From Amycolatopsis rubida (GTDB lineage Bacteria > Actinomycetota > Actinomycetes > Mycobacteriales > Pseudonocardiaceae), in contig NZ_FOWC01000005.1 of NCBI RefSeq assembly GCF_900115345.1, positions 310,001-374,000 on the forward strand: a DNA stretch of 64,000 nt, read 5' to 3'. Below, piece after piece: positions 1-64,000 of the stretch; the stretch's first letter is position 1; every line of letters begins with the position of its first letter. The translations under genes and the position numbers were made by a program. The notes beneath the pieces were generated by a model. The model saw nothing but the letters and a program-made list of their open reading frames with translations. It was not told where the DNA came from and ran no database searches.

Positions 1-182
1 TGTCCGTCGCCGGACGCGTCACGATCGAAACGGACGGCGGGCACGACCTCGCCCGCAGGCTCGCCGGACGGTACTGGGACCTCAGCACCGCGGAAGGCGA
101 AGCCGGCGCGAAAATCCTCCAAGACCTCCCCCAGGTCCGGGTCGTCATCCACCCGGAGAAGGTGCACCGCTACGCGTTCTGA
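1..182 (+). CDS. C-terminal fragment, PPOX / F420-dependent flavin-fold protein (tentative)
   Basis: Only the last 59 residues are inside the window, read from base 3 to the TGA at 180-182. The fragment has a beta strand (SVAGRVTIE), an aromatic RYWD stretch and a closing VRVVIHPEKVHRYAF. This pattern is common at the end of pyridoxamine-5'-phosphate-oxidase-like, F420-using proteins of actinomycetes, small split-barrel enzymes that reduce or oxidise substrates with a deazaflavin or flavin. The cofactor-binding part is outside the window, so the family is an inference from a short tail. The last 13 bases overlap the end of the convergent membrane-protein gene. Confidence 0.45.
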   Translation, partial: SVAGRVTIETDGGHDLARRLAGRYWDLSTAEGEAGAKILQDLPQVRVVIHPEKVHRYAF

Positions 183-544
183 GCCTGCCGGGCCCGCACC
201 AGCAGCACCAGGCCGCAGATCACGCAGACCGCTTCGGTGATCACGCCCCAGTATTCGTACTGGCTGTTGAACTGGTCGTGCACGCCGTAGAAGCCCACCG
301 TCACCGACAGCAGGTAGGCCAGCAGCGTCACACCGCCGAAACCCAGCGTGAGAAACGCCGGGAGCCAATGCCGCCAGGCGAGCAGGGCGATCGCGATCAC
401 CGCTCCGGCTGCGCCGTTCACCAGGAAGAGCGGCCCGACCACGGGGATGTCCGCGTAGCCGCTGCCCCAGTACAGAGAGAAGTGGATCGCCGCCGAGCCC
501 GCCAGGCCCGCCGCGCCCAGCACTCGCATCCAGGTCGTCACCAT
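170..544 (-). CDS. small four-helix integral membrane protein, unknown function
   Basis: A 124-residue protein with four predicted membrane segments, roughly residues 6-26, 36-58, 64-86 and 98-118, joined by short loops. I recognise no catalytic motif. The ATG at 544 was chosen because AAGGAGA lies eight bases upstream, whereas the open frame beyond it is Arg/Pro-rich and looks non-coding. It is transcribed divergently from the Rieske lipoprotein gene, with about 100 bp between them that must hold both promoters. Short four-helix proteins of this kind are common in actinomycetes and mostly uncharacterised. A link to the Rieske protein is possible from position only. Confidence 0.75.
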   Translation of the reverse strand: MVTTWMRVLGAAGLAGSAAIHFSLYWGSGYADIPVVGPLFLVNGAAGAVIAIALLAWRHWLPAFLTLGFGGVTLLAYLLSVTVGFYGVHDQFNSQYEYWGVITEAVCVICGLVLLVRARQAQNA

Positions 545-645
545 GGGCGTCTCCTTCTGTGCGCAAAGCCGGATACGGACTACACGCACGGGCGACGGCG
601 GCGGTTCACCGGCACCCTGGACGGTCGCGGTTCGTTGCATTGGAC

Positions 646-1059
646 ATGACTGCCGAACTTCACTCCCGCCGCTTCGTTCTCGCCTCCGGAGCGGCCGTCG
701 CGGGGACCGCCGTCGCTCTCGCCGCCTGCGGAGGCGGATCCGAAAAAGCCGCGCCGAAACCGGGCGGGAAGGTGCTCGCATTGGCGGAAGTGCCGGTGGG
801 CCAAGCGAAATCCGCGAAAACCCCGGACGGGCAGGAAGTGCTCGTGGCACAGCCGGCGAAGGGGACGGTCGCCTGTTTCAGCGCTGTCTGCACGCACCAG
901 GGCTGCACGGTGAATCCGCCGGAGAACGGCCAGGCGAGCTGCCCGTGCCACGGTTCGGTGTTCGACGCGCTGACCGGCGAGGTGAAGAAGGGGCCGGCGA
1001 GCCAGCCGCTGTCCAAAGTGGCCGTGAAGATCGAGAACGGCGAGGTAGTCACAGCGTGA
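646..1059 (+). CDS. Rieske [2Fe-2S] lipoprotein
   Basis: A 137-residue exported Rieske protein. The N-terminus has a twin-arginine motif (S-R-R-F-V-L) followed by a hydrophobic stretch and a lipobox ending at Cys28 (LAAC), so it is probably a Tat-exported lipoprotein on the outer face of the membrane. The cluster site is complete: Cys82-Thr-His84 in CTHQGC and Cys99-x-x-His102 in CPCHGS supply the ligands. Cys87 and Cys101 are placed for the usual disulfide. ATG646 was chosen because the Tat signal begins there. It is too short for a cytochrome bc1 Rieske subunit and resembles stand-alone actinobacterial Rieske lipoproteins whose redox partner is unknown. Confidence 0.9.
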   Translation: MTAELHSRRFVLASGAAVAGTAVALAACGGGSEKAAPKPGGKVLALAEVPVGQAKSAKTPDGQEVLVAQPAKGTVACFSAVCTHQGCTVNPPENGQASCPCHGSVFDALTGEVKKGPASQPLSKVAVKIENGEVVTA

Positions 1060-1066
1060 CCGGAAT

Positions 1067-1101
1067 CGCCCTTTGCGGACATTCGCTGTCCACAAAGGGC
1101 G
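1067..1101. terminator. bidirectional hairpin between convergent genes
   Basis: Arms CGCCCTTTG (1067-1075) and CAAAGGGCG (1093-1101) are perfect complements. An inner GGAC/GTCC pair extends the stem past one mismatch. It sits between the ends of the Rieske gene and crr and can serve both strands. There is no clear U-tract, as is usual in this GC range. Confidence 0.6.
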
Positions 1102-1107
1102 TTCGGC

Positions 1108-1563
1108 TCAATCGTTCCAGGTGAACAACTCGTCGCCGGCCGCGACCGTGCGGCCGCCTTCGAGGCCGCCGAGGACGTCGGCGGACGCGTCGAGCCCGAC
1201 GACCGGGACGATCGGCGAGTAGCCCTTGGCGGCGACCGCCTCCGGGTCCCAGCCCACGATCGGCTGGCCCGCCCGCACCTTCTCGCCCTTGACGACGTGC
1301 AGGGTGAACCCCTCGCCCTTTTCCTTGACCGTGTCGATGCCGAGGTGCACGAGCACCCCGCGGCCGTCCTCGGTGGCCACGACGTACGCGTGCGGGTGCA
1401 GCGTCACCACGGTCCCGTCGACCGGCGCGACCGCGTCGGCGCGGCCGCCGGACGGCCGCACCGCGATGCCCGGGCCCACCATCGCCTCGGCGAACACCGG
1501 GTCGGGCACCTCGGCGATCGCGACGACCTCGCCCGCGACCGGGCTCAGGATCGGCAGGCTCAC
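1108..1563 (-). CDS. crr: PTS glucose-type enzyme IIA (GlcNAc PTS)
   Basis: A 151-residue EIIA-Glc domain protein. It accepts phosphate from HPr and passes it to enzyme IIB. The phosphorylation site is His73 in VLVHLGIDTV, and the accessory His58 lies in LHPHAYVV; both match the family pattern. The GTG at 1563 overlaps the upstream nagF stop as GTGA, so the two are translationally coupled. Because nagF, dasR, nagE and ptsH are adjacent, the likely sugar is N-acetylglucosamine. In other bacteria EIIA-Glc also takes part in catabolite control, but nothing here shows that role. The DasR operator in the divergent intergenic region probably controls it. Confidence 0.93.
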   Translation of the reverse strand: MSLPILSPVAGEVVAIAEVPDPVFAEAMVGPGIAVRPSGGRADAVAPVDGTVVTLHPHAYVVATEDGRGVLVHLGIDTVKEKGEGFTLHVVKGEKVRAGQPIVGWDPEAVAAKGYSPIVPVVGLDASADVLGGLEGGRTVAAGDELFTWND

Positions 1564-1796
1564 ATCAAGTCCTCGATGTCGCTGGCGATGGTGTCCGCCT
1601 CCGGGCCGACGATGACCTGGACCGCCGAGCCCATCTTCACGACGCCCATCGCGCCCGCCGACTTCAGCGCGGCTTCGTCCACCAAGGACATGTCCTCGAT
1701 CTCGCACCGCAGCCGCGTGATGCAGCCCTCGATCTCGACCAGATTGTCCGCGCCGCCGAGCGCCGCGAGAATCTTTTCCGGCCTGTCATCCGCCAT
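1560..1796 (-). CDS. nagF: PTS GlcNAc-type enzyme IIB
   Basis: A 78-residue single-domain EIIB of the glucose/GlcNAc family. The phosphocysteine is Cys25 in EGCITRLRC, the family signature. It takes phosphate from the IIA domain encoded just downstream and hands it to sugar bound by the membrane IIC encoded divergently. The ATG at 1796 has a strong GAGGAGG ribosome site. The separate IIB, IIA and IIC proteins resemble the Streptomyces arrangement (nagF with nagE2), where IIB is also stand-alone. It is transcribed away from dasR with about 240 bp of shared regulatory DNA. Confidence 0.92.
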   Translation of the reverse strand: MADDRPEKILAALGGADNLVEIEGCITRLRCEIEDMSLVDEAALKSAGAMGVVKMGSAVQVIVGPEADTIASDIEDLM

Positions 1797-1910
1797 CGCG
1801 GCCTCCTCGTATCCCGTTGGTTTTCCACTCGGAACAGGTGCGCTCCGCCACCATTACTACGCCGTTTGCCACGTTGCCGAGCGAGCCCGGCCACGAACGG
1901 ATAACGGTGG

Positions 1911-1969
1911 TTGACACCTGCTCGCGCTGCGGAGCATCCTGCCCCATCAGATCATTGGTCTAGACCGGA
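1911..1969 (+). promoter_or_regulatory. DasR operator (dre site) with upstream promoter-like hexamer
   Basis: Bases 1954-1969 read ATTGGTCTAGACCGGA, with the GGTCTAGACC core of the DasR-responsive element (ACTGGTCTAGACCACT in Streptomyces). A perfect TTGACA lies at 1911-1916. A weak -10 (CATCCT, 1935-1940) 18 bp further would place the dre site at or just after the dasR start site, a repressor-like position. The site is 71 bp upstream of the dasR ATG and inside the divergent crr-nagF/dasR intergenic region, so it may control both directions. In Streptomyces, glucosamine-6-phosphate releases DasR from such sites. Confidence 0.85.
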
Positions 1970-2040
1970 ACGTACCAATCTTCCGGCCCGGACGCGAGCA
2001 CCGGCCCCGGTGCGCGAGAGGCGAGGGAGGGGACACCGAG

Positions 2041-2838
2041 ATGAGTGCGGCCGCGCACATTCCGCCGTCCGACCCCGCCGACCGCGTGGTCAACGGGCCG
2101 ACCCCGAAGCACGCCCAGCTGCGGGAGATCCTGCGCCGGCTGGTGGAGCGCGAGCTCCCGCCTGGCTCGCCGATCCCGTCCGAGCGAGAGCTCGCGCAGC
2201 ACTACGGCGTTTCGAGGCTCACCGTCCGCTCGGCGATCGGGAAGCTCGTCGAGGAAGGACTGCTGGCCCGGGTCAGGGGCAAGGGCACCTTCACCGCCGC
2301 CCGGCGGATGGAACTGCAGGTGTACCTGATGTCGTTCACCGACGACATGCGCCGGCGCGGGCTCACCCCGACCACCGAAGTGATCTCGACCTCGACCGAG
2401 GTCCCGCCGGTGACCTCGGCGCACGCGCTCGGCCTGTCCGAGGGCGTGCCCGCGCACCGGCTCGTGCGGCTGCGGCGCGCCGACGGCGTTCCGCTGGCCG
2501 TGGAACGCGGCTGGTACCACGCGGGCCGGACCCCCGGCCTGCTCGACCTCGACCTGACCCGTTCGCTGTACGCCCAGCTGGCCGACGCTTTCTCGCTCCG
2601 GCCGGACCAGGCGTACCAGACGGTGTGGGCCGAATCCGCGGACCGCGAAACGGCGCGCTTGCTCGGCATGCGCACCGGCAGTCCGCTCCTGGTGTTCCGC
2701 CGGGTTTCCAGCTCCGGCGGCGAACCGGTCGAGGACATGACGTCCTGGTACCGGGGCGACCACTACCAGGTGACCATGCAGCTGGACCGGAACACCCCGG
2801 GTTCCGGCGACCAACCCCACAATGGAGGTATCCGATGA
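2041..2838 (+). CDS. dasR: GntR/HutC-family regulator, DasR orthologue
   Basis: A 265-residue regulator: winged helix at about residues 20-90 with the GntR signature (PSERELAQHYGVSRLTVRSAI), then a UTRA effector domain at about 110-250. DasR of Streptomyces represses GlcNAc uptake, chitin use and secondary metabolism and is released by amino-sugar phosphates. The assignment rests on the domain type, the dre operator just upstream and the GlcNAc PTS genes on both sides. ATG2041 follows a GGAGG-like site. The stop overlaps the nagE start as ATGA, so regulator and permease are co-translated, which implies autoregulation. Confidence 0.88.
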   Translation: MSAAAHIPPSDPADRVVNGPTPKHAQLREILRRLVERELPPGSPIPSERELAQHYGVSRLTVRSAIGKLVEEGLLARVRGKGTFTAARRMELQVYLMSFTDDMRRRGLTPTTEVISTSTEVPPVTSAHALGLSEGVPAHRLVRLRRADGVPLAVERGWYHAGRTPGLLDLDLTRSLYAQLADAFSLRPDQAYQTVWAESADRETARLLGMRTGSPLLVFRRVSSSGGEPVEDMTSWYRGDHYQVTMQLDRNTPGSGDQPHNGGIR

Positions 2839-4073
2839 GCGCCACCACCGCGGCTGGGGCCAGCGGGAAGAAGAAGGGCGGCGGCCTCGCGGGGCTGCAG
2901 CGCTTCGGCCGCAGCCTCATGCTGCCGATCGCGACCCTGCCCGCGGCCGGTCTGCTGAACCGGCTCGGCCAGGCCGACGTCCTCGGCAAGGACGGCCTCA
3001 ACTGGGGCAAAGCCGCCGACGTGATCGGCGCGGCGGGCGGCAGCATCTTCAACTGGCTGCCGCTGATCTTCGCGATCGGCATCGCGGTCGGGTTCGCCCG
3101 CAAGGGCGACGGCTCGACCGCCGTCGCCGCGGTCATCGGCTGGGTCGTGTTCAACAACGTGATCCAGGTGATCGCCCCGATCAGCAGCCAGCAAGGCTAC
3201 AAGCCGGCCTGGGAGAGCGCGCCCATCCACTGGCCCTACAGCGTGCTGACCGGCATCGTGTCCGGCATCGTGGCGGCGCTGCTGTGGCAGCGCTACCACC
3301 GGATCAAGCTGCCGTCCTGGCTGGCCTTCTTCGGCGGCCGCCGGTTCGTGCCGATCATCACCGCGCTCGCGATGCTCGTGCTCGGCGTCCTCTTCGGACT
3401 CGTCTTCAAGTACGTGGACGAGGCGATCACCTCGGCGGGCAAGGCCGTCATGGGTTCGCCGGTCCTCGGCGGCGGCGTCTACGGCCTGCTCAACCGCCTG
3501 CTGATCCCGGTCGGCCTGCACCAGCTGCTGAACGTGCCGGTGTGGTTCATCTTCGGCGGCGGCGACCTGAACAACTTCTTCGGCCACGTCCAGGGCTCCG
3601 GCGCGTTCATGACCGGGTTCTTCCCGATCATGATGTTCGCCCTCCCGGCCGCGGCGTTCGCGATCGTGCACACCGCCCGTCCCGGCCAGCGCAAGCTCGT
3701 CGGCAGCATCATGATCTCGGCCGCGCTCACCGCCTTCGTCACCGGCGTCACCGAGCCGATCGAGTTCGCGTTCATGTTCGTCGCGTGGCCGCTGTACATC
3801 TTCCACGCGATCATGACCGGCATCTCGCTCGCGGTCTGCAACGCGCTGGGCATCCACCTCGGCTTCTCGTTCTCCGGCGGCGCGATCGACTTCGCGCTGA
3901 ACTCGTCGCTGGACACCGCGCACAAGGCGTGGCTGCTGATCCCGATCGGGCTCGTCCTGGCCGTGATCTACTACGTGGTGTTCCGCTTCGTGATCACCAA
4001 GTTCAACCTGCGCACGCCGGGCCGCGAGGACGACTCGATCGAGGGCGACCTCGAGCGCACGGCCGCGAAGTAA
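2835..4073 (+). CDS. nagE: PTS N-acetylglucosamine-type enzyme IIC
   Basis: A 412-residue EIIC permease of the glucose superfamily with about ten membrane segments. The conserved sugar-site loop TGVTEPIEF is at about residues 303-311 (Glu307 in the ITEP-type motif), and GGRRFVPI is also typical. It has no fused IIB or IIA domain, matching the separate nagF and crr genes. It imports and phosphorylates sugar in one step. The GlcNAc assignment rests on similarity to Streptomyces NagE2 and on control by DasR; glucose cannot be excluded from sequence alone. GGAGGT precedes the ATG, which overlaps the dasR stop by four bases. Confidence 0.9.
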   Translation: MSATTAAGASGKKKGGGLAGLQRFGRSLMLPIATLPAAGLLNRLGQADVLGKDGLNWGKAADVIGAAGGSIFNWLPLIFAIGIAVGFARKGDGSTAVAAVIGWVVFNNVIQVIAPISSQQGYKPAWESAPIHWPYSVLTGIVSGIVAALLWQRYHRIKLPSWLAFFGGRRFVPIITALAMLVLGVLFGLVFKYVDEAITSAGKAVMGSPVLGGGVYGLLNRLLIPVGLHQLLNVPVWFIFGGGDLNNFFGHVQGSGAFMTGFFPIMMFALPAAAFAIVHTARPGQRKLVGSIMISAALTAFVTGVTEPIEFAFMFVAWPLYIFHAIMTGISLAVCNALGIHLGFSFSGGAIDFALNSSLDTAHKAWLLIPIGLVLAVIYYVVFRFVITKFNLRTPGREDDSIEGDLERTAAK

Positions 4074-4102
4074 CACCCGAGAAAACGCGAGAGAGGGAGA
4101 CC

Positions 4103-4372
4103 ATGCCGGAGAAACGCGTCACCGTGGCCAGCAAGGTGGGGCTGCACGCCCGCCCGGCCGCTCTGGTCGCCAAGGCGGCCGCGGCCCAGCCCGTGGCTGT
4201 GCAGATCGCCAAGGACGGCGGCGAACCGGTGGCCGCCGGCAGTGTCCTCAACCTGATGACCCTCGCCGCCGCGTACGGCGACGAGGTCGTCATCAGCGCC
4301 GAAGGCGACGGTGCCGAGGCGGCGGTCGAGGCCGTCGCCGAGCTGGTCGCCACCGATCTCGACGCTCAGTAG
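4103..4372 (+). CDS. ptsH: HPr phosphocarrier protein
   Basis: An 89-residue HPr. The phosphohistidine is His15 in GLHARPAA, and Ser47 is at the usual regulatory serine position. HPr takes phosphate from enzyme I and passes it to EIIA. It lies 29 bp downstream of nagE with its own GAGGGAGA ribosome site and is probably co-transcribed. Enzyme I is not in the window and must be encoded elsewhere. A strong hairpin follows the gene and closes the dasR-nagE-ptsH unit. Confidence 0.95.
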   Translation: MPEKRVTVASKVGLHARPAALVAKAAAAQPVAVQIAKDGGEPVAAGSVLNLMTLAAAYGDEVVISAEGDGAEAAVEAVAELVATDLDAQ

Positions 4373-4395
4373 CGATACCGCTCCACGGGGAAACA

Positions 4396-4440
4396 CGAAC
4401 CGTGCGGGGTTCCGGGACTTCCGGGGCCCCGCACGGTTCG
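4396..4440 (+). terminator. terminator hairpin after ptsH
   Basis: Perfect 14-bp arms CGAACCGTGCGGGG (4396-4409) and CCCCGCACGGTTCG (4427-4440) with a 17-base loop, starting 24 bp after the ptsH stop. The position fits termination of dasR-nagE-ptsH. Confidence 0.8.
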
Positions 4441-4495
4441 TCGCGTCAGGGCACTGCGGAACAGCCCGCGGGCGGGCCCTATTACGCTGGCGGGC

Positions 4496-5311
4496 ATGGA
4501 GAGTCTGCGCCTGATCGACGAATGGCCAGTGGACAACGCCGCGGCCGGGGCGGTCTCCGCTTCCGGCGAGGTGCGCGGACGTCACGGCGACCCGGCCCGC
4601 CCGTTCCGGCTCGCGTCGGTCACCAAACTGCTCACCGCCTACTCCGCGCACATCGCGATCGAAGAGGGCGTCGTCGAACTGGACACGCCCGCCGGGCCGG
4701 AAGGCTCCACCGTCGCGCATCTGCTCGCGCACACCTCCGGACTCGCCTTCGACGCGCACAAGGCGATGGCCGAGCCGGGCACGCGCAGGCTGTACTCCAA
4801 CGCCGGGTTCGAGGAACTCGCCGACGCGCTGGCCGAGCACTCCGGCATCGCGTTCGCCGAGTACCAGCGGGAAGCGCTTTTCGAACCGCTGGGCATGACG
4901 GCGACCCGGCTGGAGGGCTCCCCCGCCGCGGGCGCGGTGTCCACATTGGACGACCTGCTCCGGTTCGCCGCGGAACTGCAGGCGCCCAAGCTGCTCGCGC
5001 CGGAAACCCTGAACGCGGCCACGGAAATCGCGTTCCCCGGCCTGAACGGCGTACTGCCCGGCTTCGGGCATCAGAAGCCGAACGACTGGGGCCTCGGCTT
5101 CGAACTGCGCGACCACAAGAGCCCGCATTGGACGGGCGCGAACAGCTCGCCGCGCACGTTCGGCCACTTCGGGCAGTCCGGCACTTTCCTGTGGGTGGAC
5201 CCGGAAGCGGGGCTCGCCTGCGTCGCGCTCGCCGACCGTTCGTTCGGGCCGTGGGCGGCGCAAGTGTGGCCGCCGTTCACCGACGCCGTGCTGGCGGAAC
5301 TCTCCGCGTGA
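4496..5311 (+). CDS. serine hydrolase, class C beta-lactamase fold
   Basis: A 271-residue cytosolic member of the beta-lactamase/DD-peptidase-like family. The catalytic set is visible: Ser41-Val-Thr-Lys44 (SxxK), Tyr100-Ser-Asn102 (YxN) and a late HFGQSG as the third box. No signal peptide is present, so it is more likely an esterase or amidase on a small substrate than a wall enzyme; the substrate cannot be told. It is shorter than AmpC-type enzymes (about 360 residues). The stop overlaps the GTG of the next hydrolase gene (GTGA), so both are made from one message. Confidence 0.85.
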   Translation: MESLRLIDEWPVDNAAAGAVSASGEVRGRHGDPARPFRLASVTKLLTAYSAHIAIEEGVVELDTPAGPEGSTVAHLLAHTSGLAFDAHKAMAEPGTRRLYSNAGFEELADALAEHSGIAFAEYQREALFEPLGMTATRLEGSPAAGAVSTLDDLLRFAAELQAPKLLAPETLNAATEIAFPGLNGVLPGFGHQKPNDWGLGFELRDHKSPHWTGANSSPRTFGHFGQSGTFLWVDPEAGLACVALADRSFGPWAAQVWPPFTDAVLAELSA

Positions 5312-6804
5312 AAATCTGGTTGGCGCTGGCCGCGTTGCTGCTCGTCGCGAGTTGTTCCGCACCGGCTGCGCAAACCCCGGCGCCGCAAGCATCGCCAGCG
5401 CCGGTCGCGCCGCTTCCGTTGGGCACCAACGGTGCCACGGCGCCCAAGCTCGACTGGAAACCGTGCCACGGCGGTTTCCAATGCGCGAGCGCACCGGTTC
5501 CGCTGAGCTACCGCGAACCCGGCGGCGCGAAGCTGAATCTCTCGGTGATCCGCATGCCGGCCACCGATCCCGCGCACCGCGTCGGGTCGCTGGTGATCAA
5601 TTTCGGCGGGCCGGGCACCGACGGCGTCGGCGAGCTGATGCGGTTCGGCTCGCGGTATCCGGACGAGCTGCGGGCCAAGTTCGACCTGGTGAGCTTCGAT
5701 CCGCGCGGAATCGGCGGCAGTGCCCCGGTGCAGTGCCCGGGAACGCCGCCCGCCGCCGGTTCGCCGTTGCGGGACAGAGCCGCGTTCTGGACCGCCAGCG
5801 CGGCCGTCGGCAAGGCATGCGCGGCCGGCAGCGGTGCCGAGTTGCCGCATCTGTCGACCGCGAATGTCGCGCGGGACATGGATTTGCTCCGGCAGGCACT
5901 GGGCGAAAAGCAACTGAACTTCTATGGCTATTCCTACGGCACGTATCTCGGCGGCACCTACGCGAACCTGTTCCCCGGCAAGCTGCGCGCGATGGTCCTC
6001 GACGGAACGCTCGACCTCGTAGCGAACTCCACCGGACAGCCGGGTCAGCAGCACAAACCGGTGGACGTGCGCGCCGACGTCGCGACTGCCCAGCAGCAAG
6101 AACTCGAAGCCTTCTTCGCTGCCTGCGACGCGGCCGGGCCGGGTAAATGCGCATTCGCCGGCGGTGACCTGAAACAGAAATTCGCCGCGGTGTTCGCCCG
6201 GCTGACGCACGGCCCGGTCGGCGGCATGACGGTGGCGTCGCTGATGGAAACGATCGATCGGGCGCTGTATCAATCGTCCCGGTGGCCGCGGCTGGCGAAG
6301 ACGCTCGCCGGACTCGTGCCGCCGTCGCCGGTGTCCCCCGTGCCGGTGCTGGATCCGCGAGTGCCGACGCATTCGCCCGGATTCCTGGCGGTGCAGTGCC
6401 TGGACAGCGAACTCCCGCGGGACCCCGCCGCATACGCCGGACTCGCTGCCGCGGAGGCGAACCGGCAGCCGTATTTCGGGATCGCGCCAGTGTTTTCCAT
6501 GGCGCAGTGCGTCGGCTGGCCCGCGCGGGACGCGGACCGGTATCTCGGTCCGTGGAACCGGCCCCGGCCGCATCCGATCCTGATCCTGGCCAACCGGAAC
6601 GACCCGGTCACCCCGCTCGCCAACGCCCAGGCCACCGCGCGGGAACTCGGAGACGGCCACGTGGTCGTGGTGGACGGCGCCGGACACACGACGCTCGACG
6701 TGCCCAGTACGGCCGCTGCCGCGGCGATGGCACGCTATTTCGTGCAGCTGACCGTGCCTCCGGACGGGACGGTTTACCCGCCGGAGGTCCGGCCGTTCCC
6801 CTAG
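5308..6804 (+). CDS. exported TAP-type alpha/beta hydrolase lipoprotein (S33)
   Basis: A 498-residue lipoprotein of the tripeptidyl-aminopeptidase-like alpha/beta hydrolase family. The signal is short and ends in a VASC lipobox. The core has the oxyanion loop NFGGPGTDG, nucleophile Ser209 in GYSYGTYL, Asp432 in NRNDPVTP and His460 in GAGHTT, followed by the C-terminal TAP-like region. These enzymes trim peptides or hydrolyse esters outside the cell; the substrate is unknown. The GTG start is coupled to the upstream serine hydrolase. The stop overlaps the stop of the convergent dehydrogenase inside the palindrome CTAG (6801-6804). Confidence 0.9.
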   Translation: MKIWLALAALLLVASCSAPAAQTPAPQASPAPVAPLPLGTNGATAPKLDWKPCHGGFQCASAPVPLSYREPGGAKLNLSVIRMPATDPAHRVGSLVINFGGPGTDGVGELMRFGSRYPDELRAKFDLVSFDPRGIGGSAPVQCPGTPPAAGSPLRDRAAFWTASAAVGKACAAGSGAELPHLSTANVARDMDLLRQALGEKQLNFYGYSYGTYLGGTYANLFPGKLRAMVLDGTLDLVANSTGQPGQQHKPVDVRADVATAQQQELEAFFAACDAAGPGKCAFAGGDLKQKFAAVFARLTHGPVGGMTVASLMETIDRALYQSSRWPRLAKTLAGLVPPSPVSPVPVLDPRVPTHSPGFLAVQCLDSELPRDPAAYAGLAAAEANRQPYFGIAPVFSMAQCVGWPARDADRYLGPWNRPRPHPILILANRNDPVTPLANAQATARELGDGHVVVVDGAGHTTLDVPSTAAAAAMARYFVQLTVPPDGTVYPPEVRPFP

Positions 6805-7745
6805 CCGTTCAGCACGTTGATCGGCTCGCCCGCTTGGAACGCGGCAATGTCCTCGACCGCGCCGCCGTAGAAAATCTCGTACGTTTCCCGGCTCACGTAA
6901 CCGATGTGCGGCGTCAGGATCGCGTTGTCCAGCGTCCGCAGCGGATGCTGCGCGGGCAGCGGCTCCACGTCGTAGACGTCCAGTGCGGCCGCCGCGATCT
7001 TCTTGCCGCGCAACGCCTCCACCAGTGCCGATTCGTCGACAATCGGCCCGCGCGAAGTGTTCACCAGGAGCGCACTCGGCTTCATCGCGGCGAATTCGGC
7101 CGCACCGACCAATCCGCGAGTGCGCCCGGACAGGACCAAGTGGACCGACAGCACATCGGAGCGCGCGAACAAGTCCTCTTTGGACACTGCCGTGACGCCG
7201 TGCTCGGCCGCCCGCTCCGGAGTGAGATGCTGGCTCCACGCAATCGGTTTCATCCCGAACGCCTGGCCGATCCGGGCGACCTCGGCCCCCAGCCTGCCGA
7301 GCCCGAGCAGGCCGAGCGTCTTGTCCCGCAACGCCATCCCGAGACCGACCTGCCAGCCGCCCTCGCGCATCGAACGGAACTCCAGCGGCAGATTGCGCGC
7401 ACCGGCCAGGATGAGCGCCCACGCGTGTTCGACCGTCGGCGCGGCGAGAGCGCCGGTCGCGGACACCACCACGCCGCGGCGCTTCGCCGCCTCCAGATCG
7501 ATCGCCGCGTTCCGCCGGCCGGTGCTGACCAGCAGTTTCAACTCCGGCAGCCGGTCGAACACCGCGGCCGGGAACGGCGTGCGCTCGCGCATCGCGACCA
7601 CGACGTCGAACCCGGCCAGCCGCGTCACGACCTCGTCCGGCCCGGCGAACGGCTCGCCGAACACCTCGATCTCCGCTCCGAGCGAGCCCCAGTCCGCGCA
7701 CTGGAGGGCCACGTTCTGGTAGTCGTCGAGGATCGCGATCTTCAT
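6801..7745 (-). CDS. D-2-hydroxyacid dehydrogenase family protein
   Basis: A 314-residue NAD-dependent dehydrogenase of the D-isomer-specific 2-hydroxyacid class. The Rossmann motif GLGRLGAEVA is mid-protein. The catalytic Arg is in STGRRNAA/NTSRGP context, the Glu in DVYDVEPLP and the His in LTPHIGY. Enzymes of this class interconvert 2-oxoacids and D-2-hydroxyacids; the sequence does not say which one. ATG7745 gives the normal family length. It stands alone between a convergent hydrolase and an upstream GrpB gene, so it is probably its own transcription unit. Confidence 0.88.
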   Translation of the reverse strand: MKIAILDDYQNVALQCADWGSLGAEIEVFGEPFAGPDEVVTRLAGFDVVVAMRERTPFPAAVFDRLPELKLLVSTGRRNAAIDLEAAKRRGVVVSATGALAAPTVEHAWALILAGARNLPLEFRSMREGGWQVGLGMALRDKTLGLLGLGRLGAEVARIGQAFGMKPIAWSQHLTPERAAEHGVTAVSKEDLFARSDVLSVHLVLSGRTRGLVGAAEFAAMKPSALLVNTSRGPIVDESALVEALRGKKIAAAALDVYDVEPLPAQHPLRTLDNAILTPHIGYVSRETYEIFYGGAVEDIAAFQAGEPINVLNG

Positions 7746-7822
7746 GCCGCCCACCGTACTCTGCCGATCGTTGCCGATCCGGCCACAGCCACGGCCTAAC
7801 GACTTCGCAGCAATGGTGCGGT

Positions 7823-8389
7823 TCAGGCGTTGCGCGCCCGCTCGATGATCTCGTCGATCACCTCGTTCTTCGCGTCGGCATAGTTCTGCACGTACTCCCA
7901 GACCTGCGCGGCGAGTTCGCGTTTCTTCGCCAGGTACAGCGCCAGTTCCTCCGGATGGCCGCGCAGCCGGTCGCGGAACAGCCGGTAGCGCTCGGTCTGG
8001 CCGTTGCCGGGCGAATGGACGTGCAGGTTGATGTTCGTGTCCGGGCCCTTGAACAGGCGGTGTTTCTCCCAGTCCGGCTCGCGGATCACCAGCCGGTAGC
8101 CCGCCGCTTCGAGGGCGGGGACGTACGCGTCTTCGTCGTCCGAATCGGGTACTTCGAGCAGAATGTCGACGATCGGTTTGGCGGCGAGCCCGGGCACCGA
8201 AGTGGACCCGACGTGTTCGAGCACCAGCACGCGGTCCCCGAGCGCGGCGCGAATCCGCGCCGCCTCGCGTTCGTAGAGCCGCGGCCACTCCGGGTCGTAC
8301 TCGGCGAGGGTGATGGTGGTGCTGTGTTTCGGTGCCTCGCCGACCCACGCCGCTTGGATTTCACTCTCGCTGAACTGTTGCCTGGTCAC
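7823..8389 (-). CDS. GrpB family (UPF0157) nucleotidyltransferase-fold protein
   Basis: A 188-residue GrpB-domain protein. The recognisable core is EYDPEWPRLYEREAARIRAA, then the nucleotidyltransferase-like EHVGSTSVPGLAAKPIVDI with its GS and KPxxDI elements. The conserved RDRLR and YLAKKRELA stretches follow. Some members are annotated as fused to dephospho-CoA kinase, but stand-alone ones have no established activity. The GTG at 8389 was preferred over the longer frame because GAGGGA sits seven bases upstream and the family usually has a short leader here. Confidence 0.85.
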   Translation of the reverse strand: MTRQQFSESEIQAAWVGEAPKHSTTITLAEYDPEWPRLYEREAARIRAALGDRVLVLEHVGSTSVPGLAAKPIVDILLEVPDSDDEDAYVPALEAAGYRLVIREPDWEKHRLFKGPDTNINLHVHSPGNGQTERYRLFRDRLRGHPEELALYLAKKRELAAQVWEYVQNYADAKNEVIDEIIERARNA

Positions 8390-8432
8390 AGTGATTCCCT
8401 CGTTGCTGGCTGAAAAGCAGCCCGTCAGGATA

Positions 8433-9296
8433 TCAGGCAATCGGCAGCGGCAGGATGTTTCCGCTCGCCTCGCACAGCGCCGCCCGCATTTCCGCGCGGG
8501 GCGCCGGGTGCCCGGTGAAGTGCTCCGCTTGCCCGAATGCCTGGTGCAGCAACATGTCGAGCCCGGTCGCGAGCCGTCCGCCGAAGCGGTCGACCGCTTC
8601 GGCCAGCGGCGTCGGCCACGGGTGGTAGATCACGTCGAGCACGCTGCCGATCCGGGCCAGCTCCGCGAGATGCGGCACGACCGCGTCCGGCGGCACCGTG
8701 TTGACCAGCACCGCCGTAGTGTCCGCCAGCTCCGCGAAGTCCGCTTCGGACCACCGCAGCACGTCCACGTCCAGGCTCGCGCGCTTCGCCGCGTCAACAG
8801 TTTCCGCAGCCCGCACTGGCTCCCGCACCACCAAACGCACCGTCGTGACGCCCAGCGCGGCTAATCCGACCACCGCGGCCGCAGCCGTCCCGCCCGCTCC
8901 GAGCACCACCGCCTGGTCGTTCGCGGAAGGCGAGTAACCACCGGCGTATCGCAGGGCTCCGGTTACCCCGTCGACGTCCGTGCAGTCGGCGAGCCAGCCG
9001 TCCGGACGGCGCACGAGCGTGTTCGCCGCGCCGACCGCCGCCGCGCGCGGGGTGACCTCGGCGGCGTGGTCGAGCGCGGCGCGTTTGCCGGGCATGGTGA
9101 CCGAAAGGCCGACCCACTCCGGGCCGAGCCCGTCGACAAAACCAGGCAGCTCGGCGGCGTCGGTCTCGACCCGGTCGTAGGTCCAGCCGTCCAGGCCCAG
9201 CGCCGCGAACGCCGCACGGTGCAGCACCGGCGACAGCGAATGCGCCACCGGCTTGCCCAGCACCGCCGCGCGGCGCGGCCGGTCAGATGACGCCAC
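8433..9296 (-). CDS. aroE: shikimate dehydrogenase
   Basis: A 287-residue AroE that reduces 3-dehydroshikimate to shikimate in aromatic amino acid synthesis. Visible motifs are HSLSPVLH (shikimate site), the catalytic Lys in MPGKRAALDH, GAANTL, CTDVDG and the NADP-binding GAGGTAAA. The GTG at 9296 was chosen because the resulting leader ([14 protein letters not shown]) matches the short leaders of mycobacterial AroE and gives a 14-bp overlap with mltG; a TTG at 9335 is the alternative. It is the last gene of the coupled run ruvX-mltG-aroE, the same order as in Mycobacterium. Confidence 0.93.
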   Translation of the reverse strand: MASSDRPRRAAVLGKPVAHSLSPVLHRAAFAALGLDGWTYDRVETDAAELPGFVDGLGPEWVGLSVTMPGKRAALDHAAEVTPRAAAVGAANTLVRRPDGWLADCTDVDGVTGALRYAGGYSPSANDQAVVLGAGGTAAAAVVGLAALGVTTVRLVVREPVRAAETVDAAKRASLDVDVLRWSEADFAELADTTAVLVNTVPPDAVVPHLAELARIGSVLDVIYHPWPTPLAEAVDRFGGRLATGLDMLLHQAFGQAEHFTGHPAPRAEMRAALCEASGNILPLPIA

Positions 9297-11511
9297 GCTG
9301 CTCGGCCAGCTGCTTGTTGGCGATGTGCTGGTCAAACGTCGGCGCGAAGCAGGAATGCCCGTCCTTCTCGCATTTCACGAAATACACCCAGTCGCCGGGG
9401 GTCGGGCTGACCGCGGCCTTGATCGCGTCCATGCTGGGCACCGCGATCGGCGTCGGCGGGAGACCGTAGTTGGCGTAGGTGTTGTACGGTCCCGCTTTCG
9501 CCCGGTCCTCGGGTTTGGTGAGCAGCGTCGGGCGGTCCAGCACGTAGTTGACCGTGGAGTCCAGCTGCAGCCTGATCTTCTGCGAGAGCCGGTTGTAGAT
9601 CACTCGCGAAATCTTGCCGAAGTCCGGCTTGATCGCCTCGCGTTCGATGAGCGACGCGATGATCAGCGTCTCGTACGGCGATTTCCCCGGCCCGGTGTTC
9701 TGCGCGGTGAGCCCGGCCGCCTGGATCGCATCGGCCGACTGCTTCACCAGGTCGGTGATCAGCTCGGTCGCGCTCCAGCCGGGTTTCACGTCGTAGACGC
9801 CGGGCGCGATCAGGCCTTCGAGCCGTTTGTCCTTGCTCAGCGCCTTGCCCGCGTCAGCCAGCGCCCACTCCGGCGCGCCGAGCGCCTTGAGGTCGGCGTC
9901 GGCGACCGTCTTGCGCAGCTGGTCGACCGGGATGCAGGTGCTCTTGCCGCTCAAGGTCGCGCACGACGCCTTCGACATCAGGCTGTACACGCCGGGAGTG
10001 ACCTTGCCGTTGGGCTGCGTGATGTCGTCGAACTGCGTGTACGGCCGGATTTCCAGCCGCCCGACGCGCGCGGTCGGCGAGGTGATCAGGTCGACCGCCT
10101 CCTCGCCCGACATGTGCTGGCGCAGCAGGTAGTAGCCCTGCTGGATCTTGCTCAATGCGGTGTTTTCCGCGCCCGCCTTCACAAACGCCCGGGAACTCGC
10201 GACCACGCCCGCGTCGGTGAGCTTCGCGCCGATCGCGGACGTCGTGTCGCCCTGTTCGACCTGCACGAGCGCGTCGCCTTCGCCGGAACCGTCGAAGTCC
10301 GCGTAGCCGAAGATCTTCTGGTAGCCGAACCAGGCCCCGCCGCTGAGCAGCACGAGCACGAGCACCGCGGCGATCCAGCCGATCGCGCGCTTGCGCTTCT
10401 TGCGAGGCTTCTTCGCGGGCGGCTCCTCGACCGGCGGCTCGGCCCCGTCTTCGGGGTAGCCGTCCTCGTCGTAACCGTCGTAGTCCTCGTACTCGCCGTA
10501 TTCGTCGTACTCGTCCTCGAAGAGGCCGTCGATCGGCTGCTCGTCCGGGTGCTCCGGCTCGTGCGCCGCGGCGGGCACGGCGGGGATCACTTCGGTGGGC
10601 TGCTCGACCGGCTGCCGGCGCGGCGGCTGGCTGCGCGGGTCGCGCGGCATCGACGCGTCCGCGAAACGCGGGTCGCGCGGCATCGAGGACTCCGCGAACC
10701 GGGGATCCGGCGGCATGGAGCCCTCCGGCGGCGGAGCGGGAGCGCGCCGGGCCGGAGGGGGCGGCGGCATCTCCGGCGCCCGGCGACGGACAGGCGCGGC
10801 AGCTTCCGCCGGAGCGTCGGCGTCGTCCCGGCGACGGCGGCCGGACGGCGGCTCGACGTCCACGGGCGGAGGAATGTCCTCCCGACGGCGACGACGGCCG
10901 GCGGGCGGCTCGTTCGGCGGCGGCGCGTCTTCGAGACGACGACGGCCAGCCGGAGCGTCGGCCGGCGGCGCGTCCTCCCGGCGACGGCGTCGACCGGCTG
11001 GCGGCTCGACCTCCCCGGGCGGAACGTCGCCCACCGGCACGTCCTCGTCCGGAGTTATGCGGCGCGGCCGGGCTCGGGGCAGATCGTCGGCCGCGTGCGG
11101 CGGCAAGTCCCAGTTCTCCGTCGACCGCTTCGGCCGGCCCTGCGGCGCGACCGGACGGCGCCGCCGGGTCGGCGGAGTCTCAGCGGCCGGGCGCCGCGGC
11201 GGTTCGGCCGGAGGCATCGCGTCCGGTGCGGCGCGACGGGTCGGTTCGCCGGCCGGGCGAGGGGTTGCTTCGGGCGCGCGCCGGCGTCCTTCCGCCGCGG
11301 GCGGACGCTGAGGCGCGTCGCCGCGCGGACGTCGTCGTTCGCCAGGCGGCATGCCTTCCGGCGCCGCGCGGCGAGGAGGTGGTTCGTCTTCGGGCTCGCG
11401 TCGCCTGCGCCGGCCGCCCGGGGTGCCGGAACCCGCCGAGGGGTCCGGTACATCCGGGTTGTCGGGATTGCGCAGCCGACGGCGGCCGCCCGGGTCGCCG
11501 GGGTCGGTCAT
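9283..11511 (-). CDS. mltG: endolytic murein transglycosylase MltG with very long disordered N-terminus
   Basis: A 742-residue MltG/YceG protein that cuts nascent glycan strands at the membrane. The first 375 or so residues are cytosolic, Pro/Arg/Glu-rich and low in complexity. They include repeats such as [14 protein letters not shown] and SMPRDPRFA and an acidic Tyr-rich patch before the membrane segment at about 376-398. The extracellular part holds a LysM-like region and the catalytic domain with Glu623 in SLIEREAI. Typical MltG proteins are 340-450 residues. The ATG overlaps the ruvX stop (ATGA). The long tail may dock to divisome or elongasome proteins or be phosphorylated; that is inference. 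Confidence 0.93.
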
Positions 11512-12008
11512 GAGTCGCCTTTCCGGGCACGGTGCGCGGCGGCGGCGTCGAGCCAGGCTTGCAGGATCTCGACTGCCGCTGCCTGGTCCACCACGGCGCG
11601 CTGCTTGCGGCCCTTGACCCCCCGCTGGGACAGCATTCGCGACGCGGTGACCGTCGTCAACCGCTCGTCTGCCAGTCGCACGGGCACGTCCCCCACGCGC
11701 CCGGCGAGCTTTTCCGCATACGCCAGCGCTGTGTCCGCGGCCGCGCCCTGCCGGTTCGCCAGCGTCCTCGGCAAGCCCACGATCACCTCGACCACCTCGT
11801 GTTCGGTGACGAGATCGGCAAGCCGGTCCAGATCGCTGTCGTCCTTCGCATCACGGGAGAGGGTAACGAGCGGGCTCGCGAGCACGGGGGCGGGATCGCT
11901 CAGCGCGACGCCCACCCGGACAGACCCGACATCGACCGCGAGCCGCCTGCCCCGTCCCGGATCGGACTCGCCGGGCCGATCCGGGCCTCTCCGGGGGTTA
12001 GCGGCCAA
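11508..12008 (-). CDS. ruvX: RuvX/YqgF Holliday junction resolvase-like protein
   Basis: A 166-residue RNase H-fold protein. It has [17 protein letters not shown] at the start of the fold, [14 protein letters not shown] in the middle and [13 protein letters not shown] with the conserved Glu/Thr box. The family is linked to Holliday junction resolution and 16S rRNA end processing. No ATG or GTG lies before the core, so the start is probably the TTG at 12008, which overlaps the alaS stop by 11 bases. The stop overlaps the mltG start. This tight run fits a single transcript from alaS onward. Confidence 0.92.
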
Positions 12009-14661
12009 GGTCCGCGACCGCCGCGCGCAGCGCCGTCACGGCCTGCTCCGCGCCCGCCGGGTTGCTGCCGCCGCCCTGGGCCATGTCCGGCTTGCCGCCG
12101 CCGCGTCCGCCGATCGCCTCGGCGAACGACGGCACGAGCTTGCCCGCCGCGATTCCCTTGTCGCGCGCCGCCGAGGTCGTGGCGACCACGAAGGCCACCT
12201 TCTCCCCCGAAGGCGCGAACAGCGCGACGACCCCGGCGCGGTCGCCGAGGCGGCCGCGGATGTCGGAGGCGAGCGCGCGCAGGCCGTTGCCGTCGACGTC
12301 CGGCACGACCTCGGCCACCACCGAGACGCCGGAGACGTCCTGCGCCTTCTCCGTCAGCGCGCCGGCCGAGCCGAGCACCTGCTGCGTGCGCAGCTGCTCG
12401 ATCTCCTTCTCGGCGTTCTTCAGCCGGGACAGGACGTCCTCGATCCGGCCGGGCAGTTCGTCCGAGGGCACCTTGAACGTGTTCGCCAGCTGCGAGACGA
12501 GCAGCTGCTCCTTGCGGACGTGCTTGAGCGCGTCCGGGCCGACCAGCGCCTCGACGCGGTGCACGCCGGAGCCGACCGACGCGTCCGACACCAGCTTGAC
12601 CAGGCCCAGCTGGCCGATCCGGCCGACGTGCGTGCCGCCGCACAGCTCGCGCGAGTACTCGCCCATGTCGACGACCCGGACATCGTTGCCGTACTTCTCG
12701 CCGAAGAGCGCCACCGCGCCCAGTTCGAGGGCCTTGTCCTTGGTCGTGGTGTAGCTCCGCACCTCGACGTCGGTCTGCAGGTAGTCGTTCACTTCCTGCT
12801 CGACCTCGGTGAGGATGTCGGCCGACACCGCGCCCGGAGTGGTGAAGTCGAACCGCATCCGGCCCGGCGCGTTGAGCGAACCGGCCTGCGCCGCACGCTT
12901 GCCGTACGCGCCGCGGACGGCCGCGTGCACGAGGTGCGTGGCCGAGTGCGAGCGCTCGATCGAGAGCCGCCGGTTCGCATCCACCGATCCGGTGAGCCGG
13001 GTGTCGATCCCGACCTCGCCCTGGGTGACCTCGACGCGGTGCACGAACAGGCCCGGCACGATCTTCTGCACGTCGAGCACCTTCAGCTCGACGCCGTCGC
13101 CGACCAGCACGCCGGTGTCGGCGATCTGCCCGCCGCTCTCGGCGTAGAACGGGGTGCGGTCGAGCACCAGCTCGGCTTTGCCGCCCGCGGCGACGCTGCG
13201 CACCGGCAGGCCGCCTTCGAGCAGGCCGACGACCTTCGCGTCCGCCTGGAGCTCGGTGTAGCCGAGGAACTCGGTTTCGCCGTGCTGCTCCAGCACCTTG
13301 CGGTACTCGGACAGGTCGCCGTGGCCGCTCTTGCGGGACGCCGCGTCCGCCTTGGCACGCTTGCGCTGCTCCTCCATGAGCGTGCGGAAGCCGTCCTCGT
13401 CGACGGTCAGGCCCTGTTCGGCCGCCATCTCCAGCGTCAGGTCGATCGGGAAGCCGTAGGTGTCGTGCAGCTGGAACGCCTTGTCGCCGGCGAGCACGTC
13501 GCCGCCGCCCTTCTTCGTCTCGGCCGCGGCCAGGTCGAAGATGCGCGAACCGCTGGTGAGGGTGGCGAGGAACGCCTCCTCCTCGACGCGCACGACCTCG
13601 GAGATCCGGTCGAAGCCGCTGACCAGCTCGGGATAGGTCGGGCCCATGGTCTGGCTGACGACCTTCGCGAACTCCTGCAGCACCGGCTCCTGCACGCCCA
13701 GCAGGCGGGTGGAGCGCACGATGCGGCGCAGCAGCCGGCGCAGCACGTAGCCGCGCCCGTCGTTGCCCGGAGTGACGCCGTCGCCGATCAGCAGCACGCC
13801 GGTGCGCGCGTGGTCGGCGATGACGCGGAAGCGCACGTCGTCGGCGTGGTTGGCGCCGTAGCGGCGGCCGGAGAACTCCTCGGCGCGGCCGATCACCGGG
13901 CGGACCAGGTCGGTCTCGTACACGTTCTCGACGCCCTGCAGGATCGTCGCGACGCGCTCGACGCCCATGCCGGTGTCGATGTTCTTCTTCGGCAGCTCGC
14001 CGATCGGCGGGTGGCCCAGCTTCGGGCTCTTCTCGCCGCGGACGTCCTGCATGAAGACGAGGTTCCAGATTTCGATGTAGCGGTCCTCGTCGGCGACCGG
14101 GCCGCCCTCGCGGCCGTACGCGGGGCCGCGGTCGTAGTAGATCTCCGAGCACGGGCCGCCGGGACCGGGCACGCCCATGTCCCAGTAGTTGTCCTTGCCG
14201 TCGCGGACCTGGATCCGCTCGCTGGGCAGGCCGGTGAGCTTGCGCCACAGCCCGGCCGCCTCGCTGTCCTTCTCGTAGACGGTCGCCCAGATCCGGTCCG
14301 GGTCGAGGCCGAAGCCGCCGTCGTCCTGCGACTTGGTGATCAGCTCCCAGGCGTTCTCGATCGCGCCTTCCTTGAAGTAGTCGCCGAACGAGAAGTTGCC
14401 CGCCATCTGGAAGAACGTGTTGTGCCGGGTGGTCTTGCCGACCTCGTCGATGTCCGGCGTGCGCACGCACTTCTGCACCGAGGTCGCGCGCGGGTAGGGC
14501 GGCGGGGCCTCGCCGAGGAAGTACGGTTTGAACTGGACCATGCCCGCGTTGACGAACAGCAGGTTCGGGTCGTCGAGGATCAGCGGGGCGCTCGGCACGC
14601 GCGTGTGGCCCCTGCTCTCGAAGTGGCGCAGGAAACGGTCGGTGATCTCGTGTGTGTCCAC
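11998..14661 (-). CDS. alaS: alanyl-tRNA synthetase
   Basis: An 887-residue class II synthetase of full length. The catalytic core starts at about residue 8 ([11 protein letters not shown]), with motif 2 [21 protein letters not shown] and motif 3 [12 protein letters not shown]. The editing domain carries [10 protein letters not shown] and [10 protein letters not shown], whose His and Cys residues form the zinc site that clears Ser- and Gly-tRNA. The C-terminal oligomerisation region ends in a Gly-rich [15 protein letters not shown]. The GTG at 14661 follows an AAGGACG site. Position before ruvX-mltG-aroE is conserved in mycobacteria. Confidence 0.97.
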
Positions 14662-14741
14662 GGGTACGTCCTTGTGCTGAAGACCCGGCTTCGGCCGGGG
14701 AAAGGAAACGGGGGTCGGAGGCGGCGGAAGGCGCGCGGAGT

Positions 14742-15044
14742 TCAGCCCTCCGCCCGGCGAGCTCGCCGGGCGGGGCGACGTGCGGCGTGCCTGCCCGCGC
14801 CCGAAGGCGGCGCGACGGCGGCGGTCCGCTCCTCGACCATGTCGTGCAGCTCCTGTTCCCGTTCGTTCATCCCGGCGCGCACCTCGGCGCCGAACGAACC
14901 GACGGCGCCCGCGAGTTCCCGCACGGCGTCGCCCAAGTTCGATGCTAACCCGGCCGGCGTGGCCTGACGAGCGGTTTCGCTCGCCTTGCGGCTCAGCGCG
15001 ACCCCGGCGGCGACCCCGACCCCGAGCCAGAACAGCCGCTTCAC
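14742..15044 (-). CDS. small membrane-anchored hypothetical protein
   Basis: A 100-residue protein with one N-terminal membrane helix (about residues 3-20, FWLGVGVAAGVALS), a helical middle and a basic Arg/Ala-rich tail. Its GTG overlaps the stop of the DUF948 gene (GTGA). This pair upstream of alaS is a common actinobacterial arrangement, in which the small protein is usually annotated as hypothetical. A structural role at the membrane with the DUF948 protein is an inference from coupling. Confidence 0.75.
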   Translation of the reverse strand: MKRLFWLGVGVAAGVALSRKASETARQATPAGLASNLGDAVRELAGAVGSFGAEVRAGMNEREQELHDMVEERTAAVAPPSGAGRHAARRPARRARRAEG

Positions 15045-15445
15045 TTCTTCCCCCGGCGGGCCGGGCGCTGCGCCTTGGCGGCCTTCGCTTCCTGCTTCTT
15101 GCGGCGCGCGCGGATGGCCTTGCTGATCCCGTACGACAGCGCGGCGGTCTTCACCAGCGGGCCGCCGAGCGTCGCGGTGAACACCGACGAGAGCGCCGAC
15201 ACGTTGCCGCTGACCGCCTGCGCGTTCGAGGTGATCCCGTCGACCCGCTCGAGCTGCGTGTTGACGTGCGTGATCGTCTCGTTGGCCCCGATCAGGATCG
15301 GGTCGCTGTTCTCGTGCGCCTTGCGGATCGCGATGGTGGCCTCGTCCAGCGTGCGGCCGAGCTTGAGCAGCGGGATCGCCAGCAGCAAGACCAGCAGTAC
15401 GAAAGCTCCTGCGGCGATCAGCGCGGCGATCTGCCCTGCCGACAC
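15041..15445 (-). CDS. DUF948 domain membrane protein
   Basis: A 134-residue protein: N-terminal membrane helix (about residues 6-28), then a long helical region typical of DUF948, which looks like a methyl-accepting-type coiled coil, and a Lys/Arg-rich C-terminus (ARRKKQEAKAAKAQRPARRGKK region). The GTG at 15445 has a strong GAGGAGGG site. It is the first gene of a unit with the small membrane protein and probably alaS. No biochemical function is established for the family. Confidence 0.82.
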   Translation of the reverse strand: MSAGQIAALIAAGAFVLLVLLLAIPLLKLGRTLDEATIAIRKAHENSDPILIGANETITHVNTQLERVDGITSNAQAVSGNVSALSSVFTATLGGPLVKTAALSYGISKAIRARRKKQEAKAAKAQRPARRGKK

Positions 15446-15600
15446 GGGCCCTCCTCGGGTGGTGCGGGGTCTTAGGTGGTGTGAGGTTACCGCCTGCGGC
15501 GCTTCTCGGCGGGGACCCCCCGCCGCAGTGCTCACCCAGCGCAGTCGCCGTCGCGGAAAACAGTTCGCGCCAGCCGTCTCCGGGCTGGTCTCCTCGGCCG

Positions 15601-16506
15601 ATGGACTCCTCGAACGGACGCGGCCCGCTCCCCCGCGTGCTGGCCGGGCCGGGCGGCCCCGCCGCCGACGTGCTCGGCGGCCTTCCCGGCGCGGACCTGA
15701 CCACGCTGCAGCTGGAAGTAGCCCGCCGCCGAGCCGCGAAACTGCGCGGACCGGACGTCCTGCGCCGCTACCGCGAGGACCGCTTCACCACCCCCGCGCC
15801 GCTGGCATTCGATGTCCTTCGCCGAGTCGAAGACGCCCTGCTTTCCGCCGCGCCAGCGGAATTCGATCGAGTGACGCTCTCCCCGGTGACGCCGCTGGGC
15901 GCCCACTCCACAGTGGCCGGACTGGCCCAGCACCGCGTCGTCCCGACTGGACGCGGCACGGAAGTCGCCGCCGACCCGGCGAACGGCCTCGCGCTGGAAG
16001 CCGCAGTCCGCCGCACCGGTTCCACGCCGGTGCGCCTCGCCACCGTGCAACGCGTCGTCCGAGCCCAACCCCCGGCCCCCGGACTCTTCGCGCACTTCTC
16101 CCTCTTCGCCGCCATCACCGCCGGTCGCGACCGAGGCAGCCTGTCCTTCGAACGCGAACACCTGATTGAGCACGCGCGACTGCTCACCACCGCGGTGCGC
16201 GCCGCCGGCGCCCGCGCGGCAGGCTTCCAAATGACCACTTTGGACACCCGCTTCGCCGATTTCACCGCCTCGGTGCAGGAATCTTTGCCCGACGTAGCCG
16301 TCTCCGACGCGCCAGACCGCGCAGTCGGCCGCAATTACTACTCCGGCCTCTGCTTCACCGTCACCGCAGACTTCGGCAGCGGCCTGACCCCCGTCGGCGA
16401 CGGCGGCTTCACCCCCTGGACCGCACGACTGCTCGGGAACGCGAAGGAACGTCTGCTCATTTCCGGCATCGGCGTAGACCGCGTCGCGTCTTTGCTCAAC
16501 GCTTGA
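15601..16506 (+). CDS. conserved actinobacterial protein of unknown function
   Basis: A 301-residue soluble protein I cannot assign with confidence. It has an Arg-rich helix (VARRRAAKLRGPDVLRRYRED), a conserved-looking LSPVTPLGAHSTVAG and GTEVAADPANGLALEAA, then HFSLFAAITAGRDRGSLSFER. The run of a helical lead, TP-LG-HS and an acidic SFE near a Phe-rich strand loosely recalls class II synthetase-like folds such as HisRS paralogues, but I see no clear motif set. The ATG at 15601 gives a plausible N-terminus, though no good ribosome site is seen; the frame is open upstream to 15481. It overlaps the convergent dehydrogenase by 11 bases. Confidence 0.6.
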   Translation: MDSSNGRGPLPRVLAGPGGPAADVLGGLPGADLTTLQLEVARRRAAKLRGPDVLRRYREDRFTTPAPLAFDVLRRVEDALLSAAPAEFDRVTLSPVTPLGAHSTVAGLAQHRVVPTGRGTEVAADPANGLALEAAVRRTGSTPVRLATVQRVVRAQPPAPGLFAHFSLFAAITAGRDRGSLSFEREHLIEHARLLTTAVRAAGARAAGFQMTTLDTRFADFTASVQESLPDVAVSDAPDRAVGRNYYSGLCFTVTADFGSGLTPVGDGGFTPWTARLLGNAKERLLISGIGVDRVASLLNA

Positions 16507-17347
16507 CGATCCCCTCGTACACCGCCGCCATGTCGTCCTCGCCATGCCCCGCCTCGACCGCGGACTCCAGATGCGCCAACGCGGCCGCAGCCCCACCGAC
16601 GTCGATCGCGTGCCCCGCGGCCTCGACGACAAGCCGCGCGTCCTTCGCCGCGAGCGACGCCGGGAAGCTGGCCGGATACTCGCCGGACAGCATCATGGGT
16701 CCCTTCGCTCGCGCGTAAGGCACGTCGAACCCGGTGCCGCTCATGACGTCGAAGAACAACTGCGGATCCACCCCGAGCACGCGGGCCAAGGCGAGACTCT
16801 CCCCCGTACCGTTGGTGAGCGCGAGAATCCACGCGTTCATCACCAGCTTGAGCCGCGTCGCCGTACCAGGTTCGGTGCCCAGCCAGCGAGTCCGGGAACC
16901 AATCGCGTCAAACACCTCCGCCGCACCGTCGTGCACGTTGTCCGGCCCAGCCGCGAGCACCTGCAGCTGCCCCTGCTCGGCAGGCCCCTTCGTCCCCATC
17001 ACCGGACAATCAACGAACGGCACCCCCGCCACAACGGACGCCTCAGCAAGCCGATCAGCCCACTCGACCCCGACGGTACTGGTCTGCAACCAAATAGTTC
17101 CCGGTTCGAGCGAGAGCCCACGAAACACCTCGGCCACCGCCGGCCCGTCCGAGAGCATGGTGACCAGGAAGTCAGCCCCCTTCACCGCTTCGCCGGGCGC
17201 CTCGACGACGGTGACCCCTTCCGCAGCAAGCGGCTCAGCCTTGGCCCGAGTTCGGTTCCAGGCCCGCACAGTCACCCCGGCGCGAGCAAGATTGGCGGCC
17301 ATCGGACGGCCCATGATCCCGGTACCGAGAAATGCGACTGTGGTCAT
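16496..17347 (-). CDS. NAD(P)-dependent beta-hydroxyacid dehydrogenase family protein
   Basis: A 283-residue protein of the 3-hydroxyisobutyrate/tartronate-semialdehyde/GLYR1 family. The N-terminal Rossmann motif is FLGTGIMGRPMAANLA. The substrate loop reads DCPVMGTKGPAEQGQL, and the catalytic Lys sits in RLKLVMNAW. In the family this fold oxidises beta-hydroxyacids or, in imine reductases, reduces C=N bonds; which applies here is unknown. ATG17347 starts directly at the nucleotide-binding strand. The upstream side is the intergenic repeat described at 17403-17782, so its promoter must lie in or beside that element. Confidence 0.85.
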   Translation of the reverse strand: MTTVAFLGTGIMGRPMAANLARAGVTVRAWNRTRAKAEPLAAEGVTVVEAPGEAVKGADFLVTMLSDGPAVAEVFRGLSLEPGTIWLQTSTVGVEWADRLAEASVVAGVPFVDCPVMGTKGPAEQGQLQVLAAGPDNVHDGAAEVFDAIGSRTRWLGTEPGTATRLKLVMNAWILALTNGTGESLALARVLGVDPQLFFDVMSGTGFDVPYARAKGPMMLSGEYPASFPASLAAKDARLVVEAAGHAIDVGGAAAALAHLESAVEAGHGEDDMAAVYEGIVKR

Positions 17348-17402
17348 CCAGCCATCGTGCCGCCAGCCGCGCAGGTCGGCAGGCTGACCACCGCCACCGT
17401 CC

Positions 17403-17782
17403 GTGAGGGCCACCCTCATTGACTCTGATTCCCCAGGGTTCCCGTCACGACCCTCCACCGGCCCGTGAGGGTGACGGCCCCTTCACGGACCGCCCGCCCG
17501 CCGCCGGGGATGCGCCCCAATCTGGCATTGGGTGCATCCCACGCACCAAACGCCACCTTGAGGCGCAAGCCCCCACCCAAACCGCAGCCAGCGCACCCGA
17601 CGATCGAGGCACCCAGCCCCTCCCCCGCACCCCGATCCGAAGCCTCCCTGCGGTTCGGGGATGCTTGTCAAGGCATCTTTCCCGCCTTGACAAGCACCCC
17701 CGAACCGTCAGCACACTCAGGGCTTCGGGGTGCCCCACGCCAGCCCCAAAGGCGATGTCGCCCCCAGGCGACGAGCCAAACC
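17403..17782 (+). repeat. dispersed intergenic repeat, copy A
   Basis: Fills the gap between the dehydrogenase start and the broken dioxygenase-like gene. Its first module (GTGAGGGCCACCCTC then GACTCTGATTCCC) and last module (TTCGGGGTGCCCCACGC, then GCGATGTCGCCCCCAGGCG) recur at 21541-21815 (inverted) and 60123-60251. A 29-base stretch at 17405-17433 is identical to the inverted stretch 21787-21815. Between the modules this copy carries a private hairpin. No open frame in it looks coding. Confidence 0.85.
17651..17707. terminator. 24-bp hairpin inside repeat copy A
   Basis: Arms 17651-17674 (CGGTTCGGGG then ATGCTTGTCAAGGC) and 17684-17707 pair over 24 bp with a single mismatch around a nine-base loop (ATCTTTCCC). 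It lies 80 bp past the stop of the minus-strand dioxygenase-like gene, so it could end that transcript. Copies B and C of the repeat lack it. Confidence 0.6.
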
Positions 17783-17786
17783 TCAC

Positions 17787-18307
17787 TCACTCAACACCGA
17801 CCCGCTCGGCCACCAACTCCTCAAACCCAGGAAACTCCCCCGGCACCACAGCCCGCCCCGCCCCGCCCGAAGCCCCCGCGCCAGAACGCCGAACCCGAAC
17901 AGTCACATACCCCGCCTGCCCGTCGTGCCAATGCCGGACCCCAGCCGGAACCGTCAGCACATCCCCCGGCTCGCACAACACCGCGTGCACCTCGCGCCCC
18001 GCATGCAAATACCAAACCGCGGCCCCCGCACGAAGAACCGATCCTCAACCCCGCCCCCACTGCGCTCGGCCAGCGAGGGCTCCCCAGCGACGACATCCGC
18101 CGCATAATCCCCCGCCCCGCCGACCAGAGAGTCGATCAACTCCTGATACCGAGCGAGCAAGTCACCATCGGAGCCGTCGTCAACCACGGGCCACCGGGCA
18201 AACCCGGCCCCCACCCGCCCCAGTTCGGCGACAATCGCCCCGGTGTCCTCAGTCCGCAGCAGCACATGCCCAGGCCGATCATCAGGCCAGACGGTCAACA
18301 ACGTCAT
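17787..18307 (-). pseudogene. acireductone dioxygenase-like cupin, frameshifted and lacking metal ligands
   Basis: The N-terminal part (MTLLTVWPDDRPG onward) and the C-terminal part (WYLHAGREVHAVLCEPGDVLTVPAGVRHW) match the actinobacterial acireductone dioxygenase of the methionine salvage pathway but lie in two frames. Adding one G to the run of five G near 18030-18034 joins them as FFVRGAAVWYLHAG. The usual HxHxxxxE metal motif before the RFFV strand is replaced by RSGGGVE, so both His ligands are missing; the later His (RHW) remains. No other methionine-salvage gene is near. It is probably a decaying gene; a sequencing slip could explain the frameshift but not the lost ligands. Confidence 0.75.
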
Positions 18308-18421
18308 CGCCGCCCCCTCTCCTTGAACAGGAGCAACCCACCGCAGACCCGAATGTTCCCGGCTGAACACGAACCGCGAAGAAAGTGGCGGCCTTCACTC
18401 ACCCCGCGCTGGCCGGAACAC

Positions 18422-19804
18422 TCACCCCTGCCGTTCCCCGCGAATAGTCCGCCGCAACCGAGGCACCCGCTCAGCCAACGTCCGCTCCCCGCCACGCTGC
18501 GTAGGCTCGTAGTAATCCCGCCCCACCAGCTCATCCGGCGGATACTGCTGGGCCAGGACCCCCTCGGGCACGTTGTGCGGATACCGGTACCCCTCAGCGT
18601 TGCCCAGTTGCTTCGCCCCCGCGTAGTGCCCGTCCCGCAGATGCGGCGGCACAGTCCCGATGGCCCCCGACCGAACGTCGCTCAACGCCGTGTCGATCGC
18701 CGTGACCACAGCATTCGACTTGGGCGCGGTAGCCAGATGGATCGTCGCCTGCGCCAACGCGAGCCGCCCCTCCGGCATCCCGATGAACTGCACCGCGTGC
18801 GCCGCCGCGACCGCCGCCTGCAACGCCGTCGGATCCGCCAGCCCGACATCCTCGCTCGCGTGCACCACCAGCCGCCGCGCGAGGAACCGGGGATCCTCCC
18901 CCGCCTCGATCATCCGCGCCAGGTAATGCAACGCCGCGTCGACGTCCGACCCGCGAATCGACTTGATGAACGCGCTGATCACGTCGTAGTGCTGATCGCC
19001 GTCGCGGTCGTAGCGAACAGCCGCCTTGTCCACAGTGGACTCGACAACGGCCAGATCGATCGTCTTGTTCTCCGTAGCGGACGCGGCATCCGCGGCCGCC
19101 TCCAAAGCCGTGAGCGCGCGACGCGCATCACCGCCAGCAAGCCGCACGAGGTGTGCCCGCGCATCATCAGTCAACGTGAGCTCGCCGCCGAGCCCGCGCT
19201 CGTCGGTCAGCGCACGCTCCAGCACAGCGACGATGTCGTCGTCGGTGAGCGGCCGCAGCTGCAGCACCAAGGACCGCGACAACAGCGGCGACACGACCGA
19301 GAACGACGGGTTCTCCGTGGTCGCCGCCACCAGCAGCACCGTGCGGTCCTCGACCGCGCCGAGCAGCGCGTCCTGCTGGGTCTTGGAGAACCGGTGCACC
19401 TCGTCGATGAACAGGACGGTGTTCTCGGTGTTGTACTGCCTGCGCCGCCGCGCCTCCTCGATGACGCCGCGCACCTCCTTGACCCCCGCCGACAGCGCGG
19501 ACATCGCGACGAACCGGCGTCCGGTGGCGATCGACACCAGGTTCGCCAGCGTGGTCTTGCCGGTGCCGGGCGGGCCGTAGAGCAGCACGGACGCCGGAGC
19601 GGCCCCCTCGACCAGCCGGCGCAGCGGAGCCCCTTCGCGCAGCAGGTGCTGCTGCCCGACCACCTCGTCGAGCGTGCGCGGCCGCATCCGGACCGCGAGC
19701 GGCGACGTCGCCGGGTCGGCCTGCGGTTCGGCCTGGTTCGCTCCGGAGGGTTCCGGCGGCGGCCCCACGTCGGGGTTCACCGTGAAGAGTTCGTCCTGTG
19801 CCAC
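18422..19804 (-). CDS. rarA: replication-associated recombination protein RarA (MgsA)
   Basis: A 460-residue AAA+ ATPase of the RarA/WRNIP1 family, acting at stalled replication forks. The N-terminal 40 residues are variable. [17 protein letters not shown] then leads into Walker [10 protein letters not shown] (about 77-85), Walker [11 protein letters not shown], sensor 1 AATTENPSF and the C-terminal oligomerisation region ([15 protein letters not shown]). Length is normal. The GTG at 19804 is the likely start. It is the counterpart of Rv2559c, which lies between alaS and aspS in Mycobacterium as here. It appears monocistronic. Confidence 0.95.
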
Positions 19805-19881
19805 ACCGACGACGGTATCCGACCACCCCGACAATCCCGCTCGCCCGGCCCCGCAGCGCCGCCGGAGGGCAGACTGGGGCG

Positions 19882-20637
19882 ATGGTCTCCTCGGTCGCGG
19901 TGTTGTCCGACATCCACGGCGTGCTGCCCGCGCTCGACGCGGTCCTCGCCGAACCCGACGTCCAGGCTGCCGACCTGGTCGTCCTGTGCGGCGACCTCGC
20001 GGCCGGACCGCTGCCCCGGCAGACGCTCGACCGGCTGGTTTCGCTCGGAGATCGCGCAGTGTGGGTGCGCGGCAACGCCGATCGCGAACTCGTCACACTC
20101 GCTGGCGGCGGCTCCACCCAGATCCCGGACCCGATCGGCCCGTGGGCGGCGGCGCGGCTGCGGCCGGATCAGGTGGCGCTGCTCGACGGCTTGCCGTTGA
20201 CGGTCACGCTCGAAATCGACGGGCTCGGTGAAGTGCTGTTCTGCCACGCCACTCCGCGCGACGACGAAGAGGTCGTCCTCGTGGACAGCCCGTTGTCGCG
20301 GTGGGCGGAGGTCTTGGACGGCGTCACGGCGGGGACGGTGGTGTGCGGGCATACCCACATGCCGTTCCTGCGCTTAGCCGACCGGTGCCGGATCGTGAAC
20401 CCCGGCAGCGTCGGAATGCCTTATGGCACGACAGGTGCGCACTGGGCGCGGCTAGGTCCTGGCGTCGAGTTGCGGCGTACTGCTTACGACGCGGAGGCCG
20501 CGTGCCGGGAGTTGGCGGAGACGTCGGAGTATTCCGGAATTCAGGACTGGAGCGACTATTTCGTACGGAATCCGGCATCGGACGCGGAGGCGTTGCGGGT
20601 ATTCAGCCCACGCGCTCGCGGAACGAGCGCCACATGA
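19882..20637 (+). CDS. metallophosphoesterase, YfcE/MPP type
   Basis: A 251-residue calcineurin-like phosphoesterase. Metal-binding motifs are in order: [10 protein letters not shown] (D-x-H), CGDLAAGP (GD), VRGNADRE (GN[AH]D/E), FCHATPR and CGHTHMPF (GHTH). The compact layout matches small cytosolic phosphodiesterases. The substrate is unknown; the family hydrolyses phosphomono- or diesters. ATG19882 begins one strand before the first motif. It is divergent from rarA with 77 bp between starts and overlaps the convergent GDSL hydrolase by 35 bp. Confidence 0.88.
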
Positions 20638-21454
20638 TGACCGCGGCGTAGGGCAGGAACTCCCGGCCGCGCCGCCATAGCCAGGGCACGCCTTTGGCCA
20701 CGAGCCAGCCGAAGTGGGCGGCTGCGCTTGGCTCGACTCCGCCGGAACAGGTGAGGCTCACCGGTCGCGGCACCTCGAAACCGGCGGCTGCGGCCAGGTT
20801 TGTGAAACCTTCGGCGAGCATGCGGTGGCCCAGTTCGGAGGGATGCAAGCGGTCGACGCTCCAGACGGTGAGGTCGTAGGCGCCGGGGAGGGTGTCCAGG
20901 TTCAGGCAGGCGATGCCTTCCGCTTCCACCACCCGGTCGATCGCCTCGTTCAGTTCCGTCACGCGGGCGCTCAGGGCTCGCTTCAGGGACGGCGGGAGGC
21001 GGAAGACCTTGCTGTGGTCGTGGAAACGTACTGGGAGGACTGTGGTTCCGATCGCGGTGAGTTCGCGGACGATGGCGGTGAGGTCCTCGGCGATGTTGTC
21101 CGCGTTGAAGTCTGGGCGGAGGGTGTCGTTCATCCCCACTACGACCAGGGCCATGTCCGGGCGGTGCGCGATCGTTTTCGGGAGTTGATCGGTCCGTACG
21201 CAGGACATGCGGGCGCCGGTGAAGGACGGGTTCAGATAGCCGTCTTCGGCGATGCCCAGGGCTTCCGCGACCAAGGGGCCTACGCCGCGCCATCCGCCGC
21301 GGTTGGGGAGGGGGTCGCCTAGGCCTACTGCGGTGGAGTCGCCTAGGACTGCCAGGCGGGTTGCTCGCCGGGTCTGGGGTTGAGGCCGGGGGGCCGGGGC
21401 TGGTTTTGCGGGTGGGGTGACTCCGACGCTGATCACGGTCACGACGAAGACCAT
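20603..21454 (-). CDS. SGNH/GDSL-type hydrolase
   Basis: A 283-residue SGNH hydrolase. Block I is VLGDSTAVGLGD (nucleophile Ser in GDST), the Gly and Asn blocks follow (VVGMNDTLRP), and block V is SVDRLHPSELGH with the catalytic Asp-x-x-His. A Pro-rich stretch (TPPAKPAPAPRPQPQTRR) after a weakly hydrophobic start suggests a spacer but not a clean signal peptide. These enzymes are esterases or acyl-hydrolases with varied substrates. The ATG at 21454 is a choice; a GTG six codons later is possible. The upstream region is repeat copy B. Confidence 0.82.
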   Translation of the reverse strand: MVFVVTVISVGVTPPAKPAPAPRPQPQTRRATRLAVLGDSTAVGLGDPLPNRGGWRGVGPLVAEALGIAEDGYLNPSFTGARMSCVRTDQLPKTIAHRPDMALVVVGMNDTLRPDFNADNIAEDLTAIVRELTAIGTTVLPVRFHDHSKVFRLPPSLKRALSARVTELNEAIDRVVEAEGIACLNLDTLPGAYDLTVWSVDRLHPSELGHRMLAEGFTNLAAAAGFEVPRPVSLTCSGGVEPSAAAHFGWLVAKGVPWLWRRGREFLPYAAVIMWRSFRERVG

Positions 21455-21540
21455 CCGGTATTGAGGCTCACCGCTGGTGATGGGGAGGTAACGCGGTATG
21501 GACGGAGGTGGGAACTTCCGGTACTCGGGGTCTGGGTTGG

Positions 21541-21815
21541 GGTGGTTTGGCTCGTCGCCTGGGGGCGACATCGCTTGCGGGTGGTTGCGTGGGGCACCCC
21601 GAAGCCCTGAGTGTGCTGACGGCTCGGGGGTGGGTGCCTCGATGGTGGGGTGCGTCGGCTGCGGTGGGTGCGAGGGGGTGTGCGCGGGTTCTCGTGCGCG
21701 GAGCGTGCTGGGCGTGGTGGCGGTGGGGACACGCCCAATGCCACATTGGGCCGCATCCCGGCGGCGGGTCGTGAGGGGAACCCTGAGGGAATCAGAGTCA
21801 ATGAGGGTGGCCCTC
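21541..21815 (-). repeat. dispersed intergenic repeat, copy B
   Basis: Inverted copy of the element at 17403-17782. Read on the minus strand it has the same order: GAGGGCCACCCTC then TGACTCTGATTCCC, a GCCGCCGGGATGCG-type middle with CCCAATGTGGCATTGGG, then the GGGGTGCCCCACGC and GCGATGTCGCCCCCAGG module. It sits between the 5' end of the GDSL gene and the 3' end of the kinase-like gene. It lacks the 24-bp hairpin of copy A. Confidence 0.85.
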
Positions 21816-21843
21816 GCCGACAGCGGGCGGGGCGACCGAGGGG

Positions 21844-23031
21844 TCAGCGGAAGGCTGGGTAGAAAGCCAGGTCGGCGTGCGGGCCCAGGCGGGCGGCCAG
21901 GGCGGCGGCGACTCTGGTGGAGTGTTCGGCGACCTCGGTCAGGCGCGAGTAGCCAGCGTGCCTTGCCAGTTCGCGCCACCACGTGACCAGGGCGGCCTCG
22001 CGGCTGACGGGGGTGGCGTGCCTGCTCAGGTTCAGGTGCGGGAGCAGGTCGCGGGTGATTTGCCAGACTTGCAGCATTTCGCTGATGGTGAGCTGCTTCG
22101 CCAGCTCGACGTCGTCGGCGAAGGAGGGCCAGACGTCGACGATTTCGGCTCGCCAGGCGGCGATCATCGCCTCGCTCATGCCTGCGGGGAGGGCCATCGC
22201 GCGCGGGTCCGACACGAACGGCAGCCGCAGGCAGGAGGCGTCGACCAGTGCTGTTCGGACCCGGCCGCGTTCGAAGTCCAGGAAGCGGACTCCGGAACCG
22301 GTGACCAGGTTGTTTTCCGGGGCCAGTTCGACGGGGCTGAAGGCGCGGAAGGCGGCCGACCGGGCTTGGGCGACGGCTTCGGCGATGCGTTCGCGCACCG
22401 CCTCGGGGACGGGCACGTCCAGCAGTTCGGAGAGGAGTTCTTCGACGTCGTCGGCCAGGCCCGCCAGACCGTCGTTGTCGGTTCGCACCGGGCCGCCCAG
22501 GCGGCGCAGCAGGGCGTTGAAGTCGGCTTCGCGGCTGGCGGTGCTCGCGTGCAGGCGGCCCAGCGAACGCGCCCAGGACAGGAGTGCGCGCTCCGCTGCC
22601 CGGGAGTCGCGGGCGGCCAATTTGTCTTGCAGGGTGGGTGCGCGGCCCAGATCCTCGATCACCAGCACGCGGTCGCCGCCGTCGTGGGCCAGGAGTTCCG
22701 GGCACATCCGCTCGTCCGGAGCCAGTGCGGTGAACAGCTGGTAGCTCACGGCTTCCTGGGCGAACGGGTCGACCCGGCCGGGTTCCGGCGGGTCCGGATA
22801 GTGCTTGACCACCAGGGTGCGCGGCAGTGCGAAGGAGGAAGACACGACTCGTGCCCGGACGACCGTCGCCGGGCCGCTTCCGGCGAGGTGTTCGGGCGAG
22901 ACCAGCGCGATCGCGCTCCCGAACCGGCGCGTGAGCACCGCCTCGCCCGCCGCGACGGCCGCGGCGACGGCGAGTTCCCCGGCTTCCGCCCGGACTCCGG
23001 CGTCGCCGGCGGAGGAGGTGTCGACTGTCAT
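21844..23031 (-). CDS. aminoglycoside phosphotransferase-family kinase-like protein
   Basis: About 395 residues with the kinase-like fold of APH/choline kinases: a Lys strand LVVKHYPDP, a conserved VLVIEDLGRAPTL hinge, a helix with LGRLHAS and a metal-site strand VRFLDFERGRV. The catalytic loop normally reads HxDxxxxN, but here it is SPVELAPENN. That keeps the late Asn but lacks the HxD, so the catalytic base appears missing. The start is uncertain: the ATG at 23031 follows AGGGT, while an ATG at 23064 would add 11 residues. The substrate is unknown, and it may be a degenerate family member. Confidence 0.72.
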   Translation of the reverse strand: MTVDTSSAGDAGVRAEAGELAVAAAVAAGEAVLTRRFGSAIALVSPEHLAGSGPATVVRARVVSSSFALPRTLVVKHYPDPPEPGRVDPFAQEAVSYQLFTALAPDERMCPELLAHDGGDRVLVIEDLGRAPTLQDKLAARDSRAAERALLSWARSLGRLHASTASREADFNALLRRLGGPVRTDNDGLAGLADDVEELLSELLDVPVPEAVRERIAEAVAQARSAAFRAFSPVELAPENNLVTGSGVRFLDFERGRVRTALVDASCLRLPFVSDPRAMALPAGMSEAMIAAWRAEIVDVWPSFADDVELAKQLTISEMLQVWQITRDLLPHLNLSRHATPVSREAALVTWWRELARHAGYSRLTEVAEHSTRVAAALAARLGPHADLAFYPAFR

Positions 23032-23100
23032 TGTCACCGACCCTACTCGTGACTGAGCAACCATGACCACAACGTTCCGGGCGCCGGGACGCGCCCGGAA

Positions 23101-24042
23101 TCACCCACGGGAAAGCGGACGCAGCAACACGGCGGAACGTTGCTTGCGTCGGCGAACTATCAGCACAATGGCCGCAGCAAGAACGATTCCGAAGAGGTTG
23201 ACCAGCAGCTGCAGCACCGAAAAACCGGCCCGGTCCCAGCGCCCGGCGACGGCCGCGACCATCGCGTAACCGGCCGCGGGCACCGTCGTCACCGAAATGA
23301 ACACGCCGACGAGCGCGGCCGATTTCGCCGACGTCATCGCGAGCATTCCGGCCGCCCCGGCGAGCAATGCCACCACGAACGACGCGGGTCCGACCTGGTA
23401 CACGAAATCGACCTGATGGTTATTGACGATCGCGTGCGGATCGAAAAGCCCGGCCGAGCTGCCGAGCAGCACGCCGAGCAGCGTGATCGCCATCGAGACC
23501 GGGAAACCGACGGCCAGCGCGACCCCCGCCCGGCGCACCAGGTCCCAGCGGCGCAGCACCGCGCCGGCCGCGATCGCGGCGAGCGGGCCGAACTCCGGCC
23601 CGACCACCATCGCGCCGACGATCGTGACCGACGAGTCGGTCAGCACGCCGACCGCGGCGAGCAGGCACGCGATGGCGAGGAACGCCTGGAACGTGGCGTT
23701 CCACCGCGACTCCTCGCCGGTACGGCCGAGCAGCTCCTGCCACACGACCGCGTCCGCGCCTTCGCCGGGAGCGGCTTCCTCGGCCGCGTCGGCGGCATCG
23801 GAAAGCGCTGTGTCCAGCGATTCCATGGTGATGCCGCCGCTGTGGTCGAGATCGAGCGTGCACAAAGCGTCGACGATGTCGTCGGCCGCCTCCCGCGCGA
23901 TGTCCGCCTCGACGAGGTCGCCCTCGGGCGAGACGGACGCCCCGCGGTGCACGATCAGGTGCGCCGCGCCCGGATGGGTGCGCAGCAGCTCCAGCGTCTC
24001 GTCAGTGCGCTCCGGCGGGCAGATCGCCCTGAGGTGCAGCAC
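23101..24042 (-). CDS. DUF389 family membrane protein
   Basis: A 313-residue DUF389 (TIGR00341-like) protein. The soluble N-terminal domain (about 1-110) carries the typical HLRAICPPERTDETLELL opening, and about six membrane segments follow. They start at the conserved SRWNATFQAFLAIACLLAAVG and include GAMVVGPEFGPLAAIA, the family hallmark. The function is unknown; transport has been suggested from the topology. The GTG at 24042 begins the N-terminal ferredoxin-like strand. It runs downstream of aspS on the same strand with 52 bp between, so read-through is possible. Confidence 0.9.
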   Translation of the reverse strand: MLHLRAICPPERTDETLELLRTHPGAAHLIVHRGASVSPEGDLVEADIAREAADDIVDALCTLDLDHSGGITMESLDTALSDAADAAEEAAPGEGADAVVWQELLGRTGEESRWNATFQAFLAIACLLAAVGVLTDSSVTIVGAMVVGPEFGPLAAIAAGAVLRRWDLVRRAGVALAVGFPVSMAITLLGVLLGSSAGLFDPHAIVNNHQVDFVYQVGPASFVVALLAGAAGMLAMTSAKSAALVGVFISVTTVPAAGYAMVAAVAGRWDRAGFSVLQLLVNLFGIVLAAAIVLIVRRRKQRSAVLLRPLSRG

Positions 24043-24094
24043 TAGACCGCCCCGCCCCGCCGGCCGCCCTCGACGGACACGCCGCGCGTGGCCA

Positions 24095-25891
24095 CTACTT
24101 CTCCTGCGCGGCAGCCGGTTTGCTCTGCGGGACAGCCGGTTTCGCGTCGATCCCGGCTTCCTTGCGCTGCTGCGCGGTGATCGGCGCGGGCGCGGCGGTG
24201 AGCGGGTCGTAGCCGCCGCCGGTCTTCGGGAACGCGATCACGTCGCGCAGCGAGTCGGCCTTGGCCAGCAGCATCACGATGCGGTCCCAGCCGAACGCGA
24301 TGCCGCCGTGCGGGGGCGCGCCGAACTGGAACGCCTCAAGCAGGAAGCCGAACTTCTCCTGCGCTTCCTCCTCGCCGAGGCCCATCAGCGCGAACACGCG
24401 CTTCTGGACGTCCTCGCGGTGGATACGGATCGAGCCACCGCCGATCTCGTTGCCGTTGCAGACGAGGTCGTAGGCGTAGGCGAGGGCGTTGCCCGGGTCC
24501 TGCTCGAACTTGTCGATCCACTCCGGAGTCGGCGAGGTGAACGCGTGGTGCACAGCCGTCCACTTGCCGGAGCCGACCGCGACGTCGTCGCCGATGTCCT
24601 CGACCGGCGCGAACAGCGGCGCGTCCACGACCCACACGAACGACCAGGCGTCCTCGTCGATCAGGCCGAGCTTGCGGCCGATCTCGTCGCGCGCGGCGCC
24701 GAGCAGCGGCTGAGCGGCGGAAACCTTGCCCGCGGCGAAGAAAATGCAGTCGCCGGGCTTCGCGCCCGCGGCTTCCGCGACGTTCGCGCGCTCGGTCTCG
24801 GACAGGTTCTTGGCGACCGGGCCGCCGAGCGTGCCGTCCTCGTTGACCAGGACGTACGCCAGGCCCTTCGCGCCGCGCTGCTTCGCCCACTCCTGCCAGG
24901 CGTCGAGCTGACGGCGCGGCTGCGAGGCACCGCCCGCCATGACGACCGCGCCGACGTACGGGGCCTGGAACACGCGGAACGGCGTGTCGGAGAAGAAGTC
25001 GGTGAGCTCGGTGATTTCGAGGTCGAAGCGCAGGTCCGGCTTGTCGGAGCCGTACTTCGCCATCGACTCGCGGTAGGTGATCCGCGGGATCGGGGTGGTG
25101 ATCTCGTGGCCGATCAGCTTCCACAGCGCCTTCACGATGGCCTCGCCGACCGCGATGACGTCGTCCTGCTCGACGAAGCTCATCTCGATGTCGAGCTGCG
25201 TGAACTCGGGCTGGCGGTCCGCGCGGAAGTCCTCGTCGCGGTAACAGCGGGCGATCTGGAAGTAGCGTTCCATGCCGCCGACCATGAGCAGCTGCTTGAA
25301 CAGCTGCGGCGACTGCGGGAGCGCGTACCAGGAACCCGGCTTGAGCCGCGCGGGCACGAGGAAGTCGCGGGCGCCTTCCGGGGTGGAGCGGGTCATCGTC
25401 GGCGTCTCGATCTCGACGAAGTCCTGCGCGTGCAGCACCTCGCGCGCGACGCGGCTGACCTCGCTGCGCAGCCGGATCGCGGCCGCCGGGCCGCTGCGGC
25501 GCAGGTCGAGGTAGCGGTACTTGAGCCGGACCTCCTCGCCGACGTCGACCCGGTCGTCGATCGGGAACGGCAGCGGAGCGGCCTCCGACAGCACGACGAG
25601 TTCGGTGGCCAGGACCTCGATCTCGCCGGTGGGAATGTCCGGGTTCGCGTTGCCCTCGGGTCGCTGCGACACCTCGCCGACGACCTTCACGCAGAACTCC
25701 GACCGCAGCGCGTGCGCGCGCTCGGCCATCTCGCCCTCGCGGAACACGACCTGCGCGACGCCGCTGGCGTCCCGGAGATCGATGAAGATGACTCCGCCGT
25801 GATCGCGCCGCCGCGCCACCCAGCCGGTGAGGGTGACGGTCTGACCGGCCTGCCCGGCACGCAGGGTGCCGGCTTGATGAGTGCGGAGCAC
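24095..25891 (-). CDS. aspS: aspartyl-tRNA synthetase (bacterial type)
   Basis: A 598-residue bacterial-type AspRS. The anticodon OB domain opens with [16 protein letters not shown]. Class II motif 1 is around [23 protein letters not shown], with the catalytic [11 protein letters not shown]. Motif 2 is in [22 protein letters not shown], the GAD insertion is mid-protein and motif 3 is [13 protein letters not shown]. The GTG at 25891 matches the usual family N-terminus (MLRTHxAG). It has its own upstream region of about 1 kb of gene-free DNA. In organisms without GatCAB-independent AsnRS such enzymes may be non-discriminating; this cannot be judged here. Confidence 0.96.
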
Positions 25892-26264
25892 TGCGACTGC
25901 TCTCCCTAGGTCCACGAGATTCGGGTGCGGCGGGTGTGCGGGGTTGAGCCGAACACGCATTTCGCCGGATACAGAGGCTAACGAACTCGACGCCCGGGGG
26001 TGCGGGCAGGTTTGGGTCGGGGCGGTTCGGGCGGATGACGAGGGCGGGATTCGGCCCGGTGGGGATGCTGAGGCTGGGCGCGGTTCTGGTTGGCAGGCCA
26101 AGGCGAGAGGGTGAAGTTCCCTGGGCCTGGTGCCCGCTTGATCGGACGGCCCAGGTTGGCCGGAGCGGCAGCGCCGCGGGAGCGAGCCGGGCAGGCCCGG
26201 CCGGCGGCGAGACCCCCCGGGCCAGCAAGCCTTTGACCGGGAGGGCTCGGGTCCGCGGGCCGGC

Positions 26265-26318
26265 ATGGCTGCTTCGCGGGGTGGCAGGGCTGCTTCGCGG
26301 GGTGGCAGGGCTGCGAGG
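26265..26318. repeat. 21-bp tandem repeat, two units and a part
   Basis: GCTGCTTCGCGGGGTGGCAG-type units of 21 bp occur twice in succession (from about 26269), followed by a partial third unit. This is the first of three minisatellite tracts upstream of aspS. Confidence 0.75.
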
Positions 26319-26403
26319 TCAGGACTGGATGGCAGGCTCAAAGCGAGAGGCGAGGCTCCCTGGAACCAGCCTGCAATGGCACGGACAGCTCGGGTGTGCA
26401 GGC

Positions 26404-26513
26404 GTGCAGGCGCTTCGGGCATGCAGGCCGCTTCGAGCACGCAGGCGCTTCAGGCATGCAGGCGCTTCAGGCGCGCAGGCGTGCGGGCGCTTCGGGCGTG
26501 CGGGAGCTGGAGT
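26404..26513. repeat. about 17-bp degenerate tandem repeat
   Basis: Successive units of the form GCAGGCGCTTCRGGCAT occur five to six times with substitutions and one longer unit (GCAGGCGTGCGGGCGCTTCG). Units vary in length, so a translated repeat would be out of frame. Confidence 0.75.
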
Positions 26514-26638
26514 GCCGAGCGAAACGCCAATACCGCCAATACAGGGGGCGGCGCAGGCTGGTCGGGACCCTGGCGCTGGAGTTCAGACGGGTGCGGACGG
26601 GACAGGTGAGCGGACTCGCCTGACGAGGCGCGGATCGT

Positions 26639-26740
26639 GCGGTTCACCGCAATCCGCGCCCAGGCCGGACCTGAGCATGCGGTTCACCGCAATCCGCGCC
26701 CAGGCCGGACCGGAGCATGCGGTTCACCGTGATCGGCGCC
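26639..26740. repeat. 40-bp tandem repeat, two full units and a part
   Basis: The unit GCGGTTCACCGCAATCCGCG followed by CCCAGGCCGGACCTGAGCAT is repeated at 26639-26678 and 26679-26718 with one base difference. A 22-bp partial unit ends at 26740, and a weaker echo (CGTTCACCGCGATCG) follows at about 26761. Confidence 0.9.
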
Positions 26741-26881
26741 GCGGGCGAGACCCGCCACGCCGTTCACCGCGATCGTCCGGCGAGCCGCCCCGGGCCTGCC
26801 CGCCCGAAGCAGGGATCGTTCGGTCAGCCTTCCTCCCCGTCCTTGATCGCGGCGGAGGCTCCGTTCCACCAGGTCACGGCA

Positions 26882-26965
26882 TTACCGGATATCCCGCACG
26901 CGGCGGGTCAGCTCTTCTTCGTCCGGCAGTGCGACCCGCAATCGATCGTCGAGCCCGGCGTTCAC
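26882..26965 (-). CDS. possible 27-residue coupled peptide after the radical SAM gene
   Basis: A GTG at 26965 overlaps the stop of the radical SAM gene as GTGA, the coupling pattern used by many true gene pairs in this window. It opens a 27-codon frame ending in TAA at 26882-26884. The peptide (NAGLDDRLRVALPDEEELTR and more) is charged and helical-looking. Third-position GC is about 70 percent, lower than its neighbours. It may be real, a remnant of a longer gene, or chance. Confidence 0.25.
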   Translation of the reverse strand: MNAGLDDRLRVALPDEEELTRRVRDIR

Positions 26966-28896
26966 AGCAGCCGCAACTGTTCCGCCTCCTCCGCTCGTTG
27001 TTCCGGCACCTCAGGGCCCGTCTCCCCTGGCGGGTCCGGTTCCGTCCGGGTTTCCGAGTGCGCCCTGGGGGCCCGAGGGTCCAGACCGTGCCGCCGAAGC
27101 AACGGGCCTACCACTGTGGCCAGTCGTTCCCGGTAGCCGCGGTCGACGTAGCTTCCTCGGGCGTACAAGCGGCGGTAACGCGGTGCCAGCTCGGGATACT
27201 CGCGCTTCAGCCACGCGGCGAACCACTCCCGCGCGCCCGGCCGGAGGTGCAGCGGCAGGACCGTCACCCTGGTCGCCCCGGCTTCGGCGAGTTGGGCGAA
27301 GAGCGGGTCCAAAGCCTCGGGCGAATCGGTCAGGTACGGCAGCACCGGCGCGACCATCACCGAGCACGGCAGACCCGCGGCCGCGGCTTTGCGGATCAGG
27401 TCCAGGCGGGCACGCGGGGCCGGGGTGCCGGGTTCCAGGCGGCGTTGCAGGTCGCCGTCCAGCAACGCCAGCGACACTGCCAGGTGGACTGGGACGTCCT
27501 TGCCCACCGACTCCAGCAGGGGCAGGTCCCGGCTCAGCATGGTGCCTTTGGTGAGGATCGACAGCGGGGTGCCGGAGCCGGCGAGGGCGCGGATGATTCC
27601 GGGCATCAACCGGTAGCGGCCTTCGACCCGCTGGTACGGGTCGGTGTTCGTGCCCATGGCGACCGGTTCTCGTCGCCAGCTCGGTCGTTTCACTTGTGCG
27701 GCCAGCACTTCCGGCGCGTTGACCTTGACCACGACCTGGGTGTCGAAGTCCCGGCCGGCGTCGAAATCCAGGTACGTGTGGGTGTTCCGGGCGAAGCAGT
27801 TGTGCGACACCATCCCGTCGGCGACGAAATCGCCGGTGCCCGTCGTGATGTCGAACAGCGGCAGCTCCAGCCCCATCGGCGCGACGCTCGTGACTGTGCG
27901 CCGGACGCCGCCGATCACAGTGCCGTCGAGGGAGCGTTTCCATTCGACGGCCGGGTCGACCAGGTGCAGAAACCGCAGCACTTCGCCGGTGCCGCCGGTG
28001 AGGCGGGCCTGCCTGCGGCCGGGGTGCTGGCGGTGGCCGACGGTGTCGTAGCTGAACGAGAACCGGTCCAGCGCGGCGAACAGCATGTCCACTACTTCGT
28101 TCTCGTCGTGCGCGATGGAGAGCGTGCCGCGCCGGTAGCCGCCCGCCAGGTCGAAGAGTCCGGCCAGGAAGCCGCGCGCCCAGTGGGCGTCCGGCTCGCG
28201 CGGGATCCGCATGAAGCCCACTGACGAACCGAAGTCCGGCAGGTACGCCAGTGCTCGTGCGGCGGCGTCCGGTTCCGCGGCGAAACCGCCCGAGCGCAGC
28301 ATTCCGCACAGGTATCCGGCGCGGTAGCCGAGCGTGTCGTCCGGCGTGCGCGCGAACCGGCCGCCGCCGACCAGTTCGGTGCCGGGTTCCAGGTGCGGCC
28401 GTTGCGCGGTGCCGAGTTTGCTGCCGGTGACGTATTTCCAGCCGCGCGAGCTGAGGAACCGGTGGTCCGGTCCGGCGACGATCCGGGTGCCGTCGTCGAG
28501 CGTGACGCGGTACGCCGGGCGCACCGTGGTCCAGTGCGCGAGCACCTCGGTGGGCACGAGCCTGCGCGCGACGCCGTGTCCGCGCGTGCCCATGATCCGG
28601 TCGCCCGCGCGCAGCTCGGCGATCGGCTTCGCGCGGCCGTCCGCCATCAGCACCGGCGTGTCGCCTTCGAGGCAATACGTGCACGCGTGCGAACACCCGC
28701 GATACGGATTGACCGACCACCGGAACGGCACCGCGGACGATTCGGGCACCCGGTTCAGCACGGACCGGGCGCGCACCTCGTGAAAGGTGACGCCGCCGAA
28801 CTCCGGCGCGCGCACCGAGCGCACCACATCCCCGAAGGCACCGAGACCGGGGAGTGCCGGCTCCTCCTTCCCCGCTCGCAACTGTTCCCAACGCAC
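26962..28896 (-). CDS. Rv2578c-family radical SAM protein interrupted by an intein
   Basis: The precursor is 644 residues; after splicing about 352 remain. The host protein matches mycobacterial Rv2578c (annotated SplB-like): GVTFHEVRARSVLNRVP, then GCSHACTY-CFARNTH with the CxxxCxxC that holds the [4Fe-4S] cluster, GTNTDPYQRVEGRY and LSILTKGTM. The intein sits exactly before the third cluster Cys. The GTG at 28896 (VRWEQLRAG) aligns with the start of Rv2578c; a GTG six codons upstream also exists. Two LexA-type boxes lie directly upstream, so the gene is probably DNA-damage-inducible. The substrate is unknown; spore-photoproduct-lyase-like repair has been proposed for relatives. Confidence 0.93.
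   Translation of the reverse strand: MRWEQLRAGKEEPALPGLGAFGDVVRSVRAPEFGGVTFHEVRARSVLNRVPESSAVPFRWSVNPYRGCSHACTYCLEGDTPVLMADGRAKPIAELRAGDRIMGTRGHGVARRLVPTEVLAHWTTVRPAYRVTLDDGTRIVAGPDHRFLSSRGWKYVTGSKLGTAQRPHLEPGTELVGGGRFARTPDDTLGYRAGYLCGMLRSGGFAAEPDAAARALAYLPDFGSSVGFMRIPREPDAHWARGFLAGLFDLAGGYRRGTLSIAHDENEVVDMLFAALDRFSFSYDTVGHRQHPGRRQARLTGGTGEVLRFLHLVDPAVEWKRSLDGTVIGGVRRTVTSVAPMGLELPLFDITTGTGDFVADGMVSHNCFARNTHTYLDFDAGRDFDTQVVVKVNAPEVLAAQVKRPSWRREPVAMGTNTDPYQRVEGRYRLMPGIIRALAGSGTPLSILTKGTMLSRDLPLLESVGKDVPVHLAVSLALLDGDLQRRLEPGTPAPRARLDLIRKAAAAGLPCSVMVAPVLPYLTDSPEALDPLFAQLAEAGATRVTVLPLHLRPGAREWFAAWLKREYPELAPRYRRLYARGSYVDRGYRERLATVVGPLLRRHGLDPRAPRAHSETRTEPDPPGETGPEVPEQRAEEAEQLRLL
27799..28674 (-). 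mobile_element. intein with degenerate LAGLIDADG endonuclease region
   Basis: A 292-residue intein, precursor residues 75-366 from the GTG at 28896. It opens with Cys1 in CLEGDTPVLMADG (block A) and has block B as GTRIVAGPDHRF. It closes with FDITTGTGDFVADGMVSHN, with the penultimate His and terminal Asn of blocks F and G, followed by Cys+1 of the host. Two LAGLIDADG-like helices are visible, GYLCGMLRSGGF and FLAGLFDLAGGY; the acidic residue is lost in the first (Gly-Gly), so endonuclease activity is doubtful. Splicing residues look intact. Its presence splits the Fe-S motif, so the host enzyme is inactive until splicing. Confidence 0.92.
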
Positions 28897-28904
28897 CCCT
28901 ACAG

Positions 28905-28944
28905 TCGAACACACGTTCTAAAGCACTGTCAAACATATGTTCGA
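28905..28944 (-). promoter_or_regulatory. two LexA (SOS) boxes around a TTGACA promoter
   Basis: TCGAACACACGTTCTA at 28905-28920 and TCAAACATATGTTCGA at 28929-28944 match the actinobacterial SOS box TCGAAC-N4-GTTCGA with two and one mismatches. On the minus strand a perfect TTGACA (28927-28932) starts inside the upstream box, and the downstream box covers the -10 area. LexA bound at both would block RNA polymerase. The region is only 76 bp between sthA and the radical SAM start, so this is that gene's promoter. Confidence 0.85.
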
Positions 28945-28972
28945 ACACCCCTCGAACGAGCGAGGCGGAAGC

Positions 28973-30385
28973 TCAGCCGGCGAACCGCTCCAGCGCACGG
29001 ATCTTGTTCGTCGCGTCGAGGGCCGCGACCTTGTACGCCTCGGACAGCGTCGGGTAGTTGAAGACCGCGTCCACCAGGTAGTCCACCGTCCCGCCGCAGC
29101 CCATCACCGCCTGGCCGATGTGGACGAGATCGGTCGCGCCGGTGCCGAAGACGTGCACTCCCAGCAACTTCCGGTCCGCCGTCGACACCAGCAGCTTCAA
29201 CATCCCGTAGCTGTCCCCCGAAATCTGGCCGCGCGCCAGCTCCCGATAGCGCGCGATACCGACCTCGTAGGGCACCGAGGACGACGTCAGCTGCGCCTCG
29301 GTCGCGCCGACGTACGAGATCTCCGGGATCGTGTAGATCCCGATCGGCTGCAACGCGCCGATGTTGTTCGCCGGTTCGCCGAACGCGTGGTACGCGGCGA
29401 GCCTGCCCTGGTCCATCGACGTCGCCGCGAGCGCCGGGAATCCGATCACGTCGCCGACCGCGTACACGTGCTCGACCGACGTCCGGTAGTGCTCGTCGAC
29501 CTCCAGCCTGCCGCGCTTGTCCGCGTTGAGGCCCGCGTTCTCCAGCGCCAGCGCACCGGTCATGCCCTGCCGCCCGGCCGAGTACATCACCGCGTCCGCC
29601 GGGATCCGCTTGCCGCTGACCAGGGTCGTGACGGTGGCGTCGGCGGAGACCGCGACGTTCGCCACCTTCTCCCCGAACCGGAACGTGACGCCGAGGTCGC
29701 GCAGCTGGAACTTCAGCGATTCCACGATCTCCGGATCGCAGAAGTCGAGCATCTGGTCGCGCTGCTCGACCACCGTCACCCGGGAACCGAGCGCGGCGAA
29801 CATCGACGCGTACTCGATCCCGATCACCCCCGCGCCCACCACGACCAGCGAAGACGGGATCGTCTCCATCGCCAGGATCTCGTCGGAGTCGAGCACGCGC
29901 GCGGCGTCGAAGTCGACGTGGTCCGGGCGCGCGGGACGGGTGCCGGTCGCGATCACGACGTGCTCGCCGGTGATGGTGCGCCGGTCGCCGCGGTGTTTGC
30001 CGTCGACCAGGACGGTGTGCGGATCGGCGAACGAACCGACGCCGCCGATCAGATCGATGTGGTTGCGCAGCAGCTGCGCGCGCACCACCTGCACCTCGCG
30101 CCCGATGACGTGCTGCGTGCGCGCCATCAGGTCCGCGATGGTGATGTCCTGTTTCACCCGGTAGCTCGCGCCGTACAGCTCGCGCTGGTTCATCCCGGTC
30201 AGGTACAGCACAGCTTCGCGCAGCGTCTTGGACGGAATGGTGCCCGTGTTGACGCACACGCCGCCGACCATGTCGTGCCGGTCGACGACGGCGACTTTCT
30301 TCCCCAGTTTCGCCGCCGCGATGGCGGCTTTCTGCCCTCCCGGGCCCGAGCCGATGACGATGAGGTCGTACTCGTATTCGCTCAC
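28973..30385 (-). CDS. sthA: soluble pyridine nucleotide transhydrogenase
   Basis: A 470-residue flavoprotein of the dihydrolipoamide-dehydrogenase fold. FAD motif [12 protein letters not shown] is at the N-terminus. The position of the redox disulfide reads [11 protein letters not shown], where the second Cys of the lipoamide-type pair is replaced by Thr, as in SthA enzymes. The NAD(P) motif is [13 protein letters not shown], and the C-terminal dimer interface carries [12 protein letters not shown]. It moves electrons between NADPH and NAD+. The GTG at 30385 ([14 protein letters not shown]) is chosen by family length; an ATG at 30403 is an alternative. It is the Sth of actinomycetes. Confidence 0.93.
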
Positions 30386-30425
30386 GGCCCCGAGCCTGCG
30401 CATCAGCGCCGGTCAGCGCAAGTCC

Positions 30426-31730
30426 TCACGAGCGCAAGGCGCCCCGCCGCCGGTGCAGATCGGTCACCGAGCCGAGCGCGGCGTCGAGTTCCTCGCGCAG
30501 CAACGCGGCCTGCTGCGCGGCGACGTCCTCCCCCAGCAACTCCGCGGCCCGCCCCCTTTCGAGCAGCTCCAGCGCCTCCCACGGCGACGACGCCAGCTGT
30601 CCGCACAGAGCGCCCGCGTCCGGCGACGACAGCTGTTCTGCCAGGCCCGCGGTACCGGCGGCGATCAGCGCGGCGACGACGAGATGCGGCTGGGCGTCCG
30701 CGCCCGCGAAGCGGAACTCCAGCCGCGACGTCCCGCACAACCGGATCGAGGCCGTCCGGTCGTCCGGCCCCCACCGCAGTTCACGCGGCGAGAACGGAGC
30801 GGTGCGCAGCCGGACATAGCTGTTCCAGGTCGGAGCCCACACCGCGGACAACGCTCGCGCGTCCCGCAGCACTCCGGCCAGAAAAGCCCCCAGCGCGAGC
30901 GGAAACCCGGCTGGTCCGTCCGAAGCGGACAGGGACAGGTGAACGTGGCATGAATTCCCCTGACCGGGTTCCGGTGCGGCGAGGTAGTCGGCTCGCGCGC
31001 CGTGCCGGGCGGCCACCCGCCGGGTCACCATCTGCAGCAGCAACGCGTCATCGCAGGCCGCGAGCGCGTCGCGATGCCGCAGGACGACCTCGTACTGGCC
31101 CGGGTGACACTCCGCCCGCGCCGATTCCACGCCGAGACCGGCCGTCGCGGACCGCAGATCCGCCAGCAGCGGCGCGAGGCGTTCGGTGCCGCCGAGGGCA
31201 TAGTCCACGCCATGACCGGTGAGCGGTTCCTCTGCCGAACTACGGAAAACCACCTCGTGCTCGATCCCGATCGACGGAACCAGCCCGTGCTCTTCCAGCC
31301 GCGCCAGCTGCGTCCGCACCACTGTCCGCGGCGCCAGCCCAGCCGGTTCGCCGGACGGGAACTCCGCGTCCCCGACCACCGCCCACGTCTGGTCGCCGAG
31401 ACGAAAAGCCGTCGCCGCGTCGAGCCGCACGCGCAGGTCGCCGAACCCGCCGAGATACGGCTTCAGCGCGTCGACCTCCGGCAGCGGCTCGCGCTCCGGC
31501 GTCCAGGCGAAGACGTAGCTGCACACGCCGTATCCGCTGTCCAGCACCTCGGCGGCGAACGGCGCGGCCAGCTCGACCGCCGCGAACCGCGCGTGCGGAT
31601 CGGGCACCAAAAGCACCAGCCGAGCGCCGTCCTCGGCCAGCACTCGACGCAGCACCTCAGCCGCGGCCGAGCCCGCTTCGGCGCGCACGGCCAGCGACCG
31701 CGGCCCGACCGGACGGTCGAACGGGCTCAC
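30426..31730 (-). CDS. glutamine synthetase-like ligase of the siderophore-type operon
   Basis: A 434-residue protein of the glutamine synthetase superfamily. The catalytic half shows the metal and glutamate elements SIGIEHEVVF, ARAECHPGQYEVVL and GNSCHVHLSL (His-Val-His), then SRLEFRFAGADAQPHLVVA. The N-terminal half is divergent from true GlnA, so it is more likely a gamma-glutamyl-amine or related amide ligase, like the PuuA/GlnA3 type, than a glutamine maker. The GTG is coupled to the IucA/IucC gene (GTGA), making it the last gene of the four-gene iron-box operon. A natural inference is that it ligates an acid, perhaps glutamate, to the diamine or hydroxylamine made upstream. Confidence 0.85.
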   Translation of the reverse strand: MSPFDRPVGPRSLAVRAEAGSAAAEVLRRVLAEDGARLVLLVPDPHARFAAVELAAPFAAEVLDSGYGVCSYVFAWTPEREPLPEVDALKPYLGGFGDLRVRLDAATAFRLGDQTWAVVGDAEFPSGEPAGLAPRTVVRTQLARLEEHGLVPSIGIEHEVVFRSSAEEPLTGHGVDYALGGTERLAPLLADLRSATAGLGVESARAECHPGQYEVVLRHRDALAACDDALLLQMVTRRVAARHGARADYLAAPEPGQGNSCHVHLSLSASDGPAGFPLALGAFLAGVLRDARALSAVWAPTWNSYVRLRTAPFSPRELRWGPDDRTASIRLCGTSRLEFRFAGADAQPHLVVAALIAAGTAGLAEQLSSPDAGALCGQLASSPWEALELLERGRAAELLGEDVAAQQAALLREELDAALGSVTDLHRRRGALRS

Positions 31731-33520
31731 CAGGCACCGTCCGGATCGGGCGCGTGCAGCGGATTGGGCACGCGGCCCCAGCGAACGTCGAACTCGTCGT
31801 CGCGTTCCACCTTGTCGAAGCCCTGTCCGGCGAGATGCTCCCGGTTGAGCGTGACCCGCTCGACGTCCGGCGCGAACAACCGGCAGGCGTCGAATCGCTC
31901 GGCCACCTCGGAGTTTTCGTCGCGGTAGCGGCCGACGACCTCGCGCACCAGCGCCCAGAAGCCGCCGCGCGCCAGCCCGAGATCGTCCAGCAGGAGTTCC
32001 GCCCAGAACCGCAGCTGCCCGGAGAAAACCGAGCTGAACAGCGACTGCGCGAGCAGATGCGCGGGCCAGCGCAGCATGTCGGCGGCGGCGTCCGGCGGAA
32101 GGTCCGCGTAGCAGGGCAGTTCCTCGTCCAGCAGGTCGACGCCCTGCGCGAAGTCCTTGATCGCGGTGCGCAGCGGGCGGCCGTCCGCGTCCACCACGAG
32201 CACGAGGTTCTGGCCGTGCGGGCAGAATCCGACGCCGTACTGGAGCAGCCAGTGCAGCAACGGGGTGAGCAGCAGGTCGAACAACCGCGACAACCACGCC
32301 TCCGCACCGCCGCCGGACTGCGTGATCAGCCTGGTCAGCACGGTCTCGCCAGCGGCATCGCGATACGGCAGCGCGGCGAACGAGATCGCCTGTTCCCCCT
32401 CGGCGAGCCGGGCGACGAGCGGCTCACGCCACAGCGCGCCGAGCGTTTCGTGGAACCGGTACGGCAGCTCCTCCAGCGAGCCGAACAGCGGATGCCGGAC
32501 CGAAACGCTCGCGACCTCGCCGAGCAGCTCGAAGCGGTACTTCCCGGACAGCAGCGGGTCGGCCGCGTCGATCCCGCGCAGCCATTCGGTGACCGACGGC
32601 CCGGCGAGCGTCGCCGCGGAGTTCAGGCCGCGGTACACGAGCGTGTTTCGCACGGAGACAGCGGTTTTCACGTCGTGGCGGTCCGGCCGGGAGCGGTTGG
32701 CCAGCGTCCGGACTGTCTGATGTGGACGGTAGACGTCGCGGCTCTCCCCCAGCTCGGCCATCCGGCCGGTCGCCAGTTCGGCGGCGTACAGCGTGCCGAT
32801 GATCTCGTCGGCCTGCCAAGGATGCACCGGCACCCAGACGTAGTCGGCGGGAGCGCCGAGCTGTGCCGTGCGGGCGGTGAACTCGGCGCGGGTCTGATCG
32901 TCCAGCTCGTCGCGCAGCAGGGTTTCCGCGTCGAGCCCGGCCACGCTGCGGAACTGCGCGAGATCGCGGTGCACGGCGTACCAGCGCAGCCGGATGTCCG
33001 CTCCGGATTCGGGTGCGTAACGGGCACGGTCGCGGGCGGAAAACCCGACGCGGCCCTTGTTGAGGACCAGCCGGGGGTGGCCGGTGAGATGACCGTCGGC
33101 GAGGTTGTAGTCCGTCGTGGACAGTGCGGCGGCGGTCGGTGCGCGGCGCAACCGGGTTGCCTCGTTGGCGACCGTCGAGGTCAGCTCGGCAAGGACGTCC
33201 GCCAATCGCAAGCCAGTGAGACCCAGCCGTTCGCGTGCGTCGACGACCAACGCGCGCGGATCGTCCGCCGGGGCTTCCACGCCGTCAGCGATCCGGATCG
33301 CGCTGCCGGGCAGCACTGTCCACGACTCGAACGCGCCTCGGCGTGCTTCGAAACGGTACGAAACGCCGTCGGGCAGGTCGAGTTGCCAGCCGCGGTGTCC
33401 GGCCCGCGTCGGTTCGCCGGGCTCCGGCACCAGCATCGCTTCGTAGGACAACTCGCCGAGCATTTTGTGCGTGACGAGCGAGCCCGCGGCCCGCCAAGCA
33501 GCGTCGTCGGTCAGGGTCAC
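31727..33520 (-). CDS. IucA/IucC-family NRPS-independent siderophore synthetase
   Basis: A 597-residue NIS synthetase of full length. These enzymes adenylate a carboxylate and join it to an amine or hydroxylamine. Motifs visible are the N-terminal Ser/Thr loop (STTDYNLADGHLTGHPRLVL), the ATP-site NKGRVGFSARDR-x-YAPES, the SVRNTLVYRGLNSAATLAG region, and the late YGVGFCPHGQNLVLVVDADG-x-P with the KDFAQGVDLLD that follows in the FhuF-like C-terminal part. The HPRLVLNKGR form differs from the GHPxHPxxKxR form of many NIS enzymes, so the acyl specificity is hard to call. GTGA overlaps at both ends show tight coupling. Confidence 0.92.
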   Translation of the reverse strand: MTLTDDAAWRAAGSLVTHKMLGELSYEAMLVPEPGEPTRAGHRGWQLDLPDGVSYRFEARRGAFESWTVLPGSAIRIADGVEAPADDPRALVVDARERLGLTGLRLADVLAELTSTVANEATRLRRAPTAAALSTTDYNLADGHLTGHPRLVLNKGRVGFSARDRARYAPESGADIRLRWYAVHRDLAQFRSVAGLDAETLLRDELDDQTRAEFTARTAQLGAPADYVWVPVHPWQADEIIGTLYAAELATGRMAELGESRDVYRPHQTVRTLANRSRPDRHDVKTAVSVRNTLVYRGLNSAATLAGPSVTEWLRGIDAADPLLSGKYRFELLGEVASVSVRHPLFGSLEELPYRFHETLGALWREPLVARLAEGEQAISFAALPYRDAAGETVLTRLITQSGGGAEAWLSRLFDLLLTPLLHWLLQYGVGFCPHGQNLVLVVDADGRPLRTAIKDFAQGVDLLDEELPCYADLPPDAAADMLRWPAHLLAQSLFSSVFSGQLRFWAELLLDDLGLARGGFWALVREVVGRYRDENSEVAERFDACRLFAPDVERVTLNREHLAGQGFDKVERDDEFDVRWGRVPNPLHAPDPDGAW

Positions 33521-34809
33521 AGGTCCTCCGTCTGGTCGAGGCCGAACGTGGTGAACGCTGTCCGTCCGGGCAGGTCGTACACCGGTTTTCCGCATACCGC
33601 GTTGAGAATCGCCGCCGCCCGCCACGCACCGAGCCCGAGATCCGGCGCGCCGGGACCGTGCGTGTGCCGTTCCGCGTTCTGCACGAACAACGGACCCGGC
33701 ACGTCGAGTTCGACCCGATAGCCGGCACCGATCACGAGCCGCCCCCGCGCATCGCGGCGGACCGCTTCGCCGAGTCCCCGCAGCAACGGCCCGGTCGGCG
33801 TTTCGGCATAGCCGGTGGCAGCCACCACGGCGGTCGTCCGGTGCGGCGCGGTCGTTCCTTGCTGGACATGCCGCAGCCCCAGCTCGATCCCGTCGCCGAC
33901 GGTCGCGGACACCACCTCGACGCCCGGCGTCAGCGCCGCGCCCGGCCAGCCGCCGCCGATGCTCCGGCGGTACAGCTCGTCGTGGATCTCCGCCATCGTC
34001 TCGGCGTCGATCCCTTGGTACAGCTGCCATTGCGCCGGGAGAAGCTTGTCCCGGACCGCTTCGGAAAGGCCGTGGAAGTACGCGGTGTAGTCCGGAGTGA
34101 ACTGCTCCAGGCCGAGCTTCGAGTACTCCATCGGCGCGAACGCGGGCGTCCGCGCGAGCCACCGCAGACCGTCCACAGCGGATCGCGCACGCAGCAGGTC
34201 GAGAAACACCTCAGCGCCCGACTGACCTGAGCCGACCACGGTCACCGAATCCGCAGCGATCAGCTCCGGCCGATGCGTGAGGTAGTCCGCGGAATGCAGC
34301 GCGAGCACATCGGACGCAGACACCAAGGGCCGCAACGGTTCCGGCACGTTCGGCTGGGTGCCGACGCCGAGCACGACCGCCGTCGCCAGCACCGGTTCCA
34401 CACCATCGACGGTCAGCTCGAACGCCTCTTCACGGTCGATCCAGCGCAAGCCGGTGACCTCGTGCCCGAACCGGCACGACGGCAGCCTGGACGCGGCCCA
34501 GCGGCCGTAGTCGTCGTACTCGGCGCGCGGCGGATGGAACCGCTCAGCGAAGTAGAACGGCAGCAACCGGCCGCGTTCGCGCAGGTAGTTGAGGAACGAA
34601 TGGCGGTTGGTCGGGTCGACGAGCGTCACCAGGTCGGCGAGGAACGGCACCTGCAGCGTCGCGCCGTCCAGGAGCAGCCCGGGGTGCCAGCGGAACTCGG
34701 GACGGGCGTCGAACAGCACCACCTCCAGCTGGTCGAGCGGATCCGCCAGCGCTGCCAGCGACAGGTTGAACGGCCCGATCCCGACCCCGGCGACGTCGTA
34801 GCGCCTCAC
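33517..34809 (-). CDS. L-lysine/L-ornithine/diamine N-monooxygenase
   Basis: A 430-residue class B flavin N-hydroxylating monooxygenase of the IucD/DesB/SidA family. The FAD motif is VGIGPFNLSLAALA, followed by the typical HPGLLLDGATLQVPFLADLVTLVDPTN. The NADPH motif is VTVVGSGQSGAEVFLDLL, and the ATGY motif (VVAATGYAETP) is near the C-terminus. It makes the N-hydroxy-amine that becomes a hydroxamate ligand for iron. Because a decarboxylase precedes it in the operon, the substrate may be a diamine such as cadaverine or putrescine rather than the amino acid; that is inference. The GTG is coupled to the upstream stop. Confidence 0.92.
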   Translation of the reverse strand: MRRYDVAGVGIGPFNLSLAALADPLDQLEVVLFDARPEFRWHPGLLLDGATLQVPFLADLVTLVDPTNRHSFLNYLRERGRLLPFYFAERFHPPRAEYDDYGRWAASRLPSCRFGHEVTGLRWIDREEAFELTVDGVEPVLATAVVLGVGTQPNVPEPLRPLVSASDVLALHSADYLTHRPELIAADSVTVVGSGQSGAEVFLDLLRARSAVDGLRWLARTPAFAPMEYSKLGLEQFTPDYTAYFHGLSEAVRDKLLPAQWQLYQGIDAETMAEIHDELYRRSIGGGWPGAALTPGVEVVSATVGDGIELGLRHVQQGTTAPHRTTAVVAATGYAETPTGPLLRGLGEAVRRDARGRLVIGAGYRVELDVPGPLFVQNAERHTHGPGAPDLGLGAWRAAAILNAVCGKPVYDLPGRTAFTTFGLDQTEDL

Positions 34810-36299
34810 GACGCGACCGGGCTTTCCCGGGTGACGCTCGTGCGCAGGTCAGCCGCGACCGCGGCCACCGCGTCGAGCAGCGCGCGGTAGTCGGCGGGTG
34901 TGGTGTGCGGGTGCAGAAGGGTGAGTTTGAGCCACAGCTGCGCCTCGCCGTCCGGTCCGGTCGGCAGCGCACCGCGACCGATCACCGCGGTGCCGCCCTC
35001 CAGAAGCGTGCGGCGCACCTGCGCGACCAGGTCGTCTCCGGCCGTTCCCGGCAGTTCGTCGGCCGCCACCGGGCGGAAGACCACTGTGGACAGTTCAGGC
35101 GCGCCCCACGACCGCAGCGCCGGATGGTCTTCGACCAGCACGTGCACGCCGGAAGCGTTGGCACAACAGCGTTCCACGAGCGCACCGATCCCCGAAACGC
35201 CGAGCGCGCGCAGCGTGACCGCCATCCGGAACGCGTCCGGACGCCGGGACGTGCGCAGCGAACGGCCGAGCAGATCGGGCAGTCCCGCTTCGGTGTCGTC
35301 GTCGGCGTTGAGGTACTCGGCGCGGACGGTGAGCGCCTGCAGATCGGTCTCCCCGCGCGCGGCGAAGACGCCGGCGGCGACCGGTTGCCAGCCGAATTTG
35401 TGCAGGTCAAGCGCGACCGAATCGGCTAGCTCCAGCCCGGCGACGCGGGAGCGGAGGGTTTCGCTGCAGAGCGCGAGACCGCCGTACGCCGCGTCGACGT
35501 GCAGACGCGCTCCGGTCCGGCGGCAGATTTCGGCGATCTCCGGCAACGGGTCGATCCGGCCGGTGTTGGTGGTGCCTGCGGTGGCGACGACCACGGCCTG
35601 CGCGCCAAGGGGCGCCAACGCCTCGGCCAAGGCGGACGGGACCATGCGGTCGTCCACGCACGGCACTACGACCGGCGCGGGCAGTCCGAGCAGCCATGCG
35701 GCGCGAGCGACGCTGTGGTGCGAATTCGCTCCGCAAACCGGTCGTGTGACAGCGGATTCCCGGGCGAGCAGGAGGCCGAGGAGGTTGGATTCGGTGCCGC
35801 CGGAGGTGATGACGGCGTCCGGGCGGGCGGCGTCCGGGTAGCAGAGCCGGGCGATCCCGGTGGTGAACTCGCGCTCGATCTCGCTCGCGACCGGGGCCTG
35901 GTCCCAGGAGTCCATGGACGGGTTCAGCGCGGCGGCGACGACGTCAGCGGCCACGGAAACGGCCAGCGGCGGGCAGTGCAGGTGCGCGGCGCACGCCGGA
36001 TCGGCCGGATCGGCGGATCCGGCGGCGAGCAGGGCGGAAAGCTCTTCCAGGGCTTGTTCGGCGCCCACTCCGTGCCGAGGGAGCCCGTCGGCGGACTGGG
36101 TGCGGGCGAGGGTCGCCGCCACCGCGGCCGGGCCGCCCGCCGGGACCGGACCGCCGCGTTCGGCCGTGCCCGCCGCCATCCCGCGCAGCGCCGCCGGAAG
36201 CAGCTGGGCCAGCCGGTCCGCACCGCCGGAGCCACCCGCGAGCCACTCCGCCGAAGCGACACCGGACGAGGCCGTCGGCGCTGAGGGCGCATCCGCCAT
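34806..36299 (-). CDS. PLP-dependent decarboxylase (DesA / diaminobutyrate decarboxylase type)
   Basis: A 497-residue group II PLP decarboxylase. Motifs are TSGGTESNLLGLL (phosphate site), SHHSVARAAWLLG, HVDAAYGGLAL and the Schiff-base Lys301 in ALDLHKFGW. Relatives in siderophore operons (DesA, RhbB) turn lysine or 2,4-diaminobutyrate into a diamine. The substrate here cannot be read from sequence. It is the first gene of the operon, with the iron box 13 bp upstream of its ATG at 36299 and an AAAGGCGG ribosome site. The stop overlaps the monooxygenase start (GTGA). Confidence 0.9.
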   Translation of the reverse strand: MADAPSAPTASSGVASAEWLAGGSGGADRLAQLLPAALRGMAAGTAERGGPVPAGGPAAVAATLARTQSADGLPRHGVGAEQALEELSALLAAGSADPADPACAAHLHCPPLAVSVAADVVAAALNPSMDSWDQAPVASEIEREFTTGIARLCYPDAARPDAVITSGGTESNLLGLLLARESAVTRPVCGANSHHSVARAAWLLGLPAPVVVPCVDDRMVPSALAEALAPLGAQAVVVATAGTTNTGRIDPLPEIAEICRRTGARLHVDAAYGGLALCSETLRSRVAGLELADSVALDLHKFGWQPVAAGVFAARGETDLQALTVRAEYLNADDDTEAGLPDLLGRSLRTSRRPDAFRMAVTLRALGVSGIGALVERCCANASGVHVLVEDHPALRSWGAPELSTVVFRPVAADELPGTAGDDLVAQVRRTLLEGGTAVIGRGALPTGPDGEAQLWLKLTLLHPHTTPADYRALLDAVAAVAADLRTSVTRESPVAS

Positions 36300-36312
36300 G
36301 GAGCCGCCTTTC

Positions 36313-36331
36313 TTAGGGTAACCTTGCCTTA
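36313..36331 (-). promoter_or_regulatory. IdeR/DmdR iron box before the siderophore-type operon
   Basis: Read on the minus strand it is TAAGGCAAGGTTACCCTAA, matching the iron-box consensus TTAGGTTAGGCTAACCTAA at 14 of 19 positions, including the AGG...AGG and CCTAA ends. It lies 13 bp upstream of the decarboxylase ATG. Iron-loaded IdeR/DmdR would block transcription there, so the operon should be on in iron starvation. Confidence 0.8.
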
Positions 36332-36423
36332 CCCTGAGCAACAATACGGACACCCACCGGCACGCCGCGAGCGGGGCCACATCCCGGCGAAACCGCAGGC
36401 CAGAGCGGATGCCCGCGCGAAAG

Positions 36424-36460
36424 ACGGCCGGTGCTCCCCGTTACGGGGAGCACCGGCCGT
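36424..36460 (-). terminator. strong terminator hairpin upstream of the siderophore-type operon
   Basis: Arms ACGGCCGGTGCTCCCCGT (36424-36441) and ACGGGGAGCACCGGCCGT (36443-36460) are perfect complements with a one-base centre, in practice about 16 pairs with a small loop. It follows the decayed oxidoreductase on the minus strand and insulates the iron-box operon from read-through out of the S9 peptidase gene. Confidence 0.85.
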
Positions 36461-36473
36461 TGCGAGGAAGGGG

Positions 36474-37085
36474 TCAGCGCGGCGGAGCGAGCCCGCGCAC
36501 CTGCTCGAAGACGTCGCCGCCGGTCGGCAGCACCGGCGTGGTCAGCCCGTTGTCCACATAGGACCGCACCTGCTCACGGCACGATTCGACGCGGCCGAGC
36601 GCGGCCTCGGTGGGACACACGAAAATCCGGGCCGACGACCTCGTGTACCTTCGGCACGCCCGAAGCGGCGAGCCAGTTCGTGCTCGCTCCGTCTGTCTCT
36701 TCCGCAGCCAGCCGCAGCATGCCCGGCCGCAGCGCCGCCAGCATGATCGACGGCACCGGATCGGCCGCTCGCGCCAAGCGGAACTTGCTGACCGAGAACG
36801 TCTCGTACTCCTCGGTCACCTTCTCCCCCGCCAACGCCGAACGCAGGAACCGCACTGTGTCGCGGATGCGCCTGGCTTGAGCCAAGGGGTGGTTCCGACC
36901 GGACCGAAACGCGGGATCGCGTCGGCGTGCCGGCTCTAAGGCGATCCCGCCGCGACGGCGAAGCTGGCACGATCAAACACAGCCAGCGCGAGCGGCGCGT
37001 CGGCACTCCAGACGGCGGTGCACCCGAGATCCGGCAGCTGCTCGACGAGCGGGACGCCGGTGAGCGGGATCGTCAACCCCAGCGG
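36474..37085 (-). pseudogene. decayed luciferase-like F420-dependent oxidoreductase
   Basis: Fragments of one protein lie in different frames: an N-terminal piece LTIPLTGVPLVEQLPDLG, a central piece IRDTVRFLRSALAGEKVTEE through LAALRPGMLRLAAEETDGA, and a C-terminal piece ARIFVCPTEAALGRVESC through FEQVRGLAPPR before a TGA at 36474. These match bacterial luciferase-like (LLM) F420 oxidoreductases, but the start codon, much of the N-terminal half and the reading frame near 36635 and 36890 are lost. It directly follows the S9 peptidase gene. Confidence 0.8.
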
Positions 37086-37089
37086 GACA

Positions 37090-39192
37090 TCAGCGCTCCT
37101 TCCCGAGGGCGGCCAGTTCCCGGTGGATCCACTCGACCTGGGTGCGCATGAGGTTCTCCGCGACCTCCTCGGCCTGCGGCGTCATGTGCGTAGCGCCTGC
37201 GAGCGGCAGGAAGCCGTGCGCACGGCCCTTCGCCAGCAACGCCGAGGAAAGCCGGAGCGCGTGCGCCGGGAAGACGTTGTCGTCGGCCAGGCCGTGCACG
37301 ATCAGCAGCGCCCGCTCAAGCGAACCGGCACTCGCGATGAGCGAGTTGTGCTCGTAGCTTTCCGGTTCGTCGTCCGGCTTGCCGAGGTAACGCTCGGTGT
37401 AGTGGGTGTCGTACAGCGACCAGTCGGTGACCGGCGCGCCCGCGACCGCCGCGTGGAACACGTCCGGCCGCCGCAGCACGGCGAGCGCGGACAGGTAGCC
37501 GCCGTAGGACCAGCCGCGGATCGCGACCCGCTCCAAGTCCAGCTCGGGATACGCGGCGGCGGCCGCGTGCAGGGCGTCGACCTGGTCGGCCAGCGTGACG
37601 TCGGCGAGCTTGCCCGCGATCTCCTTCTCCCACGCGGGTCCGCGGCCGGGCGACCCGCGGCCGTCCGCGACCAGCACGGCGAAACCCTGGTCGGCGAGCC
37701 ACTGCGGGGTCAGGAAAGCGTTGCGGCTCTGAAGAACCCGCTGCGCGTGCGGGCCGCCGTACGGGTCGAGCAGGACGGGCAGCTTGCCCTCGCCGGGCTC
37801 GTATCCTCGCGGCAGCACCAAAGCCGCGCGCAGCCGCCGTTCGCCGAGTGTGAGCCAGGTCAGGTTCGGCACGATCTCCGGGTCCACAGTGGACGATTCG
37901 ATCAAACCCGCCTCGACGCCGTCTCGCAGCACGACCACTCGCGGCCCGCTGTGGTCGAGACTCCACGAGGAAAGCACCGTGAGAGCCGCACTGCCCGAAC
38001 CGACGTGCACGCCGTCCGTTGTGGACAGTCGACGCACCGTGCCGCCTTCGGTGCGGTACAGGTGGATCTGCGTCGGGTCGTCGTCCGAAGCGGTGAAAAG
38101 GATTTCGTCGCCGACGTGCAGCACCATCCGCAGCTGCATGCCCGGCGGCGTGACCGGTTCGCCGTCCACCACGAGCCGGTGATCGCCGTCCGCCGCGCTT
38201 TCCACCACCAGCTTGCCGTCCGCGGTCCACGCGGGCACGCCCTGGAAGATCTCGACCCAGTGCTCGTCGGTCTCGGTGTGCACCTCGGCGACCGAACCGT
38301 CGGACGGGTCCAACGCGAGCACGGTCAGCCGCTTCTGGTCCCGCGGCTGCACGGCCAGCAGCGGCTGCCCGCCCGCCGACCAGTGCACGGTGACCAGGTA
38401 CTCCCAGTCGCCTGGTGCCACGTCGACGCGGCTGCCGTCCAGGCTCAGCACAGCGAGCGACACCTCGGCGTTCGGCGAGCCCGCCGACGGGTACGCCACG
38501 ACGTTGGCCGGCTGCTGCGGGTTCGCCGGGTCGCCGATCGTCCAGCGCGGCACCGGTCCGCGGTCCGCGCGCTCCACGATCACGCTGCGCCCGTCCGGCG
38601 CCCACCAGTAGCCGCGGGTGCGATCCATCTCCTCGCCCGCGATGAACTCCGCGAGACCCCAGGTGACGTCCTCGTCCTCCTCGCCGACGAGCACGCGGTC
38701 CTCTCCGGTCGCCAGCTCGATCACGTGCAGCCGGCGCTCGCGCACGTACGCGACGTGCGTGCCGGTCGGATTCGGCCGCGGGTCGATCACGGAGCCGTCG
38801 ACCAGGATGCGCGTCTCGCCGGTCGCCAGGTCGAGCGTGTACAGCTTGCCCGACAGCGTGAACGTGACGACGGTGAACGCGTCGTCGACGCCGAAGGCCA
38901 CCACGCCGCCGCCGGTCTCCCGGGCCCGTTCGCGGCGCGCCCGCTCTTCCGGCGGCAGGTCCTCGTCGCCGGACACCAGCTCGGCGGCGTCGATCAGCTT
39001 CGTCTCCTCGCCGGTCGCGAGGTCGAACGACCACAGGCTGTGCCGCGGGTCGGTGCCGGTGGCGCTGCGCAGGAACAGCACCCGCGAACCGTCCGGGGCG
39101 ACCCGGAACTGCTTGGGCGCGCCGAGCGTGAACCGCTGGGTGCGGGCCTGCTGGCGGAGGAACGAAACATCGTCGAGTGCGAAATCGGTCAC
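37090..39192 (-). CDS. S9-family prolyl oligopeptidase / DPP-IV-like peptidase
   Basis: About 700 residues with an N-terminal beta-propeller (roughly 30-430, with repeated WAPDGRSV and WSLDHSGPRV blades). A C-terminal alpha/beta hydrolase follows. The catalytic triad is visible: Ser in GWSYGGYLSA, Asp in HGLADDNVFP and His in GATHMTP. The family removes dipeptides from peptide N-termini; no signal peptide is present, so it is probably cytosolic. The GTG at 39192 (VTDFALDD) has AAAGAG eight bases upstream and was preferred over a GTG at 39201. The decayed oxidoreductase follows immediately. Confidence 0.92.
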   Translation of the reverse strand: MTDFALDDVSFLRQQARTQRFTLGAPKQFRVAPDGSRVLFLRSATGTDPRHSLWSFDLATGEETKLIDAAELVSGDEDLPPEERARRERARETGGGVVAFGVDDAFTVVTFTLSGKLYTLDLATGETRILVDGSVIDPRPNPTGTHVAYVRERRLHVIELATGEDRVLVGEEDEDVTWGLAEFIAGEEMDRTRGYWWAPDGRSVIVERADRGPVPRWTIGDPANPQQPANVVAYPSAGSPNAEVSLAVLSLDGSRVDVAPGDWEYLVTVHWSAGGQPLLAVQPRDQKRLTVLALDPSDGSVAEVHTETDEHWVEIFQGVPAWTADGKLVVESAADGDHRLVVDGEPVTPPGMQLRMVLHVGDEILFTASDDDPTQIHLYRTEGGTVRRLSTTDGVHVGSGSAALTVLSSWSLDHSGPRVVVLRDGVEAGLIESSTVDPEIVPNLTWLTLGERRLRAALVLPRGYEPGEGKLPVLLDPYGGPHAQRVLQSRNAFLTPQWLADQGFAVLVADGRGSPGRGPAWEKEIAGKLADVTLADQVDALHAAAAAYPELDLERVAIRGWSYGGYLSALAVLRRPDVFHAAVAGAPVTDWSLYDTHYTERYLGKPDDEPESYEHNSLIASAGSLERALLIVHGLADDNVFPAHALRLSSALLAKGRAHGFLPLAGATHMTPQAEEVAENLMRTQVEWIHRELAALGKER

Positions 39193-39213
39193 GACCAGCA
39201 CTCTTTCAGATGC

Positions 39214-40068
39214 TCAGCCGGACACGCCAACACCCTGCAGCGCGGCTCGCTGCTCTTCGACGTCATACGCGGGTTCCGGGAACTGCGGGTCCAGGTCGGT
39301 CAATGTCTCCACCAGCAGCTCGGCGACCGCCCAATTCCGGTACCACTTGCGGTCGGCGGGTACGACGTACCACGGAGCGTGCGCGGTCGACGTGCGCTTC
39401 AACACGTCGGCGTACGCCTTCTGGTACGCAGACCACTGCCGGCGCGCCTCGATGTCCGACGGGTCGAACTTCCAGCGCTTCTCCGGCCGGTCCAGCCGCG
39501 CGGTGAGCCGGCGGAGCTGCTCCTCCGGCGAGATGTGCAGGAACACCTTCACCACGGCAGTGCCGTTGTCGGTCAGCTCCTTCTCGAACGCGTTGATCTG
39601 CGTGTAGCGCTTCCGTCGCTCGGCCGCGGGAAGCTGGCCGAGCACGCGCGGCACGAGCACGTCCTCGTAATGCGAGCGGTCGAACACGCCGAGATGGCCC
39701 GGCGACGGGAGCTTCTTGCGGATGCGCCACAGGAAGTCGTGCTTGAGCTCGGCGGCCGTCGGCTTCTTGAACCCGGCGTACTGCACACCCATCGGATTCA
39801 CTAGGCCGAGCACGTGCCCGACGGTGCCGCCCTTGCCGGAGGTGTCCATACCCTGCAACACCAACAGCACGCTGCGGGTGCCGCCGCCGATGCCCTCCGC
39901 GTACAACGCTTCCTGCAACCCGGCGAGCCGTTCCCCGGCGGACTCGAGTTTCTTGCCGCCTTTCGCCTTCTTTTCCGGCCCCACGGGCGACGAAGCCGGG
40001 TCCGGCAGCTCGTCGCCCGCCCGGAGCGCGTCGCGGACCCGGTTTCCGTTCTGCTGCTTCTTCGCCAT
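39214..40068 (-). CDS. ppk2: polyphosphate kinase 2 family protein
   Basis: A 284-residue PPK2 domain. Walker A is LQGMDTSGKGGTVGH, the lid-region and Walker B elements are FDRSHYEDVLVPRV and KVFLHISPEEQ, and WKFDPSDIEAR-x-W with RTSTAHAPWYVVPADRKWYRN is characteristic. PPK2 enzymes move phosphate between polyphosphate and nucleotides; the class cannot be set firmly, but the EERRKR-like lid and single domain suggest a nucleoside di- or monophosphate kinase. ATG40068 (MAKKQQNG) fits the family length. It lies just upstream of the S9 peptidase on the same strand. Confidence 0.92.
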   Translation of the reverse strand: MAKKQQNGNRVRDALRAGDELPDPASSPVGPEKKAKGGKKLESAGERLAGLQEALYAEGIGGGTRSVLLVLQGMDTSGKGGTVGHVLGLVNPMGVQYAGFKKPTAAELKHDFLWRIRKKLPSPGHLGVFDRSHYEDVLVPRVLGQLPAAERRKRYTQINAFEKELTDNGTAVVKVFLHISPEEQLRRLTARLDRPEKRWKFDPSDIEARRQWSAYQKAYADVLKRTSTAHAPWYVVPADRKWYRNWAVAELLVETLTDLDPQFPEPAYDVEEQRAALQGVGVSG

Positions 40069-40252
40069 CCCGGGACGATAACCGGAGGGGCCGGCGAACC
40101 CGGGGACTTCTCCCCCGGTCCGGCCGGGTGTCATCCGGTCGAGCGAGCGGCGCAGCGAATCGCCGGCAAGACCCCTCGATTGCGCAACGAACGACGGGGG
40201 AAAGCAACGTTTCCCGGCTGAACTCCCCGCGAACGGCCTCTAGCCTGAACGC

Positions 40253-41491
40253 ATGACAGCGTCCGTCCAGCCTGCCGGCACCGCGCGTCCCACCTCCTCC
40301 GACGGCTTCATCGCGCTCGACGAGCAATGGAGCACGCACAACTACCATCCGCTGCCGGTCGTGGTCGCCGAAGCCGAGGGCGCTTCGGTGACCGACGTGG
40401 CCGGCAAGTCCTATCTGGACTTCCTGGCCGGATACTCCGCGCTCAACTTCGGCCACCGCAACCCCGAGCTGATCGCCGCCGCGACCGAGCAGCTGGGCCG
40501 GGTCACGCTCACCTCCCGCGCGTTCCACCACGACCAGCTGGGCCTGTTCTGCCGCGAGCTGGCCGAGCTGACCGGCACCGAAATGGTGCTGCCGATGAAC
40601 TCCGGGGCCGAAGCCGTGGAGTCCGCGGTGAAGGTCGCGCGCAAGTGGGCGTACCAGGTCAAGGGCGTTCCGGCGGGCACGGCGGAAATCGTGGTCGCGG
40701 CGTCGAACTTCCACGGCCGCACCACCACCATCGTCTCGTTCTCCGACGACGAAACCGCGCGCGCCGACTACGGCCCCTTCACGCCGGGCTTCGTCCAGGT
40801 GCCTTACGGCGACGCGGAAGCGTTGAAAGCAGCCATCACGCCGCGCACCGCCGCCGTGCTGATGGAGCCAATCCAGGGCGAGGCAGGCGTCGTCGTGCCG
40901 CCCGAAGGGTTCTTCGCCGCAGTGCGACGGCTGTGCGACGAGAACAACGTGCTGATGATCGCCGACGAAATCCAGTCCGGTCTCGCACGCACCGGCACAG
41001 TGCTGGCGCTGGAACACGAAGGCGTCCGCGCTGACCTGTACACGCTGGGCAAGGCCCTCGGCGGCGGCATCGTCCCGGTGTCCGCAGTGGTCGGCAGCCG
41101 TGCCGTTCTGGGCGTGCTGAAGCCGGGCGAACACGGTTCGACCTTCGGCGGCAACCCGTTGGCTTGCGCGGTCGGCCGCGCCGTGGTGCGGATGCTGCAG
41201 ACCGGCGAGTACCAGAAGCGGTCCACCGAACTCGGCGCGCACCTGCACGAGCGGCTCGCGAAGCTGGTCGGCGACGGCGTGTCGGAGGTCCGCGGACGCG
41301 GTTTGTGGGCGGGCGTCGACATCGCGCCGGGCGGTCCGACCGGACGGGCGGCGTCCGAGGCTCTGGCCGGGTTGGGCGTGCTGTGCAAGGAAACGCACGA
41401 CCGCACGCTGCGCGTCGCGCCGCCGCTGGTGATCACCGAAGCCGAACTGGACCGCGGCGTCGACGCGATCGCCCAGGTCGTACGCGGCTGA
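40253..41491 (+). CDS. rocD: ornithine aminotransferase
   Basis: A 412-residue class III aminotransferase. Family-specific stretches are NYHPLPVVVAEAEG, FLAGYSALNFGHRNP, LPMNSGAEAVESAVK and FHGRTTTIVSFSDD. EPIQGEAGVVVPP, DEIQSGLARTG and the PLP Lys in YTLGKALGGGIVP complete the set. It converts ornithine and 2-oxoglutarate to glutamate semialdehyde, feeding proline or, through PruA at 55049-56677, glutamate. It is monocistronic with a terminator after it. No ARGT-type neighbour (arginase) is visible. Confidence 0.95.
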   Translation: MTASVQPAGTARPTSSDGFIALDEQWSTHNYHPLPVVVAEAEGASVTDVAGKSYLDFLAGYSALNFGHRNPELIAAATEQLGRVTLTSRAFHHDQLGLFCRELAELTGTEMVLPMNSGAEAVESAVKVARKWAYQVKGVPAGTAEIVVAASNFHGRTTTIVSFSDDETARADYGPFTPGFVQVPYGDAEALKAAITPRTAAVLMEPIQGEAGVVVPPEGFFAAVRRLCDENNVLMIADEIQSGLARTGTVLALEHEGVRADLYTLGKALGGGIVPVSAVVGSRAVLGVLKPGEHGSTFGGNPLACAVGRAVVRMLQTGEYQKRSTELGAHLHERLAKLVGDGVSEVRGRGLWAGVDIAPGGPTGRAASEALAGLGVLCKETHDRTLRVAPPLVITEAELDRGVDAIAQVVRG

Positions 41492-41497
41492 CCTGCT

Positions 41498-41530
41498 CGG
41501 TGACCGCCGTTTTCCGGGCGGCGGTCACCG
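41498..41530. terminator. bidirectional terminator between rocD and a convergent gene
   Basis: Arms CGGTGACCGCCG (41498-41509) and CGGCGGTCACCG (41519-41530) are perfect complements with a nine-base loop containing TTTT. The right arm overlaps the last codons of the convergent gene. Confidence 0.8.
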
Positions 41531-43003
41531 GGTGGGCAGCACCGCGACGGTCGACCCGTCCGGCGAAGCAGTCACCTCGATACCGCGGCCGTACTCGTCC
41601 TCGACGGACGTGGTCAGGCTCCACGTTCCGTCGTTCTCCCTGAGTGCGACCGAAACCTTGTCACGCGGGAAGCCGGGCATGCGCTCGTTCACCTTCGCGA
41701 GAATCGCGGGCAGCGCTTTCGGCGACAGGTTCGACACCGCGAACAGCGGCGCGCCCGGATCCGGCTGGATCGGCGAGGGCCGGTGTTCGACGAGACGTCC
41801 GCGATACCAGTCGTAGTCGTCCGAAGTGCCCGGACCTGGGCCGGGTACCTGGAACTCGACGTGGTCGGTCCGGATGATCGCCTCGTACGCTTCCTGGCGG
41901 CCGCTCAGCTTGGTCAGCAACTCGGCGACCTGCCGGAAACCGTTCTCCGTGAACGCGTCCGCAGTGAGCGCCGGCACGCCCTTCGCGTCCGCGACCAGCT
42001 GGCGGTCGCTGTCATTGGCCGACCGGACGGTCATCGTGATTCCGGCAGCCTCGCGGCGGATGCTCACGCGCGCGTCCGCCGGGTCTCCGCCGAAACTCGC
42101 GACGAGGCCGGGTATCGCGGCGAAGTTGACCTCGTTCGCGGAGAATTGCTTGTCCGGCTTGCCGGTACTGGTCGAGTCTCGTTTGACCGCGCCGCCGCGA
42201 TAGCTGAGGTACGCGCCGGGAACGGTGGCGCGCACCTGGTCCGATTCCACCGTCAGGTCTTCGAAACGCTCGCTCTCCGCGGACAGTTTCGCCACGCCAG
42301 CACGCAAATCGTCCGCGGTGAACAGGTCCGGAGGGGAGAGCAGCTGGCCGAGAACGTCGTCGCGGATCGGCACCAGCAGCGCCACCGCGACGACGACCGT
42401 GCTCACCACCGTCATCGCCAGCCGCCCGACGGCATTCCCCTGCCGCGCTTCGGGTTCCGGCGTGCGCTCCTCGCCAATGACCCCGGCCTGCCACGGCCGC
42501 TCAGTCCATTCCCGCGGCGGGTCGGCGTCCACCACGACCACGCCGGGATACCGCGGACTGTGCTTGACCACGACGACCGTGCCCGGCTGATACGCCGCGG
42601 AACGCACCGGATGGATCAACTCCCGAGCCGTCGCCCGGTACGCGGTCTCGTTCGGTGGCGCGACGACCAGCTTCAATTCGGTCACGTAGGCGTCGTTGAC
42701 CTGCGTTCCGGTCGTTTTCAGGCGTTCGATCTTGGCGAGCGCGCGGTCGCCGTGCCGCTGGACGAACCGCGTGCTCTGCGGGGACGCGGTCCCGTGCAGC
42801 GACCTGGCGATGCTGCCGAGGATCAGCGCCATGATGGTGAGGCTGATGCCGACCGACGCGGCCGCGACGTACCAGCCGTAATCGAGGACGAACCCGCCGA
42901 CGACGCCCGCGATCGCGAGCCCGAGCGGCACCGCGTACACCAGCCGCAGGAACCGGATCAGCCGGAGCGCCGACGACCGCCGCGGTTCTGGTGAATTGAG
43001 CAC
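41525..43003 (-). CDS. hypothetical membrane protein
   Basis: A 492-residue protein with two N-terminal membrane helices (about 18-40 and 44-66) and a cytosolic loop of about 130 residues. A third helix sits near residue 200 (AMTVVSTVVVAVALLVPI) and a large, probably extracellular C-terminal half of about 280 residues follows. The C-terminal half has two similar-looking halves rich in beta strands but no motif I know. It starts from a GTG at 43003. No operon partner is obvious: the next gene upstream is 63 bp away on the same strand. Confidence 0.75.
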   Translation of the reverse strand: MLNSPEPRRSSALRLIRFLRLVYAVPLGLAIAGVVGGFVLDYGWYVAAASVGISLTIMALILGSIARSLHGTASPQSTRFVQRHGDRALAKIERLKTTGTQVNDAYVTELKLVVAPPNETAYRATARELIHPVRSAAYQPGTVVVVKHSPRYPGVVVVDADPPREWTERPWQAGVIGEERTPEPEARQGNAVGRLAMTVVSTVVVAVALLVPIRDDVLGQLLSPPDLFTADDLRAGVAKLSAESERFEDLTVESDQVRATVPGAYLSYRGGAVKRDSTSTGKPDKQFSANEVNFAAIPGLVASFGGDPADARVSIRREAAGITMTVRSANDSDRQLVADAKGVPALTADAFTENGFRQVAELLTKLSGRQEAYEAIIRTDHVEFQVPGPGPGTSDDYDWYRGRLVEHRPSPIQPDPGAPLFAVSNLSPKALPAILAKVNERMPGFPRDKVSVALRENDGTWSLTTSVEDEYGRGIEVTASPDGSTVAVLPTR

Positions 43004-43066
43004 AATGGGTGTTTACTGCACTCCGCGTGAAGACACCAGAGGTGACGCTCACACCGAGTTTTCCGT

Positions 43067-43417
43067 TCAGGCCGAGGTCACCTCGACGCCGCTCAGCGCG
43101 TTGTTGTCCTGCCGCTGCCCGTCGCCGCTGGGCACGGCCGGGATGTCGTCGGCGCTGAGGCCGGACAGGTAGAGCCCGGCCTCGGCACCGGCTGCCGCGG
43201 ACTGCCGTTTGCGGCGCGCCGTTTCGATCCTCGTCACCACGACCTGGCGGGCGCCGCCCGGCAGCCGCACCACGGCGTTCGCGCCGACCTGGACGGTGCC
43301 GTCGGTGACCGTGCCGGTGACCACGATTCCGCGCGTCGGGATCTGGTAGATCCCGGAGATCCGGAAGCGGAACGGGCCAGACGGGGTTTCGGCCGGACGG
43401 CGCGAGAACAGCGACAT
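43067..43417 (-). CDS. small protein with EF-Tu domain 2-like beta barrel
   Basis: A 116-residue protein. Residues about 14-68 (FRFRISGIYQIPTRGIVVTG followed by TVTDGTVQVGANAVVRLPGG) resemble domain 2 of translation GTPases, a six-stranded barrel, without a GTPase domain. The C-terminal 40 residues are variable. Such short barrel proteins occur in actinomycetes without known function. It could bind RNA or protein, but nothing in the sequence shows that. ATG43417. Confidence 0.7.
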   Translation of the reverse strand: MSLFSRRPAETPSGPFRFRISGIYQIPTRGIVVTGTVTDGTVQVGANAVVRLPGGARQVVVTRIETARRKRQSAAAGAEAGLYLSGLSADDIPAVPSGDGQRQDNNALSGVEVTSA

Positions 43418-43436
43418 GGGACAAGCATCCCATCAC

Positions 43437-44515
43437 GGCGGTTACCCGGCTCTCCCCGGCTGGCCGCCGCGGCCGGCCGGTCGTGTCCGGGAGAGGACCA
43501 GGTCGCGGAGAACTGCCGCCGCGGGTACCCGAAAGCGATGCCGCCGCGCGGGTCCACGTCGGCCCCGGCGGACCCGTTGTGCCCGAACGCATTCGCGCTG
43601 AGGAACGGATACCGCAACCCCTTCGCCGGAAATCCGAGCGCGTACTGACCCGCATCCCCCGTCACCAGGTCGCGGCCGGTGGAATGAAGCATCGCGAACT
43701 CACCGAGCGTGCCGGGTTCGAGCAACGGCGGCCGTCCGTCCACACCGGACACCGCGGCCGCGTACAGCCCACGTGCGCTGCCATCCCCACCTGCGGAAAC
43801 CTGCCCGAGCGACCGCACCCGCCGGGTGTTGACGAACGCTACCTGATCCAGCGGCGGCGTCGAATCGAGCCCGTAGCCGGCCGCCCAGACTGTACGGGCT
43901 CGGAACGTAGGCCCGGGGAGGCGAGTTCCTCCGCGCTCGCCTCCCCGGGCAGCACCTCGCGGTACCAGCCTGCCCGGGGCCGCCCGAGATACCGGTCCAA
44001 GCCGTACGGTTCCCTGATCCGCGTCTCGAAGTGCTCCTGCACCGACCGCCCGGTGACCCGCCGGACCGCCTCCGCGACGACGGAGAGCCCGGCGAATCCG
44101 CTGTAACCGCAAGCAGATCCCGGCCGCTGCCCAGCCAGCCGTCGCGCGATCACCCGATCGTCCGCAGCTTCTTCAGCGGACAGCCCGCCGTCTGCCCCGA
44201 TCACGCCGGAACGATGGGTCAGCACGTCGCGCACGGTGATTCCGCCCTTGCCCGCGGCGGCGAACTCCGACCACTGGCGCGCGACCAGCTCGTCCAGGTC
44301 CAGCACGAGCAACGCCACCACCAGCGTGGTCGCCCCCCTGGTCGAGGAATACATGCCGGTCAGCGTCTCCTCCGTGACTTCGCCCGCCCAGAGATCAACC
44401 ACCGGCCGCCCAGGCACGCGGACCGCCAGCTGCACGCCCCCGCTCGCCGTCTCGAACTCCTCGCGGACCACCTCGAAGCCATCCGCGACAGTCCCGTGGA
44501 TTTCGATGTCCCCCG
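43437..44515 (-). pseudogene. decayed serine hydrolase (class C beta-lactamase family)
   Basis: The N-terminal portion (EIHGTVADGFEVVREEF, then VDLWAGEV and GMYSSTRGATTLVVALLV) and the C-terminal portion (WAAGYGLDS onward to DPRGGIAFGYPRR) belong to one EstB-like serine hydrolase but lie in two frames joined near 43915. The SxxK motif reads SSTR, so the catalytic Lys is replaced by Arg. Family segments are missing around LVLDLDELV and QRPGSACGY, and no start codon precedes the N-terminal strand. The gene is dead by several independent lesions. Confidence 0.8.
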
Positions 44516-44583
44516 TTAGCCCGCCAATCAGTGTCGAAAAGGAGGACCCGCGCGCCGCCGTGAATGTGACTAGGCTTCGTCCC

Positions 44584-45165
44584 GTGACCGCCAGGCGGAC
44601 TCTCGCCCTCTTCGCCGCGCTCTGCGCGCTCGCCACAGTCGTATTGGGACTGCTCGTCGCGCCCTACGCTCCCGGCACAGTGGACCGATGGGCCGAGAGG
44701 TCTGCCTCAACGCTGAGCCCGGGACTGCTGAACACACTCGTGCTGCCCACCGAGCCGTACGTACTCATCCCGGCCGTCGTGGTCATCGCCGGAATCTGCC
44801 TCTATCGACGCAACCGGCTGGACGCACTGCTTGCTGTGGCAGGCCCGTTCGTCGCCATCGCACTCAACAGCTGGGCGCTGAAACCCGCTTTCGACCGTTG
44901 GAAAGGGGGCACGCTCGTCTACCCGAGCGGCCACACCGTCAGCCTGGTAGCCGTGCTCGCCGTCGTAGTACTGCTGATCCGGTTCAAGGCAGTTGCTGTT
45001 GCGGTAGGCGCAGTGCTGGTCTGCTGCGCAGCCGTAGGCATGATCGGCCTCGGCTACCACTACCTGACCGATATTGCCGGCGGCGTCTGCTTCGCATCCG
45101 CAGTCGTCACCGCGATGCGGGCGGCGCTGTCACCGCGTCGCGCGCGAGAGCCGTCAACCGGCTGA
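44584..45165 (+). CDS. PAP2-family phosphatase, membrane protein
   Basis: A 193-residue integral membrane protein with about six helices and the PAP2/acid phosphatase motifs in the last half: KPAFDRWKGG (motif 1 region), LVYPSGHTVS (motif 2, PSGH) and GLGYHYLTDIAGG (motif 3, with catalytic His and Asp). It probably dephosphorylates a lipid phosphate such as an undecaprenyl or phosphatidyl species on the outer face. The start is uncertain between GTG44584 and GTG44560; the former gives a normal N-terminus. Its 3' end overlaps zapE by 59 bp in convergent orientation. Confidence 0.85.
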   Translation: MTARRTLALFAALCALATVVLGLLVAPYAPGTVDRWAERSASTLSPGLLNTLVLPTEPYVLIPAVVVIAGICLYRRNRLDALLAVAGPFVAIALNSWALKPAFDRWKGGTLVYPSGHTVSLVAVLAVVVLLIRFKAVAVAVGAVLVCCAAVGMIGLGYHYLTDIAGGVCFASAVVTAMRAALSPRRAREPSTG

Positions 45166-46150
45166 TAGCGCGCAGGTACTTCTTGCGGTAACCGCCGTTC
45201 AGCATCTCCTCGCCGAACAGCTCAGGCAGCGGCACGCCGGACACGACCACCGGAATCGCCCGGTCGTACAGCCGGTCCGCCAACGCGACCAGCCGAAGCC
45301 CGACCATCTGGTCCGGCACCGGCGTCACATGCTTGAGGTGCACCCGCCGCACCCCGTCGAGCAGCTTCCCGTACCGCGAGGGATGCAGCCGCTCAAGATG
45401 CGTCATCAACGCGCTGAATTCGTCCACAGTGGACCCTTCATGCGCGGCCGCCGAGGCGTCGATCTCGTCGTCGCCGACCGGCGGCGGCGCATCCGGCAGC
45501 CCGCGGTGCCGGTAGTCCGGCCCGTCGACGCGGACGACGCCGAACCGCCGCGACAACGCCTGGATCTCGCGCAGGAAGTCCTCCGCCGCGAACCGCCCCT
45601 CGCCGAGCTTGTCCGGCAAGGTGTTGGAGGTCGCCGCGACGTAGACGCCCGCGTCGGTGAGTTCCTGCAGCAACCGGCTGACCAACGTGGTGTCGCCGGG
45701 ATCGTCGAGCTCGAACTCGTCGATCGCCAGCAGCCGGTGTTCCGACAGCCGCGCGACCGCGTTGGCGAATCCCAGCGCGCCGACGAGGTGCGTCAGCTCG
45801 ACGAACGTCCCGTACGCCTTGGGCCCCGGAGTCTCGTGCCAAGTCGACGCGAGCAGGTGGGTCTTGCCGACGCCGAAGCCGCCGTCGAGGTAAAGCCCCA
45901 TCGGCCCGTCCGGAATCGCCGCCCCGCCGCCGAAAAGCGATCGCAGACGGGACTTTTTGGCCTTCGCCGCCCCGATCCGCGAAGCGAACGCCGAACACGC
46001 CTCGACCGCGGCCGCCTGACTGGGCTCGTCCGGGTTGGGCAGGTAAGTGGAGAACCGAGCCTCGCCGAACCGCGGCGGCGGCACGAGGGACGCGATCAGC
46101 TCGTCGGCCCCAAGCTCGGGAAACCGGTCGGTCAGCGCAGCTGCGGGCAT
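45107..46150 (-). CDS. zapE: cell division protein ZapE (AFG1-like ATPase)
   Basis: A 347-residue AFG1/ZapE P-loop ATPase. Walker A is GGFGVGKTHLL (about 90-100), followed by AYGTFVELTHLVG and Walker B HRLLAIDEFELDDPGDT. An Arg-containing sensor stretch follows in VAATSNTLPDKLGEGRF, and LADRLYDRAIPVVVSG is near the C-terminus. ZapE affects Z-ring stability in E. coli; mitochondrial AFG1 is linked to protein quality control. ATG46150 (MPAAALTDRFPELGADEL) is a good family start. The gene is transcribed away from the 59-bp repeat array, which lies upstream of its promoter. Confidence 0.93.
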   Translation of the reverse strand: MPAAALTDRFPELGADELIASLVPPPRFGEARFSTYLPNPDEPSQAAAVEACSAFASRIGAAKAKKSRLRSLFGGGAAIPDGPMGLYLDGGFGVGKTHLLASTWHETPGPKAYGTFVELTHLVGALGFANAVARLSEHRLLAIDEFELDDPGDTTLVSRLLQELTDAGVYVAATSNTLPDKLGEGRFAAEDFLREIQALSRRFGVVRVDGPDYRHRGLPDAPPPVGDDEIDASAAAHEGSTVDEFSALMTHLERLHPSRYGKLLDGVRRVHLKHVTPVPDQMVGLRLVALADRLYDRAIPVVVSGVPLPELFGEEMLNGGYRKKYLRAISRLTALARDAVTAPPASR

Positions 46151-47200
46151 GGTCGAAGAGCCTATCCGGACGGCCCCGGCCCCTTCGGCGCGCCTCAACC
46201 AGGCCGCGAGCGACAAATCCCCCGGTCGGAGCCCCTTTCGCCCACGGCCGGGGCGGGCGAGGCGGGACGCGTGTGGTGACTGTCACCGGGCTGCCGCGCT
46301 GGTCAGACGTTCCGGTGCCGGGTCCGGCCTGCGCTGCAGCCTCGGCGGGGGTGGCTCGGTCGGACGCTGAGGCACTGGGCCGAACCGTGTGGCCGGACCG
46401 GCGCGAGCGGCGGGGCCGCCCGGCACCGCGGCACTGGACCAAGCCGTGAGACCAGACCGGCACAGGGGCCCGGACACCGCAGCAGTGGACCAAACCGCGC
46501 GACCAGACCGCTGCCGACGGCGGGGCCGCCCGGCACCACAGCACTGGACCAAGCCGCGAGACCGGACCCGGTGCGAACGGCGAAGGGGCGGGGCGCCGCA
46601 CTGGACCAAACCGCGCGACCAGGCTGGTGCGAGCGGCGAGGCCGCCCAGCACCACAGCACCGGCCCGAGCTGCGGGACCAAACCGGCACCGTGGCCCGGC
46701 ACCACGACACTGGACCGAGGCTCGTGACCAGACCGGCGCAAACGGCGAGGCAGCCCGGCACCGCGGCACTGGACCGAGACCCGTAACCAGACCGGCGCGA
46801 ACGGCCAGGCAACCCGGCACCACGGCACTGAGCCGAGACGTGTCGCCGACTCGGCGCGAGCGGAGGGGCGACGTCCGGTGTCGCCGTGCTGGTTCGAGCT
46901 GCGTGGCTGGCGCGGCACGAGCGGCGGATCGCAGCGGGCTAGGTCGTCATCGGTGTGCGGACTGCCGCCAAGACACTGCCGCCAAGACAGCCGTCGCGCG
47001 GGCTCGAAGCCGCCGGCCGCCGGTCGAGTCCGCCGTGTCGGCGCGCGGACGGTCAGCGTGCTGCCGACTCACCCATTCGAGGGACGCCGCGTGAGTTTTC
47101 GCCCGGTCGGGAGGTCCTTCGGGCGGGCACGTCTCCGGCGCCGCGGGTCGCTCGCGGCGACACTGGACGGGCCATGTCCGCATACAGGGAGCGAGGAACC
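46151..47200. other. gene-free kilobase holding a 59-bp minisatellite
   Basis: Between zapE and the Asp23 module. The central 500 bp is the tandem array at 46373-46880. The open frames across it are Arg/Pro/Gly-rich with no ribosome sites, and the 59-bp period would shift a reading frame at every unit, so I see no gene. Promoters for zapE and the Asp23 module must be near its two ends. Confidence 0.65.
46373..46880. repeat. 59-bp minisatellite, nine degenerate units
   Basis: Units begin with CACTGGACCRAGCCG-like sequence at about 46373, 46432, 46483, 46542, 46599, 46658, 46708, 46767 and 46826. Steps are 59, 51, 59, 57, 59, 50, 59 and 59 bp, so the basic unit is 59 bp and shorter ones have 8-9 bp deletions. 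Each unit continues with GACCAGACCGGYGCGAACGG and a CCCGGCACC element. Divergence among units suggests the array is old. Confidence 0.88.
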
Positions 47201-47656
47201 ATGCCGAGCACGAACCGGCCCGATGTGCCTACTGCTGTCCCGTCTTCCGCGCTGGCGTCGGCCGACCGGACGGACACCGCGGGACGCACCACGATCTCGT
47301 CGCTGGTCGTGCAGAAGATCGCGGTGCTGTCGACGCGCGAGGTCGCCGGGGTGCACGCGCTCGGCGGCGGGGTGTCGCGGACGATCGGCGCTCTCCGGGA
47401 CCGGATCCCGGGCTCGGGCACCACCTCCACCGCGGGCGTCTCGGTCGAGGTGGGCGAGAAGCAGGCCGCGATCGACCTCGACGTCGTCGTCGAGTACGGC
47501 GCGCGCATCGCGGAGGTCGCCCGCGACGTGCGGCGCAACGTCATCACCTCCATCGAGCAGATCACCGGGCTCGAGGTGATCGAGGTCAACATCGCGGTCA
47601 ACGACGTCCACCAGCCCGGCGAGGAGGACGAATCCGCGTCGAGCCGGGTCGAATGA
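47201..47656 (+). CDS. Asp23/Gls24 family envelope stress protein
   Basis: A 151-residue Asp23/Gls24-domain protein. After a variable Pro/Ala/Thr-rich leader of about 45 residues the domain runs from TTISSLVVQKIAVLSTREVAGVHALGGG to DLDVVVEYGARIAEVARDVRRN and IEVNIAVNDVH. Asp23 proteins of Staphylococcus form membrane-associated clusters with AmaP. A second Asp23 protein, a DUF2273-like protein, a DUF6286 protein and AmaP follow here, so this is an envelope module. ATG47201 was chosen for its GAGGAA site; an ATG at 47174 is possible. Confidence 0.9.
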   Translation: MPSTNRPDVPTAVPSSALASADRTDTAGRTTISSLVVQKIAVLSTREVAGVHALGGGVSRTIGALRDRIPGSGTTSTAGVSVEVGEKQAAIDLDVVVEYGARIAEVARDVRRNVITSIEQITGLEVIEVNIAVNDVHQPGEEDESASSRVE

Positions 47657-47860
47657 CCGGGTGACCGCCCGGTGCCTCGGCCGCAGCAGTTCGAGCTCGC
47701 GCACCGTCGCCGGATGGTTCGGCTTCCGCGATGATTCCGAAGCACCACGCCAGCCGCAGCCGGACGAGCCTCGAACGAACTCGCCAAACCGAAGATCGCA
47801 GCACCTCAGACCACTGAGCACCGCAACCGCCGCAGCACGTACATCCCAGGAGGGCGCACG

Positions 47861-48037
47861 TTGAACGCTACGCAGACCGGGATCCTCGCCGGGCTGATTC
47901 TCGGCCTGGCCGCCACGCAGGGATTCACCGCTTTCCTGGTCACCTTCGCGGTCGGCATCATCGGGCTCGTGGTCGGCCGGGTCCTCGACGGCGAACTCGA
48001 CCTCGGCGACCTGTTCGGGAAGGGCCGGGACAAGTGA
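47861..48037 (+). CDS. small two-helix membrane protein (DUF2273-like)
   Basis: A 58-residue protein starting at a TTG with a strong AGGAGGG site ten bases upstream. It has two closely spaced hydrophobic segments (GILAGLILGLAA and FLVTFAVGIIGLVVG) and a short charged tail (GELDLGDLFGKGRDK). Small proteins of this kind sit next to Asp23 genes in many Gram-positives, often named DUF2273. The stop overlaps the next Asp23 gene start (GTGA), which strongly supports it as real. It probably helps hold the Asp23 complex at the membrane. Confidence 0.85.
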   Translation: MNATQTGILAGLILGLAATQGFTAFLVTFAVGIIGLVVGRVLDGELDLGDLFGKGRDK

Positions 48038-48420
48038 CCCAGGCGGTCGAGGCAGGGCCGTCCCGCAGCGACCTTCCGGAGCCCGCCGAGCGCGGTTCGC
48101 TGACCATCGCGCACGCCGTGGTGCGCAAGGTCGCGCAGCACGCCGCCGACCAGGTGCCGGGGACAATGCGCACCGAACGTCGCGTCGCGGGAGTCAGCAC
48201 CGGGATGACCGGCACGTCCGCGAAGGTCAGCGGTTCGGACAACGACGTCGAGCTGTCCCTCGATCTCGCGTTGCGCTATCCGGCACCGGTGCGGGAAGTG
48301 ACCGGGCAAGTGCGCGCGAAAGTCGTCGAAGAGGTCGAACGCATCACCTCCTATCACGTGCGTTCGGTCGCGGTGACGGTCACCGCGTTGTTGCCGGACG
48401 TGCCGCCGAGGGTGCGATGA
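48034..48420 (+). CDS. second Asp23/Gls24 family protein
   Basis: A 128-residue Asp23-domain protein with GSLTIAHAVVRKVAQHAADQVPG, a shortened middle (SAKVSGSDNDVELSLDLALRYPAPV) and VTGQVRAKVVEEVERITSYHVRSVAVTVTAL at the C-terminus. It is shorter at the N-terminus than the first Asp23 protein of the module and diverged, so the pair is probably not redundant. The GTG overlaps the upstream stop, and the stop overlaps the DUF6286 start, giving strict coupling. Confidence 0.9.
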   Translation: MTQAVEAGPSRSDLPEPAERGSLTIAHAVVRKVAQHAADQVPGTMRTERRVAGVSTGMTGTSAKVSGSDNDVELSLDLALRYPAPVREVTGQVRAKVVEEVERITSYHVRSVAVTVTALLPDVPPRVR

Positions 48421-48953
48421 TGCGCATCCTCGTCCGTCTTTTGTCCACGCTGCTCGGGCTAGTTGTCGCGGCCGTCGGCGCGTTGCTGGCGCTTGAGGTC
48501 GGGTGGGCCTGGTGGCAGCCCGGCAAGGAACCGCTGCTCGTGCCATGGCCGCGGTGGAAGACCGCGATCGCCGAGCTGGACTGGACCAGCACGCCGGTGC
48601 GGATCACTGCGGGAATAGCCGTGCTCGCCGGGCTTGCGCTCCTGGTGCTGGCGCTCGGTGCGGGCGACCGCGCGGTCCGGATGACCGATCCCGCTGACGG
48701 CATCACGGTGAACACCTCGCCGCGCGCGCTCGCGCGGCTGGTCGGGCTGGCGGTGCGCGCGGAGGACAACGTGCGCGGTGCGTCGGTGACGGCCAGCTCC
48801 CGCCGGGTGCGCGTGCGCGCGACCAGCCGGCTGGAAACCGAGGAACAGCTGCGGCCACGGCTGTTGGAAACCGTCGCGGGGGTGCTGGACGACCTCCCGT
48901 TGCAACGTCGTCCGAAGGTGTCCGTGGTCGTCGACTCTCCGAAGGACCGGTGA
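48417..48953 (+). CDS. DUF6286 membrane protein of the Asp23 module
   Basis: A 178-residue protein with two N-terminal helices (about 4-26 and 62-84) separated by a Trp-rich loop (VGWAWWQPGKEPLLVPWPRW). A soluble domain of about 90 residues follows and ends in KVSVVVDSPKDR. This architecture is that of DUF6286 proteins encoded between Asp23 and AmaP in actinomycetes. The function is unknown; the soluble part has the alpha/beta look of Asp23-type domains (LARLVGLAVRAEDNVRGASVTASSRRVRV). ATGA coupling at its start and TGATG at its end. Confidence 0.82.
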   Translation: MMRILVRLLSTLLGLVVAAVGALLALEVGWAWWQPGKEPLLVPWPRWKTAIAELDWTSTPVRITAGIAVLAGLALLVLALGAGDRAVRMTDPADGITVNTSPRALARLVGLAVRAEDNVRGASVTASSRRVRVRATSRLETEEQLRPRLLETVAGVLDDLPLQRRPKVSVVVDSPKDR

Positions 48954-49552
48954 TGAGCGCTTCCGCGGCGCGTCGCGCGCAAGGCCGTTCGTACGGCGCC
49001 GAGCGCACGCTGACCTCCTTGGTCGGCGTGCTCGGTGTGCTGGCCGGTGCCGGAGCGCTGGTGGTCGGCATGGGGTGGCTCGGGCAGTTCCGCGGGCACC
49101 GGCCGGTGCTCGACCCGATCGCGGTCGGCTGGCTCGGCGACCACGCGCTGTACGCGCGGATCGGTGCGGTGGTGCTCGGGGTGCTGCTGCTCGTGTTCGG
49201 ACTGTGGTGGTTTTTCCGTTCGCTGCGCCCGGAACGCCGTCCGGATCTGAAGCTCGGCGAGACGATCGGCGCGGAGCTGACCGTCACAGCCGGAGCGCTG
49301 GCCGGGGCCGTGCAAACAGACGCGGAGAGCGTTGACGGGGTTGCCCGGGCCCGCGTCCGCTCGGTGGGCACCGTGGCCGATCCGGCGCTGCGGATCACGC
49401 TCTGGCTGGCCGAGGGCGCGGAAGTCCGCCGGGTGTGGGAAGACCTCGACGCGTACGTGCTGACCCGGGCCAGGGAGTCGCTCGGCGTCGAGACCCTGCC
49501 GACCGCGGTGCGGCTCGAACTCGACATGACCGGCTCGGCGCGCGTGCGCTGA
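48953..49552 (+). CDS. amaP: alkaline shock response membrane anchor AmaP
   Basis: A 199-residue protein with two membrane helices (about 20-44 and 70-92, with WWFFRSLRP just after) and a C-terminal soluble Asp23-like domain ending ETLPTAVRLELDMTGSARVR. The topology is that of AmaP, which anchors Asp23 to the membrane in Staphylococcus. It is the last gene of the module. An ATG at 48953 overlapping the previous stop is the likely start; a GTG three bases upstream is also possible. Confidence 0.82.
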   Translation: MSASAARRAQGRSYGAERTLTSLVGVLGVLAGAGALVVGMGWLGQFRGHRPVLDPIAVGWLGDHALYARIGAVVLGVLLLVFGLWWFFRSLRPERRPDLKLGETIGAELTVTAGALAGAVQTDAESVDGVARARVRSVGTVADPALRITLWLAEGAEVRRVWEDLDAYVLTRARESLGVETLPTAVRLELDMTGSARVR

Positions 49553-49578
49553 TCCCGCGTTTCGCCCAGAATGCCCGC

Positions 49579-50652
49579 ATGGCCCTCCCTGTGCAGGCAC
49601 CGATCAAGCCCATGCTGGCGAAGCCGGCGAAAGCCATTCCCGATTCCGGCGGGCTGCTGTTCGAGCCGAAGTGGGACGGATTCCGCTGCCTGGTTTTCCG
49701 GGACGGCGACGACATCACCCTGCAGTCGCGCGCGGAGAAGCCGCTGAACCGGTACTTCCCGGAAGTCCTCGCCGCGCTGCGGGAATCCTTGCCGGAGCGC
49801 GTCGTGCTCGACGGCGAGCTGGTGGTGGCCCGCGACGGCAAGCTCGATTTCGACGCGCTGACCGAGCGCATCCACCCGGCGGACAGCCGTGTCCAGCTGC
49901 TCGCCGAGCAGTCGCCCGCGCAGTTCGTGGCCTTCGATGTGCTCGCGCTGGGCGACGAGTCGTTTGTGGACGAGCCGACGTCGGCGCGCCGCGAACGGCT
50001 CGAATCTCTGCCAGGCGTCGCGCTGACACCGGCGACGACCGATCCGGAGACCGCGCGGCGCTGGTTCGAGCTGTTCGAAGGAGCTGGATTGGACGGCGTG
50101 ATCGGCAAGCCGCTGGACGAGCCGTATTCGCCGGGCAAGCGGGTTTTGTTCAAGTACAAGCATTCCCGCACCGCGGACTGCGTGCTGGCGGGTCTGCGCT
50201 GGCACGTGGACGGCGAACCGGGCGAGGCGGTCGGCTCGTTCCTGCTCGGCCTGTACGACGAGACCGGGCTGCTGCACCACGTCGGCGTGGTCGGTTCGTT
50301 CCCGGTCGCGCGCCGCCGCGAGCTGGCGCAGGAGCTGGCCCCGTTGATCACGGACGGCGAAGGGCATCCGTGGCTGGGCGACGCGGTCCGCGAGGGTCAG
50401 CGGATCCCGGGCGGCATCACGCGCTGGCGGTCGAAGGAACAGCCGTGGGTGCCGCTGCGGCTGGAGCGCGTAGTGGAGGTCTCGTACGAGCACACGGAGG
50501 GCGGCTATCCGTCGCGCTTCCGCCACACCGCCCAGTTCGCGCGCTGGCGGCCGGATCGGGAGCCGTCGTCGTGCGGCTACTCGCAACTGGACGAGCCTGC
50601 CCGGTACGACCTGTCGGCGGTGTTCCGGGGCGAGGTCGTGCGCACCCGCTGA
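49579..50652 (+). CDS. ligC: ATP-dependent DNA ligase of the LigC type
   Basis: A 357-residue ATP-dependent DNA ligase with no polymerase or nuclease domain. The nucleotidyl Lys31 is in FEPKWDGFRC (KxDG motif I). Other motifs are LDGELVVARDG (III), AFDVLAL (IIIa), DGVIGKPLDEPYSPGKR (IV) and VLFKYKHSRTADCV (V), followed by an OB domain. Mycobacterial LigC acts in backup end joining or excision repair together with a stand-alone LigD-type polymerase; such a polymerase is encoded at 60837-61859. It sits just downstream of amaP, with 26 bp between, but probably has a separate function. Confidence 0.92.
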   Translation: MALPVQAPIKPMLAKPAKAIPDSGGLLFEPKWDGFRCLVFRDGDDITLQSRAEKPLNRYFPEVLAALRESLPERVVLDGELVVARDGKLDFDALTERIHPADSRVQLLAEQSPAQFVAFDVLALGDESFVDEPTSARRERLESLPGVALTPATTDPETARRWFELFEGAGLDGVIGKPLDEPYSPGKRVLFKYKHSRTADCVLAGLRWHVDGEPGEAVGSFLLGLYDETGLLHHVGVVGSFPVARRRELAQELAPLITDGEGHPWLGDAVREGQRIPGGITRWRSKEQPWVPLRLERVVEVSYEHTEGGYPSRFRHTAQFARWRPDREPSSCGYSQLDEPARYDLSAVFRGEVVRTR

Positions 50653-50745
50653 CCGGACACGCCGCAGGACCCGCTCACTGGCTTCCCACACCAGGCGTGC
50701 CAAGCTCGTCCGAGAGTTCCGCCGAGCAGACGTGAGGACCAGCCC

Positions 50746-52314
50746 GTGCACCGCCGTTCCCCCAGCCGTTTCCGTACGCGCGCCCGGCTGGCGGCGGCGA
50801 CGCTGGGAGTGCTCATGCTGGCCGGGTGCACCAGCGGGCCCTCCGTGCGCCCGGCGGTGATCGACAACGACGGGCGAGCCACCACCGCGCCGCCCCCGAG
50901 CACTGCCGCGGTGCCGTTGCCGCCGCTGGCCGAGCCCAAGAAGTCCGCCCTGCGATGGGCCAACTGCGACGCGGACACCCGGCAGCGGATGGCCGCTCCG
51001 GCGCTGCCCGATTCGCTGCACGTCAGCTGCGCGCGCATGACGTCGCCGCTCGACGCCCCCGAGGACTCCCAGCATCTGCTCGCCCGCATCCTCGTGCTCA
51101 AGGCAGGCGACGGCCCGATCCCGCTCGTGGTGGTCAACGACGTCGGCGGCGAACCGGGATCGCTGTTCGCCGCGCGCCTGGCGGCCCGGCTTCCGCCGGA
51201 GTTCCTCAAGAAGTTCTCGCTGATCGGCGTGGACCGGCGCGGCACCGGGCTGTCCGGCGGAGTGCAGTGCGTGCCGCTGGAAGTGCGTTCGGGCCTGCTG
51301 GGCGCGGACCCGGCGGAGGGCGGCCTCGGCGAGGTGCTGGACGCGGCCCGCCGGGCCGGTCAGCAGTGCGCGCTCGATCTCGACACCGCACAGACCGCGC
51401 TGGACAGCTGGCGCACCGCCGGGGACCTCGACCAACTGCGCAAACAACTCGGCCTTGACCGGCTGAACGCGCTCGGCCGCGGTGACGGCTCGAAGGTGCT
51501 TTCGGAGTACGCGGTGCGCTACCCGGCGCAGGTCGGGCGCATGGTGCTGGACGGCATCCCGGATCCGGGAGCCGACCGAGCGGCTGTGCTCGACGCGGTG
51601 GCCGCTGGCGCACAGGCGACGTTCGACGCCTTCTCCGCCGACTGCGCCGCCCGCAACTGCCCGTTGGGCGATGCGAAGGTCGCGCTGAAGACGGTGACCG
51701 ACCGGCTCCGTACGTCCCCTGTGGACACTGACGACGGCGTGACGATGAGCCCGGGCGTGGCGACCTACGCGGTGTACCAAGGACTCGCCGACCGTGCGAA
51801 CTGGCCCGCTCTCGCCGACGCGTTGAACGCCGCGAAAAACGGCGACGTCACCGCGCTGGCGGCCTTCGCGAATCCGATCGTCGCGGACGTCCGCGGCCGC
51901 ACGTCGCGCATCGGCGGCACCATCGCGACCCGCTGCAACGACTCGACCACCCGGCTGCCCGCCGATCAACTGGACCGCGCCGCGGCCGGCATGCGCGCGA
52001 AGTACCCGCAGTTCGGCGCGGCGGTCGCCCAGGAACTCGCCTGGTGCGGCGCTTGGCCGGTCCGCCGCGAGGCGCTGCCTCCCGCCGGTGCGCCAGGCGC
52101 CCCGCCCATCCTGGTGGCCGCTACCGCCACCGACCCGGTGACGCCGCAGATCGGCACCACCCGGGCCGCGGACCAGATGCCCAGCGCCGTGACTGTCACG
52201 TGGCAGGGCGTCGCGCACGGCGCGGTCGGACAGTCCTCCTGCGTCACTGCCGTCGCGCAGTCCTTCCTGGTCGAGGGCAAGATCCCGGACAACGGCACTC
52301 TCTGTCCGGCTTAG
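50746..52314 (+). CDS. TAP-like alpha/beta hydrolase lipoprotein without catalytic Ser
   Basis: A 522-residue exported lipoprotein: Arg-rich n-region, hydrophobic core and lipobox LAGC, then a Pro/Ala/Thr-rich linker. The hydrolase fold follows: VVVNDVGGEPGS at the oxyanion position, GVDRRGTGLSGGVQC, VLDGIPDPGADR, ATATDPVTPQ with the Asp and GVAHGAVGQSSC with the His. At the nucleophile elbow the family has GYSYG or similar, but here it reads LGRGDGSKVL, so the Ser is replaced by Gly. The enzyme is therefore probably inactive in the usual way and may be a binding protein. It starts at GTG50746. Confidence 0.85.
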   Translation: MHRRSPSRFRTRARLAAATLGVLMLAGCTSGPSVRPAVIDNDGRATTAPPPSTAAVPLPPLAEPKKSALRWANCDADTRQRMAAPALPDSLHVSCARMTSPLDAPEDSQHLLARILVLKAGDGPIPLVVVNDVGGEPGSLFAARLAARLPPEFLKKFSLIGVDRRGTGLSGGVQCVPLEVRSGLLGADPAEGGLGEVLDAARRAGQQCALDLDTAQTALDSWRTAGDLDQLRKQLGLDRLNALGRGDGSKVLSEYAVRYPAQVGRMVLDGIPDPGADRAAVLDAVAAGAQATFDAFSADCAARNCPLGDAKVALKTVTDRLRTSPVDTDDGVTMSPGVATYAVYQGLADRANWPALADALNAAKNGDVTALAAFANPIVADVRGRTSRIGGTIATRCNDSTTRLPADQLDRAAAGMRAKYPQFGAAVAQELAWCGAWPVRREALPPAGAPGAPPILVAATATDPVTPQIGTTRAADQMPSAVTVTWQGVAHGAVGQSSCVTAVAQSFLVEGKIPDNGTLCPA

Positions 52315-52503
52315 GGATCGACGAGGCCGGCGAGCACGGAGCCGCTCGCGTTGTGCAGTTTCCGCAGCGCGTCTGCCGAACGGCTCCATCCCGCCGAGAC
52401 CGCGCCGCCAGCCGCGCACCAGCACGCTGATCCGGCCGAGCAATCCCCGCTGAGGTCTGAGGTGGCGGAACCGGGGCTGCCCCGCCGAAGTCGTCTCGAA
52501 CAC
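52311..52503 (-). pseudogene. possible small SOS-controlled gene with a frame break
   Basis: Downstream of the perfect SOS box at 52516-52531 a GTG at 52503 opens FETTSAGQPRFRHLRPQRGL and GRISVLVRGWRRGLGGMEPF. Third-position GC is very high in that frame down to about 52380. Below that, coding character moves to another frame reading ADALRKLHNASGSVLAGLVDP, which ends in TAA at 52311. One single-base change would join them into about 63 residues. I do not recognise the protein. It overlaps the last bases of the convergent hydrolase. It could be a decayed gene or carry a sequencing error. Confidence 0.35.
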
Positions 52504-52515
52504 TCACCCAGTATC

Positions 52516-52531
52516 TCGAACGCCTGTTCGA
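52516..52531 (-). promoter_or_regulatory. perfect SOS (LexA) box
   Basis: TCGAACGCCTGTTCGA matches TCGAAC-N4-GTTCGA at all 12 fixed positions. On the minus strand GATACT, a plausible -10, follows immediately, and the GTG at 52503 comes about seven bases after it, so a leaderless message is likely. On the plus side no gene follows before the convergent tetR, so the small minus-strand frame is the only candidate target. Confidence 0.8.
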
Positions 52532-52667
52532 GTTCGCATCACTCGACCCAGCGGGATCCACTCACCCACACGAGAGCGGCAATCTCACCAGGAGTGCCGA
52601 AAACCCTGCCAGCGCGCCGAATTCCGCCCCTCGCGGCCAGGAACCCAGCACCGCGAGGCCGACTGTC

Positions 52668-53255
52668 CTAACGCGACACAGCCGGACTGGCAGCCGCCCA
52701 GGCCGCCTCGATCATCTGGAAAACCTCGTCCACCGCGGCCTCCGGATCAGCCGCCTCGCGAGCCACCGAGTAGGCATCGACCACGAACCGCGCGATCGCC
52801 CGGCACGCCGTCGGAGTCCGGCCGAGACCGGGATCGGCCGCCATCGCCGCCGCGAGCGACTCCGCGTGCCGCAGCCGCATCGACTCCTCGTACTCCCGCA
52901 GCGCGGGCGATCCGTCGATCATCCGCCAGACCGGCGCGGCGCTGTCCGCGGTGCAATGCCGCACCAGCGCCTGGATCTCGTCTCGCAACGCCGGGATCAG
53001 CGCCTCCGCCGGCACCCGCCGTTCGACCGCGCCGCACAGGTTCTCCGCGAAGTTCGAGTCCTGCTCGAAGACCAGCGCTTCCTTCGAGGCGAAATGCGAG
53101 AAGACCGTGGTCACGGCGACGTCGGCCTCGGCCGCGATGTCGCGGATGCCCACCTCGTCGTACCCGCGCTCGAGGAACAGCCGGAGCGCGGCGTCGGCGA
53201 TCTTCCGGCGGGTCGCGGCCTTCTTGCGCTCGCGCCGCCCGGACGGCTCAGTCAT
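52668..53255 (-). CDS. TetR-family transcriptional regulator
   Basis: A 195-residue TetR-type repressor. The N-terminal helix-turn-helix is clear (RRKIADAALRLFLERGYDEVGIRDIAAEADVAVTTVFSHFASKEAL), and the ligand-binding C-terminal domain is variable. Arg/Lys-rich residues precede the HTH (SGRRERKKAATRRK). A 10-bp inverted repeat lies 38 bp upstream of its ATG and is probably its own operator. The regulated genes are not obvious: the neighbours are a DUF2630 gene transcribed toward it and a gene-free stretch. The ligand is unknown. Confidence 0.9.
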   Translation of the reverse strand: MTEPSGRRERKKAATRRKIADAALRLFLERGYDEVGIRDIAAEADVAVTTVFSHFASKEALVFEQDSNFAENLCGAVERRVPAEALIPALRDEIQALVRHCTADSAAPVWRMIDGSPALREYEESMRLRHAESLAAAMAADPGLGRTPTACRAIARFVVDAYSVAREAADPEAAVDEVFQMIEAAWAAASPAVSR

Positions 53256-53292
53256 CCGCGGATGCTATCAGCCACAAAATCTGTCCGGTTAC

Positions 53293-53315
53293 CAAAAGCT
53301 AACAGTTAGCTTTTG
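53293..53315. promoter_or_regulatory. TetR-type operator palindrome
   Basis: CAAAAGCTAA (53293-53302), CAG spacer, TTAGCTTTTG (53306-53315): a perfect 10-bp inverted repeat, AT-rich in a GC-rich setting, 38 bp upstream of the tetR ATG. Size and position fit an autoregulatory operator. Confidence 0.8.
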
Positions 53316-53329
53316 CTGGCGCCGAGAGA

Positions 53330-53569
53330 CTACTGCCGATATCCCTCGACCTCGCCCACCGGCCGGACCGAAGCCTCGTCCGGATCGTCGTCGAACTCGA
53401 CCCTGGCCCGGCGCTGCCGCAGCAGGTCCCAGCACTGGTCGAGCTCCTCTTCGGCCCGGCGCAGCCGCTCCCGGTCGTCCGAGGACAGCCCGGCCCCGAT
53501 GGCCCGGTCGCGCAGTTCCTTCTCCTGCGCGATCAGCTCGTCGATCCGTCCCAAGATCCCGTCAGCCAC
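53330..53569 (-). CDS. DUF2630 family small coiled-coil protein
   Basis: A 79-residue acidic helical protein: DGILGRIDELIAQEKELRDRA, then ERLRRAEEELDQCWDLLRQRRAR and a negatively charged tail. This is the DUF2630 pattern, common in actinomycetes, with no assigned role. GTG53569 was chosen for the GGAGG site five bases upstream and because DUF2630 proteins begin just before the first helix. The TetR operator lies just past its stop. It is divergent from the thioredoxin gene, with 87 bp between them. Confidence 0.82.
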   Translation of the reverse strand: MADGILGRIDELIAQEKELRDRAIGAGLSSDDRERLRRAEEELDQCWDLLRQRRARVEFDDDPDEASVRPVGEVEGYRQ

Positions 53570-53656
53570 ATCAACCTCCACAGAAGCGTCCGACACTCAC
53601 CAGGACGCTACCCCGGCGCGGGGAATTCCCCACCCGATTCGTTCGTTGGACGGCCT

Positions 53657-54028
53657 ATGAGCACAGTGGAACTGACCGCGGACAACTTCGACCAGACCGT
53701 AACCGACAACGAGTTCGTGCTGATCGACTTCTGGGCAAGCTGGTGCGGCCCGTGCCGCCAGTTCGCGCCGGTGTTCGAGCAGGCGTCGGAAAAGCACAGC
53801 GACATCACCTTCACGAAGGTGGACACCGAGGCCGAGCAGCAGCTCGCCGCGGCGTTCAACATCCGCTCGATCCCGACGCTCGCCGTGATCCGCGACAAGA
53901 CCCTCATCTACTCCCAGCCCGGCGCCCTTCCGGAAGCCGCGCTGGAGGACCTCATCCGCCAGGCCCGCGAGGTCGACATGGACGAGGTGCGCAAGGCCGC
54001 CGCCGCGCAAGAATCCGAGCAGGCCTGA
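53657..54028 (+). CDS. thioredoxin family protein
   Basis: A 123-residue thioredoxin with active site Trp-Cys30-Gly-Pro-Cys33 (FWASWCGPCRQFAPVF) and the cis-Pro in IRSIPTLAVIRD. It reduces protein disulfides in the cytosol. The C-terminal helix is longer than in TrxA (about 105-110 residues) and ends in an Ala/Glu-rich tail. No thioredoxin reductase is adjacent, so this is probably an additional thioredoxin. A bidirectional terminator follows. Confidence 0.93.
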   Translation: MSTVELTADNFDQTVTDNEFVLIDFWASWCGPCRQFAPVFEQASEKHSDITFTKVDTEAEQQLAAAFNIRSIPTLAVIRDKTLIYSQPGALPEAALEDLIRQAREVDMDEVRKAAAAQESEQA

Positions 54029-54060
54029 GCCGGCCATCACAGGCGCAACCCGGGGAAACG

Positions 54061-54096
54061 CGAAGGCCCGGCACCCACCAGGGTGCCGGGCCTTCG
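54061..54096. terminator. bidirectional terminator between thioredoxin and pruB
   Basis: Arms CGAAGGCCCGGCACCC (54061-54076) and GGGTGCCGGGCCTTCG (54081-54096) are perfect over 16 bp with an ACCA loop. It lies between the converging ends of the thioredoxin gene and proline dehydrogenase. Confidence 0.9.
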
Positions 54097-54103
54097 CAGC
54101 GGT

Positions 54104-55033
54104 TCAGGACCGGGTGACGAGCCCGCGCAGGAAGAACGCGAGGTTCGCCGGCCGCTCGGCCAGCCGTCGCATGAAGTAGCCGTACCACTCGTCGCCGCAG
54201 GGCACGTACACGCGCATCGTCTCGCCTTCGCCGGCGAGCCGCTTCTGCTCCTCGGGCCGGATGCCGTACAGCATCTGGTACTCGTGGTCGCCGGACGTGC
54301 GGCCGGCGTCCGCGGCGAGCTTGCCCGCGATCGCGACCATCCGCGGGTCGTGCGAGGCCACCATCGGGTAGCCCTTGCCCGCCATCAGCACACGCAGGCA
54401 GCGCACGTAGGACTTGTCCACCTCGGACTTGTCCTGGAACGCCACCGATTCCGGCTCGGCGTAGGCACCCTTGCACAGCCGCACGCGCGATCCGGGGCCG
54501 GACAGCTCGCGGCAGTCCTGCTCGGTGCGGTGCAGGTAGGCCTGCAGCACCGCGCCCACCCACGGGTACTCGGCGCGCAGCTCGCGGAGAATGCCGAGCG
54601 TCGAGTCCGTGGTGGTGTGGTCCTCCATGTCGAGCGTCACCGTCGCGCCGACCGCCTCGGCCGCCGCGCAGATCTTCCGCGCGTTTTCGAGCGCGACGCC
54701 TTCGCCGTCGCCCGGCAGGAACTGCCCGACCGCGGACAGCTTCACCGAGACGTCCGCGCCCTTGGCGAGACCCTGTTCGGACAGCGCCGTCAGCAACTCC
54801 TCGTACGCCTGCACGGTGGCGGTGGCCTGTGCGGCGTCGGTGGTGTCTTCGCCGAGGTGGTCGATGGTGATCTTCCGGCCGTCGGCGGCCAGTTCCCGTG
54901 CGGCGCGCACGGCGTCGGCGGTAGCCGAGCCGGACACGAACCGGCGCACTACGGACCGGGTGACCGGTACCGCTTCGACGAGCGCACGCATCCGCTGCGA
55001 ACGAGCGGCGGCGAGCAACGGGGCACGCAGCAT
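54104..55033 (-). CDS. pruB: proline dehydrogenase
   Basis: A 309-residue monofunctional PRODH. FAD and substrate motifs are visible: SVKLSAVGQFLPGDGEG, VTLDMEDHTTTDSTL, AVLQAYLHRTEQDC, RVRLCKGAYAEPESVAFQ and MVASHDPRMV, with YQMLYGIRPEEQKRL near the end. It oxidises proline to pyrroline-5-carboxylate. The next enzyme, PruA, is encoded immediately upstream, with 15 bp between, in one operon. Unlike enterobacterial PutA the two activities are on separate proteins, as in mycobacteria. A strong terminator follows the gene. Confidence 0.95.
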   Translation of the reverse strand: MLRAPLLAAARSQRMRALVEAVPVTRSVVRRFVSGSATADAVRAARELAADGRKITIDHLGEDTTDAAQATATVQAYEELLTALSEQGLAKGADVSVKLSAVGQFLPGDGEGVALENARKICAAAEAVGATVTLDMEDHTTTDSTLGILRELRAEYPWVGAVLQAYLHRTEQDCRELSGPGSRVRLCKGAYAEPESVAFQDKSEVDKSYVRCLRVLMAGKGYPMVASHDPRMVAIAGKLAADAGRTSGDHEYQMLYGIRPEEQKRLAGEGETMRVYVPCGDEWYGYFMRRLAERPANLAFFLRGLVTRS

Positions 55034-55048
55034 GGCGGTGTCTCCTTC

Positions 55049-56677
55049 TCAGCCCTGGTGCGGGTAGCGCACGGAGGTCGGCGGCACGAACGTCTCCTTG
55101 ATCGAGCGCGGGCTCGTCCAGCGGAGCAGGTTGAAGACCGAGCCGGCCTTGTCGTTCGTGCCCGAGGCGCGCGCCCCGCCGAACGGCTGCTGGCCGACGA
55201 CCGCGCCGGTCGGCTTGTCGTTGACGTAGAAGTTGCCCGCGGCGAACCGCAGCGCCTGCGAAGCCTTCGCGACAGCCGTGCGGTCGTTCGCGATGACGGC
55301 GCCGGTGAGGGCGTACGAAGCGGTCTCGTCGACCAGCTGCAGCACGGAGTCGAAGTCAGCGTCTTCGTACACATAGACCGACAGGATCGGGCCGAAGTAC
55401 TCGGTGCTGAAGATCTCGTGCTTCGGGTTCGTCGACACGAGGACGGTCGGCTGCACGAAGTAGCCGACGCTGTCGTCCGCAGTGCCGCCGACGAGGATCT
55501 CGACCTCGCTGTCGTTCTTAACGCGTTCGAAGAGCGAGGCGTGCTTGTCGAAAGCCCGGCGGTCGATCACTGCGCCACCGAAGTGCGACAGGTCGGTGAC
55601 ATCGCCGTAGCTGAGCGCGGCGGTCTCGGACGCAAGGCCGTCCTTCACCTGCTCCCAGACACTGCGCGGCACGTACGCACGCGAAGCAGCGGAGCATTTC
55701 TGGCCCTGGTACTCGAAGGAACCACGGACGAGCGCGGTGCGAAGCACGTCGATGTCGGCCGACGGGTGCGCGAGCACGAAGTCCTTGCCGCCGGTCTCGC
55801 CGACGAGACGCGGGTAGCTGCGGTAGCCGGCGATGTTCGCGCCGACAGTGCCCCACAGGTGCTGGAAGGTCGCCGTGGAGCCGGTGAAGTGAATGCCCGC
55901 CAGGTCACGGTGCGTCAGCGCGACCTCCGAGACGGCCTTGCCGTCGCCCGGCAGCAGGTTGATCACGCCCGGCGGCATGCCGGCCTCTTCGAGCAGCCGC
56001 ATGGTCAGGTGCGCGGCGAAGCTCTGCGTCGGCGACGGCTTCCACAGCACGGTGTTGCCCATCAGGGCGGGCGCGGTGGGCAGGTTGCCGGCGATGGCGG
56101 TGAAGTTGAAGGGCGTGATCGCGTACACGAAGCCCTCAAGCGGACGGTGCTCCATCCGGTTCCACACGCCCGGCGAGCTGACCGGCTGCTGGTCGAGGAT
56201 GCTGCGGCCGAAGGCGACGTTGAAGCGCCAGAAGTCGGCGAGCTCGCACGCGGAGTCGATCTCGGCCTGCGTCGCGGTCTTCGACTGACCGAGCATGGTG
56301 GCCGCGTTCAGCGTCGAGCGCCACGGGCCGCTCAGCAGGTCAGCGGCGCGCAGCAGGATCGCCGCACGGTCGTCGTAGGACAGCGCGCGCCACTCCGGGG
56401 CGGCCTTCGCGGCAGCAGCGATCGCGTCGGTCGCGTCCTGCTTCGTGGCGCTCTGGATGGTGCCGAGGACGTGGCCGTGGTTGTGCGGCTGGACAACGTC
56501 GATCTTCTCGCCGCCGCCGGCGCGCTGCTCGCCGCCGACGGTGACCGTCAGGTCGACGGGACCGGCCTGACCCAGTTTCTTCAGCGCCCCCTCCAGCTCG
56601 GCGCGCTCGGCGCTGCCCGGCGCGTACGTCAGCACCGGCTCGTTCTTCGGGGCGGGGGTCTGGGTCACGGCGTCCAC
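55049..56677 (-). CDS. pruA: L-glutamate gamma-semialdehyde dehydrogenase
   Basis: A 542-residue aldehyde dehydrogenase of the P5CDH class. Group-specific stretches are YAPGSAERAELEGALKKL, HNHGHVLGTIQSAT, EHRPLEGFVYAITPFNFTAIAGNLP, the Glu in LVGETGGKDFVLAH and the nucleophile Cys in YQGQKCSAASRAYV. It turns glutamate semialdehyde into glutamate with NAD+, completing proline degradation and accepting the rocD product as well. GTG56677. A 117-bp divergent region separates it from the PucR regulator and holds a palindrome. Confidence 0.96.
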   Translation of the reverse strand: MDAVTQTPAPKNEPVLTYAPGSAERAELEGALKKLGQAGPVDLTVTVGGEQRAGGGEKIDVVQPHNHGHVLGTIQSATKQDATDAIAAAAKAAPEWRALSYDDRAAILLRAADLLSGPWRSTLNAATMLGQSKTATQAEIDSACELADFWRFNVAFGRSILDQQPVSSPGVWNRMEHRPLEGFVYAITPFNFTAIAGNLPTAPALMGNTVLWKPSPTQSFAAHLTMRLLEEAGMPPGVINLLPGDGKAVSEVALTHRDLAGIHFTGSTATFQHLWGTVGANIAGYRSYPRLVGETGGKDFVLAHPSADIDVLRTALVRGSFEYQGQKCSAASRAYVPRSVWEQVKDGLASETAALSYGDVTDLSHFGGAVIDRRAFDKHASLFERVKNDSEVEILVGGTADDSVGYFVQPTVLVSTNPKHEIFSTEYFGPILSVYVYEDADFDSVLQLVDETASYALTGAVIANDRTAVAKASQALRFAAGNFYVNDKPTGAVVGQQPFGGARASGTNDKAGSVFNLLRWTSPRSIKETFVPPTSVRYPHQG

Positions 56678-56745
56678 GGCGGCTCCCTCGTTGGCTTACT
56701 CGTCGGTTGTCCGAAAGATAACGCTGCGCGGCGGTCAGGAGTTTG

Positions 56746-56760
56746 TTCTAGCGGCTAGAA
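56746..56760. promoter_or_regulatory. palindrome in the pruA/PucR intergenic region
   Basis: TTCTAGCGGCTAGAA is a perfect 7-bp inverted repeat around one base, 69 bp upstream of pruA and 35 bp upstream of the PucR-type gene. A site here could serve both genes. Binding by the adjacent regulator is an inference. Confidence 0.5.
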
Positions 56761-56794
56761 TCGCCCATATGGTTTTGTCCGATCGGCCTATTCG

Positions 56795-58387
56795 GTGACG
56801 GCCGCCGAACCGTTCGCCGGCGCGTCGCTGCGGCACGTGCTCGCGACGCTCGGCGAACCGCTCGTGCGGGTGCTCGTCGCGCCGCGCGGACTGGGCGTTC
56901 CGGTGCAGGACGTCGTGATCCTCGACCCGGAGGACCCGCCCGAAACGCACCCCGGCGACCTGGTCCTGGTGATCGGCGCGCGGGGCAGGTCGGCAGCGGC
57001 CGCGATCCGGGCGGCCGGGCGCGCCGGAGCGGCCGCGGTGGCGGTGAAAGGGGAAGGCGGCACGGACGTCGCGGCGGACGCTGGCGTCGCGCTGCTCACG
57101 GTCGGCGCGGAAGCGCGGTGGGAGCAGGTCGAGGCGCTGGCGCGCGGGGTCGTCGACGCGGCCCGAGCGGGTGGCGAAGCGGAGACCGGCGAGGTACTCG
57201 GCGACCTGTTCGCGCTGGCCCAGACGGTCGCGACGCTCACCGGCGGCCTGGTCAGCATCGAGGACACCGCGAGCCGCGTCCTCGCGTATTCAAGGGCAGG
57301 CGACGAGGTCGACGAGCTCCGGCGGTTGTCGATCTTGGGCCGTGAAGGACCGGAACGATACCTCGCGATCCTCCGCGAATGGGGCGTCTACCAGCGGTTG
57401 CGGGCCGGCGAAGGAATCGTGCGCGTGGACGAACGCCCGGAGCTGGGAATCCGCCGCCGCATCGCCGCCGGGATCCACGCCGGATCGCAACCGCTCGGCA
57501 CGATCTGGGTCCAGGAAGGCGCGCAGCCGCTGACCGGACAAGCCGAGGTGGCGCTGCTCGGCGCGAGCAGAACGCTTGCCCCGCAACTGATCCGCGCGCG
57601 AACCCGGCCCGATCCGCAGCTTCGGCTGCGCGAGGACTTGCTGGCCGGATTGCTGGAAGGACGCGTCGACGCCGAGTCTGTCGCAGACGACATCGGCGCC
57701 GATCCAGCTCGTCCAGCACAGGTTCTGGCGTTCACGCTCTCGCGGCAGCAGTCGAGCGCCGCTTCGGACCGGTTGCTGCGCCGGGCCGAACTGGTGCACC
57801 TGATCGCCGTGCACACCGCGGCCTATCGGCGGACCGCGCTCGTGAGCGTGCTCGGCGGCCGGGTGTACGCGTTGCTCCCGGATCTGCCGGAACACTCAGC
57901 TGCGCCAGTGTTGGCGTTGGCGAAGGAAATCGTCGGTGCGGCACGGAAACACCTCGACGCACCGGTCCGCGCCGCACTCGGCGGGATTGTGCCGAGGCTG
58001 TCGGACGCAGCGTTGTCGCGCGGCGACGCCGATCGGGTGCTGCTGGCGATGACACGCGGTCATTGGCCGTCCGACGTCGCGTCGCTGGCTGACGTCCGGG
58101 CTGACGTGTTGTTGTCGGAAGTGCTGGCCTACTTGGGGGATCAGCCCCGATTGCGCGATCCGCGGCTCGCGCAACTGCGCGCCCACGACGCCGATCACGG
58201 CGATATTCTGATCCCCGCGGTGCTGGCGTACCTGAACGCTTTCGGCGACGTCCGCACGGCCGCGCGCTCGCTGAACATCCACCCGAACACCGTGCGCTAC
58301 CGGGTGCGGCGCGCGTCCGAGGTGTCTGGCATCGACCTGACCGATCCAGCTCAGCGGCTGCTCACTGAACTGTTGCTGCGGCTCTAA
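56795..58387 (+). CDS. PucR/CdaR-family regulator of proline catabolism
   Basis: A 530-residue PucR-type regulator. An N-terminal PucR domain of about 120 residues precedes a GAF-like middle (VSIEDTASRVLAYSRAGDEVDELRR) and the GGDEF-like CdaR region. The C-terminal HTH_30 reads YLNAFGDVRTAARSLNIHPNTVRYRVRRA. The divergent position next to pruA-pruB is the arrangement known for actinobacterial proline regulators (PutR/PruR), which activate the operon when proline is present. GTG56795. The palindrome at 56746-56760 is a candidate binding site. Confidence 0.88.
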   Translation: MTAAEPFAGASLRHVLATLGEPLVRVLVAPRGLGVPVQDVVILDPEDPPETHPGDLVLVIGARGRSAAAAIRAAGRAGAAAVAVKGEGGTDVAADAGVALLTVGAEARWEQVEALARGVVDAARAGGEAETGEVLGDLFALAQTVATLTGGLVSIEDTASRVLAYSRAGDEVDELRRLSILGREGPERYLAILREWGVYQRLRAGEGIVRVDERPELGIRRRIAAGIHAGSQPLGTIWVQEGAQPLTGQAEVALLGASRTLAPQLIRARTRPDPQLRLREDLLAGLLEGRVDAESVADDIGADPARPAQVLAFTLSRQQSSAASDRLLRRAELVHLIAVHTAAYRRTALVSVLGGRVYALLPDLPEHSAAPVLALAKEIVGAARKHLDAPVRAALGGIVPRLSDAALSRGDADRVLLAMTRGHWPSDVASLADVRADVLLSEVLAYLGDQPRLRDPRLAQLRAHDADHGDILIPAVLAYLNAFGDVRTAARSLNIHPNTVRYRVRRASEVSGIDLTDPAQRLLTELLLRL

Positions 58388-58427
58388 ATCGGATGCCGCG
58401 GAGGTTCGTGATCGCTAAGGTGCCGTC

Positions 58428-59084
58428 GTGGACCTCTTCTTCCGCTCCTGGAACGCACTTCAGAACGCTGTCAAATCGCTTGACGGCGGGCAGTGGCTCG
58501 CCCCGTCGGGATGCACCGGCTGGCTGGTGCAGGACCTGGTGTTCCACCTGGTCGTCGACGCGCAGGACATCCTGATCACGCTCGCGACCCCCGCCGAATC
58601 CGAGCCGACGCACACCGCCGCGGAATACTGGGAACTCGGCACCGAGCTGCCGACCGGCATGGACGAAGAAGGCCTGTTCACCCGCCGCGCGGCGGTCAGC
58701 TACGGCTCCACCGCCTGGCTGGCGCACCACTTCGACGACCTGGCCCAGGCGGCCGGACGTGCCGCCGCGCTCGCGGACCCGGCGTCGAAGGTCGAAACCC
58801 GCGACTACGTGCTGACGGTCGCGGACTATTTCGAGACCTACGTCGTGGAAGCCACGTTGCACCACCTGGACCTCGTCAGGCATCTGTCCGGAGTGGACGG
58901 TCCAGACGCCGGCTGCCTGGCAGCGGCCCGGCGAACAGTGGAAACCGCTCTGGGCACGCCACTTCCGTCGTCGCTGGACGACCAGAGCGCACTCCTGGTA
59001 GCGACCGGCCGACGTGCCGCGACTGACGAGGAGAAGGCGGCACTGGGGTCGCTGGCCGAAAAGCTGCCGATCGTCCTCGGCTAA
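58428..59084 (+). CDS. DinB/MDMPI-fold protein (mycothiol-dependent isomerase family)
   Basis: A 218-residue four-helix protein of the DinB / maleylpyruvate-isomerase N-terminal superfamily. The metal-type His residues sit in LVFHLVVDAQDILI and VVEATLHHLDLVRHLSG, and the W-L-V-x-D-L motif after the first helix is typical. Members use mycothiol or bacillithiol and a metal, or are uncharacterised. GTG58428 follows AAGGTG. It is 40 bp after the PucR gene on the same strand and ends four bases inside the convergent LLM gene. Confidence 0.78.
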   Translation: MDLFFRSWNALQNAVKSLDGGQWLAPSGCTGWLVQDLVFHLVVDAQDILITLATPAESEPTHTAAEYWELGTELPTGMDEEGLFTRRAAVSYGSTAWLAHHFDDLAQAAGRAAALADPASKVETRDYVLTVADYFETYVVEATLHHLDLVRHLSGVDGPDAGCLAAARRTVETALGTPLPSSLDDQSALLVATGRRAATDEEKAALGSLAEKLPIVLG

Positions 59085-60076
59085 ACCGAAAGCCGTTCCG
59101 CCGCGGTCAACTCGGCAAGCGCGGCAAAAGATTCGACGCGCGCGGCCGGGTCGTAGGTGCTGGTGCTGACGAGCAGCTCGTCCGCTCCAGTCGAGTCGAC
59201 CAGGTCCGCGAGACGTGCGCCGACCTCGTCCGGAGTACCGCTGATCTGCCCGGCCAACGCGTCGTCGAGACGACGGCGTTCGCGGTCGGTCATCGGCAGT
59301 GCCAAGATCTCGTCCACAGGCGAAAGCGGCGGGAACACCCCGTGGCTGCGCGAGTACACAGTGGACCAAGCCTCGGGCACCAGCAGCCGCCGAGCCTCCT
59401 CCGCGGTGTCCGCCACCGCGACCGCTGTCGACACGACGACACAGGGATCGTCCACATCGGACCGGAAGGTTTCGCGATACCGCGAAATCGCCTCCACCAT
59501 CGCACGCTGCCCGTGCGCGGGAGCGATCACCAGCGGCAACCCCAGCCCAGCGGCGAGATCCGCGCCAGCGCCAGTCGCGAGCAGAAACACCGGCACCGAC
59601 AGACCTTCGGCCGGGATCGCGTGTACCCCGTCGTGCTCGCCCCGGAAGAACGCGAGAAGCTCGCGAACCTGCCCGTCGAAGCCGTCGGCCGCGTCCTTGC
59701 CCTGCCCGAGCGCGCGCCGGACCGGCTCGATGAACCCGACCGAACGCCCGATCCCGAGATCGATCCGCCCCGGGAACAAGGACTCCAGAATCCCGAACTG
59801 CTCGGCGACCACGAGCGGCCGGTGATTGGGCAGCATCACGCCGCCGGACCCGACCCGGATGCGCGAAGTCGCGGAGGCAACGGCTGACGCGAGCACTGCT
59901 GGCGCGGACCCGGCGACCCCAGGTACGCCGTGGTGTTCGGAGACCCAGAACCGGTGGTAGCCGAGCGCTTCGATGGCACGCGCGAACGCGACAGTGTCCC
60001 GGATCGCCTGCGCGGTCCCCCGCCCTCGCCGCACGGGAGACCGGTCCAGCACGGAAATCGGAACGTCCACGCTCAC
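59081..60076 (-). CDS. luciferase-like monooxygenase (LLM class, MsnO8 type)
   Basis: A 331-residue bacterial luciferase-like flavoprotein. LDRSPVRRGRG near the N-terminus, HRFWVSEHHGVPGVAGSAPAVL, VGSGGVMLPNHRPLVVAEQFG and FPGRIDLGIGRS are diagnostic of the MsnO8/YvbT-like group, and DELLVSTSTYD is the C-terminal strand. It probably uses FMN and is not an F420 enzyme by its motifs. The substrate is unknown. GTG60076 is the likely start; a GTG two codons later is possible. Repeat copy C lies directly upstream. Confidence 0.88.
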   Translation of the reverse strand: MSVDVPISVLDRSPVRRGRGTAQAIRDTVAFARAIEALGYHRFWVSEHHGVPGVAGSAPAVLASAVASATSRIRVGSGGVMLPNHRPLVVAEQFGILESLFPGRIDLGIGRSVGFIEPVRRALGQGKDAADGFDGQVRELLAFFRGEHDGVHAIPAEGLSVPVFLLATGAGADLAAGLGLPLVIAPAHGQRAMVEAISRYRETFRSDVDDPCVVVSTAVAVADTAEEARRLLVPEAWSTVYSRSHGVFPPLSPVDEILALPMTDRERRRLDDALAGQISGTPDEVGARLADLVDSTGADELLVSTSTYDPAARVESFAALAELTAAERLSV

Positions 60077-60122
60077 GCCAACGCCGCCCGCCCAGCGCGA
60101 ATTCCCGCCCTTCCGACGTCCG

Positions 60123-60251
60123 TGAGGGCCACCCTCGTCGACTCTGATTCCCTCACGACCAGCCGAGGCCCGTGAGCGGGCCCTGCACAATCAGCTTCGG
60201 GGTGCCCCACGCAACCGTTCACAAGCAATGTCGCCGCCGGACGACGAGCCG
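60123..60251 (+). repeat. dispersed intergenic repeat, copy C (short form)
   Basis: Same orientation as copy A. GTGAGGGCCACCCTCGTCG leads into ACTCTGATTCCCTCACGACC, then after a short variable part come GCTTCGGGGTGCCCCACGC and CAATGTCGCCGCCGGACGACG. The central part of copies A and B is missing, so the element behaves as modules that can be lost independently. Confidence 0.8.
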
Positions 60252-60252
60252 A

Positions 60253-60645
60253 TCAGGGCCTCCACCGCTCGCTGTAATCCGGATGATCCGCGTACGGCAA
60301 CGCCAGCAACCGCAACGTCAAACACCAATTCGACCCGGCCTCGTCCGCGGGCACATGACAGGTCTCACACCAATACTCGCTGCCGTACAACGGAAACCCA
60401 GGCACCTTCTCCGACACCGTCGTCCGATGCGCGAGCATGATCCGCCGCGTCGCCTCGATCTCGTTGATCATCTGGTTGACCACGTCGAGTTCGAGGTCGC
60501 CGAGGGAGCGGACCCGCTCCTCGAGCCCGACCTTGGCCTCGCCGCGACTGAGCGGCTCGCCGGCCTTGCCCTTCTGCACCGCCTGCATGATCAGCGCCTG
60601 CCGCTGTCCGACGCGCGCGGCGAGGAACGCGATCAGGTCGTCCAC
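60253..60645 (-). CDS. DUF6221-type small protein
   Basis: A 130-residue protein beginning MDDLIAFLAARVGQRQALI, with an acidic helical middle (EIEATRRIMLAHR) and a C-terminal metal-type pair in YGSEYWCETCHVP, followed by TLRLLALPYADHPDYSERW. The helical start and the LALPYADHPDY ending are the DUF6221 pattern of actinomycetes; the family has no known role. GTG60645 has a strong GGAGGGAG site. The C-terminal end runs into repeat copy C. Confidence 0.78.
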   Translation of the reverse strand: MDDLIAFLAARVGQRQALIMQAVQKGKAGEPLSRGEAKVGLEERVRSLGDLELDVVNQMINEIEATRRIMLAHRTTVSEKVPGFPLYGSEYWCETCHVPADEAGSNWCLTLRLLALPYADHPDYSERWRP

Positions 60646-60836
60646 GACGTCTCCCTCCTCCGGTCCCGGCTCCCCTCCGGCCCCGGCAATAGTCGCACCT
60701 CGACCCCGGCGCGTTACCGCCTAGCGGCACGCCCATGGTAATCGACCTCGAAAAAATTAGTGCGACCTGCGAAAACATTCGGGAAATTCGCCGCGATGTT
60801 GATCACTGAGAGTGAACACGCCCGGCAATCGGACGA

Positions 60837-61859
60837 TCACGCCTGGTCGGATCGGGCCTTGCTCGGCTGCACCCGCTTCGGTTCGCCGGGCATTTTCGGG
60901 TAGTCCGGCGGATACGGCAGTTCCGCACCGCCGAGGTCGCGGTCGTCTCGCTCGTACCACTCCAGCAGCGTCTCCAGGCCGAACGCCTTCTCGTCCATCG
61001 GCACGTGCAGGTCGCCGTGCTCGGCGAGGAAGCCGGGGACGGTCAGGACGTCGAAGTCGTCCGGGTCGACGTCGGCGAGCAGGTCCCAGGTCAGCGGGGT
61101 CGACACGGTCGCACGCGGGGTGCCGCGCACCGACCACGAAGAGGCGACCGTCCGGTCCCGGGCCGCCTGGTTGTAGTCGAGAAAGACGCGGCCGCCGCGT
61201 TCCTCCTTCCACCACGAGACCGTCGCCTTGTCCGGGATCCGCCGTTCGACCTCGCGGCCGAGCGCGATCACCGCGTGCCGCACCGCGATGAAGTCCCATT
61301 CCGGGCGGATCCGCACGAGGACGTGCACGCCGCGGCCGCCCGAGGTCTTCGGGTAGCCGGTGAGCCCGGCGTCGGCGAGCGCCTCGCGGACGACGCAGGC
61401 GACCTCGACCGCGTCGGCGAACCCGGCGCGCTCCGGCGGGTCGACGTCGATCCGCAGTTCGTCCGGATGGTCCAGGTCAGGGCGGCGGACCGGCCACGGG
61501 TGGAAGTCGAAGGTGCCGAGGTTGGCCGCCCAGGCGAACACCGCGGGCTCGGTCGGGCAGACCTCGTCGGCGGTGCGGCCGGACGGGAAGGCGATCCGCG
61601 CGGTCTCCAGCCAGTCCGGCGCGCCCTTGGGCACGCGCTTGGCGTAGAACCACTCGCCGGTGACGCCGTCGACGTAGCGTTTCAGCGTGGTCGGCCGCTC
61701 GCCGATCGCGCGCAGCAACGGGTCGGCCACGGCGAGGTAGTACTCGACCACCTGCCGCTTCGTGATTCCGCGCTCGGGGAAATAGACCTTGTCCGGGCTC
61801 GACACCCGGACGGTGCGCTCCCCCACCTGGTACTCGACCGGATCGCCGTTTTTGGCCAT
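60837..61859 (-). CDS. stand-alone LigD-type primase-polymerase (PolDom)
   Basis: A 340-residue archaeo-eukaryotic primase-fold polymerase of the LigD PolDom family without ligase or nuclease parts. Motifs are SSPDKVYFPERGITKRQVVEYY, FDFHPWPVRRPDLDHPDELRIDVDPPE (catalytic Asp-x-Asp), SGGRGVHVLVRI and RVFLDYNQAARDRTVASSWSVR. These polymerases add ribonucleotides at breaks in non-homologous end joining or fill gaps with LigC. Mycobacteria have similar free-standing Prim-PolC. LigC is encoded at 49579-50652. No Ku gene is in the window. ATG61859. Confidence 0.92.
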   Translation of the reverse strand: MAKNGDPVEYQVGERTVRVSSPDKVYFPERGITKRQVVEYYLAVADPLLRAIGERPTTLKRYVDGVTGEWFYAKRVPKGAPDWLETARIAFPSGRTADEVCPTEPAVFAWAANLGTFDFHPWPVRRPDLDHPDELRIDVDPPERAGFADAVEVACVVREALADAGLTGYPKTSGGRGVHVLVRIRPEWDFIAVRHAVIALGREVERRIPDKATVSWWKEERGGRVFLDYNQAARDRTVASSWSVRGTPRATVSTPLTWDLLADVDPDDFDVLTVPGFLAEHGDLHVPMDEKAFGLETLLEWYERDDRDLGGAELPYPPDYPKMPGEPKRVQPSKARSDQA

Positions 61860-61896
61860 GCGGCCACCGTAGCCGCGAGTGCCGTACCGTGGCGGG

Positions 61897-62571
61897 GTGT
61901 CCGGGAGAACCAAGCTGATCGCCGCCCTGGTCGTGCTGGCTCTTCTCGCCGCCGCCGCGCTGTGGCTGCCGATCCCGGGACCGGCGCAGCTGCGCACCTG
62001 GGCCGCGGCGACCGGATCGATGACTCCGCTGGTACTCCTCGTGGCTTACTCGCTGCTCACCGTCGCGCCGATCCCGCGCACAGTGTTCAATCTGGCCGCC
62101 GGTCTGCTCGTCGGCAGCGTCGCGGGGGTGGTCATCGCCTTGGCGGCCACCACGATCGCCGCCGGGCTGGCGTACGGGCTGGCCCGGCTGCTCGGCCGGG
62201 ACCTGATCCTGCGGCACCTGCACCGCGCGCCGGTGCGGGCGGTCAACGACCGGCTCTCCGACGGCGGCGTGCTCGCCATCACGTCGCTGCGGTTGATCCC
62301 GGTCGTCCCGTTTTCGGCGATGAACTACCTGTGCGGCGTTTCGTCCGTGAAGCTCGTTCCCTACCTTGCCGGAACGGCGCTCGGGAGCGTCCCCGGAACC
62401 GTCGCGGTGGTCGTTTTCGCGGACGCGCTGACCGGCGACACGCCGCCCGCTTTGCTGGCTTGCTACGCGGTCTTCGCCGCGCTCGGCGCGGCAGGATTGG
62501 TGCGAGTGCTGCGGAAGCGCGTCCCCGCCGCCGAACCGGAGGCGCCTGTGCCGTCGGCACCGGCTGGCTGA
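61897..62571 (+). CDS. VTT/TVP38-TMEM64 family membrane protein (DedA-like)
   Basis: A 224-residue membrane protein with about five helices and the VTT signature: YSLLTVAPIPRTVFNLAAGLLVGSVAGVV, then SLRLIPVVPFSAMNYLCGVSSV and GTALGSVPGTVAVVVFADAL. The re-entrant loops with Gly-Arg and P-x-V elements resemble the DedA superfamily, whose members can act as lipid or undecaprenyl-phosphate flippases. GTG61897 is preferred over a GTG six codons upstream. It is divergent from the PolDom gene with 37 bp between and ends 99 bp before the kinase. Confidence 0.85.
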   Translation: MSGRTKLIAALVVLALLAAAALWLPIPGPAQLRTWAAATGSMTPLVLLVAYSLLTVAPIPRTVFNLAAGLLVGSVAGVVIALAATTIAAGLAYGLARLLGRDLILRHLHRAPVRAVNDRLSDGGVLAITSLRLIPVVPFSAMNYLCGVSSVKLVPYLAGTALGSVPGTVAVVVFADALTGDTPPALLACYAVFAALGAAGLVRVLRKRVPAAEPEAPVPSAPAG

Positions 62572-62670
62572 CGGCGGGCAGGTACTTCCGACCGCTACAC
62601 TCGTTCGGGTGCGCGAGGGGTATCCGCGCTGCGCACGACCACGATCACGGGACTTTCGTCAGGAGCGGGC

Positions 62671-64000
62671 GTCATCGACACCGGGCAGCTGATCGCGGGG
62701 CACTACCGCCTCGTCGAGCACATTGGTAGCGGTGCCATGGGCGTGGTGTGGCGCGCCGTGGACGTGCGCCTGGAGCGGTCGGTGGCGATCAAGCAGATCC
62801 TGCCGCAGCCGGGCGTCTCCGAGGCCGAACGCGACAACATGCGCCAGCGCGCCATGCGCGAGGCGAAGAACGCCGCCCGCTTCCAGCACCCCAACGCGAT
62901 CGTCGTGTTCGACGTCGCCGAGCACGGCGGCGACCCGTGCCTGGTGATGGAGTACCTCAACGGCCCGAGCCTGTCCGCGGTGCTGTCCGAACAGGGCACG
63001 CTGCCGGTCGGCCAGGTCGCGCGGATCGGCGAGCAGGTCGCCGCGGCGCTCGTGGCCGCGCACCGCGCCGGGATCGTGCACCGGGACGTCAAGCCCGGCA
63101 ACATCCTCATCGACGAAACCGGCACCGCGAAGATCACCGATTTCGGCATCTCCCGCGCGGCCGGCGACATGACGCTCACCCAGACCGGCCTCATCGGCGG
63201 CACCCCGGCGTACCTCGCCCCCGAACTGGCCCGCGGCGCCGACCCGGTGCCCAGCTCGGACGTCTTCGCCCTCGGCGCGACGCTGTACCAGGCGATCGAG
63301 GGGCAGACGCCGTACGGCAACACCACGAACCAGCTCGCCCTGCTCTACGCGGCGGCGAACGGCCAGGTCAACCCGCCGACGCAGGCCGGTCCGGCGACCG
63401 CGCTGCTGATGAGCCTGCTGCGCAGCGAAGCTTCCGAGCGGCCGAGCATGGCCGAGGCACGGGAGCGGCTGGCTCAGCTGGCGACTGGCGAACCGGCTGC
63501 GGCGCAGCAGTTGCTGTCGGGGAATCGCGGTCCGGGGAGCAACGGGTCCCGTCCGCCGTGGGCGCGTACGGCTGCTCCGGCGGCGGCTGCTCCGAAGGCT
63601 CCGTCGAACCCGCCTCGGACGCCGACTGCGGCGTTCATGCCGATGGGCGCGCCTTCGCGTCCCGCTCCCCCGTCGAACACTCCGCCGCGTCCGCAGCCCG
63701 CTGTGCGGCCGACGCCTACTGCTGCCGCGCCGAACTACTCCGGCGCCGGGTCGGGGGGCCGGGTTTCGCCTGCTGCGGCGCGGAAGAAGAAGACGGCGTT
63801 CCTCGCCGGCGGGGCCGCGGCGGTGGTCGCGGTGGCGCTGGTGGTGTTCCTGGTGTTGAGCAACAGCCAGGACAAGGGCGGGTCTTCGTCGAACGCGCAG
63901 CCGCCGGCACCGAACTCCTCCGCTCCGGCGACGCCGTCGAGCGCGCCGAGTTCTTCGGCGCCGCCGGTCAAGTCCAGCGGCAACGTGCAGTGGGGGCCAG
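62671..64000 (+). CDS. transmembrane Ser/Thr protein kinase, runs off the window
   Basis: At least 443 residues of a PknB-type kinase. Gly loop IGSGAMGVVW, catalytic Lys41, HRDVKPGN at 137-144, DFG at 157-159 and the activation loop GTPAYLAPELA are all intact. A Pro/Ala linker follows, then a membrane helix at about 375-398 and a Ser/Pro-rich start of an external domain cut by the window edge. No ATG, GTG or TTG lies between the in-frame stop at 62569 and the Gly loop. AGGAG at 62661-62665 points to GTC62671 or ATC62674 as the start, which would be unusual; the start is therefore uncertain. Confidence 0.88.

Follow-up and report, generated by a model that had tools for sequence, protein, structure and literature searches.

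As usually taught, hydroxamate assembly in NIS siderophore pathways proceeds through an acyl-CoA N-acyltransferase. In the alcaligin (AlcABC) and bisucaberin/putrebactin pathways, an enzyme of this type makes the succinyl hydroxamate, and a single type C NIS synthetase is used, as in the operon described here. DesABCD of Streptomyces and DfoJAC of Pantoea/Erwinia have in common with this operon a decarboxylase, an amine N-monooxygenase and a single type C NIS synthetase, while rhizobactin 1021/schizokinen-type RhbABCDEF shares its decarboxylase and N-hydroxylase families. Gamma-glutamylamide synthetases such as PauA, PuuA and IpuC belong to a different context, the first step of amine catabolism. 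The classical hydroxylamine assay of glutamine synthetase (GS) indicates that the chemistry of such a ligase with hydroxylamine is feasible. GlnA4 also starts amine catabolism, according to a passage of PMC6529630.

The window, a 64,000-nucleotide stretch of the Amycolatopsis rubida genome, carries a four-gene operon that differs from DesABCD and DfoJAC in having a GS-fold ligase and no DesC acyltransferase, and from RhbABCDEF in having no type A (citrate) synthetase. With a probability of about 0.6, we read it as an NIS hydroxamate siderophore operon in which a gamma-glutamylamide-synthetase-type ligase replaces the acyl-CoA N-acyltransferase (DesC/RhbD). The exchange of acyltransferase for ligase, with glutamate as the donor, is considered likely; the full oligomer scheme set out below is tentative.

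Gene order, iron box and distribution

The features of the operon are given in Table 1. The sequence GTGA stands at all three gene junctions, each a 4-base overlap, and profile matches together with a reading of the junctions bear out the description in an earlier note of four GTGA-coupled genes behind a 14/19 iron box. The consensus underlying that score was entered by hand. The box lies about 30 bases upstream of the decarboxylase start codon.

Table 1. Features of the siderophore operon, with positions in the window
Feature	Position	Strand	Evidence
PLP-dependent decarboxylase gene	34806..36299	-	Pyridoxal_deC 149 bits
Flavin N-monooxygenase gene, predicted diamine hydroxylase	33517..34809	-	Lys_Orn_oxgnase 350 bits
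NIS synthetase gene, type C (AlcC/DesD/NcdF-like)	31727..33520	-	IucA_IucC 237 bits and FhuF 107 bits
Glutamine-synthetase-fold ligase gene, predicted gamma-glutamyl hydroxamate (amide) synthetase	30426..31730	-	Gln-synt_C 160 bits
Iron box (IdeR/DmdR1-type operator) TAAGGCAAGGTTACCCTAA	36313..36331	-	14/19 vs consensus

Genomes were searched for the same arrangement, as the earlier note had proposed. Of 51 close loci (group A: Amycolatopsis, Actinokineospora, Actinophytocola and three Streptomyces, the window included), 50 have the genes for decarboxylase, monooxygenase, NIS synthetase and GS, arranged as in the window. This recurrence rules out a chance neighbourhood of the four genes. In Actinokineospora xionganensis, against this pattern, the GS gene occurs without the other three. 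A related ligase was found in 28 more distant actinomycete loci (group B), all but one of which also encode two NIS synthetases next to it. Altogether 78 loci with ligase and NIS genes were read; the ligase loci (L032-L109) were the best 80 of 109 matches, 78 of them distinct. Comparison loci comprised every match of one search apart from the window (27) and 40 hand-picked from about 90 places whose identity is lower than that of the GS-linked group. In the homologue search, the 8000 best candidates were scored and 120 of 297 listed. Among 200 family genomes, a GS of at least 54% identity was present in 29, and an NIS synthetase of at least 70% in the same 29. Plasmid sequences yielded no close ligase, the best listed match having 34.5% identity and all 399 records lying below 60%. 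The arrangement is not confined to this strain; it is widespread in actinomycetes, and the same ligase swap seems to recur in many of them.

The iron box is more than a chance match. Upstream of the operon, the score was at least 14 in 38 and at least 12 in 45 of the 50 group A loci scanned, the window among them, compared with 19 and 35, respectively, of 1500 random 360-base segments, which were taken from all 75 loci scanned and in some cases include a real box. The position is near -30 in most group A loci, with L051, L056 and L069 as exceptions. Five of the 50 scored below 12 (L036, L071, L076, L077 and L078), the scores of L077 and L078 resting on a wrongly assigned gene start. In group B, a score of at least 12 was obtained in 6/25 loci; in many of these the scan began at the decarboxylase although another gene comes first, and nothing is concluded from the group B counts. 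Siderophore genes of Streptomyces coelicolor are controlled through DmdR1 iron boxes (as stated in a passage of PMC12161575). Iron starvation would lift IdeR/DmdR1-type repression at the conserved box of this operon.

The ligase and the missing acyltransferase

At the ammonium and flap residues of glutamine synthetase I (GlnA), D50, Y179 and E327, the window ligase has S, V and F. An alignment covering 77 of the 78 loci (L044, whose GS gene was detected by tblastn, was omitted) revealed that Y179 and E327 are lost and D50 is unconserved, while E129, E131, E212, E220, G265, H269, H271, S273, R321, R339, R344, E357 and R359 are invariant. The change of E327 to F has also been described for GlnA4, and the glutamate-coordinating residues are given as E131, N264, G265, R321 and R359 (both in part of PMC6529630). 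Four of these five are among the invariant residues; the fifth, N264, is replaced by Q, T, A or E, rarely L. The ligase therefore shares with GlnA4, PauA, PuuA and IpuC the GS fold, a lost ammonium site and, except for N264, the residues for ATP, metal and glutamate (compared with the same part of PMC6529630). It differs from them in that its gene sits in a siderophore operon, and relatives of the PF07722 hydrolase were not found in the siderophore loci read.

The replacement of N264 leaves room for another donor. The ligase could close the hydroxamate with succinate, 2-oxoglutarate, malate or acetate, giving an ordinary succinyl- or acetyl-type hydroxamate by an ATP-dependent route, and this would account equally well for the loss of the acyltransferase. 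The invariance of E131, G265, R321 and R359 in the 77 relatives speaks against it. Further, among loci with decarboxylase and monooxygenase, a PLP decarboxylase (c7) is confined to those that also carry GS, a possible sign that the route installs an amino acid. A donor other than glutamate is thus regarded as quite unlikely.

The absence of an acyltransferase, as claimed from the first reading, was borne out for the operon and also, with PF13523 as the probe, for the whole genome: no DesC-type acyl-CoA N-acyltransferase was found, and the three weak PF13523 matches (best 42.9 bits) were judged by eye to be ordinary GNATs. A DesC-like enzyme elsewhere, which, if required, the earlier note named as one of the findings that would count against its proposal, was thus looked for by this profile and not found in the window's genome. 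Unlike RhbABCDEF, the ligase loci have a GS ligase in place of an RhbD-type acyltransferase, Crossiella excepted. A DesC/RhbD/IucB-type profile, built from three seed sequences and iterated over the scanned loci themselves with one later batch kept out, had no match in 77/79 ligase loci and was present in 42/52 loci with decarboxylase, monooxygenase and NIS genes and no GS (two of the 42 gave profile seeds). The genomes of the other ten GS-less loci each encode a strongly matching PF13523 protein outside the locus (141-158 bits). Genome-wide, the best PF13523 score was 22.6-48.9 bits in 7/7 non-Streptomyces genomes of group A and 31 bits in an eighth (L054), so that no DesC-type acyltransferase was detected in 8/8 Amycolatopsis, Actinokineospora and Actinophytocola genomes tested (PF13523 at most 49 bits; L060 is apparently the same genome as G132 and was counted once). 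Positive-control genomes, chosen for an acyltransferase in the NIS locus, gave 173-175 bits in 5/5; counting these five and the ten above, 15/15 comparison genomes with a ligase-less NIS locus have a PF13523 protein of 141-175 bits.

These scores bear on the view that the operon belongs to the desferrioxamine type (DesABCD) and is served in trans by an acyltransferase from elsewhere in the genome. Ten family genomes with two-synthetase loci do have their acyltransferase only elsewhere. However, the window's genome and the seven other non-Streptomyces group A genomes tested yielded none, and the window NIS synthetase lies outside the 12-row clade of Pantoea Dfo-type and single-synthetase acyltransferase-linked rows, making this explanation very improbable.

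Several loci count against a simple exchange. Crossiella-type loci L087, L088 and L170 hold both GS and acyltransferase; in all three Streptomyces with the four-gene operon, proteins matching PF13523 strongly (158-176 bits) are encoded elsewhere in the genome; PF13523 reached 134-173 bits in 7/16 non-Crossiella group B genomes tested and 101-106 in three more; and eight Nocardiopsis loci have, next to the operon, a GNAT from a different family that might serve as an acyltransferase. The ligase might instead be a tailoring or disposal enzyme that gamma-glutamylates surplus diamine or an amine left free on the completed siderophore, with the hydroxamate acyl group supplied by an unrecognised acyltransferase. 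The retention of both enzymes in Crossiella-type loci fits such a role, as does the nearest same-genome paralogue of the ligase family (C23), which overlaps a PF07722 gene (gamma-glutamyl hydrolase type) and resembles the GlnA4-type enzymes of amine catabolism. Group B GS proteins have 55-58% identity to GlnA4-type proteins outside NIS loci (six genomes; also in a tree of 40 hand-chosen rows), so an amine-disposal role is conceivable for that group. In contrast, the siderophore loci read yielded no such hydrolase, the eight non-Streptomyces group A genomes no DesC-like acyltransferase, and the ligase gene shares an operon with the NIS gene and is inherited together with it; tailoring or disposal is accordingly rather unlikely.

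Synthetase, decarboxylase and the diamine

The window encodes an IucA/IucC-family synthetase, the only IucA_IucC gene of its genome, and no type A (citrate) synthetase of the rhizobactin/aerobactin kind was found in that genome. AlcC is its best solved match (313 bits), followed by DesD (303), NcdF (302), IucC (264) and IucA (37). The placement among types A, B and C suggested in the earlier note gave type C, and the NIS enzymes encoded in GS operons group together in a single clade of 30 rows (SH-aLRT 98). In this quick tree of 62 hand-chosen rows, the window enzyme falls outside the DesD branch. The decarboxylase tree has 54 hand-chosen rows, the rows of both trees coming from 57 loci, and there the window decarboxylase lies outside a 10-row clade containing the Pantoea Dfo-type gene. 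Two acyltransferase-linked single-synthetase rows, L140 and L142, are on the same side of the decarboxylase tree as the window, and the S. meliloti RhbB-type enzyme is on the opposite side (Rhb names in this unannotated record were assigned by gene order and homology); both placements weaken the prediction of the diamine.

The decarboxylase and flavin monooxygenase of an NIS pathway are both present at the level of predicted family. The best family match of the decarboxylase is RhbB, L-2,4-diaminobutyrate decarboxylase (NF052646, 275.6 bits, under its cut-off of 900). For the N-monooxygenase, the best solved relative is 6xbb (331 bits), then 5o8p of desferrioxamine biosynthesis (281); putrescine N-hydroxylase 7us3 scored 272. 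A diaminobutyrate-type aminotransferase lies inside the operon at L065, where it passes TIGR00709 (512 vs 401.6), and at L072, and the window's genome encodes EctB, a source of diaminobutyrate (653 bits). The diamine is more likely to be 1,3-diaminopropane than the cadaverine of desferrioxamine, judging from these predicted functions.

As in RhbABCDEF, a type A synthetase stands beside the type C enzyme in 15 group B loci, and an RhbA-like aminotransferase in 13. Fradiamine, summarized in a passage of a review as citrate bearing two alkyl amines (PMC6836290), was set aside as a known product of the window operon, its citrate core, as described there, being a misfit with a single type C synthetase; it could belong to group B operons.

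Proposed route and its meaning

Most of the genomic tests favour the earlier suggestion that the GS-like enzyme would supply the acyl transfer, for example by gamma-glutamylation. It is supported by the near-complete exclusion between ligase and acyltransferase, the genome-wide absence of a DesC-type acyltransferase in the eight non-Streptomyces hosts tested, the kept ATP and glutamate sites (but for N264), the lost ammonium site and the single ligase-tied NIS clade. In the proposed route, the decarboxylase would convert L-2,4-diaminobutyrate to a diamine, most likely 1,3-diaminopropane, and the flavoenzyme, from its family, would hydroxylate one of its amines. The ligase would then activate the gamma-carboxylate of glutamate with ATP for transfer to the hydroxylamine nitrogen, yielding a gamma-glutamyl hydroxamate. 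By analogy with AlcC and DesD, the type C synthetase would adenylate the leftover alpha-carboxylate and join it to a primary amine on a second unit, so that the product would be a dimer or trimer, either linear or macrocyclic, whose alpha-amino groups stay free. Where distant operons encode two synthetases, a ligase of this type may acylate the arms of a citrate-type siderophore.

A family of N-hydroxy-N-(gamma-glutamyl)-diamine oligomers, joined through the alpha-carboxylate by type C NIS synthetases and retaining free alpha-amino groups, with c7 (a fold III PLP decarboxylase) trimming glutamyl to 4-aminobutyryl in two-synthetase operons, is put forward only tentatively. For the 1,3-diaminopropane series, computed [M+H]+ values are 403.2300 for the cyclic dimer (C16H30N6O6) and 604.3413 for the cyclic trimer, with 421.2405 and 622.3519 for the linear forms and 220.1292 for the predicted gamma-glutamyl hydroxamate unit (C8H17N3O4; 234.1448 with putrescine and 248.1605 with cadaverine as the diamine). 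The predicted dimer ring counts 20 members, as do the rings of putrebactin and alcaligin.

No description of a GS ligase in an NIS cluster was recognized among the matches listed from a largely open-access literature outside MIBiG; judged by these matches, the operon seems to be a variant of the known NIS pathway that has apparently not been described before. If this reading is true, an ATP-dependent glutamate ligase would carry out hydroxamate acylation across several actinomycete families, and a relative of glutamine synthetase would acquire a biosynthetic function that acts on hydroxylamines. For ligase-bearing NIS clusters, structures predicted with acetyl or succinyl groups would then be wrong, and a sizeable set of orphan NIS clusters, the 78 read here, would gain a testable product class.

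The operon and its distribution

The window comes from an Amycolatopsis genome of 9.87 Mb, and the named relatives nearest by ligase include A. circi, A. nivea, A. dendrobii and A. echigonensis. GTGA overlaps join four minus-strand genes, encoding a PLP decarboxylase, a flavin N-monooxygenase, an IucA/IucC-type (NIS) synthetase and a glutamine-synthetase-fold (GS) ligase, and some 30 bases 5' of the first start codon there is an iron box. The earlier note had described this operon from the sequence alone, and its coordinates, gene families and 14/19 iron box all agree with our analysis. The neighbouring genes, an S9 peptidase upstream and a pyridine-nucleotide oxidoreductase downstream, are both patchy among relatives. 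Because they come and go while the four genes stay together, the unit is taken to be these four genes only.

Coordinates of the operon genes and of other features discussed
Feature	Position	Strand	Basis or occurrence
PLP decarboxylase	36299-34806	minus	family match
Flavin N-monooxygenase	34809-33517	minus	family match
NIS synthetase	33520-31727	minus	family match
Glutamine-synthetase-fold protein	31730-30426	minus	family match
Luciferase-like (LLM) flavin oxidoreductase remnant	36477..37079	minus	decayed, frame-shifted
Rv2578c-family radical SAM protein	26962..28914	minus	NF038136
GS ligase gene, Actinokineospora xionganensis	L070:9983-11323
GlnA4-type paralogue and PF07722 gene	L162:7255-9313
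c7, fold III PLP decarboxylase	e.g. L082:535-1812		Pfam Orn_Arg_deC_N; 22/28 group B loci
Nocardiopsis GNAT	L085:2462-3052		Acetyltransf_1

The LLM oxidoreductase remnant lies just upstream of the operon; the gene is intact in locus L036 (318 aa), and none was called in L032, L033 or L048. Elsewhere in the window, the radical SAM protein is split by an intein (NF038136, 845.7 bits; cut-off 700).

A scan with the GS-like protein against one genome per species yielded 78 loci from the best 80 of 109 matches. Close loci form group A (the window plus L032-L081, n=51), found in Amycolatopsis, Actinokineospora, Actinophytocola and three Streptomyces. The same gene order is present in 50 of these 51 loci, and the iron box is conserved in the group. 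The sole exception is L070, in which the ligase gene occurs without the other three in the 21 kb read. Further, the close ligase and close synthetase are co-inherited, occurring in exactly the same 29 genomes among 200 of the host family searched. Group B (L082-L109, n=28) comprises distant loci with ligases 34-40% identical, from Streptomyces, Nonomuraea, Nocardiopsis, Micromonospora, Crossiella, Tsukamurella and two MAGs. Most are larger operons that contain two NIS genes (the Tsukamurella locus L094 has one); 25 contain the decarboxylase, 26 the monooxygenase, all 28 an NIS gene and 13 a diaminobutyrate-type aminotransferase.

The ligase and its synthetase

In an alignment of the ligase against E. 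coli GlnA, PuuA and IpuC, invariance was judged over 77 relatives. The two-metal, ATP and glutamate residues are invariant, with two exceptions, N264 (which is Q in the window) and K352. The window ligase has lost the ammonium site, with Y179 replaced by V, E327 by F and D50 by S. A matching residue pattern, with F331 at the position of E327, is described for the gamma-glutamylethanolamide synthetase GlnA4 (PMC6529630). From its residues the window ligase looks like a gamma-glutamylamide synthetase.

A 40-row tree unites the ligases of group A in a single clade (100/100) and places those of group B with a GlnA4-type paralogue encoded by the window's own genome (100/99). This paralogue looks catabolic, because it overlaps a gene for a PF07722 (gamma-glutamyl hydrolase type) protein, and the two are likely a catabolic pair. 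Among the siderophore loci read, none showed a relative of the hydrolase. Six genomes also encode, outside their NIS loci, GlnA4-type proteins that share 55-58% identity with a group B ligase.

The window synthetase was placed in type C (AlcC 313 bits, DesD 303, NcdF 302, IucC 264, IucA 37). A quick, midpoint-rooted tree built from 62 type C sequences puts every one of the 30 rows that come from GS loci into a single clade (SH-aLRT 98), which holds none from acyltransferase-only loci. Such a pattern fits adaptation of the synthetase to a different acyl unit. In group B, 15 of the 28 loci have a type A synthetase and 12 have two of type C; in L082, the one locus compared with solved structures, a type A synthetase (IucA 180 bits) comes first and one of type C second.

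Apparent replacement of the acyltransferase by the ligase

In this case of NIS hydroxamate siderophore assembly, the acyl-CoA N-acyltransferase appears to have given way to a GS-fold ligase that depends on ATP. An acyltransferase profile was seeded with three sequences (the N-terminus of a Pantoea Dfo-type fusion, an S. meliloti RhbD-type protein and a Streptomyces plasmid GNAT situated between two NIS genes), iterated over the first-collected loci and then used to class every locus. The acyltransferase (ACYLTRANSFERASE) is gone from 77 of 79 GS loci, in which this profile finds none; the remaining two are from Crossiella. The 70 comparison NIS loci (27 out of a phylum-wide sample, 40 selected within the family and three plasmid references) comprise 52 with decarboxylase and monooxygenase but no GS ligase, 17 lacking decarboxylase or monooxygenase, and the Crossiella-type locus L170, in which ligase and acyltransferase occur together. 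Forty-two of the 52, two of them profile seeds, carry the acyltransferase. The other ten are two-synthetase loci with neither enzyme locally (L163, L164, L165, L167, L168, L171-L174 and L184). Since each of their genomes holds a strong PF13523 member elsewhere (141-158 bits), the acyltransferase may act in trans there.

Genome-wide, PF13523 peaks at 22.6-48.9 bits in seven group A genomes, the window's among them, against 173-175 bits in five genomes picked as positive controls. A further set of 22 genomes was searched (L060 seems to duplicate G132, a genome already in the count). PF13523 reached 31 bits in the group A genome of L054, 158-176 in three group A Streptomyces and 164 in Crossiella; among 16 other group B genomes, six gave below 50 bits or no match, three Nonomuraea 101-106 and seven 134-173. 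Thus, the acyltransferase seems to be missing altogether in all eight non-Streptomyces group A genomes and in six of 16 non-Crossiella group B genomes tested. The strong proteins of the group A Streptomyces probably belong to their own desferrioxamine genes.

Several observations argue against replacement: strong acyltransferases elsewhere in some hosts, the orphan ligase gene of L070, eight Nocardiopsis loci with a GNAT from a different family, and Crossiella-type loci with both enzymes. The Nocardiopsis GNAT gene lies beside the operon (L085, L090, L098, L099, L100, L106, L107 and L108); the DesC/RhbD profile gives no match to it. In the Crossiella-type loci (L087, L088 and L170), aminotransferase, decarboxylase, monooxygenase and ligase genes occupy one strand, and the acyltransferase, two NIS genes and c7 the other, possibly for an asymmetric product.

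Proposed substrates and the c7 decarboxylase

We infer glutamate as donor and a hydroxylamine as acceptor, and likewise the order of steps, the diamine and an oligomeric product. The window decarboxylase lies outside a 10-row clade of the Pantoea Dfo-type gene and most single-synthetase, acyltransferase-linked rows. The decarboxylase tree does not fix the substrate, because acyltransferase-linked rows share the window's half (single-synthetase L140 and L142, plus six others of the two-synthetase or aminotransferase kind, from loci with acyltransferase only) and the RhbB-type enzyme of S. meliloti lies in the other. A diaminobutyrate-type aminotransferase stands directly upstream in two Streptomyces operonic relatives, L065 (passing TIGR00709) and L072, and the window genome encodes EctB (653 bits) as well as another aminotransferase, which best matches diaminobutyrate aminotransferases, though below cut-off. 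Therefore, 1,3-diaminopropane is moderately favoured.

Among loci with decarboxylase and monooxygenase, c7 is absent from all 50 in group A and all 52 without the ligase but present in 22 of 25 in group B; the operons of the three group B loci lacking it start no more than 936 bases from the edge of the locus. It is also present in L170, which has the ligase. Among such loci, c7 is found only with the ligase, and in all but L094 a second synthetase accompanies it. Fold III PLP enzymes like c7 strip the alpha-carboxylate from amino acids. On a simple account, the ligase would install glutamate; group A would keep the alpha-carboxylate, which must stay because the lone synthetase has no other carboxylate to use, and in citrate-type operons c7 would trim the glutamyl group to 4-aminobutyryl. 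Alternatively, c7 may make or finish another amine; its homologues also occur in 10 NIS loci without decarboxylase or monooxygenase.

Text searches limited to open-licence papers found no description of a GS-ligase siderophore pathway. The operon represents a variant of the known NIS hydroxamate pathway, apparently new, in which a ligase seems to stand in the acyltransferase's place.
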